Virus record (IMG/VR): IMGVR_UViG_3300046721_000546
Coordinates: 1-49,986 of that record
Source of the DNA: a virus
DNA length: 49,986 bases
Strand: one strand, 5' to 3'
Shown here: piece by piece, positions 1 through 49,986 of the stretch
Layout: each line of letters opens with the position of its first letter
How positions within the stretch are numbered: the first letter of the stretch is position 1
Notes under the pieces: generated by a model
Databases searched by the model: none
What the model was told of the DNA's origin: nothing
What the model saw: only the letters and a program-made list of their open reading frames with translations
Translations under genes and position numbers: made by a program

Positions 1-1176
1 GACGATCCGCAGACCCGGGCGCGTCTCGCCGCCGCGTCGACCGTCGCCGCGATCGAGAAGCTGGTTCGCTCCGACCGTCAGCACGCGCGTGAGGCCGATG
101 CCTGGGACCCGAACCCATGGCTGTTGAACACGCCGAGCGGGATCGTCAACCTGGAGACCGGCGAAATCGGCCCGCACGATCCAGCCTGCCTGATGACCAA
201 ATGCACGGGCGTGGCGCCAGCCTGGGTGGGCGAGCGGCCAGATCCGCTGGCGGACTATTGCCCGAAATGGACCGAGTTCCTGGCCCGCGTGACCGGTGGC
301 GATCCTGAACTCCAGGCTTACCTGAAACGCGTGGCGGGATACTGGCTGACCGGCCTGACCCGAGAGCATGCCATGTGGTTTTTCTACGGCACAGGTCGCA
401 ACGGCAAAGGCGTGTTCCTGAACACGCTGACACGCATCATGGGCGACTACGCGATGGTCGCTTCGCCCGACACGTTCACCGCCGATGGTCATAACAAGCA
501 CCTGACGGTCCTGGCCCGCCTGCAAGGCGCCCGGCTGGTCGTGTCGCAGGAGACCGAGGAGGGCGTGCCGTGGGCCGAGGCACGCATCAAAGCAGTGACC
601 GGGGGCGATCCGATCACCGCCAACTTCATGCACCGCGACTCGTTCACGTTCATGCCGCAGTTCAAGTTGGGCATCAGCGGCAATCACAAGCCGGGGCTGA
701 AATCGGTCGATCAGGCGATCCGCGCCCGGTTCAACCTGGTGCCGTTCACCGTGACGATCCCGCCCACCGAGCGCGATCCGGGGTTGTCGGAAAAGCTATG
801 GGCCGAGGCGCCTGGCATCCTCGCCTGGGCCATGGAGGGATGTTGGGACTGGCGGCACACGCGGCTGGCGCCGCCGCCCAAGGTGACTGAGGCGACCGAG
901 GAGTATTTCGACCAGGAGGACGCCACCAGCCTGTGGATCAAGGATTGCTGCGAGACAGACAGGTCCTACGAGTGTCTCAGCGGCGCGCTGTTCAAATCAT
1001 GGACCGCCTGGGCGATCAAGGCCGGCGAGAAAACCGGGTCGCATAAAGCGTTTAGCCGAACCCTGGAGCGGAATGGGTTCAACGGCGGCAGGCACTCCGA
1101 ATCCGGCAGAATGGTCGACGGCATCCGGCTCGTGGTCGATCCGTCCTGGCACGAACCACCCGGCGACAGAGAGTAG
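1..1176 (+). CDS. P4/D5-type primase-helicase, C-terminal part (5' end outside window)
   Basis: The reading frame is open from base 1, so the gene starts outside the window; 391 residues are visible. It looks like the D5_N plus superfamily-3 helicase half of phage/plasmid P4-family primases, which unwind and prime DNA at the replication origin. The D5_N-like signature WDPNPWLLNTPSG lies around bases 103-141. The Walker A motif GTGRNGKG is at 388-411, a Walker B-like strand RLVVSQET at about 532-555, and the sensor motif GISGNHKP at 670-693. The order and spacing are those of SF3 helicases. A small C-terminal domain follows from about base 900. A block of short direct repeats lies directly downstream, which fits a replication role. 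The TTG at 124 is not the start, because the conserved domain runs through it. Confidence 0.9.
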   Translation, partial: DDPQTRARLAAASTVAAIEKLVRSDRQHAREADAWDPNPWLLNTPSGIVNLETGEIGPHDPACLMTKCTGVAPAWVGERPDPLADYCPKWTEFLARVTGGDPELQAYLKRVAGYWLTGLTREHAMWFFYGTGRNGKGVFLNTLTRIMGDYAMVASPDTFTADGHNKHLTVLARLQGARLVVSQETEEGVPWAEARIKAVTGGDPITANFMHRDSFTFMPQFKLGISGNHKPGLKSVDQAIRARFNLVPFTVTIPPTERDPGLSEKLWAEAPGILAWAMEGCWDWRHTRLAPPPKVTEATEEYFDQEDATSLWIKDCCETDRSYECLSGALFKSWTAWAIKAGEKTGSHKAFSRTLERNGFNGGRHSESGRMVDGIRLVVDPSWHEPPGDRE

Positions 1177-1200
1177 CATAAAACTATCAAATGGCAATTA

Positions 1201-1422
1201 CTGACGCACCTGACGGGTTGTGCATTTAATGCGTGTGCCCACACAGGCGCGTAAGGGATATGCGTCAGATGCGTCAGATGCGTCAGAACCCGCCCTACGT
1301 ATGCCTTTCCCTGGACGCATTAACCAAACAATCCGTCAGATGCGTCAGAAATGCCGAAAACCGGCTAAATCCGGCCATTTTTAGCTTAGTGTTTGCGTCA
1401 GCCGATGCGTCAGGATCATCAG
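1201..1422. repeat. Iteron-like block of 9-bp repeats (consensus ATGCGTCAG)
   Basis: Three perfect tandem copies of ATGCGTCAG lie at 1260-1268, 1269-1277 and 1278-1286. A second pair is at 1331-1339 (one mismatch, ATCCGTCAG) and 1340-1348. Further copies are at 1394-1401 (8 of 9 bp), 1405-1413 and a decayed 1414-1422. An inverted copy (CTGACGCA) is at 1201-1208. The stretch 1177-1491 holds no other gene I can support and is locally AT-rich around 1370-1440. Iterons beside a replication gene usually bind a Rep protein or primase; an origin or copy-control role is inferred from position. Confidence 0.7.
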
Positions 1423-1491
1423 GAATAATTGATAAAGGATAATACCACTTCCTCGCTTGCCGGGGCGACCCGTAACGTCCTACGGTGGCCC

Positions 1492-1713
1492 ATGCCCCAG
1501 ACACGCCCGGCGCCACCGGACACGACCGACATCGACCGGCGCAACGTCGACACGATCGCCGACCACACCGCCACCATGGACAACAAAGCGGCCTTCGCGC
1601 TGATCACCCAGACCCTGACGGACGCGGGCTACCGGGGTGTCCACCTGAAGGAAATGCGCGACCGCGTGTGGCTTGAGCGCAAGCGGCTGATCCGCATCGC
1701 CAGGCGGGCCTGA
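1492..1713 (+). CDS. Small hypothetical protein
   Basis: A 73-residue protein if started at the ATG at 1492. A TTG at 1429 would add 21 residues and has a weak AGGA upstream, and an internal ATG at 1576 is also possible. Third codon positions are strongly GC-rich from 1492 onward, which supports coding. The C-terminal half (from about 1576) is likely helical and basic at the end (KRLIRIARR). It is the first of a chain of tiny genes leading to 3637. No family recognised. Confidence 0.55.
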   Translation: MPQTRPAPPDTTDIDRRNVDTIADHTATMDNKAAFALITQTLTDAGYRGVHLKEMRDRVWLERKRLIRIARRA

Positions 1714-1716
1714 CCC

Positions 1717-1917
1717 ATGGCCACACGCCTACGCGATCTCCACGTCTGGCTGGAACCAGCCGCGTTCGCGCGCCTCGTCGCCGCCGCCGAGGTCGACCAC
1801 CGCTCGCCGGCCAACCTCGCTCGCGCGCTGATCCTGCGCGGCCTCGGCGAGCCGCCGATCATCGTCCACGCCAAACCGCCGAAACCGCGTCCGATCGCCC
1901 GTGGAGGGGCCAGATGA
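1717..1917 (+). CDS. Small hypothetical protein, possibly ribbon-helix-helix-like
   Basis: 66 residues, ATG start 3 nt after the previous stop. The order (RLRDLHVWLEPAAFARL, then a helix rich in Ala/Leu) loosely recalls a short beta-strand plus two helices, as in Arc/MetJ-type repressors. The match is too weak to call a DNA-binding protein firmly. Its stop overlaps the next start (ATGA at 1914-1917), indicating translational coupling. Confidence 0.6.
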   Translation: MATRLRDLHVWLEPAAFARLVAAAEVDHRSPANLARALILRGLGEPPIIVHAKPPKPRPIARGGAR

Positions 1918-2162
1918 TCAAAGACGACCGGGTGAGACTCACCCTCGCAGCCGCCGAGAGGTTTCCCGACCTGGGCACGCGGCTGGGCACCGTGGCTTAC
2001 GTCGCGAACAGCTGGGCCGGCGTTGACTGGGACGGCAAGCCGGAGCGGACGCTGCTGCCAATCCGGTCCCTGGAGGCGCTGGGGACGGTCTGGACCGGTC
2101 AAGGCATGAGAGAGCCGCCCGAGCCGTCGCCGTCTGTAGCCCCCGTCCAGGCCCCGCCATGA
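1914..2162 (+). CDS. Small hypothetical protein
   Basis: 82 residues. The ATG overlaps the previous stop by 4 nt, and its own stop overlaps the next ATG at 2159. The central part (residues about 21-50, LGTVAYVANSWAGVDWDGKP) reads like a small beta-barrel/KOW- or SH3-like segment. The last 20 residues are Pro-rich and probably disordered. No function can be assigned. Confidence 0.6.
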   Translation: MIKDDRVRLTLAAAERFPDLGTRLGTVAYVANSWAGVDWDGKPERTLLPIRSLEALGTVWTGQGMREPPEPSPSVAPVQAPP

Positions 2163-2449
2163 CCACGCTCAACGTCATGCTCTGGCTGGCGGTCGTGGCC
2201 AACCTCGTCTGCATGGCCTGGAACATCAGCCGCGCGCGGGCCTACTACCGCGCGGTGGAGGCGACCGCGAAAGAGCGCGCTGAATTGCTGGTCAAGGTCA
2301 ACGCCGCGCTGGCGATGCCGCGCCCACGGATGCCGACGCTTCAGGCGACCTCGCCGGTCGCCGGAATGCCGGGCTGGACCCTCCAGCCACCGGACGGCCA
2401 GGCGACGATGAGCGGCACGACGATCCGCGCCCGCGGATCGCCCGGGTGA
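2159..2449 (+). CDS. Small single-pass membrane protein
   Basis: 96 residues with one hydrophobic N-terminal segment (residues about 5-22, VMLWLAVVANLVCMAW). A basic, helical region follows (SRARAYYRAVEATAKERAELL), then a Pro/Gly-rich tail, which suggests an inner-membrane anchor with the tail in the cytoplasm. It is coupled to both neighbours by 4-nt overlaps (2159-2162 and 2446-2449). Function unknown. Confidence 0.6.
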   Translation: MTTLNVMLWLAVVANLVCMAWNISRARAYYRAVEATAKERAELLVKVNAALAMPRPRMPTLQATSPVAGMPGWTLQPPDGQATMSGTTIRARGSPG

Positions 2450-2637
2450 CGCGGCCCGCCTCGTCAGGCTTCCGGGTGCTGCCAGGGACCGGCGAATCCT
2501 GGTGGGTATGGCGGGCCGGGCGGGTCGTCTGTGGGCCGTTCACGGCTCATGAGAGCGCGCTGGCGACGGCGTGGCATCTGGACGATGGGGCGGCGGAAAT
2601 GCCCGATGCGCGGCCGGAAGGGGGCGACCGAGAATAA
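2446..2637 (+). CDS. Small hypothetical protein
   Basis: 63 residues from a GTG overlapping the previous stop. It contains a Trp-rich core (residues about 8-33, GFRVLPGTGESWWVWRAGR, then VCGPF) that resembles a small beta-sheet module, followed by an acidic helix. No family recognised. Confidence 0.55.
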   Translation: MTRPASSGFRVLPGTGESWWVWRAGRVVCGPFTAHESALATAWHLDDGAAEMPDARPEGGDRE

Positions 2638-2714
2638 TGGTTGATGTCGTCGTTTTGTCGTTGACAGGATCGATTGTGGTCGTCATTATGCCGACATCGA
2701 GACAGGAGATGGAC

Positions 2715-2930
2715 ATGACGAAGACCTACCCCGCGATCCTCAACGGCCAGCGGACGACAGCGAAGAAAGTGCTGGGCCAGTGGCTGGTGGGCGGTGACTA
2801 CACCCAGGCCGGCGACGTTGTTTCGATCGCCTGCAAGGTGTGGCGCTCCGACCGGATCGGCTGGCACACGCTGAAGGGCTGCCGCCTGGTGTTCTCGGAC
2901 TTCGCGTCCGCCGACGAACTGGAGGGCTGA
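2715..2930 (+). CDS. Small hypothetical protein
   Basis: 71 residues. I chose the ATG at 2715 because AGGAG (2704-2708) sits 6 nt upstream; the ATG at 2709 touches that site, and longer extensions read through the previous gene. The sequence is a compact mix of beta segments (YPAILNGQRTTAKKVLGQWL, then GDVVSIACKVWRSD) with no motif I recognise. The frame immediately after its stop leads to another small gene 3 nt downstream. Confidence 0.6.
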   Translation: MTKTYPAILNGQRTTAKKVLGQWLVGGDYTQAGDVVSIACKVWRSDRIGWHTLKGCRLVFSDFASADELEG

Positions 2931-2933
2931 GAG

Positions 2934-3206
2934 ATGCGATTCACTTACGTCCGCCACAATCCCCGCCTGGTCGAGGTCCGCGCCGATGGCTGTCACGCGG
3001 GCTGGCTCGAACAGAAGACCCGCAAGCCCGCCGGGCTCCTCGGCGCGAAGCGTTACGGCTACTGGACCGGCATCGTGGCCGGGCTCGACGTGAGCGTGAT
3101 CGGCTCGCTGACCAGGGCCATGGACACGCTCGACCGCGCCGCCTGGAACGCCGTCACGGTGTGCGAGAGCCACTACGGCGCCGACGACAACCGGCTGGAG
3201 GGCTGA
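2934..3206 (+). CDS. Small hypothetical protein
   Basis: 90 residues, with GGAGGG about 7 nt upstream of the ATG. It has an N-terminal beta-rich half (residues 1-30) and a later helical half (residues 50-80). It belongs to the same tight cluster of accessory genes. No recognised family. Confidence 0.6.
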   Translation: MRFTYVRHNPRLVEVRADGCHAGWLEQKTRKPAGLLGAKRYGYWTGIVAGLDVSVIGSLTRAMDTLDRAAWNAVTVCESHYGADDNRLEG

Positions 3207-3209
3207 GAC

Positions 3210-3407
3210 ATGGCGCTTCACCGCCGCTCATGGACGACCAAACCCGACAAGGCTCTGGTCTGCGAAACACTGGAGCAGGCCGATCTGCTGGCCCGCGCGA
3301 TGCTTCCCCTGGACCAATACAGGCACATGCACCTGACCTACGCGCACAGCCAGGGCGGCTTCGTGATCTTCAACGAAGCGGGCACCAAGATGGTGGCCGA
3401 CCGATGA
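3210..3407 (+). CDS. Small hypothetical protein
   Basis: 65 residues, ATG start 3 nt after the previous stop, with a GGAGGG site about 8 nt upstream. The layout is a beta-hairpin-like N-terminus, a central helix (ETLEQADLLARAML), then a beta strand (GGFVIFNEAGTKMV). Its stop overlaps the ATG of the helix-turn-helix gene (3404-3407). No family recognised. Confidence 0.6.
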   Translation: MALHRRSWTTKPDKALVCETLEQADLLARAMLPLDQYRHMHLTYAHSQGGFVIFNEAGTKMVADR

Positions 3408-3637
3408 CGCCCGACCGGTTCGCCGCCGCCCTCGACCAGCTTGGCTGGACGCAGAGGCACCTGGCGCGGCTGCTGCGGTGCGACACGAATATGCCGGGAC
3501 GATGGGCGAAGGGGGCCACGATCCCGCCCACCATCGCGGCGTGGCTGGAGCGGCTGGTGGGAGCGCACCATGGCAACCCGGCGCCGGAGGACTGGCGGGC
3601 ACGCGCGCAACCGACAACGCCAACCCGCCACCGTTAG
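3404..3637 (+). CDS. XRE/Cro-like helix-turn-helix protein
   Basis: 77 residues. The ATG at 3404 overlaps the previous stop by 4 nt; the much longer open frame upstream (from 2840) is an overlap artefact. Residues 1-51 have the layout of a phage Cro/CI-type HTH: a first helix (DRFAAALDQLGW), TQRHLARLL as the positioning helix, then a turn and the recognition helix NMPGRWAKG, ending in IAAWLERL. Such proteins are usually DNA-binding repressors or transcription switches. The gene lies directly before a non-coding region holding a perfect inverted repeat (3696-3724), a plausible operator for it. The C-terminal tail is disordered. Confidence 0.75.
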   Translation: MTPDRFAAALDQLGWTQRHLARLLRCDTNMPGRWAKGATIPPTIAAWLERLVGAHHGNPAPEDWRARAQPTTPTRHR

Positions 3638-3979
3638 AGAAAACCCCACGAAACTCGACCACGAAACTCGACCTGGTATAGGGGATTAACCGGTTTGACA
3701 AAAAAGATGTGACATTTTTTGTCACCCCAGACAAATCTACCACACCCCTCCGCGGATAAAACACCCCACATTATCAACGCACTACGCGTGTTAGTCTGCC
3801 TCACGTGGTTTGCGTGGTTTACTCAGTCGTGACCGCTGAATTATCGGCCTTTTTCTCCCCCTTTTATTCCCGCTCTAACAGTTAGAATTATCCCTAACAG
3901 GGTCGTACGCGCCCGCGCAGGCGGATGACGCCCGCGCCTGATGTGTTAATCTGGCCACGCACACAGGAGGACCCCCATC
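3638..3979. promoter_or_regulatory. Non-coding regulatory region between early and middle/late genes
   Basis: This 342-bp stretch contains no convincing gene on either strand and is clearly more AT-rich than its surroundings. It holds a 13-bp tandem direct repeat (3648-3660 and 3661-3673). It also holds a perfect 10-bp inverted repeat at 3696-3724, overlapping a TTGACA (3695-3700), a short direct repeat CGTGGTTT (3804-3811 and 3813-3820), and the palindrome CTAACAGTTAG (3875-3885) with a related CCTAACAG at 3893-3900. No clean -35/-10 pair is visible. A promoter/operator region is the simplest reading. Confidence 0.55.
3696..3724. promoter_or_regulatory. Perfect 10-bp inverted repeat, candidate operator
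   Basis: TGACAAAAAA (3696-3705) and TTTTTTGTCA (3715-3724) are exact reverse complements separated by 9 bp. The symmetry and AT-rich half-sites resemble a dimer-binding operator. The adjacent HTH gene (3404-3637) is the obvious candidate binder. An intrinsic terminator is less likely because the stem is mostly A:T. Confidence 0.5.
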
Positions 3980-4321
3980 ATGCCGTTCGACGGATTCCCC
4001 CCCGGGCTACTCTCGGATCTCGCCGCCCTGAAGGTCGCCCTGGCCGGCGTCAGGACCGGCTGGCGGACTGGCGCCCTCGGCATCGAGGGCAAACACTGCG
4101 CGCTGGGCTGGCTGCTGCACGCCGCCGATGGCAACGCGAAGATCGCCACCCGCCTCGCCGTCGACTACGTCTGGCCCGCGCTGCCCGAGAGCGCTCGCAA
4201 GGGCAAGGACACCCGGATCGAGGCGATCTACCGCTACAACGACCACTGGGGCCACGCGAACACGATCAAGGTGTTCGACCGCGCCGTCGAACTGGCCGAG
4301 GCGAAGGCTGGCGGTGTCTGA
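3980..4321 (+). CDS. DUF6197-like protein
   Basis: 113 residues with a strong AGGAGG site at about 3966-3971. The central pattern is a small residue/charged turn, then HCALGWLLHAADGN, two helices, and a C-terminal YNDHWGHANTIKVFDRAVELA. It resembles DUF6197-type proteins, small helical proteins of unknown function found in phages and bacteria. I recognise the pattern but cannot check it. It is the first gene after the regulatory region and overlaps the start of the sigma-like gene by 8 nt. Confidence 0.6.
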   Translation: MPFDGFPPGLLSDLAALKVALAGVRTGWRTGALGIEGKHCALGWLLHAADGNAKIATRLAVDYVWPALPESARKGKDTRIEAIYRYNDHWGHANTIKVFDRAVELAEAKAGGV

Positions 4322-5084
4322 CATCGAGGACGCGCTGATCTGGCGCCTCGATGTGCGCCAGGCCGCGCGTCAGCTCAAACCGCGCGAGCGGGGCATGCTC
4401 ACCCGCTTCGTCCGGGGGGACACCGCCACTGACATCGCCCGCGCTGACGGCCTGAGCCGGGAGAGGGTCGGCCAGATCCTCGCCACCGCCGGCCACCGCC
4501 TGCGCCACGCCCTGCGCTCGCCGCCGGGCTTCGACCGCCCGGCCTTCCTGGATCACATGGCCCGCCTGCTCGAGGCCCGACGCATCCAGCGCGAGCAAGA
4601 GGCGCAATGGGAAGCCGCCCGCGAGGCGCGCGAACGCGAAGCCGAACGCTACTCCGAGGAACGCCGGTTCCAGCGCGACCTCGACGCGATGCGCGCCCTG
4701 ATCGAGCGCGAGGGGCCAGCGAAATGGATCGTGCCCGCGGAGGCGGAAATCGAGGTCGACGCCATGCTGGCCTTCGCCTCGGCCCTGGCGTCGAAACCGC
4801 CCCCCCCCAAGCCCAAGCCGCCCGAGTGGCTGCGCCTGCTCTACATCCCCGAATCGGATCGCGCCGACCAACAGAAGCGCAGTCTCGCGCTTCTTCTTGA
4901 GCAGGAATTCATCCGCCGCGGCGCCGGCCCGCTCATCCCCACCAATCCCGACGCCGCCGAGCAACTCGCCAGTCTCAGTCCCGAAGATCGCGCGATGGCG
5001 AAATACAACTGGTACGCGGTCAACCTCGACGCCATGTTCAGTAAGTTCCCCCCCTACCCGGGCAAGGTCTACTTCGATCCTTGA
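4314..5084 (+). CDS. Sigma-70 region-4-like DNA-binding protein
   Basis: 256 residues from the GTG at 4314, which overlaps the previous stop and follows a purine-rich site; longer upstream extensions only shadow the previous gene. Residues about 21-66 match sigma-70 region 4: LKPRERGMLTRFVRGDTA, then IARADGLSRERVGQI, then a helix ending in LRHAL. In sigma factors this domain reads the -35 box and touches RNA polymerase. The rest is a charged coiled-coil-like stretch (about 85-150), a Pro/Lys linker (about 161-171) and a C-terminal domain I do not recognise. No region 2 is visible, so it is not a complete sigma factor. A late-gene activator or RNA-polymerase-binding adaptor is plausible; this is inference. 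Confidence 0.7.
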   Translation: MSDIEDALIWRLDVRQAARQLKPRERGMLTRFVRGDTATDIARADGLSRERVGQILATAGHRLRHALRSPPGFDRPAFLDHMARLLEARRIQREQEAQWEAAREAREREAERYSEERRFQRDLDAMRALIEREGPAKWIVPAEAEIEVDAMLAFASALASKPPPPKPKPPEWLRLLYIPESDRADQQKRSLALLLEQEFIRRGAGPLIPTNPDAAEQLASLSPEDRAMAKYNWYAVNLDAMFSKFPPYPGKVYFDP

Positions 5085-5099
5085 CATCCCGTTGATGTC
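5083..5099. promoter_or_regulatory. Short inverted repeat between two transcription-factor genes
   Basis: GACATC (5083-5088) and GATGTC (5094-5099) are exact inverted copies with a 5-bp spacer, overlapping the sigma-like gene's stop and a TTGACA (5081-5086). No matching -10 box is seen 17 bp downstream. It may be a small operator or nothing. Confidence 0.25.
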
Positions 5100-5116
5100 G
5101 CGCGAAATCCCAAGCC

Positions 5117-5659
5117 GTGGGACTACCAAAACCACAGGGATCGGTTCCCAATCGGGACACCGGGGCCTGCGGTAGCCATTCAAAATCCATACAATGGCTC
5201 TGCATATGGACCCGACCAAATCAAGAGCAAATCGCTCGCGAACAACTGGAAAACCAAGGTTTTCCGGTGTTCCTGCCCATGCTTGAGCGCCGCCTGCCAA
5301 AGAACCAGGCTCGTATCGAGCCATTGTTCGCGCGTTATTGTTTCAGCCGCCCCGTCGAGGGACGATGGGCGCCGATGCGTTCCACCCGCGGCGTGGCCGA
5401 TGTCCTGCGCGATCCCGCCGGTCAGCCCTACTGGCTTTCCCAAAACACCATTGACGACCTCATGGCACGCCTCGCCGTCGAGCCTGTCCGTCTCCCGTCC
5501 TACGCCCCCGGCACCCGCCTCCGCGTCCTGGATGGCCCGCTGGCCACCTTCACGGGCACCGTGGTAGCTGACGCCGGAGAACGCGTCCGCCTCCTCCACA
5601 GCCTGTTCGGACGCGCCACCGAGAAGTGGTACCAGCCAGAAGACGTGGAAGCAGCGTGA
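5117..5659 (+). CDS. NusG/RfaH-like transcription elongation factor
   Basis: 180 residues from a GTG; no better in-frame start exists. The first 25 residues look non-conserved and the translation start is uncertain. Residues about 27-118 read as an NGN domain: WLCIWTRPNQEQIAREQLEN, then QGFPVFLPMLERR and EPLFARYCF. That order is typical of RfaH-class proteins, which bind RNA polymerase and suppress pausing and termination. Residues about 129-175 form a KOW-like module (PGTRLRVLDGPLATFTGTVV). Placed between a sigma-like gene and the 44-kb rightward structural block, it is a good candidate for an antiterminator of that transcript, though this cannot be shown from sequence. Confidence 0.8.
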   Translation: MGLPKPQGSVPNRDTGACGSHSKSIQWLCIWTRPNQEQIAREQLENQGFPVFLPMLERRLPKNQARIEPLFARYCFSRPVEGRWAPMRSTRGVADVLRDPAGQPYWLSQNTIDDLMARLAVEPVRLPSYAPGTRLRVLDGPLATFTGTVVADAGERVRLLHSLFGRATEKWYQPEDVEAA

Positions 5660-5660
5660 A

Positions 5661-5846
5661 ATGATCGGACGCTGCCAATACTGCGAATACTTCATGGACA
5701 GAGACCCCGACCCCTGTGAATGCCACCGCCATCCGCCGGTCATTCTGCCCGGCCCGGTCTCCGCGTGGCCCAACTGCGAGCCAGACGACTTCTGCGGCGA
5801 ATACGCCCAGACCGCCAATATGACTGAACGCATCAGAGGAGCCTGA
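5661..5846 (+). CDS. Cys-rich small protein, probable zinc ribbon
   Basis: 61 residues. The cysteines (C5-x2-C8, C19/C21 and C45 in DDFCGEY) form a compact metal-site pattern of a type seen in many phage mini-proteins, where CxxC is followed by a Cys/Arg/His cluster and a final WP...D[DW][FW]CGE[FY]. It probably binds zinc. The function of such proteins is unknown. It sits one base after the RfaH-like gene's stop. Confidence 0.65.
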   Translation: MIGRCQYCEYFMDRDPDPCECHRHPPVILPGPVSAWPNCEPDDFCGEYAQTANMTERIRGA

Positions 5847-5849
5847 CAC

Positions 5850-6296
5850 ATGGCCCTACCCCCGGCACCACCCGGCGGACCCCCAGGCGGCGGCATGCCA
5901 CCGGGCATGGGAGCAACCGACCCAAGCGCGGGCGGCGCCCCACCACCCGATGATGACGCCGGGAGCCCGGAGGACAACGTCATCCTGACCATCGCCCGCG
6001 ACCCCGAGGGCGGTGGATACCTCGTCTACTCCGGCGACGAACCCGAGGACGGCGGCGAGGACATGTCCGCCGATGACGCCGATGCCATGGGACCAGCGGG
6101 CGGCGCGCCATCCAACCAACCCCAGACCGCGGGCAGCGTCGGCGAGGCCCTCAAGATCGCCATGAACATTCTCCAGCAAGACGAACAATCCGGCGGCGGC
6201 GGCGCCGAGGCAGCCTTCGCATCCGGGTTTGGTGGCCCTCAAGGAGCCACGCCAGCGGGCAACGGCGGCAGCCCGGCGGCACAGAAGTTCGCCTGA
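5850..6296 (+). CDS. Pro/Gly-rich acidic protein with EAAFxxGF motif
   Basis: 148 residues. The first 35 are Pro/Gly-rich, followed by a short folded-looking part (NVILTIARDPEGGGYLVYSG, residues about 43-62), an acidic linker, a helix (VGEALKIAMNIL) and the motif AEAAFASGF near the C-terminus (bases 6204-6230). The same EAAFxxGF motif occurs at both ends of the scaffold-like protein (14362-15216), suggesting a head-assembly role. No enzyme motif is visible. Confidence 0.6.
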   Translation: MALPPAPPGGPPGGGMPPGMGATDPSAGGAPPPDDDAGSPEDNVILTIARDPEGGGYLVYSGDEPEDGGEDMSADDADAMGPAGGAPSNQPQTAGSVGEALKIAMNILQQDEQSGGGGAEAAFASGFGGPQGATPAGNGGSPAAQKFA

Positions 6297-6445
6297 TGAT
6301 GGGCGGCTCGCCACCACCCAGGATCGGGAAAACCACGGGGAAGCCCATGCCGAAGGCCGATAAGCCCGGCAAGCTGCCAGCACGTAAGAAACCCAAAGCG
6401 AAACCACGCGTTGCACCCGGACTGATCAACTCAACGGAGTACTGA
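6296..6445 (+). CDS. 49-residue basic protein
   Basis: The ATG at 6296 overlaps the previous stop by one base (TGATG); a second ATG follows at once. The protein is Lys/Pro-rich (about 12 Lys in 49 residues) and ends in APGLINSTEY. It is likely disordered and nucleic-acid-binding. Its end carries the Leu-Ile-Asn motif seen in several virion proteins of this phage. Coding is supported by the tight overlap and by the next start 2 bases after its stop. Confidence 0.55.
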   Translation: MMGGSPPPRIGKTTGKPMPKADKPGKLPARKKPKAKPRVAPGLINSTEY

Positions 6446-6446
6446 C

Positions 6447-6614
6447 ATGTCTAAGGTCGAACAAATCGCCACCATCCTCGGCAACGCGAGATCAGCCGGC
6501 GGCATGACAGACGAACAAATCGCCGCCAATATCGTCGCCGAACTGAAACTCGTGGACGACGCACCCAAACACGCCGAACCCGCGCACAACACCAAGGCGG
6601 ATAATAAAAAGTGA
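6447..6614 (+). CDS. Small helical protein, paralogue of the next gene
   Basis: 55 residues with a CGGAG site about 8 nt upstream. It has two helices, the second being TDEQIAANIVAELKL, which parallels WDDELVAAKILDLV in the following protein. It overlaps the GTG of that gene by 4 nt. It is a head/packaging-cluster mini-protein of unknown role. Confidence 0.55.
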   Translation: MSKVEQIATILGNARSAGGMTDEQIAANIVAELKLVDDAPKHAEPAHNTKADNKK

Positions 6615-6787
6615 GCCAAACCCTACTCCAACGCATTACCCACCTGATCGAGCAACAGCGCATCCAGGGCGGCTGGGACGATGAACTCGTCGCCGCCAAG
6701 ATCCTCGACCTCGTCAGGCGCGACGAACAAGCCGACAAGGTCACCCTGATCGAGGGCGACCCTCCCGAAACCGTGCAGGCGGTGTGA
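6611..6787 (+). CDS. Small helical protein, paralogue of the previous gene
   Basis: 58 residues from a GTG overlapping the previous stop (GTGA). It has the same helix pattern as its neighbour ([TW]D[DE]-x-[IL]-x-A). It may be a duplicated small adaptor. It lies directly before the terminase small subunit. Confidence 0.55.
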   Translation: MSQTLLQRITHLIEQQRIQGGWDDELVAAKILDLVRRDEQADKVTLIEGDPPETVQAV

Positions 6788-6790
6788 AAC

Positions 6791-7183
6791 TTGGGGCGAC
6801 CATCAAAATTCACCGAGGAACTGGCGAATGAGATTTGCCGCTTGCTGATCGAGGGCAAAAGCCTGCGCGATATCTGCTCCGACAAGGCGTTTCCCGATCG
6901 CCTAACGGTTATACGATGGAAGAACGAAAACGAATCGTTTCGTAGCCAGTATGTGCGCGCGAGAGACGATCAAGGCGACACTTATGCTGATTTAAGCTTG
7001 CACTCCGCGACGACGATTGAAGACGCCGCGAAGGCTCGTCTCGCTTATGACGCTTACAGATGGTACGCGGGTAAACTTAAGCCCGGCACCTACGGCGACA
7101 AGGTTCAACACGCCAACGCGGCGGGTGATGGAGACGTGACGATACAGGTCGTGAAGTTTAGTTCCAAGAGCAAAACGGAGTGA
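6791..7183 (+). CDS. terS: Terminase small subunit
   Basis: 130 residues from a TTG; no ATG or GTG fits the conserved N-terminus. The N-terminus GRPSKFTEELANEICRLLIE, followed by GKSLRDIC and TVIRWKNENESFRSQYVRAR, is the standard HTH region of the Sf6-gp1-like small-terminase family, which recognises the packaging site and loads DNA onto the large subunit. The middle (residues about 58-100) is the helical oligomerisation part, and the C-terminus is basic. It overlaps the next frame. Codon use here is less GC-biased than in neighbours. Confidence 0.9.
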   Translation: MGRPSKFTEELANEICRLLIEGKSLRDICSDKAFPDRLTVIRWKNENESFRSQYVRARDDQGDTYADLSLHSATTIEDAAKARLAYDAYRWYAGKLKPGTYGDKVQHANAAGDGDVTIQVVKFSSKSKTE

Positions 7184-7185
7184 CC

Positions 7186-7404
7186 ATGCTGCACGCTTCG
7201 ACGTTCGAATACCTGAAGCCGACAGACGACCAAATGGACCACATGGCCTATGTGCGGGCGGCTTTTGCTGAGTTCACGTCGCATATCGGCGTCCATATCC
7301 CAGAGGGTCCAGACAAGACCTACCTGATGCGACAGCTACGCGACTGCGCGATGTGGGCCAACATCGCGATCACGCGCAATCCGGACGGGTCACCACGAAC
7401 GTAA
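7186..7404 (+). CDS. Acb2-like anti-CBASS cyclic-nucleotide sponge
   Basis: 72 residues from the ATG at 7186, with GGAG 7 nt upstream (a GTG at 7180 would add two). The pattern is a two-helix hairpin: DDQMDHMAYVRAAFAEFTSH, then IPEGPDK and YLMRQLRDCAMWANIAITRN. It matches my knowledge of the Acb2/Tad1 hairpin family, whose members end with L-x-x-A-x-MWAN-x-A-[IV]-x-[RH]. Acb2 hexamers bind cyclic di- and trinucleotides and so block CBASS (and some Thoeris) effectors. It lies between the terminase genes, and the large-subunit gene overlaps its 3' end. The family call is a pattern match; ligand specificity cannot be read. Confidence 0.75.
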   Translation: MLHASTFEYLKPTDDQMDHMAYVRAAFAEFTSHIGVHIPEGPDKTYLMRQLRDCAMWANIAITRNPDGSPRT

Positions 7405-8696
7405 CGATCCCTAACGGTTGGGTACCCAACGACTATCAAATGCCGCTCTGGGACCACCTGGAGGGCGGCGGCAAACGCGCCGTCGCCGTGTGGCACCGAC
7501 GCGCGGGCAAGGACTCCGTCGCTCTCAACTGGACCGCCGCCGCCGCGCACCAGCGCAAGGGCACCTATTGGCACATGCTGCCAACCCAGGCGCAGGCGCG
7601 CAAAACGGTGTGGGACGGCATCGATCGCGCGGGCCGCAGGATGATCGACCAGGCGTTCCCGCCCTCGATCCGGATCAATCATCGCAAAGACGAAATGAAG
7701 ATCGAACTGAAGTGCGGTTCGGTCTGGCAGCTCGTGGGCAGTGACAACTACAACGCGCTGATCGGCGCCAACCCGGTCGGCGTGGTGTTCAGCGAATACT
7801 CGGTCGCCGACCCCGCCGCCTGGGACTACATCCGACCGATCCTCGCCGAAAACGGCGGGTGGGCGGTGTTCATCTACACCGCGCGCGGTCGCAACCATGG
7901 CGCGCTGCTTTACGAAATGGCGAAGGGCAACCCCTCGTGGTTCGCCCAGCTACTGACGGTCGATGACACCCGGGTGATCGGCCCCGATGTCATCGATGAG
8001 GAGCGCGCCGCCGGCATGTCGGAGGACATGATCCAGCAAGAGTTTTATTGCAGCTTCAGCGCCGCCCTGGTGGGCGCCTACTACGGTCGACAGATGTCCG
8101 ACGCCGAGAAGGAAGGCCGCATTGGCAACGTCCCTTACGAGCCGAACCTTCGCGTCGAGACATGGTGGGATCTGGGTGTCGGCGACAGCACGGCCATTTG
8201 GTTCGTGCAACGATATCAGCGCGAGATCCGCGTGATCGACTATTACGAGATGAGCGGCGAGGGACTGTCGCATTACGCCAAGGTTCTGCAAGCGAAACCA
8301 TACGTTTACAGCCGTCACATCGCGCCGCACGACATCGAGGTGCGCGAATTCGGCACCGGCAAGACGCGCCGCGAGACCGCCGCGGGTCTCGGCATCCGGT
8401 TCATCCTGGCGCCCAACATCGGCATCGAGGACGGCATCGACGCGGTGCGCGCCATGCTGCCTCGATGCATGTTCGACATAAAGAAATGCGAACGCCTGAT
8501 TGAGGCTTTACGGCAATACCGCAAGGCGTGGGACGACAAGAACAGGCGCTTTCAGGACCACCCGCACCATGACTGGGCCTCACACGCCGCCGACGCGGGT
8601 CGTTACGGCGCCGTGACGCGCGACCCGGCCACCGAGACGCGACCGCGCGTGCCGGTGTTCGAAACGCATGACGCGGGCATGGGGATGCTGGGATGA
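7353..8696 (+). CDS. terL: Terminase large subunit
   Basis: 447 residues from the GTG at 7353, overlapping the previous gene by 52 nt; the ATG at 7440 would cut into the conserved N-terminus (PNDYQMPLWDHLEGG). The Walker A motif WHRRAGKD spans residues 47-54. The Walker B-like strand GVVFSEYS has its acidic residue at about 148. The RNase H-like nuclease core includes WWDLGVGDSTAIWF (Asp273) and a C-terminal HHDWASHAADAGRYG (Asp407). It is the ATP-driven packaging motor and nuclease that cuts concatemers. Length and motif order are normal for the family. Confidence 0.95.
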   Translation: MGQHRDHAQSGRVTTNVTIPNGWVPNDYQMPLWDHLEGGGKRAVAVWHRRAGKDSVALNWTAAAAHQRKGTYWHMLPTQAQARKTVWDGIDRAGRRMIDQAFPPSIRINHRKDEMKIELKCGSVWQLVGSDNYNALIGANPVGVVFSEYSVADPAAWDYIRPILAENGGWAVFIYTARGRNHGALLYEMAKGNPSWFAQLLTVDDTRVIGPDVIDEERAAGMSEDMIQQEFYCSFSAALVGAYYGRQMSDAEKEGRIGNVPYEPNLRVETWWDLGVGDSTAIWFVQRYQREIRVIDYYEMSGEGLSHYAKVLQAKPYVYSRHIAPHDIEVREFGTGKTRRETAAGLGIRFILAPNIGIEDGIDAVRAMLPRCMFDIKKCERLIEALRQYRKAWDDKNRRFQDHPHHDWASHAADAGRYGAVTRDPATETRPRVPVFETHDAGMGMLG

Positions 8697-8884
8697 TCTC
8701 ATTGCTGGTCTGGCTGCTGGTCCTGTGCCTGATCCTGGGCCTGATTATCTGGGTCATTCAGATGATTCCGTTACCGCAACCGTTCGGCACTATCGCCATC
8801 GCGATCGTCGCGGTGATCTTCATTCTGATCCTGGTGTCCTTCCTTCTCGGTGAAGTACCGTTGCCGCGAGGGGGCCTGCGCTGA
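8693..8884 (+). CDS. Two-pass small membrane protein
   Basis: 63 residues, overlapping the terminase stop by 4 nt. It has two hydrophobic segments (residues about 3-24 and 33-52) separated by a Pro-rich turn (MIPLPQPFG). This layout matches a widespread family of tiny bacterial/phage membrane proteins with a conserved PLPxPF turn. A holin role is possible, since two-pass proteins of this size can form membrane lesions, but the family is not known for that. Confidence 0.65.
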   Translation: MISLLVWLLVLCLILGLIIWVIQMIPLPQPFGTIAIAIVAVIFILILVSFLLGEVPLPRGGLR

Positions 8885-9666
8885 TGTCAGGTCCGGTCTA
8901 CGCCTATCACACCACGCCAATCGATGTGACGGCGGAACGGATCGCCGCGCCCACGCCGGGCATGCTGGCGGATGTCAACGCCGTCTACCGGCTTGAGGTC
9001 GCCCCGTTCACGCGCTACCACAGCGACGGCGCCGCGCTTGTGATGATGAGCGATAGCGGGGGCGCCGCGCCCCCCGGCGAAGCCGCGCTGCCGCTGTCCG
9101 GTGGCGCGATGACCGGGCCGCTCTATCTCAATGCCGATCCCGTGGACGCGCCGGATGATTCATCCGACCTGTTGGCCACGACCCGGCATTATGTCGATGC
9201 CGGCAATAACCTGAAGCAAAACACCTGGGGTGTCTCGGACGGTTCCGACGCGGCGGTGGGCGATGTGGGCGAGTACCTCGTGTCCGCCAACGCCGAGGGG
9301 GTCACGTTGCCTAACAACACCCCGGCCGCGGTTTGCTCGCTCGATCTTACCCCGGGTGACTGGGAGATCTGGGGGACGGTGGATTTCCGTCCCGCCGCGG
9401 GCGTCAGCCCGAACGCCATCGCCGCCGCGATCAGTACCCGCCCTGATGCGTTGCCCTCGGATGAAGACCTGATGACCGGTGTCGGCGTGCTGAACATGTT
9501 CGCCACGCCATCTCTCACCTCTGGCCAGCGTCAGGTGCTGATGACCGGGACGTGCCGGTCTAACTCCGCTGCCGCGCTGACCCTGTATCTGGTCGGCCAG
9601 ACGACGCTGGGCGGCACCGGCACGCTCATCGGCAAGGGTTATCTCTGCGCGAGGCGCGTGCGCTAA
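8884..9666 (+). CDS. Short tail-fibre-like protein with GGAMTGPL repeat
   Basis: 260 residues. An N-terminal domain (about 1-60) is followed by the phage-fibre repeat LPLSGGAMTGPLYLNADP and ATTRHYVDA (residues about 70-105). A C-terminal beta-sandwich-like domain (SLDLTPGDWEIWGTVDF to GTLIGKGYLCARRV) is of the kind found at fibre tips. It presumably is a host-contacting virion protein. Its position between packaging motor and portal genes is odd; the other fibres lie 10-20 kb away. Confidence 0.7.
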   Translation: MSGPVYAYHTTPIDVTAERIAAPTPGMLADVNAVYRLEVAPFTRYHSDGAALVMMSDSGGAAPPGEAALPLSGGAMTGPLYLNADPVDAPDDSSDLLATTRHYVDAGNNLKQNTWGVSDGSDAAVGDVGEYLVSANAEGVTLPNNTPAAVCSLDLTPGDWEIWGTVDFRPAAGVSPNAIAAAISTRPDALPSDEDLMTGVGVLNMFATPSLTSGQRQVLMTGTCRSNSAAALTLYLVGQTTLGGTGTLIGKGYLCARRVR

Positions 9667-12423
9667 GTGAGCGACGTTCTCGACGCTCTCCCGCGCGCCG
9701 TCGCGGATCTGATCGCGCCGCACCTCGGCGGCGAGGAGGACAGCCCGACGCTGGCCGCGATCGGCGTGGAGATCGGCGCCAAGCGCGACGAAGCCAAAAT
9801 GGCGCGCAAGATGTCGGGCATCGAGGACGCGTGGCGCGCCGCTGACGAAGCCTACGAGGGCATAGACGACGCGAACCGTGGCGAGGTGGGCGACGGTGGA
9901 CGCTGGGCCAAGCCGATGAGCGTGGATGGCCCGCTGATGACGGAGCGCAGGAACAGGAACCCAGACCACCGATCGACCGCGTTCCTGCGGCTCACCTCGC
10001 GCTATGTGGACGCGGGCGCGGCGAAGCTGGGCGAGATCCTGCTGCCCGCCGACGACAAGGCGTTCTCGTTCCGGGCGATGCCGGTGCCGCGCCTGATCAA
10101 GGCCAAGGAGGACACCAGCCAGGTCGTCCACGGCGACATGGGCGTGCCGCTGACGCGCCCGGCGCAGCCCGGCGAGACCGGCGCGCCCGCTGCCCCACCC
10201 GGCGCACCACCAGCCGGTGGCGACCCCATGGCGGCAGCCGCCGCGGCGTTGCAGGCTGGCGGGCAACCCGCCCCAGGCGCCACGCCAGGCGCACCGCCAC
10301 CGCCAGCGGGCCAACCCGGGCAGGCGCTGACACCGCCGGGCACGCCGCTCGCCCCGGCCTCGCCCACGCCGCCAGGGCACGTCCCGCTGACGGTCAAGGA
10401 CCTCGCCGTCGAAAACATTCAGATGGCGGACGAGAAGGCCAAAGCGGCTGAGACAAGGATCTATAACTGGCTGCTGTCGTGTCAGTATCGCGGCGAGATC
10501 CGCAAGGTGATTTTCGACGCCGCGCGCATTGGCGTGGGCGTCCTGAAGGGTCCGACGCCGCGCACCAAACGCGTGATGGCGTTGACGAAGCAACGCCACG
10601 GCGAGGACCTTAAGGTCATCATCAAGGACACCATCCAGCCGGCGGCGGTGTGGGTGGACCCGTGGAACATTTTCCCCGACCCCGCGTGCGGTGAGAACAT
10701 CCACGACGGCAGCTACATCTTTGAGCGCGACCACATGTCGGCGCGGCAAATCCGCAAGCTTAAGAGCCTGCCCGGTTATATCGGGGACGCGATCGATCAG
10801 GTGCTGGATGAGGGACCGAACAAGGCCTACCGGTCGGAGACCGATCGCGGTCCCGGGTCGAAGCGCGACAAGGATCGTTTCGAAATCTGGTATTTCCAGG
10901 GCACGCTGACCAAGGAGGAGATGCGCGCGATCGACATGGCCTCGGGCCGCGATCCTTACACCGACGAAGATGCCGAGAACGACAAGCGCGACGAGGTGTT
11001 CGTGATCGTGACGTTGATCAACGACACGGTCATCCGCGCCACGATCAATCCGCTCGACAGCGGCTCGTTCCCGTATAACTCCATGCCGTGGCAGCGGCGC
11101 GCCGAAAGCTGGGCCGGCGTCGGCGTGGCGGAACAGATGCGGACGCCGCAACGCATGGTCAACGCCGCCGTTCGGGCGTTGCTCAACAACGCGGGCAAGA
11201 GCGCGGGCAGCCAGTTGGTCATCGACCAGAGCGCGATCATACCGGCGGACGGCCTGTGGACGATCACCCCCGATAAGATCTGGTTCAAGACCAACGACGG
11301 GCCGCAGGACGTGCGGCAGGCGATGATGGCGATCGCGATTCCCAACGTCACCGAGCAACTCATGTCGATTATCACCCTGGCGGAACGGTTCGCCGAGGAA
11401 ACGACATCGATCCCGCTGATCACGCAGGGGCAGTCCGGGTCGACCACGCCAGACACGTTCGGCGCGACGCAATTGCAGAACAACAACGCGAACCAGCTTC
11501 TCCGTTCAATTGGCTACAGTTTTGACGACTTCATCACCGAGCCTCTGATACGCCAGTTTTACGAGTGGCTGTTGCTCGATCCTGATGTCCCCAACGAGGA
11601 AAAGGGCGAATTCGAGGTCGACGCGCACGGCTCCGTCGCGCTGGTCGAGCGCGCCATTCAGGACCAGAGCATCGCGCAGATGGGCAACATGGCGGCGAAC
11701 CCAATTTACGGTATCGATCCGAAAAAATGGGCCGCGCTGTTCCTGAAATCCAAGCGCCTCGATCCCACCGACATGCAATACACCGAGGAAGAGCAAGAGA
11801 AGATGGCCGCGGCGCCGCCGCCCGAGCCGCCCCCGGTCACCGTCGCGCGCATCAACGCCGACACGCAGATCAAGCTTGGCGTGATGAAGCAAACCGCCGA
11901 TCAGCAGACGCAGCAGGCCGAACAGCGCGTGGCCGACGCCGCCAACACGCTGGAGGGGCAGAAGCTGCACGTCCAGGCCACCGTCGATTTGCACGAAATG
12001 GAACAGAAACGCCAACTGGCCATGCTGGACTACGCCAACCGCCACCAGATCAGCCTCGACCAGACCAAGGCGGAACTCGCGCAGACCGCGATGAAGCTAC
12101 AGGTCGAACAGCAACTGAACGCGATCAACAACGCGATCCACACGCGCGACACGCACGCGGCGCATGTGGTCGATGTCCACAAGCACGCGGTCGACACCGC
12201 CGAGGCAGCGCGCCAGCACGCCGTGGACACCGATCACGCGGCGGTCACGCACGCGCTCGACTCGGCGCACGCGGCCCGGCAGGCGGACCAGCAGACGGCG
12301 GAACAGCGGCGCCAGCACACCATCGACACCGGATCGGACCTGTTCAAGCACCAGAACCCGCCAGCCGTTCAGGTCCCCGGCAAAGCGGCGAACGGTCAGG
12401 CGGCATCACAGGTGAACCCATGA
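9667..12423 (+). CDS. Portal protein with Pro-rich insert and His-rich C-terminal coil
   Basis: 918 residues from a GTG 1 nt after the previous stop (TAA G). The core looks like a podovirus-type portal: VWVDPWNIFPDPACGENIHD, then ERDHMSARQIRKLKS, the wing/stem region RMVNAAVRALLNNAGKSAG and long helices to residue 720. The portal ring joins capsid and tail and gates DNA. Residues about 161-244 are a Pro/Ala/Gly insert placed inside the core. From about 738 to 890 the protein is a long coiled coil with repeated His-Ala-Val-Asp-Thr-like units, a plausible internal barrel. It is longer than typical portals (500-750). Confidence 0.85.
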   Translation: MSDVLDALPRAVADLIAPHLGGEEDSPTLAAIGVEIGAKRDEAKMARKMSGIEDAWRAADEAYEGIDDANRGEVGDGGRWAKPMSVDGPLMTERRNRNPDHRSTAFLRLTSRYVDAGAAKLGEILLPADDKAFSFRAMPVPRLIKAKEDTSQVVHGDMGVPLTRPAQPGETGAPAAPPGAPPAGGDPMAAAAAALQAGGQPAPGATPGAPPPPAGQPGQALTPPGTPLAPASPTPPGHVPLTVKDLAVENIQMADEKAKAAETRIYNWLLSCQYRGEIRKVIFDAARIGVGVLKGPTPRTKRVMALTKQRHGEDLKVIIKDTIQPAAVWVDPWNIFPDPACGENIHDGSYIFERDHMSARQIRKLKSLPGYIGDAIDQVLDEGPNKAYRSETDRGPGSKRDKDRFEIWYFQGTLTKEEMRAIDMASGRDPYTDEDAENDKRDEVFVIVTLINDTVIRATINPLDSGSFPYNSMPWQRRAESWAGVGVAEQMRTPQRMVNAAVRALLNNAGKSAGSQLVIDQSAIIPADGLWTITPDKIWFKTNDGPQDVRQAMMAIAIPNVTEQLMSIITLAERFAEETTSIPLITQGQSGSTTPDTFGATQLQNNNANQLLRSIGYSFDDFITEPLIRQFYEWLLLDPDVPNEEKGEFEVDAHGSVALVERAIQDQSIAQMGNMAANPIYGIDPKKWAALFLKSKRLDPTDMQYTEEEQEKMAAAPPPEPPPVTVARINADTQIKLGVMKQTADQQTQQAEQRVADAANTLEGQKLHVQATVDLHEMEQKRQLAMLDYANRHQISLDQTKAELAQTAMKLQVEQQLNAINNAIHTRDTHAAHVVDVHKHAVDTAEAARQHAVDTDHAAVTHALDSAHAARQADQQTAEQRRQHTIDTGSDLFKHQNPPAVQVPGKAANGQAASQVNP

Positions 12424-12605
12424 TCGACTGGTATCAGCACGCGCTTGAGGTCGGCCTTCAGATGGTCGACATGGAGCGCGAGAACGCGTTGCTTAAGCGC
12501 GAGGTGGATATGCTGCGGCGGCTGTTGGTGGAGCGCGCCCAGATCCCGGCGCCGGTCAACCCGTTCCGCGCGTTCCCCGTCGAGCGGCGGCGCGTGGGTG
12601 GGTAG
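12420..12605 (+). CDS. 61-residue leucine-zipper-like protein
   Basis: The ATG at 12420 overlaps the portal stop by 4 nt; the longer open frame from 11727 is antiphase shadow of the portal. Residues about 8-38 form a strong heptad coiled coil (VGLQMVDMERENALLKREVD), followed by a Pro-rich basic end. It may associate with the portal's own coiled-coil end. No function known. Confidence 0.6.
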   Translation: MIDWYQHALEVGLQMVDMERENALLKREVDMLRRLLVERAQIPAPVNPFRAFPVERRRVGG

Positions 12606-14090
12606 GTGCCTTTGATCAACGGCACGGCCAACGCCGACCCGGCGCCGCCGGAACTGACCTCGGGCGGTGGGGTCATGGACTGGCTGTCGGGCATGTTCGG
12701 GGGCGAGCGCGCGTTGCCGACGTTGCCCGCCGAGCCTGCGGGGCCGGCACGGGACGCTTATGCCGGGCAGTCCATGACGATGCCGCGCGCGGACTTCAGG
12801 CCCGGCACGGACATTGGAGGCAGCGTTCCAATGTCCGCCGAGCAAGCAGACCGCATGCGCGAGGCGTCGATGGAGTTGCACGACGCGACGATGCTGGCCG
12901 GCGGTCCCATGGGCGCCGAGGCCGGGACCGGCGCGGTGGCGCTGGCGTCGAGGCGGGGACTGGCGAACCCGCCGCCACCGTCGAGGGGGTTGATCAACGC
13001 GACGGGTGAAGCGCCAGGGCCGGTCTCGATCCTGAAGGACGGCACGATCCTCTCCGGCGAAACGCCGGTCGGACGCGTGAAATACGACCACGGCGATGCA
13101 TCCACGCGCATTGGCGACATCGCCATCAATCCATCGATGCAGAACCAGGGCATCGGCTCTCAGGTGATCCGTCAGATCCAGGACGAGGCGGCGGCGCGCG
13201 GCAATCCGGTCGTGCTGTCCACCGACGCGTTCCGCGGCCCGCAGGCACAGGCGGACCAACTACGGCTCTATCAGCGGCTGGGGTTTGAGCCGAACACCGG
13301 GCCGGGTCAGGTGTCGGAGCGGATTGGCGGCAGGAAGATCGCGGAGGACCTGGTGTGGCAACCGCCCGGCTTCACGGCCTACCACGGCAGCCCCCACGAG
13401 TTTCCGCCAACCGCGCGCAATCCGTTGGGAGAGTTCGACCCGGTAAAGATCGGCACGGGCGAGGGCAGTCAGGCCTTCGGGGTTGGCGCGGGATATCTCG
13501 GTGAGGCGGAAAACACGGCGAAATATTATCGCGACAGGTATGGGCCGCAGGCTGATCCAAAGGTCCAGGCGGCGGGTGACGAGTACAACAACGCCCACGC
13601 CGCGTTCGATGGCTCCGTGGCTGCCCGCGCCAGGGTCGAAGCCGCCGAGCGGGCGTTGCAGGACGCGGAGGCGAACGCGCCACCAGGCCATATGTATGAG
13701 GTTAAGGTCCACGCGGACCCGGCCAGATTCCTCGACTGGGATCGACCGTTGTCGCGGCAGCACCCCGATGTCCAGGCGGCGTTGGCGAAGATCAACCCCG
13801 ATATGTATCACCCATCGTCGGGCGACTACGATCCGTCCGAGAGCGGTCAGATGATCTATCACCGCCTGGCGTCCCGGTCTTCGCAGGCTGATGCGTCGGC
13901 GGCGCTGAACGCGGCCGGTGTTCCCGGGATTCGATACCTTGACGCCGGCAGCCGCGGCGCGGGCGAGGGTAGCCGCAACCTCGTCGTGTTCGATCCCGCC
14001 AGGATGGACATCATCCGCCGGTACGGCCTCGCGGGCCTCATGGCGGGCGCGGGCGCCGCCGCCACGCAGGGGCGAGACCAGACCCAGTGA
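12606..14090 (+). CDS. GNAT acetyltransferase-ADP-ribosyltransferase fusion, polyvalent virion protein
   Basis: 494 residues from a GTG directly after the previous stop. Residues 1-35 carry PLINGTAN and VMDWLSGMFGG, motifs shared with the large protein at 34800. Residues about 150-250 are GNAT-like: IGDIAINPSMQNQGIGSQVI gives the acetyl-CoA loop, then LYQRLGFEP. Residues about 257-470 resemble the ART domain of phage polyvalent proteins: TAYHGSPHEF, then GEGSQAFGVGAGYLGEAENT, HMYEVKVHAD, FLDWDRPLS and GVPGIRYLDAGSRG. Polyvalent proteins are packaged and injected to act early in the host. Both domains probably modify host targets, which are unknown. It lies between portal and scaffold, where a packaged protein would be expected. 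Confidence 0.8.
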   Translation: MPLINGTANADPAPPELTSGGGVMDWLSGMFGGERALPTLPAEPAGPARDAYAGQSMTMPRADFRPGTDIGGSVPMSAEQADRMREASMELHDATMLAGGPMGAEAGTGAVALASRRGLANPPPPSRGLINATGEAPGPVSILKDGTILSGETPVGRVKYDHGDASTRIGDIAINPSMQNQGIGSQVIRQIQDEAAARGNPVVLSTDAFRGPQAQADQLRLYQRLGFEPNTGPGQVSERIGGRKIAEDLVWQPPGFTAYHGSPHEFPPTARNPLGEFDPVKIGTGEGSQAFGVGAGYLGEAENTAKYYRDRYGPQADPKVQAAGDEYNNAHAAFDGSVAARARVEAAERALQDAEANAPPGHMYEVKVHADPARFLDWDRPLSRQHPDVQAALAKINPDMYHPSSGDYDPSESGQMIYHRLASRSSQADASAALNAAGVPGIRYLDAGSRGAGEGSRNLVVFDPARMDIIRRYGLAGLMAGAGAAATQGRDQTQ

Positions 14091-14365
14091 GCGACTTCTT
14101 CCCGCAGCCCGACCCGCCGTTCGACCTCGGCCCGGTGGACCGCGCCAGCCCCCTGTGGCGGCGCCTGGAAGGGTGGCTCGCCAGCGAACTGGACAACGCC
14201 CGGCGGCGCAACGACGCGCCACGCCCGGAACTCGACACCGCGATGCTGCGAGGCGAGATACGCGCGATCAAGCGATTCCTCGCGCTGGGACAAGATCGGC
14301 CAATATTGACCGATGCCGGAGAGGACACACCGCGAGGCGTGTCCGGACTGTGGAGTAACTCATGA
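14087..14365 (+). CDS. Small hypothetical protein
   Basis: 92 residues, GTG overlapping the previous stop (GTGA). It has a helical middle (SPLWRRLEGWLASELDNARR, then a second helix EIRAIKRFLAL) with disordered ends. It is coupled to the scaffold gene by ATGA at 14362-14365. A minor head or packaging factor is possible; no family recognised. Confidence 0.6.
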   Translation: MSDFFPQPDPPFDLGPVDRASPLWRRLEGWLASELDNARRRNDAPRPELDTAMLRGEIRAIKRFLALGQDRPILTDAGEDTPRGVSGLWSNS

Positions 14366-15216
14366 ACGAAGACGAACACGACACCACCACTGATGACGCG
14401 GCTGCCGAGGCTGCCTTCGCGGGCGGGTTCGAAGCCGAAACGCCGAAACGTCCGGAGCCACGCGCCGCCCCCGGTAAAGATCAGCCCGCGGAAACCCCAC
14501 GGGAGATCAAACCGAACGGCAAGGCGGACCCGGATTACGTCCAGATCACGAGGTCGGACTGGGATAACGTGAGGACCGCCGCGGCAAAGACGGCCACATA
14601 TGATCAACAGCTTTCCAAAGCGTTCGGGACGATCGGCAACCTACAGAAAGTCATCAATGGCCTGCGCGACCAGACGCCGCAGGGTCGCAAGATCGAGGTA
14701 TCGCGCGAAGCGTTTGCCGACCTGGAGCGCGATTTCCCCGAACTGGCGAATTCCACGCGGGCCGCGCTGGAGCGCGCTCTCTCGGGCGTCAACGGGAACG
14801 GCGCTGATCCCGCCGTCATCCGCCGCATGCTCAATGAACACGCGTCCGAGCGTGAGGTGGAGGTCCTTGAAGACGCCCATCCTGACTGGCGGGACATCGT
14901 CGGCGCCGTCGATGTCTCCCAGCAGATGCCAGATCCCAATAACCCCTTCCGCAAGTGGCTGGCGACCAAGGACGCCGGTTACCAGCGGCGGATCAACGGC
15001 ACTGAATCAGCCGCCGTGGTGATGCGCGCGATCAACCTGTTTCAGCGCGAGACGCAAACCAGGACGCAGACGCGCCAGGCGCAGGCGGCTCGCGCCGACG
15101 CGCGCACTGACCGCATCCGCCAGGCCGTGCAACCACGCGGCGATGGGGCGGCACCCGCCGCCGACGCCACCAACGACGTTGAGGCCGCTTTCGAGTCTGG
15201 CTTCAAAAACCGCTGA
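14362..15216 (+). CDS. Scaffolding-like protein
   Basis: 284 residues, acidic N-terminus, helical middle, and Arg/Gln/Ala-rich coiled C-terminal part, directly before the capsid gene. This is the standard place and composition of a scaffold, which guides procapsid assembly and then leaves. EAAFAGGF lies at bases 14407-14430 and EAAFESGF near the C-terminus at 15181-15204, so the same motif brackets the protein. No catalytic motif or protease site was seen. Confidence 0.75.
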   Translation: MNEDEHDTTTDDAAAEAAFAGGFEAETPKRPEPRAAPGKDQPAETPREIKPNGKADPDYVQITRSDWDNVRTAAAKTATYDQQLSKAFGTIGNLQKVINGLRDQTPQGRKIEVSREAFADLERDFPELANSTRAALERALSGVNGNGADPAVIRRMLNEHASEREVEVLEDAHPDWRDIVGAVDVSQQMPDPNNPFRKWLATKDAGYQRRINGTESAAVVMRAINLFQRETQTRTQTRQAQAARADARTDRIRQAVQPRGDGAAPAADATNDVEAAFESGFKNR

Positions 15217-15319
15217 CACGCCTACGCCGACGACCGGTTCATTCCGGCCTGTGACCGACGCCATTTGACGGCGGTTCCCGTGAATACCTCAGAAAATCCT
15301 CTTCACAGGAGCGCCAACC

Positions 15320-16390
15320 ATGGCAATGCAAACGTTTGGCATGACGACTGCCCGACTTGCGAAATTCAAGGGTGAAATACTTTCGCACGCCGTGCCGCAG
15401 GAAGTATTGGGCCGCAGCGGGCGCCAGATCCCAATGCCCAAGAACAACTCTGACACGTACGTCGCGCGCCGCTGGCTGCCCTATGGCGCCACCGGGGCCA
15501 CGGCCTCGTCGCAGAACCAGTTTTTCCAGAACGGGCCGGGCGATCGGGGTAATATCATTGCCCAGGCGCACCAACTCTCCGAGGGCGTGACTCCGCCGCC
15601 GGATTCCATCGTGCCGTTGGACATCACCGTGGTCGTGCAGCAATTCGGCTGCCTCTACGGGTTCTCAGACAAGACCTACAACTTGTATGAGGACGACATC
15701 CCCAAGGCGATGATCGAACAGGCTGGCGAGCGGATGACGTTCGTCAACGAAATGATCGCCTACGGCGCGTTGCGGGCCTGCACCAACGTCTACTACGGCG
15801 GCGCCGGGACATCGATCTCCACGACCAATGGCGGGCTGACGCTGGGCCTCATCCGGCGCATCGCGCGGAATCTTCAGGCCAACCATGGCAAGCCCGTCAA
15901 CAAGGTTCTGAAGGCGAGCCAAAATTTCGGCACCGACCCGGTCGCCGAGGGCTTCACGGTTTACAGCCACACCGACCTTGAGCCTGACATCAGGGACTTG
16001 CCCAACTTCGTGCCCGCCGAGGCCTACGCGTCCGGATCGCCAATCCAGAACGAGATCGGCAAGTGCGAGCGGTTCCGCTTCATCACCTCGGCGGATCTCC
16101 CGTCCATCCAGGACGGTGGCGCTGGGGTGGGCGCCACCGGGCTATCGTCCACCACGGGCGCGAATATCGACATCTACCCGTTCATCGTCACGGCGCAGGA
16201 CGCCTGGGGGCAGATCGCGGTGCGCGGTCTCGGCGCGCTCGATCCGACATTCATTCCGCCCGGCGACAAAACCAAGTCTGACCCGCTGGGCCAGCGCGGT
16301 TACGTCGGCTGCGCGTGGTGGAAGGCCGTGATGATCGAAAATCAAGGCTGGATGGCCGTTGGCAACGTCGGTTCCAAAGTATTGGTCTGA
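15320..16390 (+). CDS. Major capsid protein, N4-gp56 family
   Basis: 356 residues with an AGGAG site 9 nt upstream. The sequence follows the N4-gp56 capsid family: FGMTTARLAKFKGEIL at the start, then NEMIAYGALRACTNVYYGG. The family core FTVYSHTDLEPDIRDLPNFV is followed by IQNEIGKCERFRFITSADLP and the closing IDIYPFIVTAQDAWGQIAVR. It has an HK97-type fold by family knowledge and forms the icosahedral shell. The 103-bp gap before it (15217-15319) holds only the ribosome-binding site and no clear promoter. Confidence 0.92.
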   Translation: MAMQTFGMTTARLAKFKGEILSHAVPQEVLGRSGRQIPMPKNNSDTYVARRWLPYGATGATASSQNQFFQNGPGDRGNIIAQAHQLSEGVTPPPDSIVPLDITVVVQQFGCLYGFSDKTYNLYEDDIPKAMIEQAGERMTFVNEMIAYGALRACTNVYYGGAGTSISTTNGGLTLGLIRRIARNLQANHGKPVNKVLKASQNFGTDPVAEGFTVYSHTDLEPDIRDLPNFVPAEAYASGSPIQNEIGKCERFRFITSADLPSIQDGGAGVGATGLSSTTGANIDIYPFIVTAQDAWGQIAVRGLGALDPTFIPPGDKTKSDPLGQRGYVGCAWWKAVMIENQGWMAVGNVGSKVLV

Positions 16391-16414
16391 GTGATCAAGT
16401 AAAGGAGGCATCCA

Positions 16415-16915
16415 ATGCTTGACACGATGAACAGATACCTCGCCGGCTTCAGGGAAGTGCGGTGGGCGCATGCCCTGCGCTCCTGCCTGATTCCGATCGG
16501 CGATCGTATGTCCTCGCAGGCTCTCACGCCCGCTGGCCTCGTCGTCGGCACAACTGACACCACGACGGCGAAGATCGGCGCGGCGGCGTTCCAGGCCTGC
16601 GCCAACGGTCGCATGGTGACGATCGCCGCCGGCACCGAATTGCCGAAACCGCTAGGCCTCAACGTGACTACCGGGTTTTTCGGCATCGGGTGCTGGTTCA
16701 CCGACAGCGCGGGCACCGTGACGTTCGCGCCCGGTCCCAACGGCACGACGGCGGGTAGCGCGGGGTTCCCGCAATTCCCGCGTGGGCAGGCGCTGATCGG
16801 CTTCATCACCGTGACGATCAGTGGCTCTTACATCGGCGGCACCACGCCACTGAGCGGCGCGACCACCGCCTATTTCTCGCCCACCGGGGCGTTCGATCCG
16901 ACGATCCTCGTTTGA
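16415..16915 (+). CDS. Capsid-associated protein, possible decoration protein (copy 1)
   Basis: 166 residues with a strong AAAGGAGG site. It is beta-rich with many Thr/Gly/Ala (GLVVGTTDTTTAKIGAAAFQ, then MVTIAAGTELPKP), ending in FITVTISGS and SPTGAFDPTILV. It is the same length and general pattern as the next gene, and both follow the capsid gene directly. A head decoration or stabilising role is inferred from position and composition only. Confidence 0.6.
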   Translation: MLDTMNRYLAGFREVRWAHALRSCLIPIGDRMSSQALTPAGLVVGTTDTTTAKIGAAAFQACANGRMVTIAAGTELPKPLGLNVTTGFFGIGCWFTDSAGTVTFAPGPNGTTAGSAGFPQFPRGQALIGFITVTISGSYIGGTTPLSGATTAYFSPTGAFDPTILV

Positions 16916-16927
16916 AAGGGGAATGAA

Positions 16928-17428
16928 ATGGCTACCCTCAACTTTGATTATGGTGTCACACAGAACCTGTCCAATGCGGGTGTGGTCGCCGGGACTACCT
17001 CGACCTACACGACGACGGCGGCGACTGTTTGCGCGATCCAGGGCAAGTTCGCGACCCCCCTGGCGGCGCAGACCGCGCAGCCGACGCCAACCACCGACGC
17101 GGTCACCGGGCAACCGTTTGTCGCCGTGCCGCCGAACAGCACATGCGTGCTGGTCCTCGGCGTTAACGCCGCTGGCGTGATCCAGATGGCGCAGGGACAG
17201 ATCCTGCCGACCACCACTGGCGTCACGACCACCGTGGGGGCGTTTCTGCGCGACCCGCAGTTCCCGCCGATCCCCGACAATTTCTGCGCGCTCGCGTATG
17301 CGATTGTGAGAACAGCACCAGCCGCCGCGCCGTGGACGCCGGGCACGGGTAGTTGGACAGCATCCGGCGTAGTTACGACTGCGTTTCAGAACGTTAGCCA
17401 ATTGCCATCTCGGCCACAGCTTTCCTGA
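16928..17428 (+). CDS. Capsid-associated protein, possible decoration protein (copy 2)
   Basis: 166 residues with AGGGGAA upstream. Aligned segments with the previous gene (GVVAGTTSTYTTTAATV; PQFPPIPDNFCALAYAIV) suggest an old tandem duplication. It is beta-rich with no motif for enzymatic function. A minus-strand homing-endonuclease-like gene begins its 3' end 13 bp downstream. Confidence 0.6.
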   Translation: MATLNFDYGVTQNLSNAGVVAGTTSTYTTTAATVCAIQGKFATPLAAQTAQPTPTTDAVTGQPFVAVPPNSTCVLVLGVNAAGVIQMAQGQILPTTTGVTTTVGAFLRDPQFPPIPDNFCALAYAIVRTAPAAAPWTPGTGSWTASGVVTTAFQNVSQLPSRPQLS

Positions 17429-17441
17429 TCTGGTGCCGTCG

Positions 17442-17978
17442 TCAGTCCCAACGGGCAAACGGCCCATGAATTCTGGCGGCGGCGTCCTGATAGGCCTGCG
17501 TGGCTTCCTCGATGGTATCGAAGGTGCCGAGGTATGCTTCCTTGTTCCTGGACCTGATCCTGGCCATGAAACCGCGCCCATGGGCCTGAACACCCTTGAC
17601 GCCAACCTTGTTGTCCCTCCGGACCAAGATGTTGGCCATGTTCAGACCGTTTGTCGCGGCTCGCAGATTGTCGATGCGGTTGTTCGCGGGGTTTCGATCA
17701 GCATGATCGATGGTGTCAGGAAGCGGTTCGCCGTGGGTCAGAAGCCAAATCAACCTATGTGCGTAGTATGGGTGGTTCTGGAGTCGGATGAGGATATATC
17801 CGGCCTTTGTCACCGCCCCCGCGGGCTTCCCTACATTCTTGGCGTTCCATGACCGGAATGTCCGTTCGCTGTCAAACATCTCTCGCGGTCTCGGCAGCCA
17901 GGTCAGGGCGCCGGTTTCGGGGTCATAAGCCAGCAACTGGCGCACGAGGTCGCGAGGCGGTAATGGCTTGGGAAGCAC
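17442..17978 (-). CDS. HNH homing endonuclease with AP2-like C-terminus
   Basis: 178 residues on the minus strand, GTG start with GGAGG 7 nt upstream. The HNH core is AHRLIWLLTHGEPLPDTI, then DHADRNPANNRIDNLR: His74, Asp91-His92 and Asn100 fit the metal-binding nuclease motif. The C-terminal part (about 125-170: VGVKGVQAHGRGFMARI, then LGTFDTIEEATQAYQDAAA) is an AP2/NUMOD-like DNA-binding module. Free-standing homing endonucleases cut phages lacking them and spread by repair. It runs against the structural operon. Confidence 0.9.
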   Translation of the reverse strand: MLPKPLPPRDLVRQLLAYDPETGALTWLPRPREMFDSERTFRSWNAKNVGKPAGAVTKAGYILIRLQNHPYYAHRLIWLLTHGEPLPDTIDHADRNPANNRIDNLRAATNGLNMANILVRRDNKVGVKGVQAHGRGFMARIRSRNKEAYLGTFDTIEEATQAYQDAAARIHGPFARWD

Positions 17979-18094
17979 GTCGATCCTCCACCCTAGGGTC
18001 AGTGTCAGGACGCTCAGAGCCGGTTCAACGGCCTGGGCGTCCGCCTCTGATCATGAATGAACCGTCCCGTAACGGCAACAGTCAGAGGTGATGC

Positions 18095-18595
18095 ATGCCG
18101 CCGTTTCAGAAGAAAGAAGCCCACAACAGCGATGTCGCTGTCGAGCAATATGAACCCATCGCCGACCCAAAGGATTACGATGGCGATATCATCCTCGCGG
18201 ACAAGGACCTGATCGCCAAGGACTACGCCGATGAGTTGGCTTTTATGAACGAACCGATCGAGATCCGCCTGCAACCCTCGACTGACAGGAACGCCGCCAT
18301 GTCGTTTCCCGTGTGGGTGAACGGCAAGCCAGCCGAGGTGATGACCAACGGGCGCTGGCGAGAATTGGGCTGGCTGCCGGTGGCGACGAACCTCACGGTG
18401 CGCCGGTCGGTGCTGGAGATCATCCTGCGCGCCAAGGTCGACACCGTGAACACGCAGATTTTCGGTTCCGACACAGAGCGGCCCGAAAACAAGACGCCGC
18501 GCTTCACGACGCCGGTTCATTCCGTGTCCGTGCTGTCCGATCCGAACCCCAAGGGACCGGCGTGGATGACCGAGGTCATTCGCAGGACGTATTGA
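18095..18595 (+). CDS. Structural protein of unknown function
   Basis: 166 residues from the ATG at 18095 (ATG at 18091 is out of frame with it), with AGAGG upstream. A charged N-terminus precedes a beta-rich middle (IEIRLQPSTDRNAAMSFPVW, then GKPAEVMTNGRWRELGWLPV) and a C-terminal helix VLEIILRAKVDTV. Its place between capsid and adaptor genes suggests a head or neck protein. Confidence 0.6.
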   Translation: MPPFQKKEAHNSDVAVEQYEPIADPKDYDGDIILADKDLIAKDYADELAFMNEPIEIRLQPSTDRNAAMSFPVWVNGKPAEVMTNGRWRELGWLPVATNLTVRRSVLEIILRAKVDTVNTQIFGSDTERPENKTPRFTTPVHSVSVLSDPNPKGPAWMTEVIRRTY

Positions 18596-18596
18596 C

Positions 18597-19328
18597 GTGA
18601 CCTACCTGGAAATGTGCCGCGTGGCGATCATGAATTGCGGCGTGGCGCCGTTCGCCGCCCTCAACACGGTGCTGCCGACCGTGGTCGGGGCCACCGGCAG
18701 CGTCGGCAGGGTCACCGCGTGGGTCAAGGACGCATATTCCGACATCGTGATGGAACACGACGACTGGGAATGGCTGCGGTCCAGCAACATGCTGGGGGCC
18801 GGCGTTTCGTTCCAGACCGTCGCCGGGCAGGCCAGCTACCCGCTGGGCACCGGGCCGGGAACGGTGGGCGTGGTCGCCGACCGGCTTGGCAAGTGGGCTG
18901 AACACACGTTCCGCGATCACACGACATCAGTCGGGTTTGTCAACGAAAACTACCTCGATGACATCCCCTACGATCAATGGCGCAACGATTACATGTATGG
19001 GGCGCAGCGCAACGTGAAGACGCGCCCGATCGTCATCGCCATTGGCCCGGATCTGAGCCTCAATCTGGGTCCGCCGCCGAACGATCAATACACCGTCACC
19101 GGAGATTATTTCGTCGTGCCGCCGGATCTGACGGCTGACGCGGACGTGCCGTTCGGCCTGCCGACGCGGTTTCACATGCTGATCGTCTACAGGACGATGA
19201 TGAAATACGGCCAGTATGAGTCCGCGCAAGAGGTTTACACGCGCGGCCAGGAGGAGAACGCGGGCATGTATTCGCGCTTGCAGCTTCTTCGCGCGCCGCG
19301 GGTGAGCTGGGGAGCCGCGCTGGCATGA
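18597..19328 (+). CDS. Head-tail adaptor-like protein
   Basis: 243 residues from a GTG, with AGGA upstream. The helical pattern (YLEMCRVAIMNCGVAPFAAL; VTAWVKDAYSDIVMEHDDWEWL; then a C-terminal helix set MLIVYRTMMKYGQYESAQEV) resembles the portal-adaptor proteins of short-tailed phages (T7 gp11/P22 gp4-like), where a helical bundle flanks a beta domain. It would ring the portal exit. The match is by architecture and position, not by a clear motif. Its stop overlaps the next ATG. Confidence 0.55.
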   Translation: MTYLEMCRVAIMNCGVAPFAALNTVLPTVVGATGSVGRVTAWVKDAYSDIVMEHDDWEWLRSSNMLGAGVSFQTVAGQASYPLGTGPGTVGVVADRLGKWAEHTFRDHTTSVGFVNENYLDDIPYDQWRNDYMYGAQRNVKTRPIVIAIGPDLSLNLGPPPNDQYTVTGDYFVVPPDLTADADVPFGLPTRFHMLIVYRTMMKYGQYESAQEVYTRGQEENAGMYSRLQLLRAPRVSWGAALA

Positions 19329-19882
19329 CGCTCATTCTGGAAGGTCCGTCCACCGACCCGGACGCCCCGGTCATCACGCCGATCGCGCTGTCCGAGGACA
19401 TCAACACCGAACTAACGTCTTTTTGGCTGCCACTGGCCGGCGGCACGATCGTCGGCAGGCTGCTGCTCTCCGTCGACCCCTTGGTGCCGCTTGAGGCGGC
19501 GAGCAAGCGATACGTCGACAATCGGGCGCCGCTGGGCGGTCCCTACCTTCCGCTCGCCGGGGGCAGCATGCAGGGCGGTCTGACACTGGCCGGCGACCCG
19601 CTGATGCCGCTACACGCCGTCCCGCTGCGTTACCTTCAGGCCAATTACGCCCCGGTCGGCGTGTATGTGCTGAAGAACGGCGACACGATGACCGGGCCGC
19701 TGACACTGCCGGCTGATCCGCTCGCGGACATGCAGGCGGCGACGAAGCAATACGTCGATCACAAGTCCGGAGCGGGCCTGTCTGAGGCGCCGATGACCGG
19801 CCTGACCTACGGCAGACAGTCCGCGGCCTGGAATCAGGTGATCGCCGCGAACAACGACATCGTCGATGGCGGTAATTTTTGA
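19325..19882 (+). CDS. Tail-fibre protein made of three MTGPL-type repeats
   Basis: 185 residues. Three repeats are visible: LPLAGGTIVGRLLLSVDPLV with ASKRYVDN, LPLAGGSMQGGLTLAGDPLM with VPLRYLQAN, and NGDTMTGPLTLPADPLA with ATKQYVDH. The repeat is a common trimeric-fibre shaft element. No tip or chaperone domain is present, so it may be a connecting fibre or a spacer for a larger fibre. Confidence 0.7.
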   Translation: MTLILEGPSTDPDAPVITPIALSEDINTELTSFWLPLAGGTIVGRLLLSVDPLVPLEAASKRYVDNRAPLGGPYLPLAGGSMQGGLTLAGDPLMPLHAVPLRYLQANYAPVGVYVLKNGDTMTGPLTLPADPLADMQAATKQYVDHKSGAGLSEAPMTGLTYGRQSAAWNQVIAANNDIVDGGNF

Positions 19883-19913
19883 TTACGACATCAGAACATA
19901 GGGGTATCTTCTA

Positions 19914-21200
19914 GTGGCCGATATCCTCCGCATCAAACGACGCGTGACCGGTGCCCCGGGCGCCCCCTCCGGGCTGGCGAACGCGGAAATCGCCTACAAC
20001 GAGGTCGACCACATCCTTTATTACGGCGAGGGAACGGGCGGCGGTGGGGGAACCGCTTCGATCGTCGCGGCCATCGGCGGGCAGGGTCTCGCCTACACGT
20101 CGCTGCCGGCGATGGACGGCACCGCGTTCGCGGGAGGAGCCTCGCTGTGGTCGCGCGGCGATCATGTGCATCCCACCGACACCACGCGCGCGGCGGCATC
20201 CTCGGTCCCCGGGCCGTCGGTCACCCCGCCGGCCATGGATGGAACCCAGACGATCGGGGTGCTGGCGACCTACGCGCACGGCGACCACATCCATCCGACC
20301 GATACCAGCCGCTACGCCGCGAGCAATCCGTCAGGATACCAGACGGCGGCACAGGTCGTGGCGGTCAGGCTGGACCAGTTCGCCGCGCCCACCGCGCCGG
20401 TCAACTGGAACAACCAACCGCTGCAAAATCTGGCGGAGCCAAGCAACAATTCGGACGCCGCCACGAAGCACTACGTGGACGGCGCGTCGCAGGGACTGGC
20501 ATCCAAGGCCGCCGTGCAGGCCGCGACGACGGTCAATATCGCGCTGTCGGGGTTACAGAGCATTGACGGCTACCCGACCGGCGCGGGCGACCGCATCCTG
20601 GTCAAAGACCAGACGACGCAGGCCAACAACGGGATCTATGTGGCCTCGGCCACCGGCTGGAATCGCGCGACCGACATGGCCACCTGGGCACAGGTGCCCA
20701 ACGCTTACGTGTTCGTTTCGCAGGGCACGGTCAACCAGAACAGTTCCTGGGTCTGCACCTCGACGCTGACCGGCGGCACGATCGGCGTCACCGCGGTGAC
20801 CTGGGTGCAGTTCTCGCAGGCGGCGGTCGCGACGGCGGGCGCGGGCCTCAGCAAGGTCGGCAATCGCTTCGATGTCATCGGCACCGCCGGGCGCATCGCA
20901 GTCGGCGCGGCGGTGGACATCGACACCAACTATGTCGGTCAGATCAGCATCGTCACGCTGGGGACGGTGGGCACGGGGACGTGGAACGCGACGACCATCG
21001 CCATGGCGCGTGGCGGCACGGGCGCCACGAGCATCCCCACGGGCTACGTGACCAGCAACGGGTCGGTGCTGTCCTCGGTCGCCAGCATCCCCAACAGCGG
21101 CATCTCAGGCCTCGGAACGATGGCCACGCAGGACGCGACCAACGTCGCGATCGTCGGCGGCTCGATCAACAACGTGACGTTCGACTGCGGCGTTTTTTAG
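19914..21200 (+). CDS. Tail fibre with N-terminal anchor and DHxHP repeats
   Basis: 428 residues from a GTG. The N-terminus (MADILRIKRRVTGAPGAPSG, then AEIAYNEVDHILYYGEG) matches that of the giant spike at 21763, so it is a shared anchor. Two copies of a metal-binding-looking motif follow (GDHVHPTDTTR and GDHIHPTDTSR), typical of long-fibre tips with HxH sites. Then come an ATKHYVDG repeat and a C-terminal beta-helix-like part (MATQDATNVAIVGGSINNV). It probably binds host surface. A minus-strand endonuclease-like gene begins just after. Confidence 0.75.
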   Translation: MADILRIKRRVTGAPGAPSGLANAEIAYNEVDHILYYGEGTGGGGGTASIVAAIGGQGLAYTSLPAMDGTAFAGGASLWSRGDHVHPTDTTRAAASSVPGPSVTPPAMDGTQTIGVLATYAHGDHIHPTDTSRYAASNPSGYQTAAQVVAVRLDQFAAPTAPVNWNNQPLQNLAEPSNNSDAATKHYVDGASQGLASKAAVQAATTVNIALSGLQSIDGYPTGAGDRILVKDQTTQANNGIYVASATGWNRATDMATWAQVPNAYVFVSQGTVNQNSSWVCTSTLTGGTIGVTAVTWVQFSQAAVATAGAGLSKVGNRFDVIGTAGRIAVGAAVDIDTNYVGQISIVTLGTVGTGTWNATTIAMARGGTGATSIPTGYVTSNGSVLSSVASIPNSGISGLGTMATQDATNVAIVGGSINNVTFDCGVF

Positions 21201-21220
21201 AGACGATGTTGAAACGACAA

Positions 21221-21733
21221 TCAGCCGGGATAGTCTTGTTCGCCAGGGTAGGCCCATGTGGTTCGTCCGTCTCGGATGACTCTTCTGCGTCCGGTTGCCG
21301 TGGCGGACAGCCGGTCGGCCATTTGCGGTCCCTTTGGTCTGCCGGACTGGAACGCGATGGTCTTTGCCCTGCGGGCCTCGCGTCCCTGTTCATCCTGTGT
21401 GGCCCAGTAGTTTTTGCCATACGCCGGATTCTTGGAGCCTTTTGGGGGGTAGTTACGGGCGCGATCAGCGCGGTTCTGTTCAGCGAGGGTTATCGACACA
21501 TTGCCGGGTTCATACCCTCCACGGTCGCCTTGACGCGCCATGACATATTGACCGCGTCTCCAGCCACGCCTCTCCCATTGGCCGCTTTCCTGCCACAGGG
21601 TCCACCATTGATCGAAGGTCAGGGCAAAGGGGATATCGCGCGCTCTGGCATTCGATTTGTGCGCGGCAAAGAGAAACCTGGGGGTCCGGCTGTTCCGGGC
21701 GCGCCATTGTTTCATACGTTCAGGCGTCGGCAT
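21221..21733 (-). CDS. Homing-endonuclease-like protein with NUMOD3-like motif
   Basis: 170 residues on the minus strand, ATG with AAGGGAG 6 nt upstream. Residues about 18-88 (FLFAAHKSNARARDIPFALT, then a GQYVMARQGDRGGYEPGNVS core) look like phage intron/homing nuclease relatives. Residues about 98-107 (GSKNPAYGKN) match the NUMOD3 DNA-binding motif. The nuclease class cannot be named from sequence alone. It sits between two fibre genes that share an N-terminal anchor. Confidence 0.65.
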   Translation of the reverse strand: MPTPERMKQWRARNSRTPRFLFAAHKSNARARDIPFALTFDQWWTLWQESGQWERRGWRRGQYVMARQGDRGGYEPGNVSITLAEQNRADRARNYPPKGSKNPAYGKNYWATQDEQGREARRAKTIAFQSGRPKGPQMADRLSATATGRRRVIRDGRTTWAYPGEQDYPG

Positions 21734-21762
21734 TTGTGTCTCCCTTCGAGAGGCACGTTGTA

Positions 21763-24700
21763 GTGGCTGATCTGCTACGCATCAAGCGGCGACCCGCCGG
21801 GGGCGCCGCCGGGGCGCCCGCCTCGCTGCTGTCGTCCGAGGTCGCTTTCAATGAGGTTGACCGGACGCTCTACTATGGCCTCGACAATGCCGGTGGGGTC
21901 ACGACCAACATTATCCCGATCGCCGGTTCCGGCGCGTTCCTGCCGCTGTCGGGAGGACGGTTAAGCGGCGGGCTGAGTTTCGGCGTGGCCACGGTGTCGA
22001 ACCCCACCGACATGTCGCGGCATATCTCGCTGTTCGACGGCTGGGGCGGCTTCAGCATCACGGGTGGCACGCTCAACCTCGTCTCTGGCGGCATGCTCAC
22101 GATGTTGTTCCAAGGTGCCACCGCCACCATGGGGACGGGCGTCGGCCTGTATCTCGATCACGATCCGGTCAACGCGACAGAAGCGGTGCCGAAACAATAC
22201 CTCGACAATAATTACAGCACGAATACGCAGGGTGACGCCCGTTGGGTCAACGTGACCGGCGACACGATGACTGGCCCTCTGGGCATCGCCGATACTTCAT
22301 CAAGTCCGTTGGTCATCCTGGGCAACCCGGTGATGCCGGGTATTCCGCCGCCCGCGCCAAGCGTCCGCTTCATCGGGGCGCACAACAACGACGGCATGTT
22401 TCTTGTCGATGCTTTTGGCAACGGCGGGTCAGGCGGCGGTGGGTTCTTCATGGCTCGCTCCACGGGAGGCGATGCGGGCGCGCCAGGCGCCGTCGCCGCC
22501 GGCCAGCGCATGGGCGGGTTACGGTTCTCCGGTTATGGCACTACGGGTTACGGTACGGCGCGTGCGGTCATCCAGGCGTTCGCGGCGGAAACCTTCACCG
22601 ATGCCGCGCAAGGTGTTTATTTTAGCTTCCTCACCACGGCCATCGGGACCGCGACGCCGCTGGAGCGGCTGCGGTTGACTGATGCCGGCGCATTATTGTT
22701 ACAGGTTGGTGATCCAACGCAGCCCCTTCAGGCGGTGCCAAAACAATACCTCGACAATAATTACAGCACGAACGCGCAGGGCGACGCGCGCTGGGTGAAT
22801 GTTTCCGGCGACACGATGACCGGCCAACTCAACATCGCCAACAACAACAGCGCCCTGAGTTTCAAAGACGCCAGCGGCGGCGATGTCAGGTTTATCGTCG
22901 GCTCCGACAATCATCTCGGCGTTTATAGCACGGGGTCCGCTGGCGCGACCAACGTGGTCATACTGGACTTCTACGCTCGTAACGACAGCCCGCTGGTGAC
23001 CTTTAGCCAGTCCACGACGTTCTCAAAAGATGTGACGCTATGGGGAACACTTACCTCGAACTCCAGCATCAACCTGAACAACGGCGTCGGCAACGACCCC
23101 AATGACCGCTCGCGCGGCATCACGCTCTGGGGTCCGACGGTCGGCACTGGTTACGGTTTCGCGGTCACCGCCTACACGCTGAACTATGCCGTGCAGGGCG
23201 GCAGTCAGAGCCGACACGACTTTTACTCGGACACCGATCTGCTGTTCAGGGTGGGTGGTGATCAGGTCCAACTCTATCGGCCCATGATACTGGCCCGCGA
23301 CCCGATCGCCGCGATGGAAGCGGTCACGCTGCAATACCTCACGGCCAACACGATCAGCGCGGGCGGTGGGGACGCGCGCTGGGTCAACGTGACCGGCGAC
23401 ACGATGACGGGGTTGTTGGGCATCGCGGCGCCGGATACGCCCACGACCGCGCAACTGGTGCTCAACCCGACCGCGACCGGCGCGGTCAGGCTTGAGAGTA
23501 AAATCCGCTTCTACGGCTCGTTCGATTACGCGGGCGACACGACGCCGCGTTTCGCCGCCTCGATCCGGGGCGGGTTCCAGGGCGGCGCGTGGGGCAGTGA
23601 GCACCTCGACATCTGGGTCAGCAACCAGACCAACGACGCCAACACAGACGCCAATCAGTCACGGGTCGCGCGGTTCAATCTGAACGGGCTTACTCTCGCG
23701 AACGGGCTGTCGGTCGGGGGAGACTCGGGCCTGCACAACGTCTTCCTCGACGGCAATATGGGGATCATCTATCGCGGCCTCTCTGGCGCCACACAAAGAT
23801 GGGTGGGTTTTGGTTACAACGGCGCCCTGAACCTCTACATCGACGGTGCTTACACGAGCGACCTCGCGACCACGGCATGGGTCGATGGGGCCTACCTCAG
23901 GCTAACAGGCGGCAACGTCACCGGACACACAACCTTCTCCGGTGCCAACCCGCAAATATCCCTGAACAGCACGACAGGTGATTATCGTTCGCTCTCATTT
24001 GAGACCAACGGGCTATGGCGTTGGCATTTCACCGTCACGGCAGGAGAGAGCACCGGCAACGTCGGCAGTGACTTCACGATCAGCCGCATGGGAGACAACG
24101 GCAGTCCAATCGACGCGCCACTGAGGATCATGCGGAACTCCGGGCGGATGTATTTGCAGTCGGGCAACGACCCGATGGAAATCCTCAGTCCAGCCGGGAC
24201 CGGCGCGCGTTACCGCAGCACGATCAACGGGCTGCGCACATGGAGCGCTGGGACATGGACGGATGGCAGCTATTCCATCGGCGATGAGAGCGCGGCACAG
24301 TTACGGTTGACCATCGACACGTCAGGCAACACCACGCTCAATGGCGGTCTGACGGTTGCCGCGCGCTCGACGCTCAACGGCATCTGGCTGAACAACCACG
24401 TGTCGAACACCGCCACCGATCTGACCGGCGGCATCGACATGTATGGCGGCAGCTATGGCTTCAGCATCACTGGTGGCACGCTCAATATCATCGCTGGTGG
24501 CGCGGTCTGGTTCTATCCGGCTGGCACCCAGATCGCGGCTTTCAACAACGTTGGACTAAGCTTCGTGAGCGGCACCACGGTTGTGCTGGGCCGCGATCCA
24601 TCCGCCGCGATGGAAGCGGCGACAAAACAATACGTCGATAGCCGCGCGCGGCTCTATACCAACGTCAAAGACTACGGCGCCACGGGCAACGGCTCGACCG

Positions 24701-26319
24701 ACGACACCACCGCGATCCAGAACGCGGTCAACGTCGCCGGGGCGCACACGGTCTTCTTCCCGGCGGGCACCTATCGCACGACCGCGTCGATCTATCTGGC
24801 GGCTGGCGTCTCAGTGCTGGGCGTGGGTCCGGCGTCGGTCATCGCGGTCGCGGCGACCCAGTGGACGTTCGTGCTCAGTTTCTCCACCGCCACCGACGCG
24901 CATGTCGAGATCAGCCACCTGACCATCGCCCCCACCGCCGCGAATTGCGTCGGCGTCGGCGCCACGCTGGCGAATTTCGTGAGCATCCACGACGTCACAT
25001 TCGCCGGCACCGCCGCCAACGCGATCAATCTGGACCGTTGCGCCTGGTATGCGATCGAGGATTGTTTCGTCACCTCAAGTATGAACTACCTCGGCGGGCC
25101 GGTGATCTGTCAGGATACCACCAGCGCCAACGGCAGCGCGATCGGCGGCAACGGCACCATCACCCGCGTCCGCTTCGCACCGATGACCGGGTCGCCCTAC
25201 GGCCAGCGCGACGCCTGCATCCGCCTGAGTTCGCAGCCGACGACCAATGTCAGGGAATGTTACTGCGCCTGGGGCGCTTACGGCGCCGGGCCGGTCAGTT
25301 TCATCATCATCGAGAACCAGTGCCAGGGCAACATTATCGCGGAAAACATCGCTCTGGGCATGGACTTCGGCATTTTGATCCAGCCGGGAGCGATGGCGAA
25401 CGCCGTGATGCCCGCCTACATCACGGTTACGCAAAACGCCATCGACTCGTTCGGCTCCATCGCGTGCTTCGTGGCGGGCACCGCGAGCCTTCAGGCCGAG
25501 TCCATCACCATCATTGATAACTATTTCACCGAGCCGCAGTCCGAATGCACCGCCGCCGCGATCTCAGCCGGGGGCACGGGTTACACGGTGGGGAACATCC
25601 TGACCGGGCCCGCCGTGCCCGCCGCGCAGGAAGGCGCGCAGGTATTGCTTCAGGTGACGGCGGTCAGCGGCGGCGTCATCTCGGGCGTAAGCGTCTACAA
25701 CAGAGGTCTGACGCAGACACCGCCCGCCAACCCCGTCGCGTTCACCGGAGGGAGCGGTTCCGGCGCCCGGTTCAACCTGACATATTCGACCGCCGGTTAT
25801 TGCATGTTGCTGCTTTACGCCAACAACTCTAGCGTCAAAGGTAACTTTTGCCTGGGTTACGGCGGCAACCGTTATGGCGCCGGTATCGTCGTGCAAAGCG
25901 TTTTGAACATCATCATCTCGGGAAACCGTTGTAACAGCCTGAACATCGGGATGTATTGCCTCGACGCGAACTGCGCCAACATGATCATCACGCACAACAA
26001 TCTCTACATAAACAATATCGATTTTGGCGGCCCCGCGCCGATTTTCTCCATCCTCCAGGACAATATCGGCGTCCCCTGGATCTCGGGCACGCCCGCCCTT
26101 CCGGCGACCGGCGTCGAGGTCACCAATCTCGCGCCGTATCCGAATGAAATTCTGATCACGGGTGGCGTCGTCTACGGGATCACGGTCAATGGCGTTGGTC
26201 TCCAACTCACGGGCGGGGCGCAGTGGACGGCGCCGATCATTCTGACGCTACGGCCGCAACACGCCATCGCGGTCGCCTACACCAGCCCGCCGACCTGGAC
26301 CTGGATACCGATGCTATGA
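21763..26319 (+). CDS. Giant tailspike/fibre with pectate-lyase-like beta-helix
   Basis: 1518 residues. I chose GTG at 21763 over 21736 because VADLLRIKRR then matches the start of the 19914 fibre and a GAGAGG site lies 9 nt upstream. The N-terminal anchor (to about 60) is followed by shaft repeats: FLPLSGGRLSGGLSF, then blocks with YLDNNYSTN-x-QGDARWVNV and GDTMTG near bases 22190-22280, 22740-22825 and 23325-23415, and a last GGNVTGHTTF. From about residue 965 it is a parallel beta-helix: VKDYGATGNGSTDDTTAIQN, then FFPAGTYRTT, the tailspike/pectate-lyase-3 entry motif. The C-terminal 550 residues likely bind or cut host polysaccharide. It is the largest gene here. Confidence 0.85.
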   Translation: MADLLRIKRRPAGGAAGAPASLLSSEVAFNEVDRTLYYGLDNAGGVTTNIIPIAGSGAFLPLSGGRLSGGLSFGVATVSNPTDMSRHISLFDGWGGFSITGGTLNLVSGGMLTMLFQGATATMGTGVGLYLDHDPVNATEAVPKQYLDNNYSTNTQGDARWVNVTGDTMTGPLGIADTSSSPLVILGNPVMPGIPPPAPSVRFIGAHNNDGMFLVDAFGNGGSGGGGFFMARSTGGDAGAPGAVAAGQRMGGLRFSGYGTTGYGTARAVIQAFAAETFTDAAQGVYFSFLTTAIGTATPLERLRLTDAGALLLQVGDPTQPLQAVPKQYLDNNYSTNAQGDARWVNVSGDTMTGQLNIANNNSALSFKDASGGDVRFIVGSDNHLGVYSTGSAGATNVVILDFYARNDSPLVTFSQSTTFSKDVTLWGTLTSNSSINLNNGVGNDPNDRSRGITLWGPTVGTGYGFAVTAYTLNYAVQGGSQSRHDFYSDTDLLFRVGGDQVQLYRPMILARDPIAAMEAVTLQYLTANTISAGGGDARWVNVTGDTMTGLLGIAAPDTPTTAQLVLNPTATGAVRLESKIRFYGSFDYAGDTTPRFAASIRGGFQGGAWGSEHLDIWVSNQTNDANTDANQSRVARFNLNGLTLANGLSVGGDSGLHNVFLDGNMGIIYRGLSGATQRWVGFGYNGALNLYIDGAYTSDLATTAWVDGAYLRLTGGNVTGHTTFSGANPQISLNSTTGDYRSLSFETNGLWRWHFTVTAGESTGNVGSDFTISRMGDNGSPIDAPLRIMRNSGRMYLQSGNDPMEILSPAGTGARYRSTINGLRTWSAGTWTDGSYSIGDESAAQLRLTIDTSGNTTLNGGLTVAARSTLNGIWLNNHVSNTATDLTGGIDMYGGSYGFSITGGTLNIIAGGAVWFYPAGTQIAAFNNVGLSFVSGTTVVLGRDPSAAMEAATKQYVDSRARLYTNVKDYGATGNGSTDDTTAIQNAVNVAGAHTVFFPAGTYRTTASIYLAAGVSVLGVGPASVIAVAATQWTFVLSFSTATDAHVEISHLTIAPTAANCVGVGATLANFVSIHDVTFAGTAANAINLDRCAWYAIEDCFVTSSMNYLGGPVICQDTTSANGSAIGGNGTITRVRFAPMTGSPYGQRDACIRLSSQPTTNVRECYCAWGAYGAGPVSFIIIENQCQGNIIAENIALGMDFGILIQPGAMANAVMPAYITVTQNAIDSFGSIACFVAGTASLQAESITIIDNYFTEPQSECTAAAISAGGTGYTVGNILTGPAVPAAQEGAQVLLQVTAVSGGVISGVSVYNRGLTQTPPANPVAFTGGSGSGARFNLTYSTAGYCMLLLYANNSSVKGNFCLGYGGNRYGAGIVVQSVLNIIISGNRCNSLNIGMYCLDANCANMIITHNNLYINNIDFGGPAPIFSILQDNIGVPWISGTPALPATGVEVTNLAPYPNEILITGGVVYGITVNGVGLQLTGGAQWTAPIILTLRPQHAIAVAYTSPPTWTWIPML

Positions 26320-26341
26320 CCGCAACAAATGGAGCAACCTG

Positions 26342-26692
26342 ATGGCCGCGTTGATCATCCCTAATCAGACGACTTTCGGTCAGATGACCAACAGTGTCGT
26401 CTCCCGCCTCGCCGGTCTCAACACCACCGTGCTGCGTCTCAACGAGGCGGTGGCCACCGCCTCGGCCGACTATGGCGGCGTGCCGGGCACGGAATTCGAA
26501 TCCGGCTCGATGGGCGGCATGGGACCTTACGCGCCGAACAATTTCGGCGTGCAACCGGACCCGGCGTCACCCGGCGTGAACGGAACAAACTACGCCGACG
26601 CGGTGGGCCAACTGGCGACCCAGTGGGCGGCGTTCTGGGCGCTCGCCGCGCCCTACATCAAAACGCTCGACAACGGCCAGGCGGCGATGTGA
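26342..26692 (+). CDS. Small structural protein
   Basis: 116 residues with GGAG about 12 nt upstream. It has a helical N-terminus (MTNSVVSRLAGLNTTVLRLN), a Gly/Pro-rich middle (residues about 48-80), and a C-terminal helix (QLATQWAAFWALAAPYIKTL). It sits between the spike and the probable tail-tube gene. A minor tail or fibre-attachment protein is likely; no family recognised. Confidence 0.55.
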   Translation: MAALIIPNQTTFGQMTNSVVSRLAGLNTTVLRLNEAVATASADYGGVPGTEFESGSMGGMGPYAPNNFGVQPDPASPGVNGTNYADAVGQLATQWAAFWALAAPYIKTLDNGQAAM

Positions 26693-26735
26693 GCCGGAGC
26701 GTCCATCGATCAACTCAACAACGGGAGTGTGCGAA

Positions 26736-26954
26736 TTGAGCGGAACACAGCAAGACGTATCGACCCTACCGGCGACGGTGACGTTGCCGATCGCGCGGTG
26801 GAATCAGGTGCTGGAGGTGCTGGGTGGCCAACCCTGGCGAGAGGTCAATCCACTGATCGTCGATGTCCACCGGCAGATCCAGGACGCCGTCAACGCGCAG
26901 CAATCCGGGTCGCAACACGGCGAGGCGCGGCTCAAACAGGTAAACCCCGTGTGA
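26736..26954 (+). CDS. Small hypothetical protein
   Basis: 72 residues if started at the TTG at 26736, 8 nt after GGGAG; a GTG at 26727 would overlap that site and add three residues. It is a single amphipathic protein (LPIARWNQVLEVLGGQPWRE) with no motif. Its stop overlaps the GTG of the next gene (GTGA). Confidence 0.5.
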   Translation: MSGTQQDVSTLPATVTLPIARWNQVLEVLGGQPWREVNPLIVDVHRQIQDAVNAQQSGSQHGEARLKQVNPV

Positions 26955-29128
26955 GTGGCGCCGCCGCCAGGTCCCGTCTGCCCGCGGTAAAATACTCGCA
27001 GACGCAGCTTGGCGGGGTCGTGGTGCAGGGCGCCTTTCAGCCCGGCGGTCTCGATCTGCTTACCCCGACGCTGCGCCTGCAACCTGGCGTGTTGCGTGAT
27101 GCCATAAACTTCGAATGCGCGCAGCAGGGCGGCTATCGTCGGATCGACGGTTATGAACGGTACGATGGCCGCTTCTCGCCGTCCAACGCCTCGTTCACGC
27201 TGGTGCAGATTGAGGCCACGACCTCGACCGGCGATTTCAACGCGGACTTCTCAGCCGACTTCGATATCGCCGGTTTCGCCGGCATCGTGCCGCCGGTCGG
27301 TTCAACCGTCATTCAGGATGTGACCAACGCCACGGGCGTTGTCATCGCCGTGGAGACAGGTCCGCCGGCCTACATGGTGCTGACCCAGGTCACGGGGTCG
27401 TTTGACGAGATACATGCCATACGCGCTTCACCGGGCGGCGAACTCATCGGTCAGGCGGTGCCCCTGACGGTGCGTCTCAGCCTGAAGCAGGCGGCGATCT
27501 ACAAGGCACTGGCGGCGGACTCGTATCGGGCGCTGATTCACCAGGTGCCCGGCTCCGGCCCGGTGCGCGGTGTGGTCGGCATGGTGTTCGACGGCGTCGA
27601 CCAGGTGTTCGCGTTCCGCGATAACGTCGGCGCGACCGCCTGTGGCCTCTGGAAGGCTACCCCGGGCGGCTGGACGGCGGTGCCGTTCGGTGGCCTCGTC
27701 TCGTTCACCGCCGGCTCCGGCGGCGCCCCACCGCCCGAGGGCGCCATTCTGACGCAGGGCGGCGTGACCGCCACGATCCAACGGGTGATGTGGCAGAGCG
27801 GCTCCTGGGCCGGTTCGGCGGTGGGCGATTTCGTGATCGTCGGCGCGACCGGCGCGTTCCTGGCCGGGGCGGCGACGGTGGCCGGCGGCTACACCGTTAC
27901 CCTGACCGGCCCGCAGGCTCCGATCGCGCCGTTGCCGGGTGGACGATATGAATTCGCCAAGGCCAATTTCGCCGGTCAGGTGGCCACGCGACGGATCTAC
28001 GGCGCGGACGGCGTCAATCCGGCGTTTGAATTCGACGGCGTGACTTACGCGCCGATCCGAACCGGCGCCGTGCCCGATCAGCCGTCGCATATCACTTATC
28101 ACAAAAATTACCTGTTCCTGGCGCAGGGTTCCTCGATCATGTTTTGCGCCGCCGGGCTGCCGTTCCGGTGGTCGGCGGTCGACGGCGGCGGGGAAATCGC
28201 CACCGGGGACGTGGTCAACGGCATGATCACGCTGCCGGGCGACCAGACCTCGGCGGCGCTCGCGGTGCTGCTGCGCGGATCGTTCTCGGTGCTGTATGGG
28301 ACTGACCCCACCACCTTCAATTTCGTCGGTTTCAGCACCGGAGTGGGCGCGCAGAAATATAGCATTCAGAATATGTTCGATTTGTTCATTCTGGACGATC
28401 TCGGCGTGATCGCGTTGAAGACATCCCTTAACTACGGCAACTTCGAACCCGCGACGCTGACCAAGAACATTCTGCCGTTCATCCAGCGCCAGCGCGGGCA
28501 TTTGCTGGCGTCCTCGGTCAATCGGGAGAAAAGCCAGTATCGGCTGTATTTCAATGATGGCTATGCGCTGTATGTTTCGGTGCTGAATCAGGAATACCTC
28601 GGCGCCACGCTGGTTCGCTACGCGCATCCGATATTCTGCACCGACACGACGAACCAGACATCACAGATCGAGGCGACCTACGCTGGCGGCGTGGATGGGT
28701 ATGTTTATCACCTCGATGTCGGGACGAGCCTCGATGGCGCGGATCTCGAGGCGTATTTCACCACGGCCTGGGACTCCGTCCGCGCGCCGCGCGTGTTAAA
28801 GCGGTTTCGAGCCGTGTCAATTGAGTTTCAGGGCGAAGGATACGCCGAGGCGCGATTTGGCTATCAACTTGGTTACAATAGCGCCCAGATCGCGCAACTC
28901 CCGGATGTAGCCACGGTTCTTAACCTCACCAGCATCGCGGCCTGGGACACATTTATATGGGAGCAGTTCGTGTGGGACGGGGCGACTTTGTTGCCTTCTG
29001 AACTCGACATGACGGGGGTCGCGGAGAACCTGCGGTTTCAGATCGCATCAGGAACGAACTACATGGAGCCATACACCGTGAATTCGTTCATATATCATTA
29101 CAGTTTAAGAAGAGGAATGCGCGTGTGA
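26951..29128 (+). CDS. Tail tube/nozzle-like protein
   Basis: 725 residues from the GTG at 26951; the frame reaches further back (26729), but that part is antiphase of the small gene before it. The N-terminus GGLDLLTPTLRLQPGVLRDA, then GGYRRIDGYERYDG, is a motif of a podovirus tail protein family I have seen next to fibre genes. The middle is beta-rich, the C-terminal 200 residues include YRLYFNDGYALYVSVLNQ and an extended beta part. By length and place it is the best candidate for a T7-gp12/P22-gp10-like tail nozzle, which is inference. Confidence 0.55.
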   Translation: MSGAAARSRLPAVKYSQTQLGGVVVQGAFQPGGLDLLTPTLRLQPGVLRDAINFECAQQGGYRRIDGYERYDGRFSPSNASFTLVQIEATTSTGDFNADFSADFDIAGFAGIVPPVGSTVIQDVTNATGVVIAVETGPPAYMVLTQVTGSFDEIHAIRASPGGELIGQAVPLTVRLSLKQAAIYKALAADSYRALIHQVPGSGPVRGVVGMVFDGVDQVFAFRDNVGATACGLWKATPGGWTAVPFGGLVSFTAGSGGAPPPEGAILTQGGVTATIQRVMWQSGSWAGSAVGDFVIVGATGAFLAGAATVAGGYTVTLTGPQAPIAPLPGGRYEFAKANFAGQVATRRIYGADGVNPAFEFDGVTYAPIRTGAVPDQPSHITYHKNYLFLAQGSSIMFCAAGLPFRWSAVDGGGEIATGDVVNGMITLPGDQTSAALAVLLRGSFSVLYGTDPTTFNFVGFSTGVGAQKYSIQNMFDLFILDDLGVIALKTSLNYGNFEPATLTKNILPFIQRQRGHLLASSVNREKSQYRLYFNDGYALYVSVLNQEYLGATLVRYAHPIFCTDTTNQTSQIEATYAGGVDGYVYHLDVGTSLDGADLEAYFTTAWDSVRAPRVLKRFRAVSIEFQGEGYAEARFGYQLGYNSAQIAQLPDVATVLNLTSIAAWDTFIWEQFVWDGATLLPSELDMTGVAENLRFQIASGTNYMEPYTVNSFIYHYSLRRGMRV

Positions 29129-30774
29129 GCAACTTCTTCTACACGCCCACCGGAACGCCAGGGACGGCGACTCCAGGCGCGTCCGCGCCGATCAGGGCGG
29201 AATTCCAGCTTATTTCGGCGGCGTTCGACCTGTTCCCGTCGCTCGCGGGCAGCGGTGGGCGCGCCGTGGTCGTGAACCCGGCGGGCACGGCGCTGACGCT
29301 TACCACCGGTCGGTTGACGCTGGGTGGAGACCTCTCCGTCTCCGGGACGTTCCCCACGACATTGCTCGCGAACGCCCCGACCAATCTCACGCTGCCGATG
29401 GTGGATGGCACGCTGATGACGTTCGGCGGCGGCGCCATGACGGGGGATCTGACGTTACGGGGCGATCCGACCAGTGACCTGATGGCGGTGACCAGGCGCT
29501 ATGTCGACACCCATCCGCCTCTGGGCGGTCCGTACTTATCTCTCGCCGGAGGCGTCCTCTCAGGACCGCTGTCGGTGGCGGGCAATGGCGTGACCTACAC
29601 GGGCGTCGGGTTTGGCCATGCCATGGCGTTCGGCTGGGACGGGGCCGCGGTGCAGGCCTATCACGACGGCGCTTCTGTCGGCGCGCTCGCCACCCAGGCC
29701 TATGTCGGCACCCAGCTAAACGGCTTCCTGCCCCTTGGTGGCGGCATTCTCACGGGGCCGCTCACCGGCACGACGGTCACCGCGTCGACTTACGTCGCGA
29801 CCCTCTCAGGTGGTGGCCGGGTCGTGCTTCACGATCCCGCCGCGGGGACCGACGCCAAGGCGTTCGACTTCGTGTCAACCAGTGCCCAACTTCGCGGGCG
29901 ACTGATGAACGATAGCTTCCTCAGCGTGGTCAACTGGCTGACGGTCAGCCGCTCCGGCATGACGACCAACAGCGTGGGCCTGACGGCGACGGAGATCGAC
30001 CTCAACGGCCAGGCGAAGATCAGCGGCATCCTGACGGTGAGCGCCGACGCGACGATCACCGGCAACGCGGCATTTGGCGGCAGCGCGACATTCGGCGGCA
30101 ACGCGACGATCACCGGTTCGGTGACCGCCGCCACCTTCACCGCCAACGCGTCGGTGTCGACCGTCGCCCTCGTCGCTTCTGGTACGATCACCGGAGATTG
30201 GGTGCGCGGAAACACCGCGGTCCAGGCCGGCCCCGACGGCTCGTTGCAGTTCTATACTTTCACCGGCAATAACCGCCGGTTCGCGTTCGCGAACCAGTGG
30301 TCCTTGGACTGGAGTTCCCTCGATGGCTCGCTGACATGGGTGGTGCCCGGTAACACGTTGTTCGTCACCTTCGCTTACAGCGGACCTGGCAGTATCGGCG
30401 TGAACTGGCTGGGACCCTGGCAGGGCAACGGCGCGTATATCGGCACATCCGACGAACGGATGAAAACCGACATCGAGGACGCCACCGTGGGCCTCGCCGA
30501 GGTGTTGGCGATCAGCCCGATCCGATTCCGCCGCATGAGTTATGACGGCGTTGTTCATGGTCGTTACGATATCGGCTTTTCCGCCCAGGAACTCCGCATG
30601 GTCATCCCTGACGCGGTGATCCAGGTCGGCGGTCCCGACCCGGACAAGCCTGGCTCACTTAAAAGCGACGACCCGGTTCTCGGACTTATGCTCGATCCGG
30701 TCGTGGCGGCGATCGTAAACGGCATGAAGACGCTCAACACGCGCCTCGCGGCGTTGGAAGGGAAGGCCGGCTGA
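29125..30774 (+). CDS. Tail fibre with S74-type intramolecular chaperone
   Basis: 549 residues from a GTG overlapping the previous stop. Two shaft repeats (FGGGAMTGDLTLRGDP with VTRRYVDT; LSLAGGVLSGPLSVAG) lead into a beta-rich stem with many short Ala/Thr/Gly repeats (ITGNAAFGGSATFGGNATIT). Residues about 441-549 are a peptidase-S74 chaperone: TSDERMKTDIEDATVGLAEV, then PIRFRR, YDIGFSAQELRMVIPDAV and VNGMKTLNTRLAALEG. This domain trimerises the fibre and cuts itself off, with Ser in SDER as the expected cleavage site. The stem ahead is the mature fibre. Confidence 0.88.
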   Translation: MSNFFYTPTGTPGTATPGASAPIRAEFQLISAAFDLFPSLAGSGGRAVVVNPAGTALTLTTGRLTLGGDLSVSGTFPTTLLANAPTNLTLPMVDGTLMTFGGGAMTGDLTLRGDPTSDLMAVTRRYVDTHPPLGGPYLSLAGGVLSGPLSVAGNGVTYTGVGFGHAMAFGWDGAAVQAYHDGASVGALATQAYVGTQLNGFLPLGGGILTGPLTGTTVTASTYVATLSGGGRVVLHDPAAGTDAKAFDFVSTSAQLRGRLMNDSFLSVVNWLTVSRSGMTTNSVGLTATEIDLNGQAKISGILTVSADATITGNAAFGGSATFGGNATITGSVTAATFTANASVSTVALVASGTITGDWVRGNTAVQAGPDGSLQFYTFTGNNRRFAFANQWSLDWSSLDGSLTWVVPGNTLFVTFAYSGPGSIGVNWLGPWQGNGAYIGTSDERMKTDIEDATVGLAEVLAISPIRFRRMSYDGVVHGRYDIGFSAQELRMVIPDAVIQVGGPDPDKPGSLKSDDPVLGLMLDPVVAAIVNGMKTLNTRLAALEGKAG

Positions 30775-32174
30775 TGTCCGCGTCCCTCAGCCCGGGGCTT
30801 AATACCCCGACCATCCCGCCGCCGATCCCCGGCACCGCGCCAGCCACCACGCCGCCCGCGAACGGCCTGATCAACAGCGCGCCGGCACCGGACGGCACCA
30901 GCGCGCCGGCCACGCCGCCGAACACCGCCCCCGCGGCGGCGCCAGGCGCCACGCCGACGCCGCCGACGCCTCCTCCGGTCACGCCGCCCGTCACACCGGA
31001 CCCGAACGCGCCGAACGCGTTCAACGTCACTCCGGATCAGACCGTTTCACATCAGATCGGCAACATCATCGCTTCCGGCTCGCCGCTCATGCAGCAGGCC
31101 GAGGCGAACGCCCGCAACCTCATGCAGCAACGCGGGCTGATCAATTCGTCGCAGGCGATCACCGCCGGGCAGAGCGCGCTCTACAGCGCGGCCACGCCGA
31201 TCGCCACCGCCGACGCCGCGACCTACGCCAAGGCGGCGACGGACACCACCACGGCGCAGAACACGGCGAAATTGCAGGCGCAACAGATCTCCGGCCAGAC
31301 CAACATCGCCCAGATCCAGACGCAGTCGCAGAAGGACATCGCGAACATCCAGTCCAACACCAGCCTGTCGGTGCAGGACAAGATCAGTCAGACCAGCCAG
31401 CAGATCGCCAAGATCCAGTCCGACACCAGCCTGACGAACCAGGAGAAGCAGGACGCGACCACATTGGCCGCGCAGAATATTCAGACAAACGCACAATTGG
31501 CCCTTGGGCAGTTGAGCGCCAACACGCAACTGACGTTGCAGGACAAGGCTTCGTCAGCGGCGCAGATCCTCGCCACGCTGAACAACACGAGCGCGCAGCG
31601 GATCGCCCAGATCCAGGCCGACACCAGCCTGTCGGTGACCGACAAGCAAACCGCGTCGGCGCAGATCATCGCGCAGGGCAACAACGCGACGACGCTGGCC
31701 GCGCAGAACCTCGTCAACGCTGGCGCGCTGGCCAACATCGCGGCCAATTCGACCGCGCAACAGCGCATCACGCAGATCCAGGAAGACAACAAGCGCGTGC
31801 TGCAAAACTCCGCCGGGGCGCAGCAGCTTTACTCCTCCGCGTTGCAGAACATTCAGGCGTTCATGACCAACCCGAACCTGAATACCGACCAGCAGGCGAC
31901 GGCGATGAACAACACCATGGATACCCTCAACGAGGGTCTCAAAATGTTCGGCAACATCGACGCCAACACGAACATCAACTCCGTGCTGCGGTTCGGACAG
32001 CCGTCCTCAGATGCGAATTCTTCGACGGGGCCACCGTCGAACCTCGGTGATCAGCGGCAGCTTGGCCCGCCGGGTTCGACCGCGACCCCGGCGTCAGGAT
32101 CTCCGACGTACAGCACCGGCACTCCGGATAACCCGACCAATACCAACCCAGGCGGCGGGGGCGGTGAAGGTTGA
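30774..32174 (+). CDS. Helical internal virion protein with DTSL repeats
   Basis: 466 residues. A Pro-rich disordered N-terminus contains NGLINSAPAP (bases 30861-30890). A conserved entry (QIGNIIASGSPLMQQAEANA, then RNLMQQRGLINSSQAI) is one I know from internal/ejection-type phage proteins. A long alpha-helical region (about 150-340) has repeated SDTSLS/T-x2-(D/E)K units (for example around bases 31352, 31412 and 31618). The C-terminus is Gly/Pro-rich. A packaged protein released with DNA is likely. Confidence 0.65.
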   Translation: MSASLSPGLNTPTIPPPIPGTAPATTPPANGLINSAPAPDGTSAPATPPNTAPAAAPGATPTPPTPPPVTPPVTPDPNAPNAFNVTPDQTVSHQIGNIIASGSPLMQQAEANARNLMQQRGLINSSQAITAGQSALYSAATPIATADAATYAKAATDTTTAQNTAKLQAQQISGQTNIAQIQTQSQKDIANIQSNTSLSVQDKISQTSQQIAKIQSDTSLTNQEKQDATTLAAQNIQTNAQLALGQLSANTQLTLQDKASSAAQILATLNNTSAQRIAQIQADTSLSVTDKQTASAQIIAQGNNATTLAAQNLVNAGALANIAANSTAQQRITQIQEDNKRVLQNSAGAQQLYSSALQNIQAFMTNPNLNTDQQATAMNNTMDTLNEGLKMFGNIDANTNINSVLRFGQPSSDANSSTGPPSNLGDQRQLGPPGSTATPASGSPTYSTGTPDNPTNTNPGGGGGEG

Positions 32175-32179
32175 CGCTC

Positions 32180-32545
32180 ATGGACCGCATCTGGGAGGTC
32201 GTCGGGCCAACGATCTACCTCACGCGCGAGCATTACGAACGCTGTTGGCGGGGCTGGACGATCGAGGGTTACGAGCGCGGCGGCGAACTGGTCGGGGCCA
32301 CGCTGGTCAACGGGCCAGAGTTTCACTTCGTGCTGTTCAATCCGGACAAGCCGATCACCCTGACCGATGTCCGCCACTGCCTCGCCCCGGTCCTCGCGGC
32401 CAACGGGCACGTCATCACGCGCACGCCGCACCACGACACGCGACAGCACAGATTCAATCGCCTCGCGGGCTTTCGTCAGATCGGCGGCGATGAATTCAAC
32501 GTGATTTACCGGATGGAAGCGGCGGGGTCGCGGTGGCTTCGCTGA
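32180..32545 (+). CDS. GNAT-like small protein
   Basis: 121 residues from the ATG at 32180 (GAAGG 9 nt upstream); a TTG at 32171 would add three. The end of the protein (HHDTRQHRFNRLAGFRQIGG, then EFNVIYRME) resembles the final strands of small phage acetyltransferases, where a [RK]-x-F-N-x-x-[LM]-GF motif closes the fold. The acetyl-CoA loop is not clear, so it may be non-catalytic. It lies among internal virion proteins and overlaps the next gene by 13 nt. Confidence 0.5.
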   Translation: MDRIWEVVGPTIYLTREHYERCWRGWTIEGYERGGELVGATLVNGPEFHFVLFNPDKPITLTDVRHCLAPVLAANGHVITRTPHHDTRQHRFNRLAGFRQIGGDEFNVIYRMEAAGSRWLR

Positions 32546-33030
32546 TCAACAACCTGGACATGGGACCGGCGCCGATGGTGCCGCGGCCACCGCTGGCCGA
32601 GGAACCGCCGCCGTCGCCCGAATACCTCGACGCGCTGAAGCGGATCGATCCCGGCCCGCGCGCCAACCACATGGCCGAGGCCGACGCGGCGATGTCGCTC
32701 ACGCCGGAGGAAAAGTTTCTCTACAACGTGCATCTCAACAACCTTTACGGCACCGGCAAGATCGTCCATCCGGATGGTGGCGTGTCGTCCTTGTTGCAAA
32801 TGTCTTTCGAAAACGACGACGGCAAGACCTACAACATCCCCACCGTGTGGGGTGGCAAGGCGCTGGAGCCGGATGCCGCCATCGCGGCGGCGCACCGGTT
32901 CGGCATCGAGCAATTCCCGGCTTATCAGAGCGGTGATGAAGCCGAGGCGCGCTACGACGCGATGCATCATTACCTTGAGAAAGACACTGGCGACTTCATC
33001 GATCGCGCGACACGGGGCGTGCCCCGCTGA
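32533..33030 (+). CDS. Internal virion-type protein with N-terminal LIN motif
   Basis: 165 residues from a GTG inside the previous gene. N-terminal SLINNLDMGPAPMVPRPP is followed by a Pro-rich linker. The domain SLLQMSFENDDGKTYNIPTV, WGGKALEPDAAIAAAHRFG and FPAYQSGDEAEARYDAMHHY is a module I know as a recurring part of phage virion proteins, but its function is not known. A different frame over the stop (bases 33027-33053) encodes PPLINSEGKT. Confidence 0.65.
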   Translation: MASLINNLDMGPAPMVPRPPLAEEPPPSPEYLDALKRIDPGPRANHMAEADAAMSLTPEEKFLYNVHLNNLYGTGKIVHPDGGVSSLLQMSFENDDGKTYNIPTVWGGKALEPDAAIAAAHRFGIEQFPAYQSGDEAEARYDAMHHYLEKDTGDFIDRATRGVPR

Positions 33031-33053
33031 TCAACTCCGAGGGGAAAACCTGA

Positions 33054-34175
33054 ATGCCCGCAGTCCCCGCTTTCGCGGCGGTGTTCGCCGTCGCCGCGGC
33101 TGGTGCCGCGACAGCCGGCGCCATCGCTGGCACGGTGGCCATCGCGACGGCTGGCTTCGCCGTGCTTGGCGCGGTCGGCGCGACGATCGGCGCGGTCGGC
33201 GCTATCACCAAGAACAAGACCTTGCAAATGATCGGGTTGGGCCTGGGCGTGGTCGGTGGAGTCGGCGGCATCGCGTCGAGCGCGGGCGTGTTCGGTTCCG
33301 AAGCCGGATCGATCTTCACGCCGGCCAGTTCCGGCGGCGCGAGCCTGACCGGTGATACCGGTGCGACGTTCGCCGACAGCATGACCCCGGCCACGACCGG
33401 TGGCGCTGGCACGGGCGGCGAAGGGTTTGTCGACAGCGGGTCGTGGGATGTCGCGCCGACGACGGCGACGGGCGCGCCGGATCTCGCGGCGCAGGCGGCA
33501 TGGGCGCCGAACGCGCAACTGTCCATGGCCACGAACCCGGCGACCGCGACGAATCAGATATCCGCCCAGGTGGACACAAGCAACGCGACGGTCGGGGACA
33601 GTAAGGGCGTCGTCAGCGGGGCCGCTCCCGACCCCAACGCACCCTCCGCGCAGGTACCAGGGCAGCCGAAGGCCGATCCGGTCCAGGCGGGTCAGGACGG
33701 CGGGCCTCTCTCAAAGAACGTCGATACCACCTCGCCCATGGGTCCGTCCGATCCGAACGCCGTTAAACCCGGCGCGGTCACCGGGGCACCCGGGCAGACC
33801 ACGGCGAACGCGACCGCAACCTCGGGAACTCCAGCGGACCCGCCGGGCTGGTTGGGCAGACAGTTCGCCGGAATAACGTCCTGGGCCAAGGACAACCAGA
33901 CGCTCGCCTCGGGCCTCGTGAACGGTGGTTTCGGCCTGCTCAAAGGCCTCGGCGGCACCACCGACGCGCAGAACAATTATTATAACGCCAACGCACAGGC
34001 CAACCTCGACCTCGCGAAACTGCGCGATCAACAATACGCCAATATCGCCGCGCCGAAAGCCGTCGCCTACTCGCCGCCGGTCGGCAGCGTGCCAGCCTTG
34101 GGTACGCAACTGCCGGGCGCGGCGGGCCTGATCAACCGCGCGCCCACATCAGCCGTTACGGGAGCGACAGCATGA
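33054..34175 (+). CDS. Glycine-zipper hydrophobic internal virion protein
   Basis: 373 residues. Residues 1-80 are a long hydrophobic Ala/Gly/Val region, then ITKNKTLQMIGLGLGVVGGV and GGIASSAG, a Gly-zipper-like membrane-active pattern seen in podovirus internal proteins. The rest is Gly/Ala/Pro-rich and disordered up to about 270, then helical (NNYYNANAQANLDLAKLRDQ). It ends in PGAAGLINRAPTSA. A role in making a channel for DNA ejection is plausible. Confidence 0.6.
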   Translation: MPAVPAFAAVFAVAAAGAATAGAIAGTVAIATAGFAVLGAVGATIGAVGAITKNKTLQMIGLGLGVVGGVGGIASSAGVFGSEAGSIFTPASSGGASLTGDTGATFADSMTPATTGGAGTGGEGFVDSGSWDVAPTTATGAPDLAAQAAWAPNAQLSMATNPATATNQISAQVDTSNATVGDSKGVVSGAAPDPNAPSAQVPGQPKADPVQAGQDGGPLSKNVDTTSPMGPSDPNAVKPGAVTGAPGQTTANATATSGTPADPPGWLGRQFAGITSWAKDNQTLASGLVNGGFGLLKGLGGTTDAQNNYYNANAQANLDLAKLRDQQYANIAAPKAVAYSPPVGSVPALGTQLPGAAGLINRAPTSAVTGATA

Positions 34176-34798
34176 GCCAGACCCAGCAGCCGCCGGGCGC
34201 GGCGGTCGACCCCAAAACCCCGCTCCGCAACCCGTTGCTGCAACAGATCGAAACCGAGATCGAGAGCGTGCTGCCGCCGGATCAGCGCGACCCCTACATG
34301 CGGCTCCTCGTCGCTGGCATGCACGCGGCGCTCGATCCGCAACCGAACGGACAGCCGCCGCTCGTCGCGCAGTTCCGCCAGAGTAAAGACCCCATCAACG
34401 ACGCCGCCATTGGTTCTGCTGGCATCATGATGATGCTGTATCACAAGGCCAACGGCGCCGCGCTGCCGCAGGCGCTGATACCGGCTGGCATGTCGTTGCT
34501 ACTTAAGGCGTTGGACTTTTTGCAACGCACGCGGATGGTGCCGCAAATCGCGGAGCCGGATGTCGATCGCGCGACGCACGCTTACACAGACCAGATTTTC
34601 AAGGCGTTCCATATCACGCCGCAGGGCATCCAGAACGCGACACAAAAGGTGCATGCCGCCATTCAGGACCCCGACGCGCAACGCAAGATATTGATCCATT
34701 CCGGCGCCATCCGCGACACGACGGGGATGAAACCGCCGCCGCCAGGCCCGCCGATCGGCACGCCGCTGAACGGTCGCCCCGGGATGATGAACCGCTGA
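34172..34798 (+). CDS. Helical internal virion-type protein
   Basis: 208 residues, ATG overlapping the previous stop. It is mostly alpha-helical (RNPLLQQIETEIESVLPPDQ; IGSAGIMMMLYHKANGAALP) with a Pro/Gly-rich C-terminal tail. No enzyme motif. It lies between two probable ejected proteins and may be a co-packaged partner. Confidence 0.6.
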   Translation: MSQTQQPPGAAVDPKTPLRNPLLQQIETEIESVLPPDQRDPYMRLLVAGMHAALDPQPNGQPPLVAQFRQSKDPINDAAIGSAGIMMMLYHKANGAALPQALIPAGMSLLLKALDFLQRTRMVPQIAEPDVDRATHAYTDQIFKAFHITPQGIQNATQKVHAAIQDPDAQRKILIHSGAIRDTTGMKPPPPGPPIGTPLNGRPGMMNR

Positions 34799-34799
34799 G

Positions 34800-37685
34800 A
34801 TGGCGAGCATCATCAATGGCGCCAACGAAGCGCCGCCGCCCCGGGCCTACGATGAGTACGACGCGAACGGGCAGTGGATCGGGCAGTCGACCGAGGGGTT
34901 CCAGGGACCCAACGCGCGGCCCCGTGACGGCACCGCCGAGGCGGCGCCCAAACCCGGCGTTGACGTGGGCGGTGCGGCGCAGTCGGTGATGGACTGGCTG
35001 GGCGGCATGTTCGGCGGCGGGCCACGGGAGACCCGGCCCATATGGAATCCGGATAACCCGGTGGGTACCGAGACGCTGCAATCGGTGTCTCAGGGGCCAA
35101 CGGAGCGCACCTGGGGCGACACGGCGCGTGACATCCTGCCCAACATCCAGCGCGGCGCGGGGGCTGTTGGCGACTTCCTGACCGCCGATGTCATGACGCC
35201 GATCGCCGACGCTCTCAGCCATCCAGGCGTGTCCCTGCCGGAAGGCGGGAAGTGGATCGAAACCGACAGCGGCAGCGCGGTTCAGATGCCGGATGGGAAA
35301 GTCATCTATCCGGAACAACTTAACCGCCGCGCCGCTTTCCTGCCGATCGAGACGCAACCATATTTTGGCGGGGATTCTTCTCTGGCGATGCCCGGCGCCC
35401 TCGACGTGGTGCCGGCGGCGAGCACGGGCGGGGCCGCGCCGGAGGGCGCTCTCGCCGCCAACGCGTTCCGCCGGGCCGGGCCTCTGGCAGCCAGGAAATT
35501 CGCGCCAGCGGTGCCGGAATTCGTTCCTCCCGCTGAGTTCGCGCCGCATGTCGACTTCGCGCCCGCGGCGCGTCCCGCTTTTGTCGAACCCGGCGCCCCG
35601 CCTGTACTGTCCCGCCTCGGGCCGGGAGAGCTGTTCGACCAGGGTAGGGGCGTGGAAGCCGCCAGAGGGGCCACGCTGGGTCTGACGCCGGAAGCCTATG
35701 ATGAACTCATGGCCGGGCGCGGGCGCCTGTTGGACAGCGGCGTGGCGGCGCTGAACAGGGTCGGCAAGGGTGAGCGCGGCAGCGCCAGCCTGCCCAGCCT
35801 TCGCAACATCCCCCCCGAGGAAGCGTCCGTGGTCGCGTCGACCGACCCGCACCTGGCGTTCAAACGTCCGGACGGGAATTTCGTTGGCGCGCCGCCCAAC
35901 ACGAAGACGATGGAGGACGTGCAGCGCCTGCGCGATGCCTTCGACGCCCAGGTCGAGCGCGGGGCCGGCGGCAGCGACTGGTATTTCAGGGTCCACGCCT
36001 ACATCAATGAACTCTCCGGCGGCGATCCGATCCTGGCGCGCCAGATCGCGGAAGAATGGGCGCTCACGTCGGCGCAGGCCGATCCAGGCACCAACACGGG
36101 CTTCGCCGCGTTCGGGCGGAATTCCCGCGCGGCTGGCACGCCAGCCGACATCGTGCGAACCGGGCAGCAGGCGCGCACGCTCAACGCCGCGCGAGACGCC
36201 CAGGAAGAGTTCCTCGCCAATCAGACCCCGGGCCGCAATTCGCTGCCGAACGACCCGGAACAGACGCTTACCCCTGAGTTGCTCCCGCGCATGCCGCTGG
36301 GCAAAAAGACCGACATTTACCGCCAGCACATGGACCCGACCGCCCCCTACGGTTCCACCGGAACGAACGATATCTGGCATGGCAGGGCGTTTGGTTTCGC
36401 TGACCCGGTGACCGGCGCGGAGTGGAGCAAGGCATTCGGGCCGGCGCAGCATAACTGGCTCGACTATGAGACGATCCAGGCGGTGAACCGCGCCAACGCC
36501 AAAAACCTGGGAGGTCGAAACAACTGGACCGCCGCCGAGATCCAGGCGGCGCCGTGGGTGGCCGGCAAGATGGAGAGCCTCCAGCGCCGGTTTAACCTGT
36601 CCCCGGAGGAGGCGTTACGACGCGCCAACGCGACCTATCCGGACCTCGGGCGCTTCTATGAGGCCTCGATGCCGTATGAGGGGGTGCCCGGCGGCGGCAT
36701 CGGCCTGACGACGGGCAGCATGTCCCCCGAGGACTGGACCGCCGCCATGAGGCGCGTGAACCCCGGCGGCGTCGATCCGCAACTGACCCACATGGGGATC
36801 ATCAACCGCGCGACCCAGCAAGGCGGCTATGGCGGCTGGATCGAGCCGCCTGGGCCACCGCAGATCAATCCGGTGAGTGTCGCCAGACCACAGGTAGGGA
36901 CCCGAACAACGCCTCGGACGCCTGAATCGCCACCGCGCCGGATCGCTGACCCGGCCACCATGACGGCGCTGGACATGGCCGCGCATGTGCGAGGCCTGAG
37001 CGACTTCCAGGCGGGGAGTCCGGTGACCTACTGGGACCGCCGCGCGCCGAGCGGCAACGCGACCAGCGTGACGATCGACCTCGGCAGAGCCACGACGGAA
37101 GCCGAAGCCGCGGCGTTGGTCAGGCTCGCTGACAAATATGGGTTCACGTTCGCCAATACTGGGGAGGGAGCCGGGTTCCTCAATCTGGATCCGGCGTTAA
37201 AGGGCGGTGTCGTCCAAAAGAAGCTGGACACCGGTATGGCCGACGAGATCAAAAAGATCGTTCCAGACGCCACGATCGGGCGAGCGGACACTCTCAGCCA
37301 CAGCAAATACGCCGACTATACCGATTTCGGGTCGAACAACCGCCTTGAGGCGGCAAGGCAGGGTCAGGGTCAGGCCACGCGTTACATGGACGAGCGGCTA
37401 CAGGCCGGTCGCGCCACCGCGCCAGGTGCTTACCGCAGCCTGATGGACGACCCCAACGAGGCCGCGCATTCGCAGGAGATCCTGCGGTTGCTGCGTGACA
37501 GCGGGCAGCTTGGCCAGCGTCCCGACTACGAACTATGGCACCGCCTGATCGCGGAGGGGCGTCTCAGGGACGCTTTGGCGTGGGCGCGAGCAAACGGCTA
37601 CAAAGGATTGCCCGCGGCAGCAGGCGGTGTGGGACTAGGCGGCGCGCTTCAGGGTGGAGAGAATTCCACTGATGCGGGGTCATGA
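34800..37685 (+). CDS. Large polyvalent-type internal virion protein
   Basis: 961 residues. The start is MASIINGANEAPPP, and VMDWLGGMFGGG lies around residue 64, matching the N-terminal signature of the GNAT-ART protein at 12606. Residues about 1-330 are mostly disordered or low-complexity. A helical, conserved part follows (TSAQADPGTNTGFAAFGRNS, then TNDIWHGRAFGFADP and AQHNWLDYETIQAVNRANAK), which resembles the DUF7178-type module in phage polyvalent proteins. The last 250 residues include a possible regulatory part (AAHVRGLSDFQAGSPVTYWD). Packaging and injection with DNA is the expected fate. Exact activity is unknown. Confidence 0.65.
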   Translation: MASIINGANEAPPPRAYDEYDANGQWIGQSTEGFQGPNARPRDGTAEAAPKPGVDVGGAAQSVMDWLGGMFGGGPRETRPIWNPDNPVGTETLQSVSQGPTERTWGDTARDILPNIQRGAGAVGDFLTADVMTPIADALSHPGVSLPEGGKWIETDSGSAVQMPDGKVIYPEQLNRRAAFLPIETQPYFGGDSSLAMPGALDVVPAASTGGAAPEGALAANAFRRAGPLAARKFAPAVPEFVPPAEFAPHVDFAPAARPAFVEPGAPPVLSRLGPGELFDQGRGVEAARGATLGLTPEAYDELMAGRGRLLDSGVAALNRVGKGERGSASLPSLRNIPPEEASVVASTDPHLAFKRPDGNFVGAPPNTKTMEDVQRLRDAFDAQVERGAGGSDWYFRVHAYINELSGGDPILARQIAEEWALTSAQADPGTNTGFAAFGRNSRAAGTPADIVRTGQQARTLNAARDAQEEFLANQTPGRNSLPNDPEQTLTPELLPRMPLGKKTDIYRQHMDPTAPYGSTGTNDIWHGRAFGFADPVTGAEWSKAFGPAQHNWLDYETIQAVNRANAKNLGGRNNWTAAEIQAAPWVAGKMESLQRRFNLSPEEALRRANATYPDLGRFYEASMPYEGVPGGGIGLTTGSMSPEDWTAAMRRVNPGGVDPQLTHMGIINRATQQGGYGGWIEPPGPPQINPVSVARPQVGTRTTPRTPESPPRRIADPATMTALDMAAHVRGLSDFQAGSPVTYWDRRAPSGNATSVTIDLGRATTEAEAAALVRLADKYGFTFANTGEGAGFLNLDPALKGGVVQKKLDTGMADEIKKIVPDATIGRADTLSHSKYADYTDFGSNNRLEAARQGQGQATRYMDERLQAGRATAPGAYRSLMDDPNEAAHSQEILRLLRDSGQLGQRPDYELWHRLIAEGRLRDALAWARANGYKGLPAAAGGVGLGGALQGGENSTDAGS

Positions 37686-37956
37686 CGACATCGGACCAGA
37701 TATCGACCCCGCGCGTCTTCTTCTGTTTCTTGTCCCACCAGGACAGGCGCATGAAAGGCCTGCCCATATACGGGTTCATCATATTGGTGATCGGCGGCAG
37801 GCCTCGTTTGGATTGCAGCTCCCACATGAGACCCAGGTTCGACATTCTTCCCGTGCCTGTGGGTACATCAGGGAACTCGGGGTCGCGCCAGGATGGCACG
37901 CGTCTCGCGTTGAAGAACTTTGGGGCCATGACGCGCGGGTCTCCGAACAATCTCAT
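37564..37956 (-). CDS. Minus-strand hypothetical protein
   Basis: 130 residues on the minus strand, filling the 307-bp gap between two plus-strand genes and overlapping the end of the previous one by 122 nt. The first 90 residues look like a real protein (FGDPRVMAPKFFNARRVPSW, then LGLMWELQSKRGLPPI, MRLSWWDKKQKKTRGVDIWS) with GC-rich third positions. The last part is antisense to the neighbour. No Shine-Dalgarno is visible; a perfect TATAAT lies on the minus strand at 37971-37976 (plus-strand ATTATA), but without a -35 box. It may be a moron-type gene or an insertion remnant. No family recognised. Confidence 0.45.
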   Translation of the reverse strand: MRLFGDPRVMAPKFFNARRVPSWRDPEFPDVPTGTGRMSNLGLMWELQSKRGLPPITNMMNPYMGRPFMRLSWWDKKQKKTRGVDIWSDVVMTPHQWNSLHPEARRLVPHRLLPRAILCSRLLAPTPKRP

Positions 37957-37992
37957 CGGGAATATAGGACATTATAGGATGAAACGCCAGAC

Positions 37993-38556
37993 ATGTCCCT
38001 GCTGAACGCCCTCGGCGGCGCCATGGAGGGGTTCGGCACGGGCTACGCCGACGCGGTCAACACCGAGCGCAAGCTGGCGTTGCTGAACGCCACGCCGCCG
38101 CGTGACCCGGTGGCACCCCCCGACACGCCGCCACCGGCACCCGCCGCGCCGCCAGCCGGGCCGCGGGACGCGAAGCTGGAGCATGTCGTGCAGGCGATCT
38201 ACGGCCAGGAGAGCGGTGGTGGCGCCAACCCGGCGACCAGCACGGCGGGAGCGCGCGGCGGCATGCAGATCATCCCCGCGACCTTCAACGCCTACGCGCT
38301 CCCGGGCGAGAAGATCGATAATCCCGATGATAATCGCGCCGTTGGGCGCCGTATCATCGAGGATCTCTATCGTCGGGCGAACGGCGACGCAGCCCGAACG
38401 GCGGTGGGTTACTTCTCCGGCCAGGGCAACATGTCCCCGCTGGCCTTCAACACGCCGTGGAAAGAGGACCGGGTCGACACGAACGGCAAGTCGACATCCG
38501 GCTATGTGGGCGACGTGCTTCAACGCATCGTGCGGCTGGCCGCGCAGGCAAAATAG
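37993..38556 (+). CDS. Virion-associated lytic transglycosylase
   Basis: 187 residues. A Leu/Asn-rich start (MSLLNALGGAMEGFG), a Pro-rich linker (about 35-58), and an SLT domain follow: IYGQESGGGANPATSTAGAR with the expected catalytic Glu73, then GGMQIIPATFNAYALPGE and AVGYFSGQGNMS. Such enzymes cleave peptidoglycan glycan strands and are carried in the virion to let DNA cross the wall at entry. It is shorter than full-length T7-gp16-type proteins. Confidence 0.9.
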   Translation: MSLLNALGGAMEGFGTGYADAVNTERKLALLNATPPRDPVAPPDTPPPAPAAPPAGPRDAKLEHVVQAIYGQESGGGANPATSTAGARGGMQIIPATFNAYALPGEKIDNPDDNRAVGRRIIEDLYRRANGDAARTAVGYFSGQGNMSPLAFNTPWKEDRVDTNGKSTSGYVGDVLQRIVRLAAQAK

Positions 38557-38568
38557 AGGCGAACGGGC

Positions 38569-40089
38569 ATGGCAAGCTTGTTGAACGCGTTAGCCGGCAT
38601 GGGTGGCGCGGTGTCCGACTACGCGGCGCACTACGGCGCGCAGGCGCAGGCCAACGAAGGCGCGATGAACCTCCTCCAGGCCAGATCGGCGCTGGAGGCC
38701 GAGGCGGCGCGGCAGGCCGACGCCATGGCCACGACACGGGAGGCAGCGGGGCGCGCCGACACGTTCCGCTACAGCACGCAACTGAAGGGCCTGGAAAACA
38801 CGCAGATCATGCAGCGTGAAGCCGCCGCCAGGGCGGCTACGCTTCAGGCGCAGAAAGACCTGGCGACATTCACGGCGGGTTTGCCGACACCCGACGAGCG
38901 GTTCCTCACGCGCCTGCTTGGCGGCAGTATCACGGGAACGTCTCCGGCCACCCCCGCGACCGGCCCGACACCACCCGCCACGGGCGGGGGCACCGGAACG
39001 GTCGATCAGGGCGGTTGGGACACGGGCACCGGTCCCGCGCCGCCGCCGGTATCGACCGGCCCGGCGACGGACGCCGCGACTTCACCGCCAGCCGCGACTT
39101 CGCCGCCAACGGCGACGGCGGCACCTGGCGGGCCAACGATCGCCGGTCTGAGCAAAGAACAGATCCTGTCGGGCTTTATCCACGAGAAATACCACATCCC
39201 GCAGGAGGGGTCGGAAGCGGCCAATCGCACCGCCATCATCCAGGACATCGTCAACGACCCGGCGAATAAGGATCTGACGCCCGGTCAGCGCGCGGCGATG
39301 GTCGAAGCAAGGATCTCCGGCCTGAAAGCGATCGAGCGCACCGGCACCTACAAGTTTGAGGCGGCGACCGCGCCAGATCCGGACGACCCGAGCGGCAAAA
39401 ACACCATCCCGGGCTTCATGCGGTTCAATATGCGGGACGGCAGCAGCACATTCATTCCGACCAATACGAACCCGAACAAACCCGGCGCGGGCGGCATGGG
39501 GAACCGGGCGGAACTGATGTATAAGCGCCTCGCCGCGGCGACCGACATGGCCACGGCGGCGGCTGCCAACATCATGGAAATGCCGTCCTCGTCGTCGGAA
39601 GGCATCCTTAGTGGATATCATCCCGGCACCAGCCTGCTGGGCGCGTTGAAATCGACACTCAGCCAGGCGCTCTCGCCGCAGGAAGTGCAGGACTACAACG
39701 TGATGGCGGCAGGCCTCGGGCGGAACCTCGCGGCGATCGAGTCGTCCGGTCTCGCGCCACCCGCCAGCTTCACCAAGTCGATGGACGCCATCCTGCTGAC
39801 CGCGGGCGACACGTACTTCACCAAGCTGCGGAAGATGGCGGAACTGCGCCAGATCGTCACCGAGGGCATGAAGGCCAACATGGCCGACCCCAAAATCCCC
39901 GACGTGCAAAAGTCGGCGCTTAAGGAAAGCCTGGACAAGTTGGCGACAGTCATTCCGTTCACGCATCATGATATCAATGTGTTGCAGTATGGCAAGGGCA
40001 CCGAGACGCTGAATGATGTCATGAACCAGAAGGGCCTCGGGCAGAAACCGGGTGGAGACGCCAAATCAGACCCCCTCGGGATCAGGTAA
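38569..40089 (+). CDS. Internal virion protein, helical with Pro/Thr-rich linker
   Basis: 506 residues. The N-terminus (MASLLNALAGMGGAVSDYAA) mirrors that of the transglycosylase. It is helical to about 120, then a Pro/Thr/Ala-rich linker (residues about 125-195), then a C-terminal helical region (ALSPQEVQDYNVMAAGLGRN to VQKSALKESLDKLATVIPF). No catalytic motif. It lies between two ejection-type proteins, so a structural internal protein is likely. Confidence 0.6.
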   Translation: MASLLNALAGMGGAVSDYAAHYGAQAQANEGAMNLLQARSALEAEAARQADAMATTREAAGRADTFRYSTQLKGLENTQIMQREAAARAATLQAQKDLATFTAGLPTPDERFLTRLLGGSITGTSPATPATGPTPPATGGGTGTVDQGGWDTGTGPAPPPVSTGPATDAATSPPAATSPPTATAAPGGPTIAGLSKEQILSGFIHEKYHIPQEGSEAANRTAIIQDIVNDPANKDLTPGQRAAMVEARISGLKAIERTGTYKFEAATAPDPDDPSGKNTIPGFMRFNMRDGSSTFIPTNTNPNKPGAGGMGNRAELMYKRLAAATDMATAAAANIMEMPSSSSEGILSGYHPGTSLLGALKSTLSQALSPQEVQDYNVMAAGLGRNLAAIESSGLAPPASFTKSMDAILLTAGDTYFTKLRKMAELRQIVTEGMKANMADPKIPDVQKSALKESLDKLATVIPFTHHDINVLQYGKGTETLNDVMNQKGLGQKPGGDAKSDPLGIR

Positions 40090-40094
40090 CGCCC

Positions 40095-42896
40095 ATGCCA
40101 GACCTCAACATGGCGACGGTTCGGCAGCAATTCCCGCAGTATAACGACCTGTCGGACGATCAACTCGCGCAGGGACTGCACGACAAGTTCTACAAAGACA
40201 TGCCGTTCGATACGTTCGCGTCGAAGATCGGCTATTCGCAGGCGCCCCCGCCCACGATGGGCGTCGAGGGCATGGTCGGGTTCCCCACGATCGGCGGGCC
40301 GCAAACCCAGATCGGCGCCGACGTGAACGCTCTCGCGCAGGGCGCCGTGGGCGGCACGGGCGGCATCGTCAGCGGCGTGGGCCGCACGTATCAGGAAGCT
40401 GGCCCGCGTATGGCCAGGGCGCAGACGGCGACGATGGACGCCATCGATCGCGGCGAGACCGTCCCCGACCAGCAAGACCCTATCGGCTACCAGTACCTGT
40501 CCCCCGAGCAACGCGCCAAGGCACGCGCGGATCTCGGTGGCGCGAAGGATGAACTGGAGGCACGCGAGCCTAATGCCCTGATGCGCGCCGGTCGCGCGGT
40601 GCAGGGCTTTGGCCAGAGCGCGTTCCCGGTCGACCCGGCGCTGGAGGGGCGGCAGACGGGCATCGCCCGCATGATCGGCGGCGCCGGTCCCGTGCTGGCC
40701 GCGGGTGCCCTCGGGACCGCCGTGGGTGGACCCGGCGGCGGCATGCTGGCGAGCATGGCGGCGGTCGGCTCGCAGACCTACGATGCCACCTACCAGGAAG
40801 CGATCGGCAAAGGTCAGACCCCCGAACAGGCAGACGACGCCGCGGGCAAGGCCGCGATGGGCCAGGCGATCATCATGACCGTGCCGCTGGCCAGGATCAT
40901 CCCGCGCGTGCCGATGGATCTACGCGAGGGGTTGGTCAAAACATTGGTGAACCTCGGCCAGAACGGCGTGGAGTTCAGCGCCGGCAACACGCTGGGCACG
41001 GTCGTCAACAACTACGTCGCACAGCAGAGTTTCGACCCGAAGCGCGGCCTGATGGACGGCACCCAGGACGCGGCGCTGGAGGGATTCGTCGCCGGCCTCG
41101 TCATCCCCTCGACGGTCAACGCCGCCCAACGCATCGCGGAGAGCGCGCGGACGGCGCCGCCGCCCATCGCCGACGTGATCAAGCCGGTTCTCGACGCGCC
41201 CGATGTCGAGACAGCCGTCAGGGCAGCGTCGGACGTGGTCAGCGCGGACCCGGCCACCGACGCGCGGGCGTCGGATCTCTACCAGCGGGTGAATCAGGCC
41301 ACGGCGCCCGGCCCGGCCACCGAGGCCAGGGATACGGCGGCGGCGACGGCGGCGACCGCCCAGGCGCGCGAGGTGGCGGCGGGCAGAGAAGAGCCGCCAC
41401 CCGTGCCCTACAGGCCCATGACCGCCGCCGAGGTGCAGGCGCGCGACGGCGGCACGATCGAGGAAGCGTTCATAACCGCCCGCCGGGAAAACGCCGCGGG
41501 CGCGGCCAACCAGCCAGCCATGGTGCCGCCCGGCACCCCGCCACCCCTGCTGCCGCGCATCATGGACCTGTTGCGCGAGACCGACCGCCAGGAAGCCGAG
41601 CGACCGGCCATGGTGCCGCCGACCTCGACCACCGATCCGCTCACCGGGCGGACGACCTCGATCACGCCGCCGCCGCCAGAACAGACCATGCCGATCCCGG
41701 GAACGCGATCGCCGGTCGCGCCGCCGCCTGTCCCCACACCCGACATGACCGGATCAGTCGGCGCCGCCGCCTCGCGCGAGGGGACACCCGCCGCCGATCT
41801 GTTGCCGACCGCATCCGAAGCGGACAGCATCCGCCAGCAAGGCGAGATCGAGCGGCTCGCCACGCCACCCCGCCCCGGCGACAAAACGGTCTACATCAAA
41901 GGCGCCGACCCGACCCTGGCCGAGGTCACGGGCGACCCGGTCGTCGCCATGGAGCAGGCCTATAACCGCCAACAGCCGGTGGCGAACCCGCACCACGTCG
42001 AACGGGAGACCAGAGCCGCTGACGCGATAACAGAGGAGTACGCCAACACGGCGGGCGCGAAGATCACGCTCGATCGCATGGAAGAGAAGCAGGACCTTCA
42101 GGCGCAGGCGGATATCAAAAAGGTATTCGGCGAGCCGGGATCGCAACGGCCCCCGGCGGACCCATCGTCTACCCTCAGACTGATGGACGACTTTCTGGAC
42201 GATCCACGGCATGCGGAACGCAATTCCGTCGTCAAGATACTTCAGCCCCTGAGAGACAAGTTTTACGACGCGGACGGCAATCTAAAGACCGATCCCTACA
42301 CGCTCTATGGCATCGGTGAGCATATCAACGACCTGTTGAACGGAGTCGGCGATACTGAAACGGTCGGTTCAGCACGCGTGCTGAAACGCGAACTGACGAT
42401 GATCAAGAACGATCTCTATAACCGCATCGAGGACGTGGCGCCGGGGTTCGCGGAATATCGCGCCAACTACGCCAGGGCGGCGAGCGAGATCGCCGCGATG
42501 CGCTTCCTGCAAGAGAACAGACTGAGGTTGCTAAACGCTAATTTGCGAATAACCCCAGCGAAATGGTTCGGCTTCATGCGTGACGTGATCGAGGGGCGAG
42601 GCGATCCGATGGACCCGGCTTATGGACTGTCCGAGGCGCAGATGGATCGGTTGTGGAACATAACCGACCATGTGAAGCGGCAGATGTTCCTTGAGACCGG
42701 GAAACCCAGAGGTTCATGGACCTCAATGATGCAGGAAATGGGCGAGCGTTTCGGTGAAGCGGCGGCGCATGCGGTGGTGGGGCACGCGGTTCCCGTCTTT
42801 GGCAATATCGGCGTCAAAATGGGCACGTCGTATCTGCGAAACCGTCGCGCCGAGAAAGAAATGCAGCGATTTCTGTATCCGGATCTTAGCGAATAA
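40095..42896 (+). CDS. Large internal virion protein, polyvalent type
   Basis: 933 residues. The N-terminal module MATVRQQFPQYNDLSDDQLA, then HDKFYKDMPFDTFASKIGY, is a common entry domain of large phage ejection/DarB-like proteins. A membrane-active Gly/Ala segment lies at about 195-220 (GPVLAAGALGTAVGGPGGG). The middle is Pro/Thr-rich and disordered (about 350-600). The C-terminal helical domain (about 690-930) includes VVKILQPLRDKFYDADGNLK and FGFMRDVIEGRGDPMDPAYG. It probably forms part of the ejection apparatus. No nuclease or methylase motif was seen. Confidence 0.65.
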   Translation: MPDLNMATVRQQFPQYNDLSDDQLAQGLHDKFYKDMPFDTFASKIGYSQAPPPTMGVEGMVGFPTIGGPQTQIGADVNALAQGAVGGTGGIVSGVGRTYQEAGPRMARAQTATMDAIDRGETVPDQQDPIGYQYLSPEQRAKARADLGGAKDELEAREPNALMRAGRAVQGFGQSAFPVDPALEGRQTGIARMIGGAGPVLAAGALGTAVGGPGGGMLASMAAVGSQTYDATYQEAIGKGQTPEQADDAAGKAAMGQAIIMTVPLARIIPRVPMDLREGLVKTLVNLGQNGVEFSAGNTLGTVVNNYVAQQSFDPKRGLMDGTQDAALEGFVAGLVIPSTVNAAQRIAESARTAPPPIADVIKPVLDAPDVETAVRAASDVVSADPATDARASDLYQRVNQATAPGPATEARDTAAATAATAQAREVAAGREEPPPVPYRPMTAAEVQARDGGTIEEAFITARRENAAGAANQPAMVPPGTPPPLLPRIMDLLRETDRQEAERPAMVPPTSTTDPLTGRTTSITPPPPEQTMPIPGTRSPVAPPPVPTPDMTGSVGAAASREGTPAADLLPTASEADSIRQQGEIERLATPPRPGDKTVYIKGADPTLAEVTGDPVVAMEQAYNRQQPVANPHHVERETRAADAITEEYANTAGAKITLDRMEEKQDLQAQADIKKVFGEPGSQRPPADPSSTLRLMDDFLDDPRHAERNSVVKILQPLRDKFYDADGNLKTDPYTLYGIGEHINDLLNGVGDTETVGSARVLKRELTMIKNDLYNRIEDVAPGFAEYRANYARAASEIAAMRFLQENRLRLLNANLRITPAKWFGFMRDVIEGRGDPMDPAYGLSEAQMDRLWNITDHVKRQMFLETGKPRGSWTSMMQEMGERFGEAAAHAVVGHAVPVFGNIGVKMGTSYLRNRRAEKEMQRFLYPDLSE

Positions 42897-42950
42897 CGAA
42901 AGGACATCCCCATGCGCTACCTCCTCGCCGCTGACCAGGGAGCCTGACCC

Positions 42951-43346
42951 ATGACATTCCGTTACGGTGCCGTGCTTCGCAACGACCAGGTGTCGCAGAT
43001 CCAGACCCGAATGGCGGTCTCGGGTACGGCGACGATGCAGCTTCGCATCTATAGCGGCGCCGAACCGGCGAACTGCGCCGCGACGGAACCCACCGGGACG
43101 CTGGCGACCATCGTGCTGCCAGCCTCGTTCCTGACCAGTAGCGGCGGGGTGACGACCATCGCGGGGACGTGGAGTGTCGCGGCCAGCGGCACCGGCACCG
43201 CGGTCTGCTGGCGCATGTACGACCAGGCCGGGACGTGCCATGTGCAGGGCAGCACGGTGACCGATCTGGTGCTGAACAACCAGAGCATCACCAGCGGGCA
43301 GACGGTTACAGTAACTTCATTCTCGGTCACAGCAGGCAATGCGTAG
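42951..43346 (+). CDS. Conserved phage structural protein
   Basis: 131 residues, GGGAG 8 nt upstream. It begins RYGAVLRNDQVSQIQTRMAV, then LRIYSGAEPANCAA, ends GQTVTVTSFSVTAGNA, and has WRMYDQAGTCHVQGST in the middle. I recognise this as a widespread small beta-rich protein encoded near fibre/tail genes of many phages. Its exact role is not known. Confidence 0.7.
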   Translation: MTFRYGAVLRNDQVSQIQTRMAVSGTATMQLRIYSGAEPANCAATEPTGTLATIVLPASFLTSSGGVTTIAGTWSVAASGTGTAVCWRMYDQAGTCHVQGSTVTDLVLNNQSITSGQTVTVTSFSVTAGNA

Positions 43347-43405
43347 AACTGTATTGCTATTTGTTGAGGGGGAGGTGATCATGATCGCGAAGGAGATTTG
43401 CGGTC

Positions 43406-44101
43406 ATGAAGCAGGACAATCGTCCGAACAAAATCCGCGACATTCACGGCATGTCGAGGACGCCGGAGTATATGGCGTGGCGCAACATGCTCACCCGTTG
43501 CTATAACTCTAAGTCTGATCATTACACAAATTACGGCGCTCGCGGCATCAAGGTGTGTGAGCATTGGCGAACCGCGTTTCGCGCATTCTACGAGGATATG
43601 GGGCCTCGTCCGCCAGGGACGACGCTCGAACGGCGCGATGTGCATGGCGATTACGGACCCGACAATTGTGTCTGGGCGACACCCGTTGAGCAATCGAGGA
43701 ACACCACCGTCAACCGCTATGTCAATTACAATGGACGGTCAATGATTCTTGCCGATTGGGCGACTGAAACCGGCATCAAGAGATTGACCATCCTCATGCG
43801 CCTCGACCGCGACAAGTGGACAACTGGTCAGGCGCTTGGATACGAGCCGCCGCCGCTACGCAAGCCCAGAAATGTTCGTTTGATTGAATACCAAGGGGAA
43901 ACTCTTCCAATGATCGAATGGGCTAGACGATATGGACAACATCCGACTGCCGTCGCAACGCGACTAAACGATCTCGGATGGAGTGTTGGTCAAGCAATTA
44001 CTGCAGAGCCACCGCCGCCAAGACTGGGTAATTCTAACTCCAAGGCAGCCGAAAGGACGCGGCGTTATCGAGCGCGACTTGCTTCGAAAAGAACAACCTA
44101 A
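43406..44101 (+). CDS. HNH-like homing endonuclease with two C-terminal repeats
   Basis: 231 residues, AAGGAG about 10 nt upstream. Residues about 10-100 follow a known free-standing phage nuclease pattern: YMAWRNMLTRCYNSKSDHYT, YGARGIKVCEHW, then GTTLERRDVHGDYGPDNCVW. Two repeats follow (MILADWATETGIKRLTILMR and MIEWARRYGQHPTAVATRLN), likely DNA-binding. Unlike the other two candidates it runs with the structural genes. Codon use is less GC-biased than in neighbours, a sign of recent arrival. Confidence 0.8.
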   Translation: MKQDNRPNKIRDIHGMSRTPEYMAWRNMLTRCYNSKSDHYTNYGARGIKVCEHWRTAFRAFYEDMGPRPPGTTLERRDVHGDYGPDNCVWATPVEQSRNTTVNRYVNYNGRSMILADWATETGIKRLTILMRLDRDKWTTGQALGYEPPPLRKPRNVRLIEYQGETLPMIEWARRYGQHPTAVATRLNDLGWSVGQAITAEPPPPRLGNSNSKAAERTRRYRARLASKRTT

Positions 44102-44412
44102 TGTGGGTTCGTTCCGGTTCGTGCTGCCGCTGCGGCCAGTGCTGCGTCGGCACGCCATTGCTTTGGATGGTGCCGCCACCCGTGCTTTCGCCCGACGATC
44201 CGATGCTGCGCGATCCGCCGGTCCAGGGAATGTGTCCACTTTACGAGGTGCATGCCGGGGCGCCAGAGGGCGAAGGCTTTTGTATCGGTCACGAACCACC
44301 GAACCAGCACGGCTATTACCTGAGCGGCTGTAACATCTGGCCGGATAATCCGGAGCAAATCGCCGACAAGCCGGGTTGTTCTTACACCTTTACGTGGTCC
44401 GACGTGGACTGA
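44101..44412 (+). CDS. CxxCxxCC protein, YkgJ-like
   Basis: 103 residues; the ATG overlaps the previous stop by one base (TAATG). The N-terminal SCCRCGQCC gives C8-x2-C11-x2-C14-C15, the signature of the YkgJ-type putative metal/Fe-S proteins. Later cysteines (about positions 45, 61, 77 and 93) complete a cysteine-rich fold. Function in phages is unknown. Confidence 0.65.
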   Translation: MWVRSGSCCRCGQCCVGTPLLWMVPPPVLSPDDPMLRDPPVQGMCPLYEVHAGAPEGEGFCIGHEPPNQHGYYLSGCNIWPDNPEQIADKPGCSYTFTWSDVD

Positions 44413-44415
44413 CGG

Positions 44416-47307
44416 ATGGCCGTCCAGACCATCTGGCTGCTGGGGACGGCGGGTGTCACGCCGAACTTCTTCGGCAATACGCAGCTTAACGGCAGCGCGC
44501 CGACCGCGGCCAACACGGCGTTCGGTTGGGGTCCGGCCAAGACCGCTGTCACCACGCCGTATTTTCGGGGCCGTTTGGGCGCCACGACGACAGGCAGTGA
44601 TGCCGCCGTCGCCAGTTCCTACAACGCGGGCACGTCAGGACCGACCAGAGGCACCGGCACGGGCGCCGCCACGGCGGGCGACAGTTTCATCGCGGGTCCG
44701 TTCTCCGGCACCTTCGCCGCCACCGCCTGGACCTTCAATTGTAATATCCGCGCGAGCACGGCCGGCGCCGTCGGCCACATCAACATGCGCTTTTGGCGAT
44801 CCGCCAACGCGGACGGCTCGAGCGCGACTCAAATCACCGCCAACACCGTGGGCGCGACGGTCACGCTGTCCACCACGGCAGACGTTAACAGTTCAATCAC
44901 CTGGTCGCCAGGCGCGCTCGACCTCAACGCCCAGTACCTGTTCTTTCAGGTCGAGTGGCAGGAGACCACCGCCGGATCAAGCAACAACGACAACGTCTTC
45001 TTTCGCATCGGCACGGCCTCGATCACCACGGCGGATTACGTCGCCGCCGCGCTGGGCACGCTATCGCTCACCCAGGCCAGCCAGACCCTGTCGTCCGTTG
45101 GTCAGGTCAGAGTCAACGGCACGCTCTCTCTCACCCAGGCGGCGCAAACGCTGGCCGCCGCGGGCGGCGGACTACCACCCATCACCGGAGGAGTTGGAGG
45201 ATCTCCAGATACAAACACGGTGTTGTTGATTCACGCCGATGGCGCCAACGGCTCGACGACATTCACCGATGCTTCTTCTTACGCGCACACGTTGTCGGTC
45301 ATCAACAGCGCCCAGGTCACCACCGCCGCGTCGAAGTTCGGGACTGGCAGCGCGAAATTCGACGGCGATTCCGGTGCCTTCATCGACACCGGGAACGTCA
45401 CGGATTTTCAGTTCGGATCGGCGCCGTTCACGATCGAGGCGTGGGCTTATTACACGTCGGCGCCTGGGAGCGCCACCAAAGCAATCACCGCCGTGTGGGG
45501 ACCGGAAGGCAACGATTCATGGTGGTTAGGAAACAGTAACAACGGCCTGATGTTCTTGTGGTCAACGACCGGTGTTTACGACGGCGGCAAGGTTCTTCAG
45601 CCCGGTGGTTTCACTCCCACACTCAACACCTGGTATCACATCGCGGCTGACCGGGACGCCTCCGGCATGCTGCGGATGTACATCAACGGCGCGGTCTACG
45701 CATCACAAAGCATCACCGACTTTTTCTCCGCGAATGGCGGAACCTGTACCGTCGGTGGCGATCATGTGAACGCCGGGAACGGCTTCACCGGCTACCTCGA
45801 CGAGGTCCGGGTCACCAAGGGCGTGGCTCGCTACGGTGGCGCTTTTACCCCGCCAACCGCGCCCTTCACTATCGCCGCGCCGCTGGCGCAGGCCAACCAC
45901 ACCATCGCCGCCACGGGCGATGTGCCGCTTCTGCCTCCCACGGCGATCCTCGCGCTGACCGAGATCAGCGACACGATCTCGGCGGCGGCAACGGTCGGTC
46001 CCGACTCCGGTATCAGCGGAGGGCTTGGCGACCCCAACGCCTCCATCCCGATCCCGGTGGATCTTCTGGTTCACGCGGACGCCGCCGCCGGAACAACGGT
46101 GTTCACCGACGCATCCGGCAACAACTGGCCGATCACGACACTGGGCGATGCCCATGTCGGAAGCGCGGCGAAATTCGGCACCGGGTCCATGGCGTTCGGC
46201 CCGCCTTCGTCAACGATCTCGCAATTGGCGATAGGCGGGCCGGGTGACTTCCACATCCCTGGCTTTACGCCGTTCACGATCGAATTCTGGGCCTGGTTTA
46301 ACACCGATCCCACCGCCAGAACCCGCATTTTCACGGGTAAATGGGGGCCAGGCGGCAACGAATGGGTATTGGCCCTCGTCAATTCCGGCACCTTTACTTT
46401 CGTCTACACAACAAACGGAAGTGACTACCAGCTCGTCGGCTTAACCATACTCGCGTCGACAGATATCGGGAAGTGGATACATTTCGCGCTCGCCGGAGAC
46501 GCCACCAACTTTAGAGCCTTTGTCAACGGTTCTATCGCGGGCTTTGGTTATCGTAACACACCATTTTATTTGAGTTCCTCCATAACCGGAATCGGCAACG
46601 ACCCCGGTGACGGCGCGTCCGCTAATTTCGACGGCTACATCGATGAACTGGCGATCACCATCGGTACGTGCCGCTATATTGCCGATTTCATCCCGCCTTA
46701 TAAACCGTATCGGGCTTTCTCCGACCCCGGCTACATGGTCCAGGGCGCGCAGACCCTCGCGGCCACGGGCACGGTCGCTGATCCGGTCAGCGGCAACGTC
46801 GGCACGCTCAATCTCACGCAGGCGTCGCAGACGCTGTTCGGCACCGCGAAGGTCGCGGTCGACGGCACGCTGGGCCTCACTCAACAGCCGCAAACGCTGG
46901 CCGCGACCGGCGGTGTGGCCCTCGGCGCCACGCTGGGCCTCACACAGGCACCACAGACGATCGCCGCCGCGGGCGGGGTCACCGTCACCGGCACGCTGGG
47001 CCTGACCCAGCAGCCGCAGACACTCGCGGCGGTCGGGCGTGTGCTGGTCGGTGGCGCGCTGGGCCTGACGCAACAGTCCCAGACGTTGCTGGCGGCGGGG
47101 CAGATCCTGGTGACGGGCACGTTGTCGATCGCGCAGGCGCCTCAGACGCTGTCCGCGTTCGGCACGGTCGTCTCGCCTGGCGTCATCGTCGGCAACCTCA
47201 ACCTGACGCAGGATGACCATGTGTTGAGCGCCACCGGCACCGTGCCCGCGAACGACACGGGAATCATGGAGACGCAGTACTATTACCGCCGACGAATGAG
47301 GAGATAA
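44416..47307 (+). CDS. Large surface protein with two LamG-like domains and 21-residue repeats
   Basis: 963 residues. An N-terminal beta domain (to about 205) precedes two repeats (about 210-250), a first concanavalin/LamG-like domain (about 268-485: FTIEAWAYYTSAPGSA, FTGYLDEVRVTKGVARYGG), a spacer, a second one (about 548-767: FTIEFWAWFNTDPTAR, FDGYIDELAITIGTCRY), and 7-8 tandem repeats (about 785-945) of GTLGLTQQPQTLAATGGVAL-type, 21 residues each. LamG domains usually bind sugars. A virion surface or adhesion protein is likely. It ends in a basic tail YYYRRRMRR. Confidence 0.75.
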   Translation: MAVQTIWLLGTAGVTPNFFGNTQLNGSAPTAANTAFGWGPAKTAVTTPYFRGRLGATTTGSDAAVASSYNAGTSGPTRGTGTGAATAGDSFIAGPFSGTFAATAWTFNCNIRASTAGAVGHINMRFWRSANADGSSATQITANTVGATVTLSTTADVNSSITWSPGALDLNAQYLFFQVEWQETTAGSSNNDNVFFRIGTASITTADYVAAALGTLSLTQASQTLSSVGQVRVNGTLSLTQAAQTLAAAGGGLPPITGGVGGSPDTNTVLLIHADGANGSTTFTDASSYAHTLSVINSAQVTTAASKFGTGSAKFDGDSGAFIDTGNVTDFQFGSAPFTIEAWAYYTSAPGSATKAITAVWGPEGNDSWWLGNSNNGLMFLWSTTGVYDGGKVLQPGGFTPTLNTWYHIAADRDASGMLRMYINGAVYASQSITDFFSANGGTCTVGGDHVNAGNGFTGYLDEVRVTKGVARYGGAFTPPTAPFTIAAPLAQANHTIAATGDVPLLPPTAILALTEISDTISAAATVGPDSGISGGLGDPNASIPIPVDLLVHADAAAGTTVFTDASGNNWPITTLGDAHVGSAAKFGTGSMAFGPPSSTISQLAIGGPGDFHIPGFTPFTIEFWAWFNTDPTARTRIFTGKWGPGGNEWVLALVNSGTFTFVYTTNGSDYQLVGLTILASTDIGKWIHFALAGDATNFRAFVNGSIAGFGYRNTPFYLSSSITGIGNDPGDGASANFDGYIDELAITIGTCRYIADFIPPYKPYRAFSDPGYMVQGAQTLAATGTVADPVSGNVGTLNLTQASQTLFGTAKVAVDGTLGLTQQPQTLAATGGVALGATLGLTQAPQTIAAAGGVTVTGTLGLTQQPQTLAAVGRVLVGGALGLTQQSQTLLAAGQILVTGTLSIAQAPQTLSAFGTVVSPGVIVGNLNLTQDDHVLSATGTVPANDTGIMETQYYYRRRMRR

Positions 47308-47309
47308 CA

Positions 47310-47678
47310 ATGGCGACAATAAATCCGGTGATCACGGCGGTTGGCCGGGGCGATGGATCGACACTGCTCGTGACGTGGTCGCCGTTGACCAACGCGGACA
47401 CCTGTCAGCCGGTTTCATACCCGGAATACTCCGATCGATCGGTGCATGTGTCGGGCACGTTCTCTAGCGCCTCCGTCGCGGTGCGCGGGTCGAACAACGG
47501 TACGACCTACGCGCCGCTGAACGACCCGACCCGCACGATCATCGCGATGACGACCGAAACGATTCAGGCGGTGCTGGAAAACACCGTCTACGTCCAGCCG
47601 GTCGCCACCGCCGGCACGGGCGGGCAGACGCTGACCATTTCGATGCTGTTCCATCTCACCAACCCCTTGAGGACCTGA
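47310..47678 (+). CDS. Small beta-rich structural protein
   Basis: 122 residues, GAGGAG 9 nt upstream. The sequence (VGRGDGSTLLVTWSPLTNAD; VHVSGTFSSASVAVRGSNNG; TVYVQPVATAGTGGQTLTIS) looks like a small jelly-roll or Ig-like surface protein common beside fibre genes of phages. No enzyme motif. Confidence 0.65.
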   Translation: MATINPVITAVGRGDGSTLLVTWSPLTNADTCQPVSYPEYSDRSVHVSGTFSSASVAVRGSNNGTTYAPLNDPTRTIIAMTTETIQAVLENTVYVQPVATAGTGGQTLTISMLFHLTNPLRT

Positions 47679-47680
47679 CA

Positions 47681-48211
47681 ATGGCGGACTTCAGCGAAGC
47701 AGCGGAATTCGTACGCCGCTGGGTTGAGAAACAACGCGATGTCATCGCGCTGGGCGAGGCGTTGCAGACCATCGGGCGCATCGACCACGCCGCGAAGGAA
47801 CACGAGGAGGCGCGCGATAAACTCGCCATCCAGGTCGCGGCGGCGAAAGAGGAACTTCAGAAAACCACCGACGCGCACAAGACGTTTCTCGCCACGCGCG
47901 CCAAAGACCTGAAGGACCACGAGGCCGCGGCGCGACAGATCCTGGCCGACGCCAAAGCGGCGGGCGGCGAGGCGCTGGACCAGGCACGCGCGGGCGCGGA
48001 CGCCACGATCGCCAGCGCGAACGCCGAGGCGGAACGCATGCGCGAGGCGAACGCGCAACGCATGGCGGAACTGGAACGGGCGTTCGCGGCGAAAAGCGCG
48101 GAACTGAGCGACATGCAACAAACACTGACCGCCGCCCGGCAAGAACACGAAGCCCTGGTCGAGACGATCGCCAACATGCGACGCCTCGCCGGGCGTGTCA
48201 TGGCGGACTAG
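47681..48211 (+). CDS. Coiled-coil protein ending at an in-frame TAG
   Basis: 176 residues, almost entirely a charged coiled coil (EEARDKLAIQVAAAKEELQK; RQILADAKAAGGEALDQARA). It ends MAD-TAG at 48209-48211, and the same frame stays open for another 105 codons. No family recognised. A structural or assembly helper is possible. Confidence 0.65.
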   Translation: MADFSEAAEFVRRWVEKQRDVIALGEALQTIGRIDHAAKEHEEARDKLAIQVAAAKEELQKTTDAHKTFLATRAKDLKDHEAAARQILADAKAAGGEALDQARAGADATIASANAEAERMREANAQRMAELERAFAAKSAELSDMQQTLTAARQEHEALVETIANMRRLAGRVMAD

Positions 48212-48220
48212 GCCGATCGT

Positions 48221-48526
48221 CTGGCTGACACACCGTCAGGCTGGATACGCGCCAACCTCGGCATCGCCGCCACGCTCCTCGCGCTCGCCGGCACGATCCT
48301 CGGCGGGGTCGCCGCGGCCAGCACATGGCTCGCCTCGATGCACCACCTGGAGCGGCGCGTCGACGTGCTGCGTGGCGAAATAACCACCATGCAGGGCGCA
48401 ATGGCCACGAACCGGACGACCGTGCAGGACGTGCGCCGCGCGCTGGAGGCCAACGACGCCGCCCACCGCGAGGCCATCGCCCGCGCCGAGGAGCGGCTCA
48501 AGGCTCTGGAACGAGCCAAACCGTAA
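48221..48526 (+). CDS. Membrane-anchored coiled-coil protein, possible holin/spanin-like
   Basis: 101 residues if started at CTG 48221; no ATG, GTG or TTG occurs between the upstream TAG (48209) and 48338, and that ATG would lose the membrane segment. One transmembrane helix (about residues 13-36: NLGIAATLLALAGTILGGVA) is followed by a coiled coil (LERRVDVLRGEITTMQGAMA). This layout suits lysis accessory proteins. The start is unresolved: rare initiation codon, or readthrough of the TAG from the previous gene. Confidence 0.55.
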   Translation: MADTPSGWIRANLGIAATLLALAGTILGGVAAASTWLASMHHLERRVDVLRGEITTMQGAMATNRTTVQDVRRALEANDAAHREAIARAEERLKALERAKP

Positions 48527-48598
48527 CGCGGGCGAGGGAGCGCCGCGTCACTGGGCGTGCTAGCCACGCTCGCCACCCCAACAAACAGGAGACGCAGC

Positions 48599-49105
48599 AT
48601 GCCTTTCGTCAGTGGATTCCTACAGGTGCGCCACGGCGGACACCCGGACCAGGGACTGCCGGGCGAACAGCCGGGAATCGATAATTCTTTGCCCGGGATG
48701 CCCGCCTACCCGGACCAGGGGTTGCCGATGCCGCCGCCTGGCACGTTTCCGCCACCCAGCCCGGCGCATCCGATCGTCCCCGCGCCACCGTCCACGCCGC
48801 CTGGCGTGATCTGGCCACCGATCGGTCGTCCGCCGTCCTGGGGCGGGGGCTGGGGCAGCGGCAACCGGCCCGATCAGGGACTTCCTGGCAGCCAGCCGGG
48901 ACCGGACAACACCCTGCCGGGTCAGCCCGCGACCCCGGACAACACGCTGCCGACGCAGCCGCCGCGCCCCGACAACTCGTTGCCATCTCAGATGTATTGG
49001 GTGGTCTGTGGAATCCCCGGTGTCGGTTGGCGCTACGTGTGCGTCGACCCCTCGCTTCAGCCGGGAATGCCGCTGCCGCCGATGCCGACGCCCGAGCCTA
49101 AATAA
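48599..49105 (+). CDS. Pro-rich protein with PDQGLP/PDNTLP repeats
   Basis: 168 residues with CAGGAG 8 nt upstream of the ATG at 48599 (an earlier GTG at 48557 adds unlikely residues). Residues about 15-140 are made of variants of PDQGLPGEQPG, PDNSLPG and PDNTLPGQP. The C-terminal folded-looking part is YWVVCGIPGVGWRYVCVDP. I recognise the architecture as a recurring phage protein of unknown function. It is the last plus-strand gene. Confidence 0.7.
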   Translation: MPFVSGFLQVRHGGHPDQGLPGEQPGIDNSLPGMPAYPDQGLPMPPPGTFPPPSPAHPIVPAPPSTPPGVIWPPIGRPPSWGGGWGSGNRPDQGLPGSQPGPDNTLPGQPATPDNTLPTQPPRPDNSLPSQMYWVVCGIPGVGWRYVCVDPSLQPGMPLPPMPTPEPK

Positions 49106-49110
49106 TAACG

Positions 49111-49143
49111 AAAAGGGCGCGCACCCGACCTGGATGCGCGCCC
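49111..49143 (-). terminator. Intrinsic terminator for the minus-strand transcript
   Basis: A perfect 9-bp stem (GGGCGCGCA at 49115-49123 with TGCGCGCCC at 49135-49143) with an 11-nt loop. On the minus strand it is followed directly by TTTT (plus-strand AAAA at 49111-49114), while on the plus strand no T-run follows. It therefore ends leftward transcripts, right after the pentanucleotide array. Confidence 0.75.
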
Positions 49144-49365
49144 ACCTCGCCTCGCCCTACCAAGCCCCGCCACGCCGGACCCCGCCTAGCCCCGCCGCGC
49201 CCTACCCCGCCCGGCCCTGCCACGCCTCGCCGCGCCTCGCCTGACCTGACCACGCCCTGCCTCGCCGCGCCTCGCCTAACCACGGCGGGCCGCGCCAAGC
49301 CACACCTTGCCTAACCGGACCGTGCCCCGCCGGGCCACACCCCACCTCGGCGCGCCACGCCGAAC
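49141..49365 (-). repeat. 45-unit degenerate pentanucleotide array, probably a transcribed 3' RNA
   Basis: Counted by hand: 45 consecutive 5-bp units with no insertion or deletion. On the plus strand: position 1 is C in 45/45, position 4 is a purine in 45/45 (32 G, 13 A), and position 5 is C in 43/45. Positions 2 and 3 use all four bases. There are 20 distinct units; the commonest are CTCGC (6), CCCGC (5), CGCGC (5) and CACGC (4). On the minus strand this reads G-Y-N-N-G. The array begins 3 nt after the stop of the RAMP-like gene (49369) and runs into the terminator hairpin. A 5-nt period is not a coding period, and no spacer-like units are present. No similar described element is known to me. 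Confidence 0.85.
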
Positions 49366-49368
49366 CTG

Positions 49369-49986
49369 TTACGCCTCGGAAACGCTGTATTTCACGACGC
49401 TAAACCGTCCGTAGGTTGGTCGAAAATCGCCAACGCCGCCGATCCTGCCAGCGAGCGTGACGACCTCGTGCAACTGATCCTGATTGACATATTCCGGTAG
49501 CGTCACCAAAAACCTGAAGTCACAGGTCCAGCCGACCCGCATCGCCGGGCGGATTCTGTTGATGCCAGCACGCTGAATGACAACGCGGCGCCTGTCCTCG
49601 TAATCCCAGTCCTTTGTCCCAAAAGACGCCAGCGGCGTCAGCGAAACGATCGCCGCCTTGTAGAGATCCATGGCGGACTTTCTTGGAGAGCGCGGATCTT
49701 GCCTGAACTTCGAAGCCTGGATGATCGCGCCACGCAGGTATTCCCCGGGCATGCAGATCATTCCATTTTCGTCGCGATAGACATACGACTCGACATCGTC
49801 GGTCTTTTTCGCCGCGCTGTTTTTCGCGGCTTTCCCTTTGGTCTCAACGCTTTCCGCGTTCCACCGATGGAACAGAACATCGGCTGACCCTCGGATCGAG
49901 ACATTCGCGACGTACGGCAGCTCAGAGTTGATCGCCTCTTTGCCGCCATTCGTTACGTTATCTGTTATTCGTACGACCTTCGCCAT
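49369..49986 (-). CDS. RAMP/Cas7-like phage protein next to a pentanucleotide array
   Basis: 205 residues on the minus strand; the ATG is the last three bases of the window. Motifs: VSIRGSADVLFHRWNAESVE (about 29-48), then a basic Ala/Lys linker, MICMPGEYLRGAIIQASKF (about 76-94), DPRSPRKSAMDLYKAAIVSL and AGRIGGVGDFRPTYGRFSVV (about 179-198). The PGEYLRGA and Gly-rich GVGD...YGRF motifs recall the RAMP superfamily (Cas7/Csm3-type RRM proteins that coat RNA). The family is known to me only as a conserved phage protein. It is followed by the 45-unit array and terminator. Function unknown; RNA binding is inferred. Confidence 0.65.
   Translation of the reverse strand: MAKVVRITDNVTNGGKEAINSELPYVANVSIRGSADVLFHRWNAESVETKGKAAKNSAAKKTDDVESYVYRDENGMICMPGEYLRGAIIQASKFRQDPRSPRKSAMDLYKAAIVSLTPLASFGTKDWDYEDRRRVVIQRAGINRIRPAMRVGWTCDFRFLVTLPEYVNQDQLHEVVTLAGRIGGVGDFRPTYGRFSVVKYSVSEA

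What the first reader, a model, noticed from the sequence alone, without database searches (positions are those of the whole stretch)
12606..14090. GNAT-ART fusion packaged between portal and scaffold genes
Two protein-modifying domains in one chain, with a shared virion-type N-terminus, suggests an injected effector able to acetylate and ADP-ribosylate host targets. The ART has a replaced residue pattern (GVGAGYLGEAE) compared with common versions, so substrate or activity may differ.
Basis: partly seen in the sequence, partly recalled or inferred. Interest (0 to 1): 0.6.

Follow-up and report, generated by a model that had tools for sequence, protein, structure and literature searches.

The report
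Phage acetyltransferase–ADP-ribosyltransferase effector
A soil phage carries, among its head-building genes, one protein that joins two predicted protein-modifying enzymes, most likely loaded into the particle and injected to tamper with the bacterial host; this type of protein was described in 2017, but here one of the two enzymes sits in a slot that close relatives fill with something else or leave empty.

Summary
Window 12606-14090 is a 494-aa ORF: a ~136-aa leader, a GNAT domain (aa ~149-229, above Pfam's cut-off) and an ART domain (aa 255-478). It lies between an SU10-type portal gene and a scaffold-position gene upstream of the major head protein. Five further contigs carry the same full ORF at 99.9-100% DNA identity, so an assembly chimera is unlikely. 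GNAT+ART fusions in phage polyvalent proteins were described by Iyer et al. 2017, including one (BAR32501) later annotated as lying in a head gene cluster, so this is a new member of a known kind. The 'replaced' GVGAGYL motif is a one-residue insertion shared with five other loci. Catalytic His260 and Tyr297 are invariant in 84 relatives. The true oddity is family-wide: the strand-5 position that is usually Glu/Asp/Gln in this ART clade is an invariant Asn458. The freshest finding is modularity. In phages ~95% identical through portal and leader, DNA identity stops at 13018 and resumes at 13362, exactly around the GNAT, and the slot holds another ART, an unassigned domain or nothing. A second gene (34800-37685) shares a short leader motif. 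Virion packaging, injection, activity and targets are inferred, not shown.

The parts
12606..14090 (+). ORF of 494 aa: leader + GNAT + ART + C-terminal tail
   Evidence: five other contigs carry the full ORF at 99.9-100% DNA identity
12606..13013 (+). N-terminal leader (aa 1-136), predicted mostly disordered with two helices; kept when the middle domain is swapped
   Evidence: 93-94% aa identity to the leaders of L010 copy 1 and L013; dN/dS 0.10; low pLDDT
12672..12704 (+). leader motif VMDWLSGMFGG (aa 23-33), shared with the protein at 34800
   Evidence: 17/31 identical residues in the surrounding stretch, E=9e-6; only these two window ORFs carry it
13019..13361 (+). exchangeable slot (aa ~139-252), filled here by a RimI-like GNAT; acetyl-CoA motif QNQGIG, Tyr in LYQRLGF
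   Evidence: DNA match to relatives stops at 13018/13008 and resumes at 13362/13365; Pfam PF13508/PF00583; Foldseek GNATs; NCBIfam rimI E=4e-4
13368..14039 (+). ART domain (aa 255-478), ART-PolyVal-type
   Evidence: alignment of 84 ARTs, AF2, Foldseek viral library, Pfam on relatives
13383..13385 (+). His260, ART strand-1 catalytic His
   Evidence: 84/84 conserved; in strand 256-262 of the model
13494..13496 (+). Tyr297, ART catalytic Tyr, preceded by a one-residue insertion (GVGAGY)
   Evidence: 84/84 conserved; in strand 296-299
13941..13943 (+). Asp446, invariant, possible third catalytic or structural residue
   Evidence: 83/83 of sequences with a letter there
13977..13979 (+). Asn458, invariant, at the strand-5 position usually Glu/Asp/Gln in the ART clade
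   Evidence: 81/81 of sequences with a letter there; generic ARTs mostly Glu
14019..14087 (+). C-terminal tail (aa 472-494, RYGLAGLMAGAGAAATQGRDQTQ), Gly/Ala-rich hydrophobic then Gln-rich
   Evidence: similar tail in 50/65 short ART ORFs but 1/19 long ones; 28 of 29 portal-adjacent ones
9667..12423 (+). portal gene (context)
   Evidence: SU10_portal E=1.6e-15; phrog_332, phrog_1216
12420..12605 (+). 61-aa ORF between portal and effector, overlapping the portal stop (ATGA)
   Evidence: no family searched or assigned
14087..14365 (+). 92-aa ORF overlapping the effector stop, conserved next to it in L010 and L013
14362..15216 (+). scaffold-position gene (assigned by position only)
   Evidence: no significant profile
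15320..16390 (+). major head protein (context)
   Evidence: phrog_1357 E=7.9e-54
34800..37685 (+). 961-aa protein of unknown function sharing the leader motif and a Gly/Ala-rich C-terminus

Best explanation
It is a small polyvalent effector of a short-tailed phage. The gene is expressed late with the portal and head genes. The leader, and perhaps the hydrophobic C-terminal tail, direct the protein into the procapsid, and it is ejected into the next host with the DNA. There the ART transfers ADP-ribose from NAD+ to one or more host macromolecules, and the RimI-like GNAT acetylates a host protein, so that host machinery or defence is altered before phage genes are expressed. The GNAT is an interchangeable module: relatives fill the same slot with a second ART, an unassigned domain or nothing. 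Shown: the ORF, domain assignments, gene order, conserved His/Tyr, purifying selection, and the swap. Inferred: packaging, injection, catalysis and targets.
For: GNAT above curated cut-offs with GNAT fold matches. ART family with His, Tyr, Asp446, Ser449-Arg450 and Asn458 (near-)invariant over 84 domains. Gene between portal and major head protein here; same slot in Sulfitobacter phage phiGT1; portal within 1.5 kb in 29 of 65 short relatives (PHROG portal calls for several). Portal and adaptor both match SU10, a short-tailed phage. ART under purifying selection, dN/dS 0.28-0.36. Slot swap with constant leader and C-terminus. Published precedents: GNAT next to ART in phage polyvalent proteins (PMC5512222); about 44% of phage ARTs in contexts suggesting head packaging (PMC9503650).
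Against: No direct evidence that the protein is in virions. The window ART passes no Pfam model by itself and the full model has no significant PDB fold match. Asn458 stands where an acidic residue or Gln is usual, so activity is uncertain. The GNAT model is of moderate confidence. The shared leader motif is short and is not kept in one homologue of the 961-aa protein (L197).
Confidence: 0.62

Rival explanations
1. One or both domains are enzymatically dead: a pseudo-ART (Asn instead of Glu/Asp/Gln) kept as a binding module, so that only the GNAT, or neither, modifies host proteins.
For: Asn458 invariant across the family where generic ARTs mostly have Glu; the clade is defined as H-Y-[EDQ].
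Against: His260, Tyr297, Asp446, Ser449 and Arg450 are all (near-)invariant, more than a dead fold should need; dN/dS 0.28-0.36; the ART profile's best PDB hit is PARP12 (weak, E=0.41), from a PARP subfamily known from general knowledge to mono-ADP-ribosylate without the Glu.
Confidence: 0.17
2. The protein is made late and acts in the producing cell or as a minor head component, without being injected.
For: Only gene position and leader similarity point to the virion; no signal has been proven.
Against: Relatives of the same ART sit inside giant proteins in virion gene clusters; general precedent of T4 Alt and P1 Dar proteins (PMC5512222); a late-acting enzyme gives no obvious reason for module swapping beside a constant leader and tail.
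Confidence: 0.16
3. The GNAT is a virion-delivered counter-defence acetyltransferase that works like the anti-CRISPR AcrVA5, while the ART blunts another host response; the slot changes with the defences of local hosts.
For: The top solved fold match of the GNAT model is AcrVA5 (E=2.6e-4, 25% identity over 97 columns), also top for the small GNAT profile (8.2e-6). The slot is swapped between close relatives.
Against: By its own sequence AcrVA5 ranks only 14th (E=0.27), behind RibT, YncA and RimI; both are compact GNATs, which favours the match; no target is known.
Confidence: 0.1
4. The fusion is an assembly artefact joining a GNAT gene to an ART gene.
For: Metagenomic contig.
Against: Full fusion at 99.9-100% DNA identity in L002-L006 and partial in L009; an independent GNAT-ART fusion in L066 and multiple GNAT+ART domains in isolate Tunturi_5.
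Confidence: 0.01

Closest known systems
GNAT+ART phage polyvalent proteins (Iyer et al. 2017, PMC5512222; e.g. BAR32501.1)
   Same: RimI-like GNAT next to an H-Y-type ART in one polypeptide, encoded among phage virion genes
   Different: BAR32501 could not be compared by sequence here; the window protein is small (494 aa, two catalytic domains) and its GNAT is a demonstrably exchangeable module
Sulfitobacter phage phiGT1 gp5 (QLB38217.1)
   Same: same place between portal and scaffold genes; homologous ART, conserved His/Tyr/Asp/Asn and C-terminal tail; its record names BAR32501 as closest phage homologue
   Different: 387 aa, no GNAT; different leader
ART-PolyVal (PF18760) / Tox-ART-HYD2 clade
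   Same: His and Tyr motifs; family members pass the Pfam cut-off
   Different: window ART itself below detection; long helical insert; Asn instead of an acidic residue or Gln at strand 5
Tunturiibacter phage Tunturi_5 gp273 (XOB77716.1)
   Same: homologous ART plus GNAT-like domains in one chain
   Different: 1489 aa with NUDIX, further ARTs and several GNATs; no C-terminal tail
T4 Alt
   Same: what it would work like: ART packaged in the head and injected with the DNA
   Different: R-S-E catalytic type, unrelated clade (PMC5512222); no GNAT
AcrVA5 (PDB 6iuf)
   Same: compact phage GNAT; closest solved fold to the GNAT model
   Different: stand-alone, weak sequence similarity (E=0.27); anti-CRISPR function not tested here

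Membership tests
Phage polyvalent proteins (Iyer 2017) | two or more biochemically unrelated domains in one polypeptide | tested here: met
   GNAT + ART
Phage polyvalent proteins (Iyer 2017) | encoded near virion / portal-terminase genes | tested here: met
   portal upstream, major head protein downstream
Phage polyvalent proteins (Iyer 2017) | delivered with the DNA into the host | not testable with these tools
   needs virion proteomics or translocation assay
ART-PolyVal / H-Y-[EDQ] ARTs | His in strand 1 | tested here: met
   His260, 84/84, strand 256-262
ART-PolyVal / H-Y-[EDQ] ARTs | Tyr in strand 2 | tested here: met
   Tyr297, 84/84, strand 296-299
ART-PolyVal / H-Y-[EDQ] ARTs | Glu, Asp or Gln in strand 5 | tested here: inconclusive
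   Asn458 by motif position, invariant in the family; the profile alignment covered only the His-Tyr half; Asp446 is also invariant and could take the role
ART-PolyVal / H-Y-[EDQ] ARTs | match to PF18760 above its cut-off | tested here: not met
   window domain: no match; relatives L020, L040 and L075 pass in the homologous domain; so a distant relative through them, not a direct match
GNAT superfamily | Pfam GNAT model above curated cut-off | tested here: met
   PF13508 35.9 vs 27; PF00583 32.2 vs 20.7
GNAT superfamily | Q/R-x-x-G-x-G/A acetyl-CoA motif and GNAT fold | tested here: met
   QNQGIG; Foldseek top hits are GNATs, model pLDDT ~70
T4 Alt/VIP2 ARTs | R-S-E catalytic triad | tested here: not met
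   H-Y type motifs instead
AcrVA5-type anti-CRISPR | acetylates and inactivates Cas12a | not testable with these tools
   fold similarity only; own-sequence E=0.27

The most novel reading that the evidence does not exclude
The portal-adjacent gene is a general cargo-loading slot: a constant leader and a conserved hydrophobic C-terminal tail form a head-packaging/ejection address, between which phages exchange effector cassettes (GNAT, second ART, ParB-like, none) by recombination as host defences change, as bacteria do with polymorphic toxins. The shared leader motif would address a second protein (34800-37685) to the same compartment.
Probability: 0.35. Interest if true: 0.65.

Novelty: new member of a known kind. 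Interest (0 to 1): 0.37.

Why it matters
If true, it adds a compact, tractable example to the polyvalent proteins, most of which are giant and hard to study. It also shows module exchange within a group of ~95% identical phages, which makes the packaging address testable by tag swapping in a laboratory phage. Its Asn458 is a concrete question about catalysis outside H-Y-[EDQ].

Tried and rejected
Assembly chimera: rejected, the same fusion is in L002-L006. 'Replaced catalytic motif': rejected, the Tyr is intact and the insertion is shared. Defence-system models: no PADLOC hit. Foldseek of the full model against PDB: nothing significant, probably because 175 residues are below pLDDT 50 and the ART has a long insert; the viral library gave 15 clear hits. 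phrog_873 'endolysin' hit: the match lies in the C-terminal part of a 1277-residue profile, over the last half of the ART, so the name does not transfer. AcrVA5 as parent family: not claimed, since the sequence support comes mainly from other GNATs in the small profile. Scan for GNAT relatives in viral contigs returned only copies of the same phage; none in isolate phages. Leader scan found only this phage group plus the more distant L017 contig. Third catalytic residue: the profile comparison covered only the His-Tyr half, so Asn458 versus Asp446 stays open. phiGT1 virion mass spectrometry exists, but its Table S3 could not be read here.

Full report
What is there. The ORF at 12606-14090 (+) is real: 494 aa, starting at a GTG directly after the stop of a 61-aa ORF that itself overlaps the portal stop. 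The window is an IMG/VR virus record. Portal (SU10_portal, E=1.6e-15) and adaptor (SU10_adaptor, E=9.4e-16) suggest a short-tailed phage. Downstream come a 92-aa ORF, a scaffold-position ORF without significant profile, and the major head protein (phrog_1357, E=7.9e-54). Five other contigs (L002-L006) carry the full ORF at 99.9-100% DNA identity.

Domains. The GNAT passes two Pfam cut-offs; its nearest named family is rimI (E=4e-4); a GNAT-only model (pLDDT ~70) matches solved GNATs, AcrVA5 first. By the window sequence alone AcrVA5 ranks 14th, so this is a lead only. The ART is not seen by Pfam in the window, but it aligns over full length with domains from 83 other ORFs, some of which pass the ART-PolyVal cut-off. 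The ART part of the AF2 model is mostly above pLDDT 90, and Foldseek against viral models gives 15 hits at E<=1e-3, several named as polyvalent or ART-PolyVal-like proteins.

Active site. His260 and Tyr297 are present in 84/84, Asp446 in 83/83 and Asn458 in 81/81 sequences that have a letter there. GVGAGYLGEAE is the family's GHG-LYFAE with one inserted residue before the Tyr, shared with L010, L013, L017, L018 and L039, so it is a sub-family trait. The reviewed clade is H-Y-[EDQ] (PMC9503650), and the strand-5 residue of generic polyvalent ARTs is mostly Glu. Asn in this family is therefore the true peculiarity. PARP12, the best though weak PDB sequence hit (E=0.41), belongs to a PARP subfamily that from general knowledge catalyses mono-ADP-ribosylation without that Glu.

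Modularity. Compared with L010 and L013, window DNA is about 95% identical through portal and leader, up to 13018 and 13008. There is no match across the GNAT. Identity returns at 13365 and 13362 at the start of the ART (86-90%), the ART interior is variable, and the end of the gene through the head genes is 93-97% identical in L010 and, as far as its contig reaches, in L013. L010 has two tandem copies: one without a middle domain, one whose slot holds a second ART-PolyVal domain (aa 129-252, E=2.6e-5). L013 holds a third, unassigned segment. More distant relatives have a GNAT (L066), a second ART (L040) or a weakly matched ParB-like segment (L067) before the same ART. Leader dN/dS is 0.10 and ART 0.28-0.36, so both are under constraint.

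Packaging hints. Short relatives (<=600 aa) have a portal within 1.5 kb in 29 of 65 cases and the K/R-Y-G hydrophobic tail in 50 of 65; long ones (>600 aa) 0 of 19 and 1 of 19; 28 of the 29 portal-adjacent ones have the tail (some loci are near-duplicates, and portal detection used home-made profiles, partly confirmed by PHROG portal hits). The window's 961-aa protein at 34800 shares 17/31 residues around VMDWL.GMFGG (E=9e-6), but its 59%-identical homologue L197 lacks the motif. These are correlations; nothing here shows a protein inside a particle.

Known or new. Iyer et al. 2017 (PMC5512222) described phage polyvalent proteins in which a RimI-like GNAT typically neighbours this kind of ART, naming BAR32501. 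The phiGT1 record cites BAR32501 as the closest phage homologue of its own portal-scaffold ART protein. The finding is therefore a new member of a known kind. The within-group cassette swap, the shared tail of the portal-adjacent class and the invariant Asn are details I did not find in the papers read, but the search was limited to a held library.

Mechanism, with status. Late expression with head genes: inferred from gene order. Loading via leader and/or tail: inferred. Ejection: inferred from gene context and precedent (T4 Alt, P1 Dar proteins, discussed in PMC5512222). NAD+-dependent modification: inferred from family, with the Asn caveat. Acetylation of a protein: inferred from RimI-like affinity. 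Targets: unknown.

Noticed in passing
window 17350-18093 (ORF 17442-17978, - strand): 744-bp segment with a minus-strand HNH-endonuclease-like ORF, absent from otherwise near-identical contig L007 and from L011; looks like a mobile homing-endonuclease insertion in the head operon. Named by eye, no profile run.
   Followed up: partly
window 34800-37685: 961-aa protein sharing the VMDWLxGMFGG leader motif with the GNAT-ART protein and ending in a similar Gly/Ala-rich tail; no Pfam, PHROG, NCBIfam or PADLOC match.
   Followed up: partly
window 40095-42896: 933-aa protein whose first 50 residues match the start of the giant profile phrog_10691 and which weakly matches the virion RNA polymerase profile; possible internal virion protein.
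   Followed up: no
window 9160-11472 (- strand): 770-aa open frame opposite the portal gene; very likely a mechanical effect of high GC, since the portal is the coding strand.
   Followed up: no
window 8884-9666 versus L010 713-1771 and L013 1975-3033: tail-fibre-like gene between terminase and portal; DNA identity breaks at 8886 and resumes at 9668, so it is also exchanged between these close relatives.
   Followed up: partly
L010 4951-7942: tandem duplication of the effector gene with different ARTs: copy 1 resembles the ART of L013, copy 2 that of the window.
   Followed up: yes
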